Source: Clostridiales bacterium (GTDB taxonomy: Bacteria > Bacillota > Clostridia > Oscillospirales > Butyricicoccaceae). From it: a stretch of DNA of 37,206 bases. The notes below the pieces were generated by a model. It was given only the letters and a program-made list of their open reading frames with translations. It did no database searches and was not told where the DNA came from. The position numbers were made by a program, and so were the translations under genes. Position 1 is the stretch's first letter, and every line of letters starts with the position of its first letter. Below are positions 1 to 37,206 of this stretch, piece by piece. Where the stretch lies: positions 11,180-48,385 of the forward strand of contig DYCA01000003.1 of the NCBI GenBank assembly GCA_019418305.1, read 5' to 3'.

Positions 1-35
1 GTGTTCCCACAGCGCCTTTGCTGTTAACACCTTGC

Positions 36-64
36 ATTATAGCGGGCAAACCCTCCTTTGTCAA
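36..64 (-). promoter_or_regulatory. Consensus sigma-A promoter reading leftward out of the window
   Basis: Read on the minus strand there is TTGACA (64-59), a 17-base spacer and TATAAT (41-36), a perfect match to the consensus. Transcription would start near position 29 and leave the window at its left edge. The first 30 bases form an imperfect hairpin: GTGTT at 1-5 with AACAC at 26-30, and ACAGC at 9-13 with GCTGT at 20-24, so the transcript would begin with a stem-loop. The gene it serves is outside the window and unknown. It is divergent from the glutamate synthase promoter at 189-218. Confidence 0.7.
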
Positions 65-188
65 GGTCTCCGAACACTCTTTTTCACCAGAAAAAACGAT
101 TTGATGCAACCTTCTGAAAACCTGCCGAAAATGTATCGATGATTCTATGCAAATTGTGAAAAAATAATGTTTTCCACCGTTTTTCCGC

Positions 189-218
189 TTGACGCTGTCC
201 CCCGTTGTGCTATACAAT
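189..218 (+). promoter_or_regulatory. Promoter of the glutamate synthase operon
   Basis: TTGACG (189-194) is followed after 18 bases by TACAAT (213-218), or after 16 by TATACA (211-216). Start of transcription would be near 224-226, immediately before the big hairpin at 230-290. No other promoter-like sequence lies between here and the first gene of the operon at 408. Confidence 0.7.
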
Positions 219-225
219 AGGAAAA

Positions 226-293
226 GGACAAAGGCGTCCACGATAACCGGAGATCAAAAAAGGCGGTCTCCGGTTATCGTGGACGCCTTTTTT
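226..293 (+). terminator. Leader terminator (attenuator) of the glutamate synthase operon with six-base-loop hairpin
   Basis: Bases 230-253 are the exact reverse complement of 267-290, giving a 24-bp stem with a 13-base loop, and TTTTTT (288-293) follows, so this is a strong intrinsic terminator starting about five bases after the transcript start. Within it an alternative hairpin can form: GGAC (226-229), loop AAAGGC (230-235), GTCC (236-239). Its loop has A at position 1 and G at position 4, the pattern recognised by ANTAR antiterminators. A weaker second candidate is 242-255, loop ACCGGA, with only three pairs plus an A-G mismatch. Either would use the terminator's 5' arm. The remaining leader (294-407) holds only a small GCCGG/CCGGC hairpin at 344-356 and the ribosome site. 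The terminator is clear; the ANTAR reading is inference. Confidence 0.8.
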
Positions 294-407
294 ATATCGT
301 ATCCTATTTCTCCGCCCCGGCAGCGGTTTCCCGATGAAAGCGCGCCGGCGGCCGGCTTCCCCTGAGCGGGACGCCCTGCAACGCGCATATATAAAGGAGG
401 AAGCACC

Positions 408-1504
408 ATGTTGCAAAAAGAAGGCAAAATCCGTATTCCCGCCGGCTGTGCGATCTCCGGCATCTTCCACAAGGACGGCACACGGGAGAACGGCACGCGC
501 ATCATCGACTCCATCCGCACCATGCACGACCGTTCCAATGGTCTGGGCGGCGGCTTCGCCGGCTATGGTATCTATCCCGAGTACGCAGATTTCTATGCGT
601 TCCATGTATTCTATGATACGCAGAACGCCAAAGACGAATGTGAAAAAGAGCTGGAGCGGCACTTCGACATCGTCAATCTTTCCAAGATTCCGACACGCCG
701 CCATCCCCGCATCACTGACGAGCCGATGATTTGGCGCTATTTCGTCACCCCCCTGCACACCAAGCTGACGGCCAGTCAGCTTGACGAGCGCGAATTCGTC
801 GCCCGTTTCGTCATCCGCATCAACCACACGCTGGACGGCGCATACATCTTCTCTTCTGGCAAGAACATGGGCGTATTCAAGGCCTCCGGTTTCCCGGAGG
901 ACGTGGGCGAATTCTACCGGCTGGAGGACTACGAAGCCTATTCGTGGACCTGCCACGGCCGCTACCCGACCAACACCCCCGGCTGGTGGGGCGGCGCGCA
1001 TCCGTTCGCGCTGCTGGACACCACGGTCGTGCATAACGGCGAAATTTCTTCTTATGATGCAAACCGCCGTTTTATTGAAATGTTCGGCTATTCGTGCGAC
1101 CTGCTGACCGACACTGAGGTCATTACTTACATCGTCGATTATCTTGGCCGCAAGCTCGGGCTGACGCTCGAGGAGATCAGCCGCGTCATCGCCGCACCGT
1201 TCTGGTCTACCATTGAAAAGCAGGAGCCAGCCGAGCGTGAGCGACTGACCTATCTGCGCAACGCATTCGCCTCTCTGATGGTCACCGGTCCGTTCTCCAT
1301 TCTGGTTGGATACGAAGGCGGACTGATGGCGCTCAACGACCGCCTCAAGCTGCGCAGCATGGTAGTCGGCGAAAAGGACGAAACTGTATACATCGCCTCG
1401 GAAGAATGTGCCATCCGCGTGATTGCGCCCGAGCTTGACCGGGTATGGGCGCCGCGCGGCGGAGAGGCTGTCATTGTGAGCTTAAACGACGGAGGGAAGC
1501 AGTA

Positions 1505-1505
<1 letters not shown>
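408..1505 (+). CDS. Glutamate synthase glutaminase subunit (class II glutamine amidotransferase)
   Basis: This 365-residue cytoplasmic protein should hydrolyse glutamine and pass ammonia to the FMN core encoded next. It matches the stand-alone glutaminase domain of archaeal/clostridial split glutamate synthases. The likely nucleophile is Cys14 in an AGCAISG context, preceded by 13 residues that would need removal to free the N-terminal cysteine. Other family signatures seen are HGRYPTNTPG and HNGEISS, the substrate and oxyanion regions. The ATG at 408 has a GGAGG seven bases upstream. Its stop overlaps the next start by one base (TAATG), so the two are translationally coupled. It is the first gene of the operon behind the attenuator at 226-293. 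Confidence 0.9.
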
Positions 1506-3010
<1,505 letters not shown>

Positions 3011-3024
3011 GGAGGAAAGCAACG

Positions 3025-3453
3025 ATGAAACGGGTTTATGTCAACGAAAAATGGTGCCTCGGCTGCCATTTGTGCGAATATTACTGCGCCTTTGCCAACT
3101 CCGGCAAGTCCTCGATGGTCAAGGCGCTCAAAGACCATAAAATTGCGCCGCGTATCCGCATTGAGGAGCGCAACAACATTTCCTTTGCAGTCAACTGCCG
3201 CCACTGCACCGACCCGCTGTGCGTCAAGGGCTGCATTTCGGGCGCGCTGACCATTGTGGACGGTGCGGTGCAGATCGACTCGGACAAGTGCGTCGGCTGT
3301 TACACCTGCATCCTGTCCTGTCCATACGGTGCACTGTCCACCTCCAACGAGGGCGCTATCCAGAAATGCGAGCTGTGCGCCAAGAACGAGTTTGGCCAGC
3401 CCATGTGCGTACAGGGCTGTCCGAACAAGGCCATTGTATACGAGGAGAGGTGA
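3025..3453 (+). CDS. Four-cluster ferredoxin-like electron-transfer subunit
   Basis: This small 142-residue iron-sulfur protein has sixteen cysteines in four groups: Cys11-14-17-21, Cys58-61-66-70, Cys89-92-95-99 and Cys115-118-128-132. The pattern is that of HycB/DmsB-type polyferredoxins, able to hold four [4Fe-4S] clusters. It has no signal peptide, so it is cytoplasmic. It lies between the synthase core and the FAD oxidoreductase, 14 bases after one and 5 before the other, with AGGAGG before its ATG. It most likely carries electrons between the flavoprotein and the synthase core. It could also accept electrons from other reductases; that is not visible here. Confidence 0.85.
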   Translation: MKRVYVNEKWCLGCHLCEYYCAFANSGKSSMVKALKDHKIAPRIRIEERNNISFAVNCRHCTDPLCVKGCISGALTIVDGAVQIDSDKCVGCYTCILSCPYGALSTSNEGAIQKCELCAKNEFGQPMCVQGCPNKAIVYEER

Positions 3454-3458
3454 AACGC

Positions 3459-4697
3459 ATGAATTACGTGATTATTGGCAACGGCACCGCCGCGGTCGGC
3501 ACGATTGAGGGCATCCGCGCCGTCGATCCCACCGGTCCCATCACGGTCATTTCGGATGAGATTTATCCAGTGTACGGCCGTCCGCTGATCTCCTATCTGC
3601 TGCTCGGCAAAACGACCGAGGACAAAATGCTGCACTACCGTCCGGCCGACTTTTACGAGACAAACGGTGTTAAAACCATGCTGGGCCGCACCGTCACGAA
3701 AATCGACCCTGCGGCAAAGACCGTGCTGCTCGAAGGCGGCGAGACCGTCCCCTATGACAAGCTGTGCATCTGCACCGGCTCGCGGCCGTTCGTCCCGCCC
3801 ATGGAGGGGCTGGAAACCGTGCAGAACAAGACCAGCTTTATGACGCTCGACGATGCCAAGCGTCTGAACACCATGCTGGGTGAGGGCAACGGCAAGAGAG
3901 TGCTCATCATCGGCGCGGGCCTGATTGGTCTGAAATGTGCTGAGGGCATCTATCAGCGTGTCAAAGAGCTGACGGTCATCGACCTTGCCCCTCGCATTCT
4001 GCCTAACGTATTGACTGAAGCGCCTGCCGCCATTATCCAGAAGCACATCGAAAGCAAAGGCGTGCACTTCATCCTTGGCGACAGCGTCGCCCGCTTTGAC
4101 GGCGGCACCGCCACCCTGCAAAGCGGCGGCACGATTGACTTTGACGTGCTGGTCATCGCGGTCGGCGTGCGGCCGAACACCGAGCTTGCCGCCGAGGCAG
4201 GCTGCGAAGTGAACCGCGGCATCCTGACCGACAACCGCTCCGCCACCACCGTGCCGGACATTTACGCAGCGGGCGACTGCACGGTATCGCATGACATTAC
4301 TGCGGACACCGACCGTATTCTCGCCATCCTGCCTAACGCCTATATGCAGGGCGAAACCGCAGGCCGCAACATGGCGGGCGGCAAAACGTCCTTTGAAAAG
4401 GCCATCCCCATGAACGCATCCGGCTTTATGGGCCTGCATATGATTACTGCCGGCTCTTACGACGGCGACACCTATCTCGAGCAGGACGAAGAACACTACA
4501 AACTGCTGGTGACGCGCGACAATCATCTGGTCGGCTTCATCATGATCGGCGATGTGGACCGTGCGGGCATCTATACCTCTCTTATCCGCGAGCGCACCCC
4601 ACTCGACACCATCGACTTCGACCTCATTCGTGAAAAGCCGCAGCTGATGGCATTCTCCCGCGCCGAACGCGCGAAAAAGTTAGGAGGCGCACACTGA
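3459..4697 (+). CDS. FAD/NAD(P)-dependent oxidoreductase, probable glutamate synthase reductase subunit
   Basis: This 412-residue flavoprotein belongs to the pyridine-nucleotide-disulfide oxidoreductase superfamily. An FAD-binding start (VIIGNGTAA), an NAD-binding GAGLIGLKCAEG in the middle and the second FAD motif IYAAGDC are all visible. It resembles NirB-N/rubredoxin-reductase-like enzymes, not classical GltD, and has no fused ferredoxin domain; the separate polyferredoxin upstream may substitute. The ATG at 3459 is chosen because GGAGAGG lies eight bases upstream; a GTG at 3450 is in frame but overlaps that site. The stop overlaps the next start by one base (TGATG). The predicted role is feeding NAD(P)H electrons into the synthase. 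Confidence 0.85.
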   Translation: MNYVIIGNGTAAVGTIEGIRAVDPTGPITVISDEIYPVYGRPLISYLLLGKTTEDKMLHYRPADFYETNGVKTMLGRTVTKIDPAAKTVLLEGGETVPYDKLCICTGSRPFVPPMEGLETVQNKTSFMTLDDAKRLNTMLGEGNGKRVLIIGAGLIGLKCAEGIYQRVKELTVIDLAPRILPNVLTEAPAAIIQKHIESKGVHFILGDSVARFDGGTATLQSGGTIDFDVLVIAVGVRPNTELAAEAGCEVNRGILTDNRSATTVPDIYAAGDCTVSHDITADTDRILAILPNAYMQGETAGRNMAGGKTSFEKAIPMNASGFMGLHMITAGSYDGDTYLEQDEEHYKLLVTRDNHLVGFIMIGDVDRAGIYTSLIRERTPLDTIDFDLIREKPQLMAFSRAERAKKLGGAH

Positions 4698-5425
4698 TGA
4701 CCACCGTACAGGCAAACCTTACCTATTATCAGCAGCTCAATGAGCAGATTCGCGCGATTGACGACACCGACATCACGGTCGAAAACGTAATCGGCCAGCG
4801 ATACATCGGCTGCGGCTCAGCGGATCACACCATCACCATCCACGGCACGCCCGGCAACGGCCTTGGACAGTACCTGAGCGGATCGACCATCGAGGTGTTC
4901 GGCAACGCACAGGAAGCGGTCGGCGACACCATGAACAAAGGCGACATCATCATCCATGGCAACGTGGGCGATGCCTGCGGCTACGGCATGCGCGGCGGCC
5001 GCATCTTCATTCAAGGCGACTGCGGCTATCGCGGCGGCATTCATATGAAGGCCTATGAGCAGCACTTCCCCGTCATCGTTATCGGCGGCAAAGCCGGCTC
5101 GTTCCTCGGCGAATATCAGGCCGGCGGCCTGATTCTGGTACTGGGCCAAGGACAAAACGGCGCATACCCTGCGGGAAATTTCTGCGGCACCGGTATGCAC
5201 GGCGGCAAAATTGTGTTAAGATGTGATAAAGCCCCGGCCGGTCTGCCGCGTCAGGTACTGGTCAGCCCGGCGTCGCAGGCGGACCTCGACGGCATCGCGC
5301 CGTATGTTGAGGAATACTGCCGTCATTTCGGCGGCGACGCTGCCGCTCTGCTCGGGCAGCAATATTATGTACTGTCCCCCAATCCGGAGGCCGGTTACCA
5401 TCAGCTTTATACCTATGAATCCTGA
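4697..5425 (+). CDS. Glutamate synthase GXGXG-domain subunit
   Basis: This 242-residue protein corresponds to the C-terminal structural domain of large-subunit glutamate synthases, a right-handed beta-helix built from repeated G-x-x-G-x-G units. Such repeats run through the protein, for example GNGLGQYLSG, GDACGYGMRGG and GGKAGSFLGEYQAGG. In the split enzyme it packs against the glutaminase and FMN subunits; it has no chemistry of its own. The start overlaps the previous stop by one base and has AGGAGG about nine bases upstream. With the four upstream genes it completes a full glutamate synthase. Confidence 0.9.
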   Translation: MTTVQANLTYYQQLNEQIRAIDDTDITVENVIGQRYIGCGSADHTITIHGTPGNGLGQYLSGSTIEVFGNAQEAVGDTMNKGDIIIHGNVGDACGYGMRGGRIFIQGDCGYRGGIHMKAYEQHFPVIVIGGKAGSFLGEYQAGGLILVLGQGQNGAYPAGNFCGTGMHGGKIVLRCDKAPAGLPRQVLVSPASQADLDGIAPYVEEYCRHFGGDAAALLGQQYYVLSPNPEAGYHQLYTYES

Positions 5426-5475
5426 TTTTGTGCCTCATCGGCATATCATACTTTTCAGAGAGGAGCGCGGCTCTT

Positions 5476-6795
5476 ATGGATACCACCATGCACGAAGTCA
5501 TACAATTTATCGAGGAGAATGACGTTAAATTCATCCGTCTGGCCTTTTGCGATATCTTCGGCAACCAGAAAAATATTGCCATCATGCCAACCGAGCTGAC
5601 CCGTGCGTTTGAACACGGCATCCACTTCAATGCATCCTCGCTGCGCGGCTTCCTCAACGTGGACGCCTCCGACCTGCTGTTATTCCCCGACCCGGCAACG
5701 CTGTCCGTGCTGCCGTGGCGACCTGCACAGGGACGTGTGGTGCGTTTCTACTGCGATATCCGGTATCCGGACGGCACGCCCTTCGAGGGCGACGGTCGCC
5801 GTCTGCTCCGTGAAGCAAGCCGCCGCGCCCGTCAGTCGGGCTATTCCATCACAATGGGTACGGCAAGCGAGTTTTACCTGTTCGAGCTGGATGAAAACGG
5901 GCATCCCACCATCATTCCACACGACCACGGCGAATATTTCGACGTGGCGCCGCTGGACAAGGCCGAAAACGTGCGTCGCCAAATCTGCCTGACGCTCGAG
6001 GAAATGAATATCCAGCCGGAATCTTCGCATCATGAGCAAGGCCCCGGACAGCACGAAATCGACTTCCGCTATGCAGAAGCGCTTGAGGCAGCGGATAATT
6101 TTGTCACCTTTAAATGGGTGGTCAAATCCATGGCCGCATCGAGCGGCTTGTACGCTTCGTTCCTGCCAAAACCCCTGCCCAGCATTCCCGGCAGCGGCCT
6201 GCACCTGTCCATTTCCATCATGCGGAATGGAGAAAACCTGTTCCATCCGGGCTTTGACCAAAGCGAAGCAGGACGCAGCTTTGTTGCGGGCATTTTACAG
6301 CACGCAGCGGAAATGACCATATTCGGCAATCCGCTGACCAACTCGTTCCAACGTCTGGGCGAGTTTGAAGCACCCAAGTATATTACCTGGTCGCATCAGA
6401 ACCGCTCGCCGCTGATTGCCGTGCCACTGGCAAACGGCAAACTGGCCAACCGCATGAAAGTACGCTCGTTCGACGGCTGCATCAATCCCTATATCGTTTT
6501 TGCTCTGCTCATCCACGCGGGTCTGGACGGCATCGAACAACACCTCCCCCTTGCTCCCGCGTGCAATGACAACCTGTTCACCGCCTCGGACGCGGTGCGC
6601 GCCCAGTATCAGGCACTGCCCGGTTCGTTGTGCGAAGCCATCCGCTGCGCACAGGACAGCCCCTTTATCGCCCGTCACCTTCCGGTCAAAACGCGCGAAG
6701 CGTTTTTCGCTGCCAAGCAGGTCGAGCATGACCGCATTGCGCTGGCGGACGACCGTTTTTCCGCTGAGCGTGCGCTGTACTTCGAGCGCTACTGA
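5476..6795 (+). CDS. Glutamine-synthetase-like protein with degraded active site
   Basis: This is a 439-residue type I glutamine synthetase homologue of normal length with both beta-grasp and catalytic domains. Several signatures are intact: SHHEQGPGQHEIDF with Glu187 and Glu194, GSGLH with His243, FEAPKY with Glu298, NRS with Arg310, and Arg330. By motif alignment four residues needed in enterobacterial enzymes are changed: Asn52 (for Asp50), Ala130 (for Glu129), Ala315 (for Arg344) and Lys328 (for Glu357). Two of the three ligands of the second metal site are therefore missing. It may be a non-catalytic sensor or regulator; reduced or altered activity is also possible. ATG 5476 has AGGAG ten bases upstream. 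It sits between the glutamate synthase and the ANTAR gene. Confidence 0.85.
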   Translation: MDTTMHEVIQFIEENDVKFIRLAFCDIFGNQKNIAIMPTELTRAFEHGIHFNASSLRGFLNVDASDLLLFPDPATLSVLPWRPAQGRVVRFYCDIRYPDGTPFEGDGRRLLREASRRARQSGYSITMGTASEFYLFELDENGHPTIIPHDHGEYFDVAPLDKAENVRRQICLTLEEMNIQPESSHHEQGPGQHEIDFRYAEALEAADNFVTFKWVVKSMAASSGLYASFLPKPLPSIPGSGLHLSISIMRNGENLFHPGFDQSEAGRSFVAGILQHAAEMTIFGNPLTNSFQRLGEFEAPKYITWSHQNRSPLIAVPLANGKLANRMKVRSFDGCINPYIVFALLIHAGLDGIEQHLPLAPACNDNLFTASDAVRAQYQALPGSLCEAIRCAQDSPFIARHLPVKTREAFFAAKQVEHDRIALADDRFSAERALYFERY

Positions 6796-6834
6796 TTTCA
6801 CTCCCATCCTTACCCGAAAGGAGGGAAACGCTGC

Positions 6835-7410
6835 TTGGAACGCATTATGATCGTTTCCGCCACGCAAAAATCCCATGCCATGCTAACACAATTTCTCACC
6901 TCCTGCGGTGTGCAGGCCAAAACTGTTGCGGTCTCCTCCGGTTCAGAGGCCCGCCGCACACTGGTGGACGGCGACTTTGATCTGGTTCTGGTCAATACGC
7001 CGCTGCCGGATGAGTTCGGCCACGAGCTGGCGCAAACCGCTGCGTGCGACACGCTTGCAGGCGTTATCCTGCTCGCGAAAGCAGAGGTAGCCGACAGCGT
7101 TGCCGAAAAAGTAGAGGACGACGGCGTGTTCGTCATACCCAAGCCACTTTCGCGCGTGCTGTTTTTACAGGCACTGCGCATGACGCGCGCCGCACGTTCG
7201 CGGCTGACCGGCCTGCGCAAGGAAAACCGTCGTTTACAGCAGCGCATCGAGGATATCCGTCTGGTTGACCGCGCCAAGTGCCTGCTGATTGAATGCTGCT
7301 CGATGAGTGAGCCCGAAGCACACGCCTATATCGAACAACAGGCCATGAATCAGCGGCGCACCAAGCGGGAAATTGCGGAACATATTATCTCCGGCGGCAC
7401 GCCGGAATGA
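6835..7410 (+). CDS. ANTAR-domain antiterminator with pseudo-receiver
   Basis: This 191-residue cytoplasmic regulator has a receiver-like domain (about 1-115), a helical linker rich in charged residues (115-140) and a C-terminal ANTAR RNA-binding domain (about 130-187, with RAKCLLIE, EPEAHAYIEQQAM and TKREIAEHII). The receiver lacks the acidic pair (IVSATQ instead of a DD motif) and has Asn54 where phospho-aspartate is expected; Lys103 is kept. It therefore probably does not respond to phosphorylation. A TTG start is chosen because AAGGAGGG lies nine bases before it, whereas the in-frame ATG at 6847 is too far away. ANTAR proteins let polymerase read through leader terminators by binding paired six-base-loop hairpins. 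The operon's own leader (226-293) is the obvious candidate target. Confidence 0.85.
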   Translation: MERIMIVSATQKSHAMLTQFLTSCGVQAKTVAVSSGSEARRTLVDGDFDLVLVNTPLPDEFGHELAQTAACDTLAGVILLAKAEVADSVAEKVEDDGVFVIPKPLSRVLFLQALRMTRAARSRLTGLRKENRRLQQRIEDIRLVDRAKCLLIECCSMSEPEAHAYIEQQAMNQRRTKREIAEHIISGGTPE

Positions 7411-7505
7411 CCCGCTTTTGTGCGATACCGCCCAAACTATCCATCTCGCTGCGACAAATTTTTTCCCCTTTTTTTGAAATGGATAGAGAAATTCCCGACG
7501 GATTA

Positions 7506-7514
7506 TGATATACT
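7506..7514 (+). promoter_or_regulatory. Extended -10 promoter of the dapF operon
   Basis: TGATATACT is an extended -10 element (TG, one base, TATACT at 7509-7514). There is no good -35 box at 17 bases, as expected for this class. The start of transcription would be about 7520-7522, inside the left arm of the following hairpin. An 8-bp inverted repeat, CTATCCAT (7437-7444) and ATGGATAG (7479-7486), flanks the upstream region and could be a binding site. No clear terminator for the preceding operon was found between 7411 and 7505. Confidence 0.6.
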
Positions 7515-7567
7515 AAATGGTATATGAGCAACTGCCTGCTGATCGGTCTGCTCATATACCATTTTTT
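7515..7567 (+). terminator. Leader terminator hairpin ahead of dapF
   Basis: Bases 7515-7530 are the exact reverse complement of 7549-7564, a 16-bp stem with an 18-base loop, followed by T6 (7562-7567). It begins where transcription should start and ends 23 bases before the dapF start codon, so it acts as an attenuator or protects the 5' end. An alternative small hairpin, AGCA (7527-7530), loop ACTGCC, TGCT (7537-7540), also has A1 and G4 in a six-base loop. No convincing second hairpin is present, so ANTAR control here is only a possibility. Confidence 0.7.
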
Positions 7568-7590
7568 GTTTTATCAAGGAGGGAGCCCGC

Positions 7591-8436
7591 TTGAAGCTGT
7601 CCTTCACCAAGATGCACGGCTGCGGCAACAACTACATTTATTTCAACTGTTTTGACCAGACGGTACCCGATCCTGCGTCGCTCTCCGTCCGGCTGAGTGA
7701 GCCGCACTTCGGCATCGGCGGCGACGGCATCATCCTTATCTCCCCTTCGGACAAAGCGGATGCGCAGATGCGCATCTTCAACGCCGACGGGTCGGAGGGC
7801 AAGATGTGCGGTAACGGCATTCGCTGCGTCGGCAAGTATCTGTACGACAACGGCATGACCGACGGACGCACCACCATCACGGTCGACACGCTTTCGGGCG
7901 TAAAAACACTTGAGCTGACCGTCAAAGACAGCAAAATGACATCTGCTCGCGTGGACATGGGCGCGGCCATCTTGAAGCCTGCCGACATTCCGGTTGACCT
8001 CGAAGGCGACACGGTCATCGGCGCGCCAATCGTCGTAGACGAAAAAGTGTACCACATGACCTGCGTCTCCATGGGAAACCCGCATTGTGTCATCTTCCTC
8101 GATGAGGACATTGACGGGCTGGACCTCGAGCGGATCGGCCCCAAATTTGAGCACCATGCGCTGTTCCCTGAGCGCGTCAACACCGAGTTCGTGAACGTCC
8201 TGTCGGACGGCACGCTCAAGATGCGCGTGTGGGAGCGCGGTTCGGGTGAAACCTGGGCCTGCGGCACAGGCGCATGCGCGGTGGGCGTGGCCGCGGTGCT
8301 GACCGGACGCGCACAAAAAGGCGAGGATATCACCGTACATCTGCGCGGCGGCGACCTGACCGTGCGCTACACCGACCAGACCGTGTTCATGACGGGCGCG
8401 GCAACAACCGTATTTAAGGGGGAAATCGAGTTATGA
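7591..8436 (+). CDS. dapF: Diaminopimelate epimerase
   Basis: Interconverts LL- and meso-diaminopimelate in lysine and peptidoglycan synthesis. At 281 residues it has the usual length. The two active-site cysteines are in MCGNGIRC and WACGTGAC, the acid-base pair of the family; MHGCGNN at the N-terminus and FGIGGDG are also typical. The start is TTG, fixed by AAGGAGGG eight bases upstream. Its stop overlaps the pyrG start by four bases (ATGA). It forms a unit with pyrG and dapL behind the attenuator at 7515-7567. Confidence 0.95.
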
Positions 8437-10049
8437 CAAAATATATTTTTGTGACCGGCGGCGTTGTCTCTGGTCTGGGCAAGGGCATCACGGCCGCGTC
8501 GCTCGGCCGCCTGCTCAAAAGCCGCGGCCTCAAGGTTGCCGCGCAAAAGCTGGACCCGTATATCAATGTTGACCCCGGTACGATGAGCCCGTTCCAGCAT
8601 GGCGAGGTTTATGTCACCGACGACGGCGCGGAGACCGACCTCGACCTCGGCCACTATGAGCGCTTCATCGACGAGGACCTCAATAAGTTCTCCAACCTGA
8701 CTACCGGTAAGGTGTACTGGAACGTCCTGAACAAGGAGCGCGCGGGCGAGTATTTGGGTGAAACCGTGCAGGTTATCCCGCACATCACGAACGAAATCAA
8801 GTCGTTTATCTACTCGGTTGGCAAAAAGACCTCAGCAGACGTAGTCATCACTGAGATCGGCGGCACAACCGGCGATATCGAGTCCCAGCCGTTCCTCGAA
8901 GCCATCCGTCAGGTGGCGACCGAGGTCGGCCGCCGCAACTGCCTGTTTATTCACGTTACGCTTGTGCCGTTCATCTCCGGATCGAACGAACCCAAGAGCA
9001 AGCCCACCCAGCACTCGGTCAAGGAGCTGCGCGGTCTGGGCATTTCCCCGGACATCATCGTCGCGCGTGTCGATCAGCCGCTCGACGACGACATTAAGCG
9101 CAAGATTTCGCTGTTCTGCACGGTGCAGGAGGACTGCGTCATTGAAAACCGCACGCTGCCCGTGCTGTATCAGGCGCCCATGATGCTCGAGGAGAGCCAC
9201 CTGTCCGACATCGTCTGCCGTGAGCTTGCCATCGGCGCGCCCAAGGGCGATATGAGCGATTGGGTTGCGATGCTTGAGCGCATCGCCTCCCGTAAAGAGC
9301 ATGTCAAAATCGCGCTGGTCGGCAAGTATGTCAAGCTGCACGACGCATACCTCTCGGTTGCAGAGGCATTGCAGCACGGCGGCTATGAAACCGGCTGCTT
9401 CGTCGACATCGACTGGGTTGATTCCGAGGAAATCAACGATTCAACCGTGGACAAGCTGCTCGGCGAGGTCGACGGCATCATCCTGCCCGGTGGTTTCGGT
9501 CCGCGCGGTATTGAGGGCATGATCTGCGCAGCGAACTATGCGCGCACACAGGGCATCCCCTACTTCGGCATCTGTCTCGGCATGCAGATTGCGGTCATGA
9601 GCTATGCGCGCAATGTGCTCGGCTTTGAGGACGCAAACTCCTCCGAGTTTGACCCGGATTCCACCCATCCGGTCATCGACCTGATGGAAAGCCAGCAGGG
9701 CATTTCCAAAAAGGGCGGCACGATGCGTCTGGGTGCGTATCCGTGCAAAATCCGTCCGGATACCATCATGGCTTCGGCCTACGGCGCGGAGATGATCTCC
9801 GAACGCCACCGCCATCGCTATGAATTCAACAACAACTTCCGTGAGCAGATCGAAAGCCACGGCATGCATATCACCGGCACTTCCCCCACGGGTGAGCTGG
9901 TGGAAACCGTCGAAATTCCCAACCATCCGTTCTACATCGGCGTGCAGTTCCACCCCGAGTTCAAGTCCCGTCCCAATCGCGCGCATCCGCTGTTCAAGGC
10001 GTTTGTCGCAGCATCGCTGAAAAGGAGCAAAGAACATGCAGATCAATAA
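8433..10049 (+). CDS. pyrG: CTP synthase
   Basis: Makes CTP from UTP, ATP and glutamine. The 538-residue protein has the amidoligase domain first ([51 protein letters not shown]) and a C-terminal class I glutaminase domain with the nucleophile in GICLGMQ and the partner HPEF near the end. Length is normal. Its ATG lies inside the end of dapF (ATGA overlap) and its own end overlaps dapL by 14 bases, so it is tightly coupled between two lysine-pathway genes. That placement is unusual for a pyrimidine gene. Confidence 0.97.
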
Positions 10050-11214
10050 GCACTATGACGATCTGGAGCAGAGCTATCTGTTCTCCACGATCGCACGCAA
10101 GGTAAACGAATATTCCGCCGCCCACCCGGAAGCGGACATCATCCGTCTGGGCATCGGCGACGTCACCCGTCCGCTCGTGCCTGCCGTCATCGACGCGCTG
10201 CACGCGGCGGTCGAGGATCAGGCAAAGCAGGAAACCTTCCACGGCTACGGCGACGAACAGGGCTACGGCTTCCTGCACGAAGCCCTCGTCGGCTACTACA
10301 AAACCCACGGCGTCACGCTCGACACCAACGAAATCTTTATTTCGGACGGTGCCAAGAGCGACCTCGGCAACATCCTCGACATCTTTGGCACGGATAACAC
10401 CGTGCTCATCCCCGACCCGGTTTACCCGGTGTATGTGGACACCAATGTCATGGCAGGCCGTAAGGTTGTGTTCATGGATGCGACCGCAGAAAACGGCTTC
10501 CTGCCGCTGCCGGACGCTTCCGTCAAAGCGGATATCATCTATATCTGCTCGCCCAACAACCCGACCGGTGCGGCATACGACCGCGCAGGCCTCAAGGCTT
10601 GGGTGGATTACGCCAATGCGCAGAATGCCGTTATCCTGTATGATGCAGCCTATGAGTGCTTCATCGAGGACGAGAATCTGCCCCGTTCCATTTATGAAAT
10701 CGAGGGAGCAAAGACCTGTGCCATTGAGTTCTGCTCGTTCTCCAAGATGGCGGGCTTTACCGGCACACGCTGCGGCTGGACGGTTGTCCCGCAGGCGCTC
10801 ATGGACGGCAAGCTGAACAAGATGTGGCTGCGCCGCCAGACCACCAAGTTCAACGGCGTTCCCTACATCGTGCAGAAGGGTGCGGCAGCGTGCTTTACCG
10901 AGGAAGGCATGAAGCAGATCAAGGAAACTCTCGGCTACTACAAGCAGAACGCCAAGGTGCTCTCCGAAACACTCGATTCGCTCGGTATCTGGTACACCGG
11001 CGGCAAGTCCAGCCCGTATCTGTGGCTCAAGTGCCCGAACGGTATGGGCTCGTGGGAGTTCTTCGACTATCTGCTTGAGAATGCCAACGTAGTCGGCACG
11101 CCGGGCGAAGGCTTTGGCAAGAATGGTGAAGGCTTCTTCCGTCTGACCGCTTTCGGCGACCAGAAGCGTACGCTCGAGGCAGCGGAGCGTCTGAAAAAGC
11201 TGCTTTCCAAGTAA
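10036..11214 (+). CDS. dapL: LL-diaminopimelate aminotransferase
   Basis: Converts tetrahydrodipicolinate directly to LL-diaminopimelate using glutamate, bypassing the succinylase or acetylase routes. The 392-residue PLP fold I enzyme shows [27 protein letters not shown], the substrate region [17 protein letters not shown] and the PLP-lysine motif [18 protein letters not shown] 10036 lies within the end of pyrG and has AAGGAG eight bases upstream. It follows dapF and pyrG and is closed by the terminator at 11219-11246. Its glutamate donor links it to the neighbouring glutamate synthase operon. Confidence 0.95.
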
Positions 11215-11218
11215 AATC

Positions 11219-11246
11219 AAAGGGCTGTCCGACGGACAGCCCTTTT
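11219..11246 (+). terminator. Terminator after dapL
   Basis: A 12-bp perfect stem (11219-11230 with 11234-11245) with a three-base loop and a T4 tail, five bases after the dapL stop. It separates the dap operon from comF, although some read-through into comF, whose start is 20 bases further on, is likely. Confidence 0.85.
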
Positions 11247-11266
11247 GTCATGCAGGGGGAATGCGC

Positions 11267-11911
11267 ATGGGAGTTTTATTTACCAAACGGTGCGTACTGT
11301 GCGGTGAAATGCTGCCCGCCGCCGGCACGGGCAAAGCGATGCTGTGCCCGGACTGTGCCGCCGAGGTACGGCAGTGCTACCGCTGCACGGAAACCATCTG
11401 TATTCCGGGCGCGGTGGATGCAACCGCCGCGCTGTACTACACCGGCAAAGTCAAGCAGGCGATGCAGCGGTTCAAGTTTCAGCACAAGCAGCACTATGCG
11501 GACTGGTTTGCCGCGCAGATGCTGCCGCTGCTGACCGAGCAGCTGGACATATGGCAGCCCGACCTTGTCACCTTCATGCCGATTGGCTGGCTGCGGAGAC
11601 GCGAGCGCGGCTACAATCAGGCCGAACTGCTGGCCAAAGCCGTCGCAGAACCGCTTGGCCTGCCCTGTCGGGCGACGCTGCGCAAGCGTGCGTTTACGCC
11701 CAAGCAGTCCGCACAGAAAGATGTGGCCGCACGGCAGAAAAACGCGGAACGGGCGCTGCTGCCCCGCGAAAATGCCGAGGTGCATGGCAAGTCGGTCGTG
11801 CTGATAGATGACATTATCACCACGGGCGCAACAGCGGCGGCAGCGGTCAAGCTGCTGCGTGAGATGGGCGCAGCAATGGTTTATGTCCTTGCGCCGACAA
11901 GAACACCATGA
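11267..11911 (+). CDS. comF: ComF family amidophosphoribosyltransferase-like protein
   Basis: This 214-residue protein has the ComF layout: an N-terminal zinc-binding cysteine set (CVLC, CPDC, and another YRC) and a C-terminal phosphoribosyltransferase domain with the PRPP motif VVLIDDIITTGAT. ComF proteins support DNA uptake and recombination; the chemistry is unclear. The GGGGG at 11255-11259 places the start at ATG 11267 rather than the ATG at 11261, which would be only one base away. It follows the dapL terminator and is convergent with the XRE regulator, sharing a terminator. Confidence 0.88.
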   Translation: MGVLFTKRCVLCGEMLPAAGTGKAMLCPDCAAEVRQCYRCTETICIPGAVDATAALYYTGKVKQAMQRFKFQHKQHYADWFAAQMLPLLTEQLDIWQPDLVTFMPIGWLRRRERGYNQAELLAKAVAEPLGLPCRATLRKRAFTPKQSAQKDVAARQKNAERALLPRENAEVHGKSVVLIDDIITTGATAAAAVKLLREMGAAMVYVLAPTRTP

Positions 11912-11920
11912 ATATAACGA

Positions 11921-11946
11921 AAAAGCGTCCCTTAGGGGACGCTTTT
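11921..11946. terminator. Shared bidirectional terminator of comF and the XRE gene
   Basis: An 11-bp stem (11921-11931 with 11936-11946) flanked by A and T runs works in both directions. It starts 10 bases after comF ends. The minus-strand gene's stop codon (11932-11934) lies in its loop, so one arm also encodes that protein's last codons. Confidence 0.8.
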
Positions 11947-13107
11947 CGCCAAATCATGGATCTTCCATTCTTTTGTCCTGCCAAAGTTGTCAGTCACTTG
12001 CGCCACCAATTCCAATTCTCCGAATGGCTTTGCCACTGTCCAATCAGGCTCACCATAAGCATAATATTGCCCATTCTCTTCGTTATACTCTGCCGCGCTC
12101 ATCTCCAGGCTTTTGAGTTCCGTGTCACCCTCCCGCAGAATCAATCTGCATTTTACCGGATAAGCACGAAATTGATCCGACCACGCATTGTAGAACCGGT
12201 ACTGGAGCCACCCTCGAATCGTCGTGCTGCCATTTTCTGACGTAATAGCGCTGCCATCCAGTAAGGCTTCTCCTTGCTCATCCAGCCACTGATAATCAAA
12301 TTGAAGCCGATATTCATTTGAAATCCCACTCAGCGTTTCCAGCAGCAGATTGCGTACCGTACCACTCTCGCGATCGGTCAGCGTCAGGTACACGGTAAAT
12401 GCATCCCGCAGTGGAATCTCCGTGCTGCCCACATACGAATTATCCTGCTCTAGGATCGCAGCACACGTCCAGCTTTCGCCCGCGCTCTGAATAGTGAATT
12501 TGGGTGTCTCAGTATTTTGGTTCAGTTCCTTAGGCCGTGCAGACAGGGACAATTCAAGCGTGGTCATTACCGTCTTGTTCGGGCTATATTTCAGATCATA
12601 AGCGATGTCATAATCCGACAAGGCATCTTCTTCGGTTTGCCCCTCTGCCGGAGCGTATTCCGCACCTGACTGCTGCATCTGTGCAGACATAGCTTCTACA
12701 CGCAACCGCAGATTTTCTACTTGCGTTTGCAGCATTTGTACATATCCGATCGAAAATAAATTCCCAATGACGCTCACAAACAGCAACAGTGCAACTGCAA
12801 TGATGAACCACTTTGTCTTTTTGGTCAGCACCGGCGAATACGTGATCTTAAAGCCGTCCGGTGCGAGTTTCATCCATTCCGACGACTTCTGCTCTTTATC
12901 CGGCAGCGGCTCGTCCGGCCGCAGCAGCGTATCCACCGGCACGTCAAACAGTCGGCTCAGTTCCACCAGATTATCCATTGTCGGCACAGCCTGATCGGAC
13001 TCCCACTTGCTTACCGCCTGCCGGGACAGCCCCAGCTTTTCGCCCAGTGCCTCCTGACTCAAGCCCTTCTCACGCCGAAGCGCTGCAATTTTCTCCCCTG
13101 TTGTCAT
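11932..13107 (-). CDS. Membrane-anchored XRE-family regulator with extracytoplasmic domain
   Basis: This 391-residue protein begins with a Cro/C1-type helix-turn-helix (about 5-60, with LSQEALGEKLGLSRQAVSKWE). A basic linker, one membrane helix (about 99-121) and a coiled-coil-prone stretch (about 125-145) follow. The remaining 240 residues should face outside. That part is rich in beta-strand and aromatic residues, with no motif I recognise. The design fits a one-component sensor that binds DNA at the membrane. Start ATG 13107 has AAAGGAGG upstream. No clean promoter was found ahead of it: a TTGACA occurs near 13180 without a matching -10. It lies downstream of the 62-residue orphan gene but is separated from it by a terminator. 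Confidence 0.8.
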   Translation of the reverse strand: MTTGEKIAALRREKGLSQEALGEKLGLSRQAVSKWESDQAVPTMDNLVELSRLFDVPVDTLLRPDEPLPDKEQKSSEWMKLAPDGFKITYSPVLTKKTKWFIIAVALLLFVSVIGNLFSIGYVQMLQTQVENLRLRVEAMSAQMQQSGAEYAPAEGQTEEDALSDYDIAYDLKYSPNKTVMTTLELSLSARPKELNQNTETPKFTIQSAGESWTCAAILEQDNSYVGSTEIPLRDAFTVYLTLTDRESGTVRNLLLETLSGISNEYRLQFDYQWLDEQGEALLDGSAITSENGSTTIRGWLQYRFYNAWSDQFRAYPVKCRLILREGDTELKSLEMSAAEYNEENGQYYAYGEPDWTVAKPFGELELVAQVTDNFGRTKEWKIHDLAKSVP

Positions 13108-13220
13108 TTTGGGGCACCTCCTTTCTGTGCTTTCAGTGTGTCAGAAATACCGACAAAAGGCCACCAACCCGACGTTTCTTTTTGTCAACCAGCGGTTGCC
13201 TCTGACTTTTCCGATAAAGA

Positions 13221-13250
13221 AAGCCCCGAAAGACGTCTCCTTCGGGGCTT
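13221..13250 (-). terminator. Terminator of the small cysteine-containing gene
   Basis: A 10-bp perfect stem (13221-13230 with 13241-13250) and ten-base loop lies 22 bases downstream of the small gene's stop. On the minus strand it is followed by TCTTTAT, a moderate U tract. Confidence 0.7.
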
Positions 13251-13272
13251 CTTGCCAATAAGTAACGTGGGT

Positions 13273-13461
13273 TTATTCGACTCCCTCGCCATCACCATCA
13301 TGACGGTTATTAAACGCATATTCCGGACACTTGGCCTTTGCTTCCTCCTCGGTCTCATAAGGGCAAGCACGAACACGGCCCTCTGTCTCAGAAAATGCAA
13401 CGCACATTTTATCATTTCCGGTAGCAAACCGGCGCCGGAACAAGCACCAGAGTTTCTTCAT
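13273..13461 (-). CDS. Small cysteine-containing protein of unknown function
   Basis: This encodes 62 residues starting MKKLWCLFRRRF, with four cysteines (positions 6, 20, 33 and 45) and an acidic tail containing DGDGEG. I do not recognise the family. It is supported as a real gene by an AAGGA ribosome site nine bases before ATG, its own perfect sigma-A promoter (13507-13535) and its own terminator (13221-13250). The N-terminal hydrophobic-basic stretch is too short for a secure membrane helix or signal. The cysteines could bind metal. A ten-base palindrome overlies its transcription start, so expression is probably controlled. Confidence 0.7.
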   Translation of the reverse strand: MKKLWCLFRRRFATGNDKMCVAFSETEGRVRACPYETEEEAKAKCPEYAFNNRHDGDGEGVE

Positions 13462-13487
13462 AACATAACATCCTTTCCTGCCGATTG

Positions 13488-13511
13488 ATAATATTATGAC
13501 AATAATATTAT
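13488..13511. promoter_or_regulatory. AT-rich palindrome over the small gene's start site (operator candidate)
   Basis: ATAATATTAT (13488-13497) and its identical, self-complementary partner (13502-13511) are separated by GACA. The palindrome covers most of the -10 box and the expected start of transcription of the minus-strand promoter. Its symmetry suggests a dimeric repressor site. The adjacent XRE gene product is a candidate binder, but this is inference. Confidence 0.5.
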
Positions 13512-13535
13512 AACGAACCTGACTGAGCTTGTCAA
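13507..13535 (-). promoter_or_regulatory. Perfect sigma-A promoter of the small cysteine-containing gene
   Basis: On the minus strand TTGACA (13535-13530), a 17-base spacer and TATAAT (13512-13507) match the consensus at every position. The predicted start near 13500 leaves about 38 bases of leader before the ATG at 13461. The spacer lies within the left arm and loop of the inverted repeat 13511-13547. Confidence 0.85.
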
Positions 13536-13554
13536 TCAGGTTCGTTATTTTTTT
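13511..13554 (+). terminator. Hairpin with T-run between lysC and the small gene
   Basis: A 12-bp perfect stem (13511-13522 with 13536-13547), 13-base loop and T7 (13548-13554) form a textbook terminator reading rightward, where no gene precedes it. On the minus strand it stands 21 bases after the lysC stop and could end that operon, but the tail there (TAATATT) is poor. A rightward promoter-like pair, TTGATA at 13485 and TATAAC at 13509, sits just ahead, so a very short plus-strand RNA is possible. Confidence 0.6.
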
Positions 13555-13574
13555 ATCAAATTCTCAGTGAGGTC

Positions 13575-14048
13575 TTATTCGCCAAAGAATTCCTCATGGA
13601 TGGCCTTGACCGCCTTCTCGCTGTCCTCCTCGTTAATCAGGACAGAAATCTTGATTTCCGAGGTGGAGATCATGCGGATATTGATGCCGGCCATAGCCAA
13701 TGCCTCAAACATCTTGGATGCAACGCCCGCAGAGGATGCCATGCCCGCACCAACAATGGATACCTTGGCAACCTTAGTGTTGATCGAAACATCCTCATAG
13801 CCGAGCATTTCGGCGTTTTCCTCCAGAATTTTGCCGACGCGTTCCGCGTCATCCTCACGAATGGTAAAGGAGATGGACTTTTTATTGTCACGTCCGACCG
13901 ACTGGAGGATGATGTCGATATTAACATTGTGCTTGGCCATAAGCGAAAACACCTTGAACGCCGTGCCCGGGGTATCCGCTACATTGATAATGGCCACACG
14001 CGCACAATTATTATCACGGGCCACGCCCGATACATTCATTTTTTCCAT
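13575..14048 (-). other. lysC: Internal translation start: aspartokinase beta subunit
   Basis: Inside lysC the sequence AGGAGGG (14062-14056) stands seven bases ahead of an in-frame ATG at 14048 (MEKMNVSG), an ideal ribosome site in a place where coding alone does not demand it. Translation from it would give a 157-residue C-terminal fragment containing the regulatory ACT domains. Bacillus subtilis lysC is known to make alpha and beta chains this way; that this gene does so is inference. Confidence 0.65.
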
Positions 14049-14783
14049 GTGAGAACCCTCCTTGACTTTCGTACCCGGATTGCGGGTAAAGCTCGAAACG
14101 ACCTCCAGGTCGACGTTATATTTTTTCGCCATCTCCACCGAGCGATTGTGCAGAACCTGCGCGCCGAGCGACGCCAGCTCCAGCATTTCATCATACGTAA
14201 TCGCATCCAGCTTGCGCGCATTGGAAACGATACGCGGGTCTGCGGTGTATACGCCGTCGACATCGGTATAAATCTGGCACAGGTCAGCCCCCAGCGTCGC
14301 TGCAATCGCAACAGCGGTCGTATCCGATCCGCCGCGGCCGAGTGTCGTCACATCTCCGAGCTTGTTGATGCCCTGGAAGCCTGCCACGATGCAGATTTTT
14401 CCGTTATCCAGCTCTGCCTGCAGGCGGTCCCCCACGATGCGCTTGATGCGCGCATCCGAATAATTGCTGTTGGTTTCCAGACCTATCTGCCAACCGGTCA
14501 GTGACACAACCGAAAAGCCGAGCTTCTGAATCGCCATCGCCAGCAGCGACATTGAAATCATCTCACCGGTATTAAGCAGCACATCCATCTCGCGCTTGGA
14601 CGGATGTTCATTCAGCTCCGCCGCCTTAGCAATCAGGTCATCGGTGGTATCTCCCTGTGCGGAGACCACAACAACCACCTTGTTGCCGGCCTGCGCAGTC
14701 TTGGTGACAATATCCGCAACATTTCTCAGCCGTTCGGTATCCGCCACCGAAGTGCCGCCGAACTTTTGCACAATAAGACTCAT
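13575..14783 (-). CDS. lysC: Aspartate kinase
   Basis: Phosphorylates aspartate, the first step to lysine, threonine and methionine. The 402-residue protein has the kinase signature KFGGTSV at the N-terminus, an amino-acid-kinase domain (about 1-240) and two ACT domains in the last 150 residues (DTPGTAFKVFSLMAKHNVNID and a second near the end). ATG 14783 has AAGGAGG upstream. An internal ribosome site before codon 246 predicts a separate beta subunit, as in Bacillus aspartokinase II. It is last in the ACT-hom-thrB-lysC operon, 48 bases after thrB. Confidence 0.96.
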   Translation of the reverse strand: MSLIVQKFGGTSVADTERLRNVADIVTKTAQAGNKVVVVVSAQGDTTDDLIAKAAELNEHPSKREMDVLLNTGEMISMSLLAMAIQKLGFSVVSLTGWQIGLETNSNYSDARIKRIVGDRLQAELDNGKICIVAGFQGINKLGDVTTLGRGGSDTTAVAIAATLGADLCQIYTDVDGVYTADPRIVSNARKLDAITYDEMLELASLGAQVLHNRSVEMAKKYNVDLEVVSSFTRNPGTKVKEGSHMEKMNVSGVARDNNCARVAIINVADTPGTAFKVFSLMAKHNVNIDIILQSVGRDNKKSISFTIREDDAERVGKILEENAEMLGYEDVSINTKVAKVSIVGAGMASSAGVASKMFEALAMAGINIRMISTSEIKISVLINEEDSEKAVKAIHEEFFGE

Positions 14784-14831
14784 ACTGATTCCGTTTCCTC
14801 CTTATATAGCCTGCCGCAAACGCGGCCTCGC

Positions 14832-15722
14832 TCACATGCGTTTCACGGTCGCACCGACCTCGTCGCAGCGCAGCTGTACGGCCTTCCAATGCGGATATTT
14901 TTCCGCACAGACCGCCTGCGCACGCGACAGATAGTCGCGGTCCCCCTTATATACCATCGCAACGATGGACGGGCCGGCGCCCGAAATGAATGCGCCCAGC
15001 GCCCCCAGCTGCTTCGCCTCGCGGACAATGTCCTCGCCGTTTTCAATCAGGCTGAAGCGGTATGGCTGGTGCAGGCAGTCCCCCGTCGCCACATCCAGAT
15101 TTTCCAGCTTACCGGTTGTCAGACTGCCGGCAAGCAGCGCCGCGCGCGCCAGATTATACACCGCATCATGATGTGCGATGGTTTTGGGTAATGCTGCACG
15201 CGCCTTCTCGGTCGAGAGCTTAAAATCCGGGATAAATACGATAAAGTCAATCGCACCATGCACCGGCACACGCACGTGATGTACATGACCATTCTCCAGC
15301 AATGCCACGCAGAAACCGCCTAGAATAGCGGGCGTGGAGTTATCCGGATGGCCTTCAATCGTTGCAGCAAGGTCGATAACAGCCTGCCGGTCGAGCGGCT
15401 CGCCCAGCAGTGCATTCGCGCCCATAATGCCCGCAACCGTGCAGGCCGAGGATGAACCCAGGCCGCGAGTCTGCGGGATGGCACAGTCCTCAATAATTTT
15501 CAGACCGGAAAGCGTCTTACCGCATTCATCGTATACCCGTTTTGCACACTGATAAATCAGATTGCGCGCGTCCTTTGGCACAAACTGACCATTTTTATCC
15601 GAAATATCGATGCGCTCGCTTTCTTCCATATCAATCACATTATACAGTTCGAGCGCAATGCCGATGCTGTCGTAGCCCGAGCCCATATTAGCGCTCGTAG
15701 CCGGAACAGTAACACGAACCAT
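14832..15722 (-). CDS. thrB: Homoserine kinase
   Basis: Phosphorylates homoserine on the way to threonine. The 296-residue GHMP-family kinase has the early VTVPATSANMGSGYDSIG region, the ATP-binding PQTRGLGSSSACTVAGI and the C-terminal SGAGPSIVAMV. Length is standard. ATG 15722 has GAGGAGG upstream and lies 18 bases after the hom stop, so the two are co-transcribed. No threonine synthase is visible in the window. Confidence 0.95.
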   Translation of the reverse strand: MVRVTVPATSANMGSGYDSIGIALELYNVIDMEESERIDISDKNGQFVPKDARNLIYQCAKRVYDECGKTLSGLKIIEDCAIPQTRGLGSSSACTVAGIMGANALLGEPLDRQAVIDLAATIEGHPDNSTPAILGGFCVALLENGHVHHVRVPVHGAIDFIVFIPDFKLSTEKARAALPKTIAHHDAVYNLARAALLAGSLTTGKLENLDVATGDCLHQPYRFSLIENGEDIVREAKQLGALGAFISGAGPSIVAMVYKGDRDYLSRAQAVCAEKYPHWKAVQLRCDEVGATVKRM

Positions 15723-15740
15723 TTTCCTGTTATCCTCCTC

Positions 15741-16952
15741 TTACAGCATACGCATGGCAGCACGCACTTCGCCACAAGCGTTCAGCTTTTCCATCTTGTC
15801 TTGCATCTCCGCCGTGGACAGTTTGCGCGTCTTGACCACCGTCACGCCGTTAACCGGCTCGGTCAGACTTTCCACCGGCAGCAATGCCTCCAAATCACGC
15901 GATGCACCCTTGAAACGAACATACCACGCGCTTTGCAGCGTGTCAAGCGGGCGCAGCAAATTTTTCGACCCATCACCCCAGAAAATCCGGCGGCGGTGGT
16001 CTGCGTGTTCAATGCAATCAAGCATATCCGCCACAACAGCCGAAGCAGTGGCGAGTTTGCCCGCACCCTTGCCATAGAACATCACGTCGCCCGTGGCATT
16101 ACCGTTGACCATAATGGCGTTAAACACATCTTCCACCGCGGCCAGCGGGCTTTCCTTATGAATCAGGTGCGGCGCAACATAGGCATAAGCCGTGCCGTCC
16201 TCACACCGCACCGTGCGGCCGAGCAGCTTAATCACGCAGCCCAGCTTATCGGCGTTGGCTACGTCCTCCAGCGTAATCTTGGTGATGCCCTCGCAAGACA
16301 CCTGCTCAGGGTCAAACTTATCGCCAAAGGCCAAATCCGCCAGAATACAGATTTTGCGGCAAGCGTCATGGCCCTCGATATCCGCCGTCGGATCCTTTTC
16401 CGCATAGCCATTCAGCTGCGCCTGCTTGAGCGCATCCTCAAAGGTGACGCCGTTATGAATCATCTGCGTCAAGATGTAGTTGGTCGTTCCGTTGAGAATA
16501 CCGCAAATCTCATTGAATTCATTGGCGGCAAGGCATTGCACCATCGGCCGGATAATCGGAATACCGCCGCCGACCGAAGCTTCAAACATATAGTTTACGC
16601 CCTTTTCCTCGGCAATTCTGAGCAGCTCCTCGCCGCGCGTAGCAACCAGCTCCTTATTAGAGGTGCATACGCTCTTGCCGGCGAGCAGGCAGCGGCGTGT
16701 AAACTCGTAGGCAGCACCCACACCTCCCATGACCTCGGCTACGACTGTAACCTCAGGGTCGTTTTCAATAACCGAAAAGTCGTTAACAAATTTGTGCCCA
16801 TACGGCAGCGCGGAAAAATCGCGCAGATCGAGCACATATTTCACCTCGACCGGCTGACCAACCACACGCGCGATTTTTTCGGCGTTCATTTCAAACACCT
16901 CATATACGCCGGAGCCAACCGTACCATGTCCCAAGATTGCTGCTTTTATCAT
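15741..16952 (-). CDS. hom: Homoserine dehydrogenase
   Basis: Reduces aspartate semialdehyde to homoserine. The 403-residue protein has an N-terminal Rossmann motif (ILGHGTVGSG), the catalytic domain with GILNGTTNYIL and DVEGxDxxxK-type residues (TADIEGHDACRKI), and a C-terminal ACT-like region (about 325-403) for feedback control. ATG 16952 has an AAGGAAAGG site upstream. It is preceded by the ACT-protein gene by 47 bases and followed by thrB and lysC. Confidence 0.96.
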   Translation of the reverse strand: MIKAAILGHGTVGSGVYEVFEMNAEKIARVVGQPVEVKYVLDLRDFSALPYGHKFVNDFSVIENDPEVTVVAEVMGGVGAAYEFTRRCLLAGKSVCTSNKELVATRGEELLRIAEEKGVNYMFEASVGGGIPIIRPMVQCLAANEFNEICGILNGTTNYILTQMIHNGVTFEDALKQAQLNGYAEKDPTADIEGHDACRKICILADLAFGDKFDPEQVSCEGITKITLEDVANADKLGCVIKLLGRTVRCEDGTAYAYVAPHLIHKESPLAAVEDVFNAIMVNGNATGDVMFYGKGAGKLATASAVVADMLDCIEHADHRRRIFWGDGSKNLLRPLDTLQSAWYVRFKGASRDLEALLPVESLTEPVNGVTVVKTRKLSTAEMQDKMEKLNACGEVRAAMRML

Positions 16953-16999
16953 AATCCCGTTTCCTTTCCTTCGGTTCTATTTTTATTCGAATGTCAGTT

Positions 17000-17440
17000 T
17001 TATTCGGATGCCAGAATTTCCACCTTGCTTACGCCTTCCATCTGTTCCGCACGGCGCAGCAGCTCCTCAACCGAATACTTCATCTCTCCGGTACGGGCGG
17101 CAATGGTCACGGATGCCTGACCACGCATCGGAATCGACTGGTTGACCGTCAGTAAATTTGCACCCGAACGGGCCATCAGACCCAAAATGCTTGATAACAC
17201 GCCCGGTTGGTCGTGCAGCATAAAGTGGAAGGTCACGATCCGATCGGTTGTCGCCTCGAAAAACGGACGCACACCATCTTTATATTTGTAATACGCACTG
17301 CGCGACAGCCCAGCGATTTTCGCCGCCTCACTCGCCGTCGCCGCCCTGCCCGAGGCAATCGCCTCATTTGCTTCGATCACACGCTGGAACACTTCCGGCA
17401 GCAGTGTGCGTTCGACCAGATAGTATTTTGGTTTTACCAT
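17000..17440 (-). CDS. ACT-domain protein (PheB/UPF0735 type)
   Basis: This 146-residue protein has an N-terminal helical, HTH-like part (about 30-65: ATASEAAKIAGLSRSAYYKYKDGVR) and a C-terminal ACT domain (about 70-146: HDQPGVLSSILGLMARSGANLLTVNQS). ACT domains bind amino acids, so it may sense threonine or a related end product and regulate the operon it leads. The start at ATG 17440 has GGGAGG eleven bases upstream, and the promoter lies just behind. Family recognition is good; its exact function is not established from sequence. Confidence 0.88.
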   Translation of the reverse strand: MVKPKYYLVERTLLPEVFQRVIEANEAIASGRAATASEAAKIAGLSRSAYYKYKDGVRPFFEATTDRIVTFHFMLHDQPGVLSSILGLMARSGANLLTVNQSIPMRGQASVTIAARTGEMKYSVEELLRRAEQMEGVSKVEILASE

Positions 17441-17489
17441 GCGCTGTTTGTCCTCCCTAAAAAGACATGTGTCTTTCTCACGCTTTCCT

Positions 17490-17518
17490 ATCATACCATA
17501 AGCGGGCGTTAAGTGCAA
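17490..17518 (-). promoter_or_regulatory. Promoter of the ACT-hom-thrB-lysC operon
   Basis: Minus-strand TTGCAC (17518-17513), a 17-base spacer and TATGAT (17495-17490) form a good sigma-A promoter. Between its start site and the ribosome site is an inverted repeat, AAAGACA (17461-17467) with TGTCTTT (17470-17476), which could be an operator or a small leader hairpin. I saw no T-box or lysine riboswitch in this short leader. Confidence 0.75.
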
Positions 17519-17625
17519 GGGAATAACTGATAAATTTCCCGAATTTCCGCACAGGCTTTTGTCGGATATGACAAAGCGCTTGTCCTTTTCTGGTGAAATC
17601 GCGTATGGCTTTATCCCCACTGTTG

Positions 17626-17634
17626 TGATATACT
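17626..17634 (+). promoter_or_regulatory. Extended -10 promoter of the sodium-dependent transporter
   Basis: TGATATACT, identical to the element before dapF, with TATACT at 17629-17634. The -35 region is weak. Transcription would begin about 17641, 30 bases before the chosen start codon. It is divergent from the promoter at 17490-17518. Confidence 0.55.
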
Positions 17635-17670
17635 ATATAGACTTGTGAAATGAAACCGGAGATTGAAAAA

Positions 17671-18996
17671 ATGCATCAGAAAAGTGTAAATGGTACCTTT
17701 ACCTCTAAAATTGGCTTCGTGCTGGCGGCGGTCGGCTCTGCGGTCGGCATGGGCAACATCTGGATGTTTCCTTATCGCACCGGACAATACGGCGGTGCGG
17801 CCTTCCTCATCCCCTATCTGCTGTTTATCGCTCTGTTCGGCTATGTCGGTCTGTCGGGTGAATTTGCCTTCGGCCGATTGACCGGCACAGGTCCGATCGG
17901 CTCCTATGAATACGCGATGAAAACGCGTGGGAAAAAGGGAGGCGCGATTCTGGGCGCCATTCCGCTGTTCGGCTCGCTGGGCATCGCCATTGGCTACTCG
18001 ATTATCGTGGGATGGGTTTTACGGTGCGCGTTCGGCGCACTGACCGGCACGCTCATATCCACCGAACCGGAAATCTTCTTTGCGCAAATGAGCGCCACGC
18101 ACCTGTCGAGTGTACCGTGGCATGCAATCGTTGTGGTAATGACAGTCGCCATCCTGATTTTCGGCGTTTCGGGCGGTATTGAAAAGATAAACAAGGTCAT
18201 GATGCCCGCATTCTTCATTTTGTTCCTGATTATTGCGGTGCGCGTGCTCTTTTTGCCGGGTGCACTGGAGGGCTACAAGTACCTGCTCGTCCCTCAGTGG
18301 GAGTATCTGCTCAACCCCCACACCTGGATCATGGCGATGGGACAGGCGTTCTTCTCGCTGTCGGTGACCGGCTCGGGCATGATTATCTATGGTTCCTACC
18401 TCTCCAAAAAAGAGGATGTTGTCCACTCCTCCTGTATGACCGCTGTTCTGGATACCTGTGCGGCCATGCTCGCAGGCTTCGCGGTCATTCCGTCTGTATT
18501 CGCCTTTGGACTGGACCCCGCCTCCGGTCCCAAGCTGCTGTTCATCACGCTGCCGCGTGTGTTCCAGCAGATGCCGCTGGGCCGTCTGTTTGCATTCCTG
18601 TTCTTCATATCCGTGCTGTTTGCCGGTATCACTTCGCTGGCAAACATGCTGGAAGCGGTGTCTGAGGCCGCGCAAACGCGCCTCAAGCTCAGTCGCAAGG
18701 TTGCCGTTCTGGTGGCCGGCGCGGCAACGCTCGCAGTCGGCCTGCTGATTGAGCAGGAAGCCCTGATGGGCCGCTGGATGGATATTATCACAATTTATGT
18801 TGTGCCGATCGGCGCAATTCTCGGTGCTGTGATGATCTACTGGGTGCTCGGTGTCAAGACCATCAAGAAAGAGCTGATGGAAGGCCGCGACAAGCCCCTT
18901 AGCCCGGCGTATGATTTTCTTGCCAAGTATGTCTATGTTTTTCTCGCCGCCCTAGTTGTGATATGCAGCTTTGTCATTCCCGGCGGTATCGGCTGA
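17671..18996 (+). CDS. Sodium-dependent neurotransmitter-symporter-family transporter
   Basis: This 441-residue inner-membrane protein has about eleven or twelve hydrophobic helices and the family signature near the N-terminus (GSAVGMGNIWMFPYRTGQYGG). It belongs to the NSS/SNF family, which takes up amino acids with sodium. The usual Trp-Arg of the gate motif is Trp-Met here, as in one bacterial subgroup. ATG 17671 is preferred over ATG 17650 because GGAG lies nine bases before it. The gene is alone, with its own promoter and terminator; its place next to the threonine/lysine operon hints at amino-acid transport, but the substrate is unknown. Confidence 0.88.
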   Translation: MHQKSVNGTFTSKIGFVLAAVGSAVGMGNIWMFPYRTGQYGGAAFLIPYLLFIALFGYVGLSGEFAFGRLTGTGPIGSYEYAMKTRGKKGGAILGAIPLFGSLGIAIGYSIIVGWVLRCAFGALTGTLISTEPEIFFAQMSATHLSSVPWHAIVVVMTVAILIFGVSGGIEKINKVMMPAFFILFLIIAVRVLFLPGALEGYKYLLVPQWEYLLNPHTWIMAMGQAFFSLSVTGSGMIIYGSYLSKKEDVVHSSCMTAVLDTCAAMLAGFAVIPSVFAFGLDPASGPKLLFITLPRVFQQMPLGRLFAFLFFISVLFAGITSLANMLEAVSEAAQTRLKLSRKVAVLVAGAATLAVGLLIEQEALMGRWMDIITIYVVPIGAILGAVMIYWVLGVKTIKKELMEGRDKPLSPAYDFLAKYVYVFLAALVVICSFVIPGGIG

Positions 18997-19004
18997 AGCA
19001 AAGA

Positions 19005-19036
19005 AAAAGGGAGCGGAAAACCGCCCCCTTTTCTTG
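19005..19036 (+). terminator. Terminator of the transporter gene
   Basis: Stem 19005-19016 with 19021-19032, a four-A loop and one A-C mismatch, ends in a T-rich tail nine bases after the stop codon. Confidence 0.8.
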
Positions 19037-19044
19037 TACCGATA

Positions 19045-19076
19045 AAACAAAATCCCACGGTTTCCCGTGGGATTTT
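19045..19076 (-). terminator. Terminator of the gdpP-ftsH gene string
   Basis: A 12-bp perfect stem (19049-19060 with 19065-19076) lies 12 bases after the ftsH stop. On the minus strand the tail reads TTTTGTTTT, a good U tract. It faces the transporter terminator at 19005-19036. Confidence 0.8.
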
Positions 19077-19088
19077 TCATTGCAGGAA

Positions 19089-21071
<1,983 letters not shown>

Positions 21072-21101
21072 GTTGGTTTGACACCTCTTCCTTGTTTATA
21101 T

Positions 21102-21656
21102 TTACTCGCCGCCGTATACACTCGGCTTCAAAATACCGATATACGGCAGATTGCGGTATTTTTCAGCATAGTCAAGACCGTAGCCGACCACAAATTCATC
21201 CGGAATCTCAAAGCCCAGATAATCGACCGGTACATCCACTCTGTGCCGCGCAGGCTTGGACAGGAGCGTACACAGGCGAATGGAGCGCGCGCCGCGCGCG
21301 GTCAGCACCTGCATCAGATAGCTGAGCGTTACGCCGGAGTCCAGAATGTCCTCCACAATCAGCAGGTCCCGTCCGTCGATCGGCTGCTCGATATCCTTAA
21401 TGATCTGCACCTCTCCCGAGGTCTTGGTCCCCTTACCGTAGCTCGACACAACCATGAAATCCACGTTGCAGGGCGTGTCAATCTTGCGTGTCAGATCAGC
21501 CATGAACACATAAGAACCTTTGAGCACGCTGACGATCAGCGGGTTCTTGTCCCGATAATCCTCGGTGATGCGTGCACCCAGCTCCGCGACCTTGTCCGCC
21601 AGCTGCTGCTCGGTAAAATAGATTTCTTTGATATCGTCCCGCATATCATATGCCAT
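21102..21656 (-). CDS. hpt: Hypoxanthine phosphoribosyltransferase
   Basis: Salvages hypoxanthine and guanine to IMP and GMP with PRPP. The 184-residue protein has the type I PRTase signature LLIVEDILDSGVT and the usual early VSVLKGSYVFMADL and later FEIPDEFVVGYGLDY. ATG 21656 has GAGGGG nine bases upstream and is three bases after the tilS stop. The tilS-hpt-ftsH order is common in Firmicutes. Confidence 0.96.
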   Translation of the reverse strand: MAYDMRDDIKEIYFTEQQLADKVAELGARITEDYRDKNPLIVSVLKGSYVFMADLTRKIDTPCNVDFMVVSSYGKGTKTSGEVQIIKDIEQPIDGRDLLIVEDILDSGVTLSYLMQVLTARGARSIRLCTLLSKPARHRVDVPVDYLGFEIPDEFVVGYGLDYAEKYRNLPYIGILKPSVYGGE

Positions 21657-21659
21657 TTT

Positions 21660-22994
21660 TCAATACCCCTCTATTTTTATTTGCATCCGCGCGCCTCCCT
21701 GCGGGGAACGCGAACAATCCATACCTATATCCTGCACGGCAATCACGCCGGTTTTATCCGCTATAACCGCCAGCCCATCCCGCTTGCAGCGTGGCACTTT
21801 TCGGTCGATGAGCAGTTTTTTCAGCGTCCGACTGCCGCCTTTTTCCGTCAGTCGAATACGGTCACCCGCCTTGCGTGTGCGAACGCACAACGATACGAAA
21901 TCTATTGTACCACAATCCACGCAAAAAGTATTGAATGATTTGTAAAAAACTTCGTTTTTTTCTAAGACATGCACCGAAACCCGCACGCTACCGTCCCACA
22001 GCCGCTGCTCAGACGGAACTGACAGCGGTACCGCCGGCCGCTGCGGTTGGTTTTGCTCGTGTATCAGCTGCAACGCACTGTATTCGCGCTGTGCAATAAA
22101 TCCATGCGGCAGCGCACAGCAGGCGGACGGATTTGCGTTTTCCAGCAGCCGTTCCAGCGCAAAAATATGCTGCGCGGTTACATCCCGCAGCGGCATACCG
22201 CTCTGCGCAAGCAAGCGCCGCAGCGCACGCGCGCGCACCGCTGGATGCGCCTGCCGCAGCGGTGCAATCTCCCATGCGCCTTCCGGCCGCGCCGCCTGTG
22301 CCAAACATTCCTGCGCCAAACCGCCCAAACAATCCTCATCCTGCCGAAGCAGATTGCCCAGCCGCGCCGCAGCCTGCGCCGCGGACGGCTGAATCGCCCG
22401 CAAAGCGGGCACGACTGTGTGCCGGATGCGGTTGCGGGTGTAGGTTTCATCCGCGTTTGTGCTGTCGGTGACATAATCCTGCCCAAGCACCGCAAGATAT
22501 GCCTCCACCTGCGCGCGCTCCACCTCCAGCAACGGACGGATAATCTGCCCGCGCACGGGTGGAATCCCCGCCAGTCCCTTTGGGCCGGTACCGCGCACCA
22601 GATGAAACAGCACGGTTTCCAGATTGTCGTCCGCAGTATGTGCCGTAGCAATCTTCGCACCCTCCGCAGCCTTTTGCAGCCGCGCATAACGAATGCGACG
22701 GGCGGTCTCCTCCACCCCGTTGCCCTGCTGTACCGCTGCGGATACATCCACGCGTTCGACCGTCAGTTCCACGCCCAGCTGGGCGCACAATGCCCGGCAA
22801 AATGCCTCGTCCCGTTCGGACTCCGCGCCGCGCAGGCAGTGGTTGAGATGGAACGCCCGCACCGGATAGCCCAGTTCGTACAGCGCGCGCAGCAGCGCCA
22901 CGGAATCCGCACCGCCCGACAGCGCCACCAGCACCGGCTCACCCTGCCGCAGCATTTCATATACCGCAATGGTCTGCTTGACTGTTTCCAGCAT
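21660..22994 (-). CDS. tilS: tRNA(Ile)-lysidine synthetase
   Basis: Converts C34 of the tRNA reading AUA into lysidine with ATP and lysine. The 444-residue protein has the PP-loop motif SGGADS at 26-31, the N-terminal adenylation domain (LNHCLRG, AHTADDNLET), and a C-terminal TilS domain with RKAGDRIRL and RTLKKLLIDRKVP. ATG 22994 is preferred to ATG 23009, because the GGAG at about 23007-23004 is nine bases before it, and it starts just after the dnaB stop. Coupled to hpt downstream. Confidence 0.93.
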   Translation of the reverse strand: MLETVKQTIAVYEMLRQGEPVLVALSGGADSVALLRALYELGYPVRAFHLNHCLRGAESERDEAFCRALCAQLGVELTVERVDVSAAVQQGNGVEETARRIRYARLQKAAEGAKIATAHTADDNLETVLFHLVRGTGPKGLAGIPPVRGQIIRPLLEVERAQVEAYLAVLGQDYVTDSTNADETYTRNRIRHTVVPALRAIQPSAAQAAARLGNLLRQDEDCLGGLAQECLAQAARPEGAWEIAPLRQAHPAVRARALRRLLAQSGMPLRDVTAQHIFALERLLENANPSACCALPHGFIAQREYSALQLIHEQNQPQRPAVPLSVPSEQRLWDGSVRVSVHVLEKNEVFYKSFNTFCVDCGTIDFVSLCVRTRKAGDRIRLTEKGGSRTLKKLLIDRKVPRCKRDGLAVIADKTGVIAVQDIGMDCSRSPQGGARMQIKIEGY

Positions 22995-22998
22995 AAGT

Positions 22999-24363
22999 TT
23001 AGTCTCCATGGATACGGTCCGGGTTGGAGAAGGTCGTGTACTGACCAACCCACTGCAATTCAATCGTACCCGTTGCGCCGTGACGATTTTTTGCAACAAT
23101 GATTTCCGCGATGTTCTTGTTCTCGCTTTCATCATCATAATAGTCGTCACGATAAATAAACATGACAATGTCCGCGTCCTGCTCGATGGCACCGGATTCA
23201 CGCAAATCGGACAGCATGGGCCGCTTATCCGAGCGCTGCTCGGATGCACGCGACAGCTGCGACAGACATACCACCGGCACATTGAGTTCCTTCGCCATAA
23301 TCTTAAGCGAACGCGAAATCTCCGCAACCTCCTGCACACGGTTGTCCATGTGCCGCCCGCCGACATGCATCAGCTGCAAATAGTCGATAACGATAAGGCC
23401 CAGCTCTTCGCCCAGCCGTCGGCACTTCGCCTTGATTTCGGCAACCGTAATAGCCGGATTGTCATCTACATAGATGTTCAGTCCCGCTAACACGCCCGAC
23501 GCGCGGGCAATCTTGACCCAATCCTCTTCATCCAGATTGCCGGTTTTGAGTTTCTGTGACTCGATAAGCGCTTCGCTTGACAAAAAGCGGCTGGCGAGCT
23601 GCTCTTTGCCCATCTCGAGCTGGAACACGCACACGCCCGTCCCCTTTTTATAACCGCGCGGCTTATCCTTCACACTCGCCTTGGCGGCGTTAAGCGCAAC
23701 ATTGAGTGCAAACGCCGTCTTGCCCATGCCGGGACGTGCCGCAATCAGAATGAGGTCGGATTTGTTCAGGCCGGTCAGCGCAGTATCAAGTGCATGGAAT
23801 CCGGTCGACATGCCCGGAATGTCACTGTCCGACTTGGCGCGCTCATCCAGCTCGGTGTATAGGTCGGCAATAACCTCGCTCAGTTTGGACAGACCTTTGA
23901 TTTCGCGTCCCTGCCGAATGCCGTAAATCCGCTGCTCGGCCAGTTCCGCAATGCTGGATGCCTCCCCCCGCGCCTCAAGTGCATTCTGCTGAATCTCGCT
24001 GCCCGCATCCGCGAGCTGGCGCAGCAGACTCTTATCGCGCACAATGCGCACATATTCATTTACGTTGCGCGCGCCGGGCGTAACCTCCATCAGCTGGAAC
24101 AAGTACGCGCGGCCGCCCGCTTCGTCATAATAACCCATGCGCGTGAGCATATCGAGTACCGTGACCGGGTCGATGCGCTGCGCGCCGTTGAACATGGAAT
24201 AGATGGTTTCAAAGATGCGCTTGTTTTCGTCGGCATAGAAGTCGTCCGCGCGCACCTGCTCAATCACCTCAGGGATGCAGTTCGGGTCGACCAGCATCGC
24301 GCCCAAAAGTGACTGCTCCGCCGTCAGGTCCTGCGGCACCTGCCGCATCAAAAGCTCATCCAA
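22999..24363 (-). CDS. dnaB: Replicative DNA helicase
   Basis: Hexameric 5'-3' helicase of the replication fork. The 454-residue protein has the N-terminal DnaB domain (about 5-110), a linker, and the RecA-like motor with Walker A ARPGMGKT at 209-216, Walker B LIVIDYLQLM and the SQLSR motif. The TTG at 24363 is chosen because AAAGGCGG stands seven bases ahead and the resulting start (MDELLMRQ) matches family proteins; an ATG at 24450 would add 29 unusual residues. No intein is present. The stem-loop array at 24424-24576 lies between it and rplI, within its 5' leader. Confidence 0.96.
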   Translation of the reverse strand: MDELLMRQVPQDLTAEQSLLGAMLVDPNCIPEVIEQVRADDFYADENKRIFETIYSMFNGAQRIDPVTVLDMLTRMGYYDEAGGRAYLFQLMEVTPGARNVNEYVRIVRDKSLLRQLADAGSEIQQNALEARGEASSIAELAEQRIYGIRQGREIKGLSKLSEVIADLYTELDERAKSDSDIPGMSTGFHALDTALTGLNKSDLILIAARPGMGKTAFALNVALNAAKASVKDKPRGYKKGTGVCVFQLEMGKEQLASRFLSSEALIESQKLKTGNLDEEDWVKIARASGVLAGLNIYVDDNPAITVAEIKAKCRRLGEELGLIVIDYLQLMHVGGRHMDNRVQEVAEISRSLKIMAKELNVPVVCLSQLSRASEQRSDKRPMLSDLRESGAIEQDADIVMFIYRDDYYDDESENKNIAEIIVAKNRHGATGTIELQWVGQYTTFSNPDRIHGD

Positions 24364-24423
24364 AACCGCACCGCCTTTCTGCAAAAGGATTCGCTTTGCC
24401 GCACTCAGCGCGGCTATCATTCC

Positions 24424-24576
24424 GCAAACCGTTATGCGGTTTGCATCCAAACGCCCCGCTTTGCCGGGTGTTTGGATACCCCGACTCAGCCGCCTGGGGC
24501 GGCGTCATTCGGGTATCGAAGGTCGGTTTCTTTGGAACCGACCTTCGTATATAGGGGGCTTATGAAGCCCCCTATA
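24424..24576 (-). repeat. Array of five back-to-back stem-loops between rplI and dnaB
   Basis: Five different inverted repeats lie end to end with almost no spacing: 24424-24444 (8-bp stem), 24445-24477 (12 bp, one G-T), 24475-24517 (7-bp outer stem GATACCC/GGGTATC around inner GCCGCC/GGCGGC), 24517-24547 (12 bp) and 24550-24576 (12 bp). A sixth small hairpin is at 24398-24414. None has a U tract, so they are not simple terminators. The arms do not repeat one another, so this is not CRISPR. The DNA lies within the rplI-dnaB transcript and would form a compact structured RNA. Function is unknown to me: RNA processing, mRNA stability, translation control of dnaB, or a palindromic repeat element. 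Confidence 0.7.
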
Positions 24577-24582
24577 AGTGTA

Positions 24583-25029
24583 TTACGCTTCTACTACCTG
24601 CACCAGAATCTCACCTGCGATATCCTGATACAGCTTCGCCTTGACGCGATGCACACCGAAGGTTTTAATCGGCTCTTCCAGCACGATTTTCTGCTTGGGT
24701 ACATTCAGACCGTACTGCTTATTCAGCTCCTCCGCGATTTCCTTGGAGGTCACCGCGCCGAACAGACGGCCGCCCGATCCGCCCTTGGCCGGCACCTTGA
24801 CCGGGCTGACCTTGAGTTTTTCCGCCGCTTCGCGCGCTGCCTGCTGCTCCAGCGCAACCTTGCGTGCATGCGCCTCGTCCTGCGCCTTCTTGACGTTCAG
24901 ATTATCCGCCGTAGCCGGCTCGGCCAGTCCGCGCGGCATGAGAAAATTGCGGCCGTAGCCCTCGCTGACCTCGATAAGGTCGCCCTTTTTGCCCTTGCCC
25001 TTGACATCGGCTTTGAGAATGACTTTCAT
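24583..25029 (-). CDS. rplI: 50S ribosomal protein L9
   Basis: This 148-residue L9 has the standard two-domain form. The N-terminal RNA-binding domain ([36 protein letters not shown] region, about 1-45) is followed by a long connecting helix (about 45-75) and a C-terminal domain with [17 protein letters not shown] 25029 has AAAGGAG eleven bases upstream. It is 52 bases after gdpP. Its stop is seven bases before the stem-loop array. Confidence 0.96.
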
Positions 25030-25081
25030 AATTGTGTTAACTCCTTTTCTGACTTTCTGTATCTGATAGAAGCCGAGCGGC

Positions 25082-27079
25082 TCAATGCTCCGCCGGTTTA
25101 TCGGTTTGCTGATCGGCAAAATAGCCTTGTATTGCCTCGGTTATCATGCGGTCGGCCTCTTCAGGTGTGGTATTTTTCAGCTGGGCACCCGCTGCCGTGT
25201 GGTTGCCGCCGCCGCCCAGACGCTCCATGAGTAACTGCACGTTAACCTGACCCGACGCGCGCGCAGACACCGCCATATCATTACCGCTGCGGAACGCCAC
25301 TACGCTTGCGCGCGTGCCGATAATGCTTAGCAGCTCGTCTGCCGCCTGCGCCGCCGCCACACGGTCCACTTCCTCATCCGTGATGGCGAAAATAACACCC
25401 TGTCCGCAGTCACGCGCGGAAGAAATAATCTTCTGCCGCTCCATATACTGCGTAAAGCTGGACTGGAACAGATGCTTTACGTCGCTCGCCTCTGCGCCCG
25501 CACGACGCAGATAGGCGGCCGCCTCAAAGGTGCGCACGCCGGTGCGCATGGAGAAGCCCTTGGTATCCAGATAAATGCCCGCAAGCATTGCTTCCGCTTC
25601 GCCCGTCAAAATGCCGCTGGTAGGCACCAGATACTGCAGCAGCTCACTGACCAGCTCAGACGCGGACGACGCGTACGGCTCGTGCAGCGAAACCACCGCA
25701 TTTTCAATATAATCCGCTGCGCGGCGATGATGGTCAATAACTGCCACCTTGTTGATGGATTGCAGCAGCGCTTCATTTTCAACATACCCCGGACGGTTGA
25801 CGTCCACCACAATCAAAAGCGTGTTGAAATCGCACAGGATCATTGCATCCTCCGCGCTGATAAACACATCCTTATACTCCGGCAGCGTCTCCAGCCGTTC
25901 GATCAGGTCACCTGCCATGGTGTGCTCCCGATCGACCACAACATGCACCGGCTTGCCCTTGACACGGGCCGCGCACACCATGCCGGATGCAGCGCCGATG
26001 GCGTCCATATCGCTGTTCCGGTGGCCCATGATCAGCACCTGCGAGGAATCGCGGATAAGCTGGGAGAGCGCATTTGCCACCACGCGGCTTTTCACCTTGG
26101 TGCGCTTTTCAACCTCCTCGGTCAGACCGCCGTAAAACTCAAAGGTATACCGGTTTTTGATAACCGCCTGATCGCCGCCGCGCGACAACGCCATATCGAT
26201 TGCAAGACCGGCGTATTGATAGCACTCCGCCAGTGTTTCGCCATCCTTGCCAATACCGATGGACAGCGTTGCAATAACGCCTTCATGGTTCTGAATATCG
26301 CGCACATCCTGCAAAACCGCAAACTTGCGCGCGCTGAGCTTGTCAAGCTCGGCATTTTCAATGATGAAAATGTATTTATCGCGGTCATATTTGCGCAGCA
26401 CTGCGTTGCAGTCCTTGATCCACGAAAACAACCGTTTATCGATGCCCGCCAGAATGGTCGATTTCTCGGAATCGGTTGCATTTTTGGTCAGTTCCTCATA
26501 GTTGTCGATTGCAATGACCGCAATCGCCGGACGGCGGGTTTCCGCCGCGTCGCGCAGCTGTACGTATTCCGTGCAGTCCAGAAAATGCAGCATCATCATC
26601 TGTCCCGCGTCACTTTGCACCAGACTGCCGAATACATGATACGCATTCCGTCCCATTCGCAGCTCACCGGGAAACTCGGTCTTCCCTTCAATCAGCCAAC
26701 GGGTTTCAAAGGTCGGCGCAAGCTCGGTCAGCCGCATATGCCGCGCACCGGCAAACTGCCCGCTGATGTCCGCAAACGCACTGTTTGCCCAGACAATTTC
26801 ACCCGTCGTTGCCAGCGCCACCACGGTCGGAAGCGGAGAATGCGTCACCGCGGGGTGGATTTCCCCGCCGTCAATCACAATGTTGTCCATCAACGCCTGC
26901 ATCTGACGGCTGCGCTCTTCCTGACCATGCAGCGCAATCATGCGCAGAATTACACCGATGATAAGGCCAATCAATCCATATATCACGGAAAAATACATGC
27001 TGCCCAGAGCAAACAGGAGAAACAACACAAAAAACACTCGGCTGCCCGCCCGAAGCGTTTTTCGAGATGGCTTATTCAA
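25082..27079 (-). CDS. gdpP: Cyclic-di-AMP phosphodiesterase GdpP
   Basis: Membrane protein that hydrolyses the second messenger c-di-AMP. The 665-residue protein has two N-terminal membrane helices (about 13-48), a degenerate PAS domain, a degenerate GGDEF domain lacking the GGDEF signature (about 180-300), and a DHH/DHHA1 phosphodiesterase with [27 protein letters not shown] and [16 protein letters not shown] 27079 is the likely start, with GGGGG eight bases upstream; an ATG 69 bases earlier has no ribosome site. It heads the gdpP-rplI-dnaB string under the promoter at 27117-27145. Confidence 0.95.
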
Positions 27080-27116
27080 CTTCTCGTCCCCCTTTCGGAC
27101 GCAAAAATTCACGTTA

Positions 27117-27145
27117 ATTATACCATCGCTCCGCAATAATGTAAA
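27117..27145 (-). promoter_or_regulatory. Promoter of the gdpP-rplI-dnaB string
   Basis: Minus-strand TTTACA (27145-27140), a 17-base spacer and TATAAT (27122-27117). It starts transcription near 27110, about 30 bases before the gdpP start, and is divergent from the glpK promoter. Confidence 0.85.
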
Positions 27146-27201
27146 CAAAAATCGTATAAAGCGTCCCGGTGCTGCGCAGGCCGTATCCCTCCCTCAACAT
27201 A

Positions 27202-27230
27202 TTGACAGCGGCACCCCCTCAAGGTATGAT
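27202..27230 (+). promoter_or_regulatory. glpK: Promoter of glpK
   Basis: TTGACA (27202-27207), a 17-base spacer and TATGAT (27225-27230). Transcription would start near 27237, leaving a leader of about 20 bases with a GAGG ribosome site. No CRE-like or antiterminator site was recognised. Confidence 0.87.
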
Positions 27231-27257
27231 TATTTTACGAAAGCGAGGCGACGAATT

Positions 27258-28748
27258 ATGGCGCAATATATTCTGGCTCTGGACCAAGGTACCACCAGCT
27301 CGCGTGCCATCCTGTTTGACCGCGAGCAGAACATTCTGGCCATCCGCCAGCATGAACTGACACAGCACTATCCGCATGAGGGCTGGGTCGAACAGGACCC
27401 GATGGATATCTGGTCCACGCAATATGCCGCGATGCTTGAGGTACTGGCCGCCTCCGGCGTTTCACCGCGGGAAATTGCCGGCATCGGTATCACCAACCAG
27501 CGTGAAACCACCATCCTTTGGGAGCGGGAAACCGGTCGGCCGATTTATAACGCCATCGTTTGGCAATGCCGCCGCACAGCCGATATCGTTGACGGACTTG
27601 TGGCGCAGGGTCTTTCCGATCATATTCGACAAACCACCGGTTTGATACCGGATGCCTATTTTTCCGGCACAAAAATCAAATGGATTCTCGACCATGTAGA
27701 GGGCGCACGCGAAAAAGCCGCCCGCGGCGAAATTCTGTTCGGCACAGTAGATTCCTGGCTGGTCTGGAAACTGACCGGAGGCAAGGTGCATATCACGGAC
27801 GCGACCAACGCCGCCCGCACCATGATTTTCAACATCCATACGCTGGACTGGGATAACACCCTGCTGGAGGCGCTTGATATTCCGCGCGCCATGCTCCCGC
27901 GTGTGTGCTCTTCGAGCGAGGTGTACGGCACTGTCGCCATACCGGGCGGCGACATCCCAATTGCCGGTATTGCCGGCGACCAGCAGGCCGCGCTGTTCGG
28001 ACAGACCTGTTTTGCGCCGGGCGACGCAAAAAACACCTACGGCACCGGCTGCTTCCTGCTGATGAATACCGGCACGCAAGCCTGTGAAAGCAAAAACGGA
28101 CTGCTCACCACCATCGGCATCCGCATTGGCGGTGAAACCCAATATGCGCTTGAGGGCAGCGTCTTTGTCGGCGGTGCGGTCATCCAGTGGCTGCGAGATG
28201 AAATGCGCTTTTTCGCGGAAAGCCGCGATGCGGAATACTATGCGAAAAAGGTGCCGGACACAGGCGGCGTATATCTTGTACCCGCGTTTACCGGCCTTGG
28301 CGCACCGCACTGGGACATGTATGCACGCGGCTGTCTCATCGGCCTGACGCGCGGCACCTCTCGTGAACACATTATCCGCGCGGCACAGGAATCGATCGCC
28401 TATCAGGTCAATGACCTGCTGGACGCAATGGCACGCGATACCGGCGTGCCGCTGTCCTCGCTGTCGGTGGACGGCGGCGCAAGTCGTGACAGCTTCTTAA
28501 TGCAGTTTCAGGCGGACATCTCGCACTGTACCATCCGCCGCCCTGTCATCCGTGAAACGACCGCGCTGGGCGCCTGCTATCTGGCAGGGCTTGCCACCGG
28601 CGTGTGGCGCAGCCGAGAAGAACTGACACAGCTTTGGCGTTGTGATACATTCTATGAACCGGCTATGGATGAGGATACCCGCCGACGGCTGTTGGCAGGC
28701 TGGGCAAAGGCGGTGGGCCGGAGTCTGGACTGGGAGGAACACAACTAA
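27258..28748 (+). CDS. glpK: Glycerol kinase
   Basis: Phosphorylates glycerol to glycerol 3-phosphate. The 496-residue FGGY-family kinase is of normal length, starts [16 protein letters not shown] and has the ATP-site region [25 protein letters not shown] and [17 protein letters not shown]. The start at ATG 27258 has GAGG upstream and a consensus promoter 28 bases before it. It is a single-gene transcript ended by the hairpin at 28753-28786; no glycerol facilitator or dehydrogenase is adjacent. Confidence 0.97.
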
Positions 28749-28752
28749 AAGC

Positions 28753-28786
28753 AAAAGAACGGCCTTTATGAAGGCCGTTCTTTTTT
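28753..28786. terminator. Shared bidirectional terminator of glpK and the U32 peptidase gene
   Basis: A 14-bp perfect stem (28753-28766 with 28771-28784), four-base loop and T6 form a strong terminator four bases after glpK. The minus-strand gene's stop codon (28766-28768) lies at the loop, so the right arm also encodes its last four codons (E-R-P-S). Confidence 0.87.
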
Positions 28787-30001
28787 CTTGCGTAAAATTG
28801 CGTATTCATCCACTGAAAACGGAAAAGAGAAATGCACCCGCATCTGCGGTACGTTAAACAAATCGAGCGCCTCGCCCTCGTCGTTGACCACACCATCCGC
28901 GTGGAAGCGATACGGCGGCTTGCCCGGCTGAATGAGTTCCAGCTCCTCGCCCTTGAAAATGCGGTTTTTCAAAGCAAACACCGCATGTCCGTCCGCACCG
29001 CAGTCAACTGGCATGCCCACCACTTCGTATTCACGAATATACTGGCTGTCGCCATAGTGCTGTCCGTTTTCCTCCGAACCGAAGTAGAATCCGGTGTAGT
29101 ATTCGCGGTGGCTGACCTTGTTCACTTCCTCGCGGCAGAACTGCGGCAGCACGAAGCCCGCCGGGTCGGCGGCATAGGCGTCAATCGCCGCGCGGTATGC
29201 GCCGGTCACACAAGCGGTATAATACGCCGTCTTGTTGCGCCCCTCGATTTTAAAGGAATTCACCCCGGCGCGCACCAATTCCGGAACGTGCTCAATCATG
29301 CACATATCCTTGGAATTATACAGATAGGTGCCGCGGGCATCCTCCTCAACCGGGAAAAACTCACCCGGCCGCTTTTCCTCCATCAGCGTGTAATTCCAGC
29401 GGCAAGGCTGGGCACACGCGCCGTGATTGGCGTCCCGCCCGGTCATATACTGCGAAATCAGGCAGCGACCGGAATAGGAAATGCACATCGCGCCATGTAC
29501 AAACGCCTCGATTTCCAGTGCTTTCGGGGTTTTCGCGCGAATCTCTGCGATTTCGCCGAGCGACAGTTCGCGCGCAAGCACAACACGCTCCGCGCCCAGA
29601 TCCGCCCAGAAGTTCGCCGCCTCGTGGTTGAGGATACTGGTCTGGGTCGAAATGTGTAGCGGCACCTTGGGTGCATAACGCTGCGCCAGCCGAATCACGC
29701 CCACGTCCGCCACAATCAGAGCATCAGCCCCCGCGTCCGCGAGCAGTTCCAGATACGCGGGCAGAGCAGGCAAATCACACTCGGAAGGCATAATATTAAC
29801 CGTAATATAGCATTTAACGCCGTGCGCATGCGCATAGGCAATGCCTGCGCGCAGCTCGTCATCGGCAAAGTTTGCGGCAGCGGCCCGCATTCCGAACCGC
29901 TGTCCCGCAAGATACACCGCGTCCGCACCATACGCGATGGCAAAACGCATTTTTTCCATATCACCCGCAGGCGAGAGCAGTTCCGGCATCTTATTGTTCA
30001 C
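28766..30001 (-). CDS. Peptidase U32 family protein
   Basis: This 411-residue protein begins PELLSPAGDMEKM, with a predicted TIM-barrel part containing GADAVYLAG, and the U32 signature EIEAFVHGAMCISYSGRCLIS. A cysteine set (CISYSGRC, CAQPCRW) and FKIEGRNKTAYY follow. U32 proteins include collagenase-like enzymes and the RNA-hydroxylating RlhA/TrhP group; the cysteine-rich region fits the latter. The start is taken as GTG 30001, with GGAGG six bases ahead inside the mltG end; ATG 29989 is the alternative. It is the last gene of the seven-gene operon and overlaps mltG by 11 bases. Confidence 0.88.
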   Translation of the reverse strand: MNNKMPELLSPAGDMEKMRFAIAYGADAVYLAGQRFGMRAAAANFADDELRAGIAYAHAHGVKCYITVNIMPSECDLPALPAYLELLADAGADALIVADVGVIRLAQRYAPKVPLHISTQTSILNHEAANFWADLGAERVVLARELSLGEIAEIRAKTPKALEIEAFVHGAMCISYSGRCLISQYMTGRDANHGACAQPCRWNYTLMEEKRPGEFFPVEEDARGTYLYNSKDMCMIEHVPELVRAGVNSFKIEGRNKTAYYTACVTGAYRAAIDAYAADPAGFVLPQFCREEVNKVSHREYYTGFYFGSEENGQHYGDSQYIREYEVVGMPVDCGADGHAVFALKNRIFKGEELELIQPGKPPYRFHADGVVNDEGEALDLFNVPQMRVHFSFPFSVDEYAILRKKKERPS

Positions 30002-31154
30002 TGCTGCCCTCCGCATTTGCGGCTGCGGCTGCCGCTGCCGCCTGTGCTGCATTGGACTTCGCAATATTCGCCTCATGCTCTGCATAGCTGTTGGCAAACA
30101 GATGCGTGCCGTCCGGCATAGCTACATAATAGTAGTAATTATGCTGTTCCGGATGGGAAGCCGCATACAGGGATGCATAACCCGGATTACAAATCGGTCC
30201 GGGCGGCAAGCCCTGCTTGGTATACAGGTTATACGGTGTATCGGACGCCAAATCCTCATTGCTGAGCGTGCCGCCCGTGCGGCCAAGGCCGTACAGTACG
30301 GAAGCGTCCACCTGCAGATACGGGAACTCGCTGGCATTATTCAAACGGTTGTAGATAACGCCCGCAATCGTTGCGCGCTCGCTGTCCACCTGTGCCTCGC
30401 GCTCAACCAGCGATGCAATCGTCACAATATCATGCATCGATCGGCCAAGGCTTTCCGCGCCGGCCTGAATGTCCGCATCATATTTGGTCTCAAAGTTATT
30501 GAGCATCTTGTTGATGGTATCGACCACCGTTGCATTGCCCTTGTAAATCTCGTAGGTATCCGGGAACAGATACCCCTCCAGCCAGCCTTCAGCTGCCGGC
30601 AGCTCATTCTGCAGGAAAGTGTGCTTGAACGGATATTCATTCAGCGCTTCGTTGAGCGCATCCTCGGTGCAGACATGCTCATCGAGCAGCAGCTGCTTAA
30701 TTTGCGCGACCGAATAGCCCTCCGGAATGGTGATTTTCATCGTTTCCTTACTGGAAGCGTTGACCAGCGTATCAATAATCTGACCGTAGTCCATATTGGG
30801 GTTGAGCGAATACGAGCCAGCCAGCACGCCATCATTATCGCCCTTGATACGGACGTAAAACTTGAAAATAGTGCCATAATTGATGACGCCTTCGTCATCG
30901 AGCTGCTTTGCCAGAGAAATCAGGTCGGTATTTTCCGAAACCGTAATTTCCTTCACTGCATTTTCCTTGACAAACGCAAAAACGTCATTGGCAATAAAAA
31001 TCGCCGCCAGCGACAGGATAATCGAAACACCCAATACGGCAATGACATAAACCACCGTGCCTGCACATCCGCCGTTGATTTGGCGGCGGCTTCGGCGGCG
31101 GTGCTGCTGCGGCTGCGGAATGCGCTGTGTCTCCTGATTGATATTATTGTCCAT
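29991..31154 (-). CDS. mltG: Endolytic murein transglycosylase MltG
   Basis: Cleaves nascent glycan strands during cell-wall growth. The 387-residue protein has a basic, Gln-rich cytoplasmic head (1-27), a membrane helix (about 32-56) and an external LysM-like plus YceG catalytic domain. The motifs LEGYLFPDTYEIY (about 192-204) and ASLVERE (Glu251, the expected catalytic residue) are present, with the family's GLPPGPICNPG. The Ala-rich tail (about 365-387) is low complexity. ATG 31154 has GAGGTG upstream. It follows the CPBP gene by 30 bases. Confidence 0.93.
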   Translation of the reverse strand: MDNNINQETQRIPQPQQHRRRSRRQINGGCAGTVVYVIAVLGVSIILSLAAIFIANDVFAFVKENAVKEITVSENTDLISLAKQLDDEGVINYGTIFKFYVRIKGDNDGVLAGSYSLNPNMDYGQIIDTLVNASSKETMKITIPEGYSVAQIKQLLLDEHVCTEDALNEALNEYPFKHTFLQNELPAAEGWLEGYLFPDTYEIYKGNATVVDTINKMLNNFETKYDADIQAGAESLGRSMHDIVTIASLVEREAQVDSERATIAGVIYNRLNNASEFPYLQVDASVLYGLGRTGGTLSNEDLASDTPYNLYTKQGLPPGPICNPGYASLYAASHPEQHNYYYYVAMPDGTHLFANSYAEHEANIAKSNAAQAAAAAAAANAEGSSEQ

Positions 31155-31184
31155 TGTCTCACCTCAATATTTTTCTGTTTTCCG

Positions 31185-32075
31185 TTATAATACGCGGTTC
31201 ATGATAATCTTGGCAATAAACGCAAGCACAAAAGCCAGCATACCCGGATTGCGCACGAGCAACCACAGGTCATACAAACCAGCGCTTTTTTCAAAATGAG
31301 GAATGCAGCCTCTGGTCAGCAAATTTTCCAGCTGGCGCAGCGTCAAATAGAGAAACAGCAGCAGAACTAGTGCATTGATTGCCGCAAAATAACTCCATAT
31401 GCCGAAAGCCGCATAAGTATCCGTAATCCAAAGCACAAACATATAGTACAGGTTATTGACGCCGTGCGCCAAAACCGCGGGCCATACGCTGCCGGATACA
31501 AAAGTCAGATACGCATAAGCGATACCGGCCAGAAACGGCCCTGCAAAGTTCATCATACTGCCGTGCAGCATGGCAAACACCAAGCCGCTGAACAGCAGGC
31601 AGGCCGAAGTGCCGACGATTTCCTCATGAACGGTGAACAACGCACCGCGCAGATATACTTCTTCCACCACTGCCGAAAGCACAACGATGACGGCAAACCG
31701 AGCGGCCATACTCAGCCCCGACTGTGGCGCGTCCAATGCAATGGCCGTCAAATCCGCGCCGACCAAACCCGCCAAATGATAAATCAGCAAATTCAGGAAC
31801 AGCGAAAGCACTGCTACCGTAACGCCGAGCCGAACCGTCAGCCCCAGCATACCCTTGCGCAGCCGTCGCGGCTGCAATCGCTTTCTCAGTTTTTTCTGAT
31901 CCCGCATGGAGAATACCATCAAAACCAGCGGCAGCGCAAACGAAATAAATTCCGCCAGTGCAAGCAGCGGTGCGCCGCCGCCAAAGCGAGACGCCAGTTT
32001 TCCGGTACCTGTCAGCAGACAGAAGCACAAAAACAGCGAAAGGCCGGGCAGCAGCGCAATTTTGTTATTCTTCAT
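31185..32075 (-). CDS. CPBP family intramembrane metalloprotease
   Basis: This 296-residue membrane protein has about seven or eight hydrophobic helices and the CPBP/Abi motifs: EEVYLRG (Glu-Glu plus Arg), FAMLHG (His) and a later LAHGVNN (His-x-x-x-Asn). The family includes type II CAAX prenyl proteases and bacteriocin-immunity proteins; the substrate cannot be told. ATG 32075 lies inside the end of the upstream cyclo-ligase gene (11-base overlap), and its ribosome site is weak, so translation is probably coupled. Confidence 0.87.
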   Translation of the reverse strand: MKNNKIALLPGLSLFLCFCLLTGTGKLASRFGGGAPLLALAEFISFALPLVLMVFSMRDQKKLRKRLQPRRLRKGMLGLTVRLGVTVAVLSLFLNLLIYHLAGLVGADLTAIALDAPQSGLSMAARFAVIVVLSAVVEEVYLRGALFTVHEEIVGTSACLLFSGLVFAMLHGSMMNFAGPFLAGIAYAYLTFVSGSVWPAVLAHGVNNLYYMFVLWITDTYAAFGIWSYFAAINALVLLLFLYLTLRQLENLLTRGCIPHFEKSAGLYDLWLLVRNPGMLAFVLAFIAKIIMNRVL

Positions 32076-32634
32076 CCGTGCGCAGTACCTGCCTTTCCGT
32101 AATAATCCAGCGGCATCGTTGGTCGAGCGCCGTATGCGGCAGACTTTCCACCAACCGCTGTTCAGCGCAAAGCGCCATGCGGACAGCGCCCGTCCGGCAA
32201 AGGAAACGGTCGTAGTACCCACCGCCATATCCCAGACGATACCCCTGCCGATCGCAGGCAAGCGCCGGAACCAGCACCAGCTCAATCTCCTCCGGCGGTA
32301 TTTCCCGCGCGGAGGCATCCGGTTCATCGATACCGTATGCGCCCGGCCGCAGCTCATCAAGCGACCGGATTTGCCGCGCGGTCATTTCGCCCGCCGCCCC
32401 GCACAGCGGAACACAGACGATTTTTCCTGCGGCCAGCGCCTCGCGCAGCAGCGCACGGGTGTCAATCTCCTGAAGAGTGGACACATAGGCAAACACACAG
32501 CCGGCACTGCGGTAGCTTTCATGCTCCAGCACACGACTGGCGATTTGCCTGTCCATGGACTGTTTCTCCACCGCATCTTGCGCGGCACGTTCGGAAAGGA
32601 ATTGACGACGCAGTGCTTTCTTATCGCTCGACAT
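32065..32634 (-). CDS. 5-formyltetrahydrofolate cyclo-ligase
   Basis: This 189-residue MTHFS-family enzyme converts 5-formyl-THF to 5,10-methenyl-THF. It shows KKALRRQFL near the N-terminus, VPALACDRQGYRLGYGGGYYDRFL (split motif PALACD and GYGGGYYDR) and a normal length. ATG 32634 overlaps the end of the DJ-1 gene by 14 bases and has no strong ribosome site, again suggesting coupling within the operon. Confidence 0.93.
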   Translation of the reverse strand: MSSDKKALRRQFLSERAAQDAVEKQSMDRQIASRVLEHESYRSAGCVFAYVSTLQEIDTRALLREALAAGKIVCVPLCGAAGEMTARQIRSLDELRPGAYGIDEPDASAREIPPEEIELVLVPALACDRQGYRLGYGGGYYDRFLCRTGAVRMALCAEQRLVESLPHTALDQRCRWIITERQVLRTDEE

Positions 32635-33172
32635 GGTGCACAACTTCAGTGGCAATCCGGCGCGCCTGCTCTTCGCCGCGCAGCGCGGACACCAGCGCAC
32701 AACCGAAATCCAGTGCGCCGCCCACACCGCAGGCGGTAATAATGCGGCCATCTACCACGCAGGTGCGCTTTAGCGGAGTTGCGCCCGTCATGCCATCCTC
32801 CATGCCCGGATAGCAGGTCGCCTTGCGACCCTTGAGCAGCCCCATGCCGCCCAGAATAATAGAAGGTGCAGCGCAGATGGCAGCGACATACTTGCCTTCG
32901 TCATAGCACTTGCGCACCGCACCGGTGACACGCTCGTCCGCATACAGGTTCTTCGTGCCCGGCATACCGCCCGGCAGCACCACCATATCCGCTTTGTCCC
33001 AGTCCACCTGATCCATGGGCAGCTCGGTCTGGATGCCGATACCGTGCGAGCCGTGTACCAACTCGCCCGTCACACCAACCAGCTTGACCTCCACACCCGC
33101 GCGACGCAGCAGGTCAATCGGCGTAATCGCTTCCGTCTCCTCAAACCCCTCTGCCAACAGTACATATACCAT
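32621..33172 (-). CDS. DJ-1/PfpI family protein
   Basis: This 183-residue member of the DJ-1/ThiJ group has GFEETEA at the N-terminus (the conserved glutamate), the GGMPG region and the nucleophile elbow AAICAAPSIIL with the reactive cysteine. Such proteins act as glyoxalases, deglycases or chaperones; the exact role is not shown here. ATG 33172 has AAAGGTG upstream. It is 15 bases after the GNAT gene and overlaps the cyclo-ligase gene. Confidence 0.9.
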   Translation of the reverse strand: MVYVLLAEGFEETEAITPIDLLRRAGVEVKLVGVTGELVHGSHGIGIQTELPMDQVDWDKADMVVLPGGMPGTKNLYADERVTGAVRKCYDEGKYVAAICAAPSIILGGMGLLKGRKATCYPGMEDGMTGATPLKRTCVVDGRIITACGVGGALDFGCALVSALRGEEQARRIATEVVHHVER

Positions 33173-33187
33173 GTTTTGTCACACCTT

Positions 33188-33985
33188 TCAGTTCAGCATT
33201 AAATTCATATATCCGCGGGCATCCTCCCGCTCCTCATACCATTTGATACAGCCGAGCGCTGTCTGTGCGCCGCAGCCGGTCACCGTGCATTGCTCCAGTC
33301 CCAGCGCTGTAAGCAGACCCTGCTCCCGCGCAGGTGTCAGCCCGAATGCCTCCTGCACATTATCCGTCCAGCAAAAGGCATACGCCGCAAGCGTGTCGCC
33401 TGCAAACCAGCCAAATACACCTGCACCCAGCGCATCGAACATGTCCAGCTGCGCCCGCCAGTACGTCTCCGCGCGCACAATGCGGCAATCCGGCGCCAGA
33501 CAATCATACAGCGCCGCTATCTGCGGCACATCGGCCTGCGTCATCCGCCGCGGTACTTCGCCATCCGCTGTTCGCGCAATGTTTCGCTTTTCCACATCAA
33601 AAAACGGCACATACCCGAATGGACGGTAAAAATCAAACAGCCACGGCTCCGCCGGAATCAGCGCGGAAGCCGCTTTTCCCTGTTCGCGGTCCATCGCAAA
33701 GGATGCTTCGAGCAGACGCGCCATATGACCCTTGCGGCGATACATCGGATCGGTGCATGCGCCGTAAATATAGGTGATCTCTTTTTGCTCGCCGCCGGTC
33801 AGCAGCCGGTACGGCAGCATCTGTACCATCGCGCACAGCGTTCCTTGCTCTTCGCTGAGCAGCACTGTGCCACAGTCAAAGAAATGTGCAAAAAAATAGT
33901 CGTTAAAGCCGCCCTCATCCGGAAAGCAGGTTTCCCACAATTGCCGGATACGCGGCACATCCTGCGGCTGCGCCCGCCGGATCAT
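33188..33985 (-). CDS. GNAT family N-acetyltransferase
   Basis: This 265-residue protein has the acetyl-CoA-binding GNAT core near residues 60-125 (TYIYGACTDPMYRRKGHMARLLEA, with the Arg-Arg-x-Gly-His loop) and a longer C-terminal half as in Eis-like enzymes. The substrate is unknown. Its ATG overlaps the previous stop by four bases (ATGA), with AAGGAG eight bases ahead, so it is translationally coupled to the DUF2156 gene. Confidence 0.88.
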   Translation of the reverse strand: MIRRAQPQDVPRIRQLWETCFPDEGGFNDYFFAHFFDCGTVLLSEEQGTLCAMVQMLPYRLLTGGEQKEITYIYGACTDPMYRRKGHMARLLEASFAMDREQGKAASALIPAEPWLFDFYRPFGYVPFFDVEKRNIARTADGEVPRRMTQADVPQIAALYDCLAPDCRIVRAETYWRAQLDMFDALGAGVFGWFAGDTLAAYAFCWTDNVQEAFGLTPAREQGLLTALGLEQCTVTGCGAQTALGCIKWYEEREDARGYMNLMLN

Positions 33986-34896
33986 GCCTGCGGCTCCTTC
34001 GGCACCGCGGTGTATTTTACACCGCGCATAACCGGATAATACGACTTTTTCGCCTTGCGCAAACCTTCCAGACCGAGGTCTTCCTCTCTATTGACGTACT
34101 GCACGTCATCGCAGTTCCGCAAAACGAACTGTTGGTTAATCATCTGATAGGCACCGGGGATGGTGTGGTCGGCTTTTTCAATCTGCACCACATACATGTC
34201 CGGCTCGGCTTTGCAGCCAAAGGTAAAGGCGATCACCTCGCCGTCCAGCCGCAGCAGACCGCCCCGCAGGTCGAGTGCGTCAAAATTATGCAGCGCCTGC
34301 ACAATTGCGCACGTCTCCCCTTGAAAATCGCGGCTCTGCGCGCAGCCATTCTGGTTGCACCAGCGGATATGATAGCCAAATGCATCCTTGATGTTGTCGC
34401 GCGTCATATCCTCATAGCTCCAGCGGCCTTCGTATGCCGCTCGGAACCGATTGACCAGATTGCGCTTGCTTTGCAGCTTTTTGCCGGACAGTGTGCGCAG
34501 CTTTTCCGACAGATAAATATAATCGTCGCCGTCCTCGTTGTCGTGCGAAAAGGCAAATTTGCCCGGACGCGCTGCCTCAATCCGCTCGATCATCGGCTCT
34601 GCCACCGATACCACTACAAACGGAATGCCGCGCTCTGCGGCATCCTGCTCCAGTGCATCCAGCACATCGCCCAAATCGCCCTCGCCTACCGGGGCAAGAT
34701 AGCAGTCGTGTCCGCCGTCCAGCGGCGTCATCTTGACCAGCAGGAAGCCGTCCCGAAAGCAAATTTGCGTGTTATAGTGACTGCGCCACATAAATAAATC
34801 GACGAAACATCGCTCGCACAAATGATAATAATAGTGCGAACCGCATGCCTCTACCGCCTGCTTGTCCTCCAATGTGATTTCTCGAAATGGTAACAT
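33982..34896 (-). CDS. DUF2156 domain protein (GNAT-like fold)
   Basis: This 304-residue cytoplasmic protein is recognised as DUF2156 from its layout: MLPFREITLEDK, WRSHYNTQICFRDGFLLVK, and a C-terminal half with KKLQSKRNLVNRF and LRGGLLRLDGEVIAFTFG. DUF2156 proteins have a doubled GNAT fold related to the C-terminal domain of MprF and FemABX. It is the first gene of the seven-gene operon. ATG 34896 has AAAGGA eight bases upstream. The 152-base gap before it shows no clear promoter. Confidence 0.82.
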   Translation of the reverse strand: MLPFREITLEDKQAVEACGSHYYYHLCERCFVDLFMWRSHYNTQICFRDGFLLVKMTPLDGGHDCYLAPVGEGDLGDVLDALEQDAAERGIPFVVVSVAEPMIERIEAARPGKFAFSHDNEDGDDYIYLSEKLRTLSGKKLQSKRNLVNRFRAAYEGRWSYEDMTRDNIKDAFGYHIRWCNQNGCAQSRDFQGETCAIVQALHNFDALDLRGGLLRLDGEVIAFTFGCKAEPDMYVVQIEKADHTIPGAYQMINQQFVLRNCDDVQYVNREEDLGLEGLRKAKKSYYPVMRGVKYTAVPKEPQA

Positions 34897-35048
34897 AAAC
34901 AATCCTTTTCCTTCAATTTTCGCGGCAATCCCCCATCGTCCGCATCCGATTTTCCGCATCGCTTGGATTTTCTTTCCGTCCTACAGACCCATTTTCTCCA
35001 TATTATCCGGGTTTTATCGCAAAATGCCGGTTTATCCCATCCTCTGTT

Positions 35049-35786
35049 TTACTTGCGCTTGCCTCCGAACAACCGCTCTCGGATAACAATCAGCAGAAAT
35101 TTGGGCAGCTTCATCATGCGTCCGATACGGCTCGGCTGACAAAGCAGCCGGTAAAACCATTCAAGGCCCAGCTTAATGAAGATTTTCGGCGCACGCTTGG
35201 CCACGCCTGCAAACACATCCAGCGATCCGCCCAGGCCGCAAAACAACGTCGCATGGATTTCATCCATATAATTCGACATGAACCGTTCCTGCTTCGGCGC
35301 TCCAAGACAGACAAACACCACATCCGCACCGCCGCAGGCGTTGATAGCCTCCGCCGCCTCCTGCGGGTCCTTAAAGTAGCCGTCATGCGTGCCGGCCAGC
35401 ACCAGCCCAGGATATTTTTTGCACAGATTTTCTCCGGCCTTTTCCGCAACACCCGGCTTTGCCCCCAGCAAAAACAGCCGCATGTTCTCCTTAGCCATCG
35501 CCGCTACCAGATGCTCGGCAAACTCAATGCCTGCTACCTTGCCGCAAAGCTCCTCACCGAGAATTTTCGCCGCATAAATGATGCCGATTCCATCCGGCAG
35601 TACCAGTGCCGCACGATTGACAATGCCCATATATTCCCTGTCTCTGCGGCAAAGATCGACGATCTCCGGATTCGGCGTTACCACGTAGCCTTTCTGCCTT
35701 GCGCGGATACGGCTCATTGCCACATCGACAGCCTGCTGCATTGTCACAGCATGGAAATGCACGCCCAAAATTGAAGCGGTTTTCAT
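35049..35786 (-). CDS. WecG/TagA/CpsF family glycosyltransferase
   Basis: This 245-residue cytoplasmic, membrane-associated enzyme transfers an N-acetylmannosamine-type sugar to a lipid-linked GlcNAc in wall teichoic acid or polysaccharide synthesis. Signatures include VVTPNPEIVD, LPDGIGIIYAAK, RLFLLGAKPGV, FVCLGAPKQE and GLGGSLDVFAG, and a basic amphipathic C-terminus. Length fits. ATG 35786 has GGAG seven bases ahead. It has its own promoter (35847-35875) and no polysaccharide cluster around it. Confidence 0.92.
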   Translation of the reverse strand: MKTASILGVHFHAVTMQQAVDVAMSRIRARQKGYVVTPNPEIVDLCRRDREYMGIVNRAALVLPDGIGIIYAAKILGEELCGKVAGIEFAEHLVAAMAKENMRLFLLGAKPGVAEKAGENLCKKYPGLVLAGTHDGYFKDPQEAAEAINACGGADVVFVCLGAPKQERFMSNYMDEIHATLFCGLGGSLDVFAGVAKRAPKIFIKLGLEWFYRLLCQPSRIGRMMKLPKFLLIVIRERLFGGKRK

Positions 35787-35846
35787 TTTCTATCTCCTGC
35801 ATTCTTCATTTTCATAATAAAACAGTGGGTATTCAAAATCTATCTT

Positions 35847-35875
35847 ATTATACAGCAGTCTCTGCAAAATCTCAA
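35847..35875 (-). promoter_or_regulatory. Promoter of the WecG/TagA gene
   Basis: Minus-strand TTGAGA (35875-35870), a 17-base spacer and TATAAT (35852-35847). Transcription would start about 35840, some 54 bases before the start codon. Confidence 0.8.
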
Positions 35876-35918
35876 GTCTCAGCACGGCAAATCTCTTTTT
35901 GGCACAAATACAGACAAG

Positions 35919-35944
35919 AAGTCCGGCATTTCGCCCGACTTTTT
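35919..35944 (+). terminator. Orphan terminator-like hairpin facing rightward
   Basis: Stem AAGTC-GGC (35919-35927) with GCC-GACTT (35933-35941), one C-C mismatch, followed by T5. No gene precedes it on the plus strand. The rest of 35880-36010 holds nothing I can identify. Confidence 0.4.
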
Positions 35945-36016
35945 GCACACTTTTTCCTTTTTATTTGTATCCTTACGACAAGAGCACCGTCCAGCCGCAC
36001 TTCATGAAAAAGAAAG

Positions 36017-36051
36017 AAAAAGGACACAGCCGTTTGCTGTGTCCCCTTTTT
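36017..36051 (-). terminator. Terminator of the leu operon
   Basis: Nine perfect pairs (36022-36030 with 36036-36044), a two-base bulge and five A-T pairs, then a long T-rich tail on the minus strand. It lies seven bases after the leuB stop. Confidence 0.85.
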
Positions 36052-36057
36052 CAACCG

Positions 36058-37134
36058 TTAAAGCTGCGCGCGGATAAGCTCGCCCATTTCGCTGGTGGAA
36101 AGCACCTTTTCACCCTTGGCTGCGATATCCGCAGTGCGATGACCCGCATCGAGCACATTTTCAACCGCGTTCTCGATTGCATCCGCCTCATCCTTCAAAC
36201 CAAAGGAGTAACGCAGCATCATTGCGCAGGACAGGATGGTGGCAATCGGATTGGCGATACCCTTGCCCGCAATATCGGGCGCAGAGCCGTGAATCGGCTC
36301 ATACATCCCCTTGCCGGTTTCGTTCATCGAAGCCGAGGGCAGCATGCCAATCGAACCGGTAATCATCGATGCCTCGTCCGACAGGATATCGCCGAACAGG
36401 TTGCCGGTCACAATCACGTCGAACTGGCCCGGGTTGCGTACGAGCTGCATCGCGCAGTTGTCCACGTACATATCCGAATATTCGACCTCGGGATATTCGT
36501 CCTTGATGCGGTGCATGGTCTCGCGCCAGACGCGGCTGGTCTCCAGCACATTCGCCTTATCGATCGAGCAGACCTTCTTATTCCGCTTCATCGCCATTTC
36601 GAAGGCGCGGCGGCCGATGCGCTCGATTTCATAAACCGAATAATTCATGTCGTCCGCGCCGACCTCGCCCCAGCCCTTTTCGCTTTCGCGGCGATAGTGC
36701 TTGCCGAAGTATACATCGCCGGTCAGCTCACGGCAAACGAGAATATCAAAGCCGTCCCCGATGATTTCAGGCTTAATCGGGCAGGCGTCCGACAGCGCCT
36801 TATGCATCTGCGCGGGACGCAGGTTCACGAACAGGCCGAGCGCCGCGCGCAGGCCGAGCAGTGCCTTTTCCGGGCGCTTTTCCGAGGGAACTTCATCCCA
36901 CTTCGGACCGCCGACCGCGCCAAGCAGCACGGAATCCGCATTTTTGCAGATTTCGATGGTTTCCTCGGTCAGCGGGATGCCATTGGCGTCAATCGAGCAG
37001 CCGCCCGCGAGCACCTCAGTATAGTTGAACTGATGGCCGAACTTCTCGCCGACCTTATCGAGTACTTTTATCGCCTCGGTGACGATTTCCGGACCGATAC
37101 CGTCGCCCTTGACGACCGCAATATTGTACTGCAT
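36058..37134 (-). CDS. leuB: 3-Isopropylmalate dehydrogenase
   Basis: Oxidises 3-isopropylmalate to 2-oxoisocaproate in leucine synthesis with NAD. The 358-residue enzyme has KGDGIGPEI at the N-terminus, LLGAVGGPKW, the RELTGDVYFG active-site region, and TGNLFGDILSDEASMITGS with the metal aspartates, plus EPIHGSAPDIAGKG. ATG 37134 has GAGGGG eight bases upstream, inside the end of leuD, and lies three bases after the leuD stop. Confidence 0.97.
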   Translation of the reverse strand: MQYNIAVVKGDGIGPEIVTEAIKVLDKVGEKFGHQFNYTEVLAGGCSIDANGIPLTEETIEICKNADSVLLGAVGGPKWDEVPSEKRPEKALLGLRAALGLFVNLRPAQMHKALSDACPIKPEIIGDGFDILVCRELTGDVYFGKHYRRESEKGWGEVGADDMNYSVYEIERIGRRAFEMAMKRNKKVCSIDKANVLETSRVWRETMHRIKDEYPEVEYSDMYVDNCAMQLVRNPGQFDVIVTGNLFGDILSDEASMITGSIGMLPSASMNETGKGMYEPIHGSAPDIAGKGIANPIATILSCAMMLRYSFGLKDEADAIENAVENVLDAGHRTADIAAKGEKVLSTSEMGELIRAQL

Positions 37135-37137
37135 CGC

Positions 37138-37206
37138 TTATTCCCCTCTTTCCTTGAGCGACTTCAAAAGGCCGCCCGCCTTGATAATGCTCTGGATGAA
37201 CGGCGG
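37138..37206 (-). CDS. leuD: 3-Isopropylmalate dehydratase small subunit, C-terminal end only
   Basis: The last 22 codons and stop of a gene running off the right edge. They read PPFIQSIIKAGGLLKSLKER followed by G-E, which matches the usual LeuD ending (PPF..II..GGL). It precedes leuB by three bases, as in leuCDB operons. Confidence 0.8.
   Translation of the reverse strand, partial: PPFIQSIIKAGGLLKSLKERGE

Follow-up and report, generated by a model that had tools for sequence, protein, structure and literature searches.

Among the known systems in which ANTAR proteins act as antiterminators, EutV/EutW of the Enterococcus eut genes is structurally the closest to the locus reported here. Excerpts of the papers on EutV state that antitermination needs both hairpins of the leader and their spacing (PMC3369931, PMC8934654). 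According to Walshe 2022 (PMC8934654), one hexaloop suffices for binding by EutV, whereas read-through requires both; that work calls for further study of single hexaloops, asks about their function and leaves open why two hairpins are needed. The requirement for both EutV hairpins argues against one hexaloop being sufficient. Similarly, the reported leaders of AmiR (Pseudomonas AmiR-AmiC) and NasR (Klebsiella) have P1 and P2 (PMC3369936). Both surveys of ANTAR target RNAs, as excerpted, required two hairpins (PMC3369931, PMC8164766), so that a widespread one-hairpin class would be missed by them. Regarding nitrogen genes, the dual-hairpin model of Ramesh 2012 (PMC3369931) predicted targets on Desulfotomaculum glutamate synthase genes, and NitR of Clostridium saccharobutylicum is reported to antiterminate the GS/GOGAT genes upon nitrogen limitation (Stutz 2007, cited in PMC6316151).

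The leader described here precedes a glutamate synthase operon in a 37,206-nucleotide stretch of DNA from a Clostridiales bacterium (hereafter the window). It shares with EutV/EutW a hexaloop with A1 and G4 that overlaps a terminator, the fold of the ANTAR protein and, apparently, most residues of the pocket that accepts G4. It differs from that system in having one hairpin instead of two, located right where transcription is predicted to begin, in a receiver domain devoid of the phosphate-accepting Asp, and in its association with nitrogen-assimilation genes. A pseudo-receiver ANTAR protein is also found in AmiR (PMC3369936), which in our alignment carries His at the position of EutV Tyr164, as most regulators studied here do; by contrast, AmiR-AmiC and NasR have the P1 and P2 leaders mentioned above and receive their input through an amide receptor in the first case and a nitrate domain in the second. 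NitR, likewise an ANTAR protein acting in GS/GOGAT antitermination according to the excerpted source (PMC6316151), is probably the same physiological and regulatory system, and part of the present finding may thus already be contained in the original NitR paper.

What is new here is that the terminator-excluding hexaloop stands alone. In the titles and abstract openings listed by searches of open-access papers, a scope that does not comprise the original NitR paper, no description of a one-hairpin ANTAR antiterminator was found. We consider it quite probable that ANTAR control with a one-hairpin target and a pseudo-receiver regulator underlies this attenuator, and that the leader belongs to a shared nitrogen regulon. 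We also lean, with less assurance, towards the broader proposal that across Clostridia a nitrogen regulon is run by one dead-receiver ANTAR protein whose targets, a single hairpin each, occupy the first bases to be transcribed, one hexaloop being enough. If true, such a regulon would break the two-hairpin rule that underlies the published ANTAR-RNA searches as they are described in the excerpts.

The operon lies on the + strand of the window. Its first gene encodes the glutamine amidotransferase domain protein of a split glutamate synthase (408..1505, Pfam GATase_2) and is followed by the genes for the catalytic protein with a ferredoxin domain (1502..3010, Pfam Glu_synthase), a 4Fe-4S ferredoxin-like protein (3025..3453, from the Pfam scan of the operon), a pyridine nucleotide-disulphide oxidoreductase (3480..4697), the GXGXG-domain protein of the split enzyme (4697..5425) and a type I glutamine synthetase (GSI, 5476..6795; the start codon at about 5476 is our choice, the domain scan having been run from 5470). 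The operon ends with the proposed antiterminator, a regulator composed of a pseudo-receiver, a coiled coil and an ANTAR domain (6835..7410). The GSI gene lies directly 5' of the ANTAR gene. GSI again precedes the ANTAR gene in those inspected loci of relatives in which both genes were located, L239, with the two genes on opposite strands, being the exception. The first protein of the operon is 97-99% identical to that of six other loci (L001-L004, L037 and L038), which marks the source of the window as an Agathobaculum-like bacterium.

The promoter that the initial annotation of this region had proposed, TTGACG-18-TACAAT, was located by consensus scan at 189..218 (+) and matches 10 of the 12 consensus bases. 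The transcript is predicted to start at about 225-226, at the foot of a hairpin, GGAC-AAAGGC-GTCC, that occupies positions 226..239 (+), with the stem formed by 226-229 and 236-239 and the loop AAAGGC (230-235) presenting A1 at 230 and G4 at 233. The annotation had described this hairpin too, and it folds alone with -4.0 kcal/mol (RNAfold); an A1/G4 hexaloop carried by a stem of 3 bp or more is a feature of the dual-hexaloop ANTAR target RNAs, and 226-239 has it. Immediately overlapping it is an intrinsic terminator at 230..293 (+), whose stem, said before to be 24 bp long, is indeed perfect and followed by a T run (288-293) and reaches 26 bp (230-255/265-290) around a 9-nt loop. Its folding energy is -49.5 kcal/mol, compared to a mean of -18.3 for shuffled sequences (z = -11.2). 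It should be noted that a simple terminator scan missed this structure, the loop limit of the scan being 8. Positions 230-239 are common to the 5' arm of the terminator and the hexaloop hairpin, and by folding the hairpin overlaps and excludes the base of the 26-bp stem. As judged from these mutually exclusive folds, the leader is a real attenuator, a reading in which the annotation was right. At the gathering score, the window gave no match to any Rfam family, and neither did the leaders of 10 relative loci, in which the sole matches were an FMN riboswitch and tRNAs.

When the hairpin was forced in folding of the window leader, the residual terminator stem was 16 bp long and ended 7 nt before the T run. 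In six of the seven leaders modelled in this way the residual stem lay 7-9 nt from the T run, and the seventh, a leader of glutamine synthetase III (GSIII), retained a 3-bp terminator remnant and formed a new 4-bp hairpin. The geometry with the forced hairpin is the one described for ANTAR antitermination in the excerpts of PMC3369936. The most likely mechanism is a competition between the hairpin at the transcript start and the terminator, a switch that would most likely be held open by the operon's own regulator. RNA polymerase would start at about 225, and the first 14 nt or so would fold into the hexaloop hairpin. If nothing held it, its loop and 3' arm would be absorbed into the 26-bp terminator and transcription would stop at 288-293. 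If the 6835-7410 regulator were active, its ANTAR domains would grip the hexaloop with G4 in their pocket, which would shorten the terminator stem from 26 to 16 bp, leave 7 nt between its foot and the T run, and allow read-through into the genes for glutamate synthase, GSI and the regulator itself. A closed loop in which the regulator opens its own operon, as the annotation had suggested, is likely under this mechanism. One hexaloop could be enough since no time for recruitment would be needed: the hairpin emerges before the rest of the leader and at the same time makes up the terminator's foot.

The presence of an ANTAR protein in the operon, also noted in the annotation, was confirmed with Pfam PF03861, which matches the C-terminal domain of the 6835-7410 product with E = 3e-16 and passes the cut-off. 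The AlphaFold2 model (mean pLDDT 93.5) shows a receiver, a coiled coil and a three-helix ANTAR domain, and its top Foldseek match is the EutV-RNA complex 6ww6_B (E = 3.2e-12). The list of structure matches was full of receiver domains and was uninformative on the signal. In an alignment of 36 sequences, which includes at least one ANTAR protein other than the glt one (L237) and onto which we mapped the EutV residue numbering with the help of the EutV literature, the positions that contact G4 appear to be kept for the most part. K149 and E160 are found in 36/36 sequences and M172, the plug, in 35/36; the position of Y164 holds His in 31, Tyr in 4 and Phe in 1. By contrast, the position of R142, another residue that holds G4, is Arg in only 6/36 and Ile in 26/36, and the backbone contacts R168 (Glu in 30/36) and R177 (Thr in 24/36) are mostly lost as well. 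The replacement of these three EutV contacts speaks against the proposed mechanism.

The phosphate-accepting Asp is replaced by Asn in the protein of the window; at this position the 36 sequences have Asn (31), Asp (4) or Ser (1). In view of this loss, the switching signal for the regulator probably comes from a protein partner or a ligand and not from a kinase, with GSI or PII as the obvious candidates; control by a partner would resemble that of AmiR by AmiC. At the former phosphorylation site, the codons of NTPLPDEFG (6994-7020) specify a motif, N-x-P-L-x-D-x-x-G, whose P, L, D and G are present in all 14 aligned sequences. This conservation suggests a new binding role for the pseudo-receiver.

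The same intergenic region contains a second, divergent element that the initial annotation missed. On the - strand, a promoter (TTGACA-17-TATAAT, 36..64) with 12/12 consensus bases in the consensus scan is assigned to GSIII by homology with relatives. It is followed by another single hexaloop, ACAGC-AAAGGC-GCTGT (9..24, - strand). The window holds only the start of this GSIII unit, the terminator lying past its edge; the complete unit is seen in relatives, for instance at L001:8572-8617 on the minus strand. A recount anchored on genes looked for a one-hairpin unit in the 700 nt upstream of each gene and detected it at 32 of 36 GSIII loci (all but L029, L033, L034 and L039) and at 22 of 23 Amt-PII loci (all but L016). 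The stems of these units differ in sequence from that of the glt unit and the loops are of the same kind; the genes were identified by Pfam for L001. The proposed regulator would act in the same way on the divergent GSIII, and the other amino-nitrogen genes with a unit, Amt-PII among them, would be its targets as well. In L020 (5782-5952, minus) and L035 (8637-8759, minus), two complete hexaloop-terminator units stand in tandem before one gene, like serial gates.

Further members of this group were found in genome searches. Among the matches listed for five whole-genome searches, the unit precedes Lrp/AsnC in two genomes, class I/II aminotransferases in two and an acetylornithine-type aminotransferase in one; a unit before a sodium symporter (L113, one genome) has no clear promoter directly upstream. 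In these five genomes the covariance model R1 scored 150 of the 707-1373 first-look candidates per genome, so that some units escaped it, for instance the one before GSIII in G001. A 14-mer of the GSIII type, CAGCAAAGGYGCTG, gave 83 matches in 67 of the 391 genomes of the class that were searched, compared to 7 for its reversed control (hand count). Among the stretches inspected around it (30 + 18 loci), those bearing a terminator mostly precede GSIII, AsnA, GatC or Amt, as identified by tblastn and, for one AsnA and one GatC, by Pfam; other matches lie in apparent coding sequence and have no terminator. The glt-type 14-mer, searched over 295 genomes of the order, matched 184 of them and was uninformative since the reversed control was about equal by eye. 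Among the matches listed for a gapped-pattern search, the reversed control gave about half as many to equally many matches, and 20 terminator-like matches were picked by eye for inspection; inspection of the matches to a CAATGG pattern revealed no new unit.

Where the glt leader lacks the unit, a unit was found instead before GSI (L239, L240 and L243) or GSIII (G381, G454 and G610). In four leader-negative genomes whose ANTAR regions were inspected (G535, G374, G313 and G332), it precedes GSI in three, and the stretch from G332 excluded glt. GS, GOGAT, Amt-PII, AsnA and GatC appear to share a single type of RNA switch, which provides a concrete regulon and a candidate path for nitrogen signals in butyrate-forming gut bacteria. 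In L255, L258, L266, L267 and L269, AsnA followed directly by GSIII lies behind one hexaloop unit, forming an ammonia-assimilation pair. In L246-L250, L264 and L270, the unit precedes GatC, the first gene of the tRNA amidotransferase, and glutamine-dependent tRNA charging may be part of the nitrogen regulon.

ANTAR genes accompany the element. The protein encoded by the first gene of the operon is found in 90 of the 391 genomes, of which 80 were scanned (2 were dropped, glt being cut at its start, and 8 because their leaders were taken as near-identical). An ANTAR gene is present in 78 of these 80 glt-positive genomes, exactly one in 72, and in 15 of 16 genomes of a further set of loci. In the first five genomes, G001 and G005 have only the ANTAR gene of the operon and the others have 2, 2 and 4. 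Among the 30 loci with more than 8.3 kb of sequence, the ANTAR gene lies downstream of glt in 29, the exception being L030; in L030 and L031 it was not found within 10 and 5.7 kb downstream of glt, respectively, and each genome has one elsewhere. In glt-negative genomes, ANTAR genes were detected in 9/20 and 10/35 (two sets, the second chosen for the absence of the 14-mer).

A different RNA-binding factor could hold the hairpin, with ANTAR genes merely travelling with nitrogen operons, all the more as binding of the hairpin by the ANTAR protein is predicted from sequence and as the 19/55 glt-negative genomes with an ANTAR gene indicate that such genes are common in the class. We regard this as unlikely. 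The A1/G4 hexaloop is a known ANTAR signature in the excerpts of PMC3369931, most residues of the G4 pocket appear to be kept in the regulator, and the Rfam scan of the window offered no other RNA family. Moreover, the linkage between element and ANTAR gene persists in genomes that lack this glt gene: among glt-negative genomes, an ANTAR gene is present in 10 of the 11 in which CAGCAAAGGYGCTG is coupled to a terminator, compared to 5/16 with an uncoupled match and 15/51 with no match (10/11 versus 20/67, Fisher p = 2e-4). In these counts G338, which looks coupled by eye, was left among the uncoupled as it fails the automatic terminator rule, and one of the two 14-mer sites of G419 was inspected. 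G348 and G570 have a unit and no ANTAR match, and G301 has glt, no ANTAR gene and an aberrant leader. In L033, from a Dysosmobacter MAG, a glt genome without an ANTAR match, the terminator of the leader (about 1214-1280) seems to absorb the whole hairpin; this aberrant leader possibly reflects decay after loss of the regulator.

If the regulator is indeed the ANTAR protein of the operon, its dimer could still find two hexaloops in trans by bridging two nascent transcripts, for example those of the divergent glt and GSIII units, whose -35 boxes are 125 bp apart. Divergent single hexaloops occur in many loci, and the two bound loops in the EutV crystal belong to different RNA molecules (PMC8934654). 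However, pairing in trans is quite improbable. The Lrp and aminotransferase units and many of the GSIII, AsnA and GatC units were located one by one in the inspected stretches, the tandem units of L020 and L035 being exceptions, and the authors of the EutV work consider binding in trans improbable for kinetic reasons (same paper).

The remaining question is whether the operon's own leader carries one target hairpin or two in cis. The initial annotation had proposed a dual-hexaloop target in which the regulator binds both 226-239 and a second hairpin at 242-255 (+). In favour of this proposal, the loop ACCGGA (246-251) has A1 and G4, and its spacing of 2 nt falls within the 2-25 nt given in the excerpts of PMC8164766. 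However, A245 and G252, which would close that loop, do not pair, and RNAfold leaves the segment GATAACCGGAGATC unpaired at 0.0 kcal/mol. For comparison with relatives, homologous leaders were chosen by their first-gene protein and not by their RNA: 40 of the 41 loci from the protein search (L040, which has no gene start, was left out) and 88 leaders from the 90 genomes, one of them a locus already in the set, give 128 leaders including the window. The set contains duplicates (L147 and L022, for example), for which the use of 54 distinct 18-mers allows, while kinship among them remains.

The choice of a site in each leader relied on the loop motif, closing C-G pair included, and on terminator complementarity; the stem beyond that pair played no part in it. 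The loop motif with a matching terminator was found in 112 of the 128 glutamate synthase leaders and was absent from 16. The stem reaches at least 4 bp in 108 of the 112 chosen sites. Stem pairs 2-5 are formed in 418 of 448 cells (93%), compared to 139-224 of 448 (31-50%) when the arms are slid by 1-2 bases. Of the 54 distinct sequences, 53 form pair 3 (36.9 on average and 44 at most in the shuffles), 50 form pair 4 (44.2 and 47) and 38 form pair 5 (24.2 and 35), whereas pairs 2 and 6, formed in 53 (maximum 53) and 29 (maximum 32), are not above the shuffles. The stem types include GAAC/GTTC, GGAC/GTCC, GAGC/GTTC and AAAC/GTTT. In 45 picked elements the covariation score was 0.724 compared to 0.238 after shuffling, a value that is partly circular as the picking scan required a stem, and the terminator was 99.3% paired. 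Most leaders inspected have the 5' arm of the hairpin outside the principal stem of the terminator, so that the terminator does not explain the covariation of this arm with the 3' arm.

Regarding the loop, G4 and the closing C-G pair belong to the search motif, so that their constancy in the counts over 112 and 113 leaders is not independent. In the 40 protein-chosen leaders examined by eye, G4 is present in 40/40 and A1 in 36/40, G1 replacing it in L016, L030, L033 and L034. In 86 of 113 leaders, 6-10 nt separate the end of the best -10 box from the hairpin; the box has another position in 18 leaders and none was detected in 9, this count including L233 (GCCC-GATGAA-GGGC, probably a chance match in a genome without an ANTAR match). 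Such a distance leaves hardly any room for an upstream hexaloop.

Second A1/G4 hexaloops are slightly more frequent than expected, which may be read in favour of the dual form. On stems of at least 3 bp, one was found within 34 nt 3' of the first in 6 of 41 leaders (3.3 expected), downstream in 16 of 112 (10.0 expected; at least 4 bp, 6 compared to 3.8) and upstream in 9 of 110 (7.9 expected; at least 4 bp, 5 compared to 2.9). These counts are a slight excess among related sequences and are far from conservation. The GSIII and Amt units inspected by eye show one hexaloop each. Around further ANTAR genes, looking for dual hexaloops yielded a single weak case (L243) and nothing clear enough to serve as a positive control. 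The hairpin at 242-255 was rejected, as it neither folds nor is conserved. The first hexaloop is of the ANTAR type, as annotated; under the refuting condition that the annotation itself had set, the two-hairpin form is refuted since the relatives retain the terminator with a single loop, and we give it very little credence. The leader with one ANTAR hairpin belongs to a large and compact set, with one hairpin, about 40-90 nt and mostly one ANTAR gene per genome, that would allow a direct test of single hexaloops.

That the divergent genes are separated by an ordinary strong terminator or insulator, at whose foot a hairpin arose by chance, is extremely improbable: AAAGG...CCTTTT terminators are common at gene ends, but the stem covaries in 54 distinct sequences and, of 22 listed terminators, 13 have only 1-2 bp at the position of the hexaloop and L100 has 3 bp with no promoter seen by eye, whereas L095, L096, L103, L112 and L114 have 5-6 bp and a promoter-like box just upstream (by eye). 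Three of the 22 are intermediate, L108 (4 bp, no visible promoter), L110 (4 bp) and L111 (3 bp), and were excluded from the members of the regulon. The 4-bp hexaloop of L110, found in a single genome (G002), lies before SpoIIGA at 558; it may be due to chance and, if true, would link the nitrogen state to sporulation.
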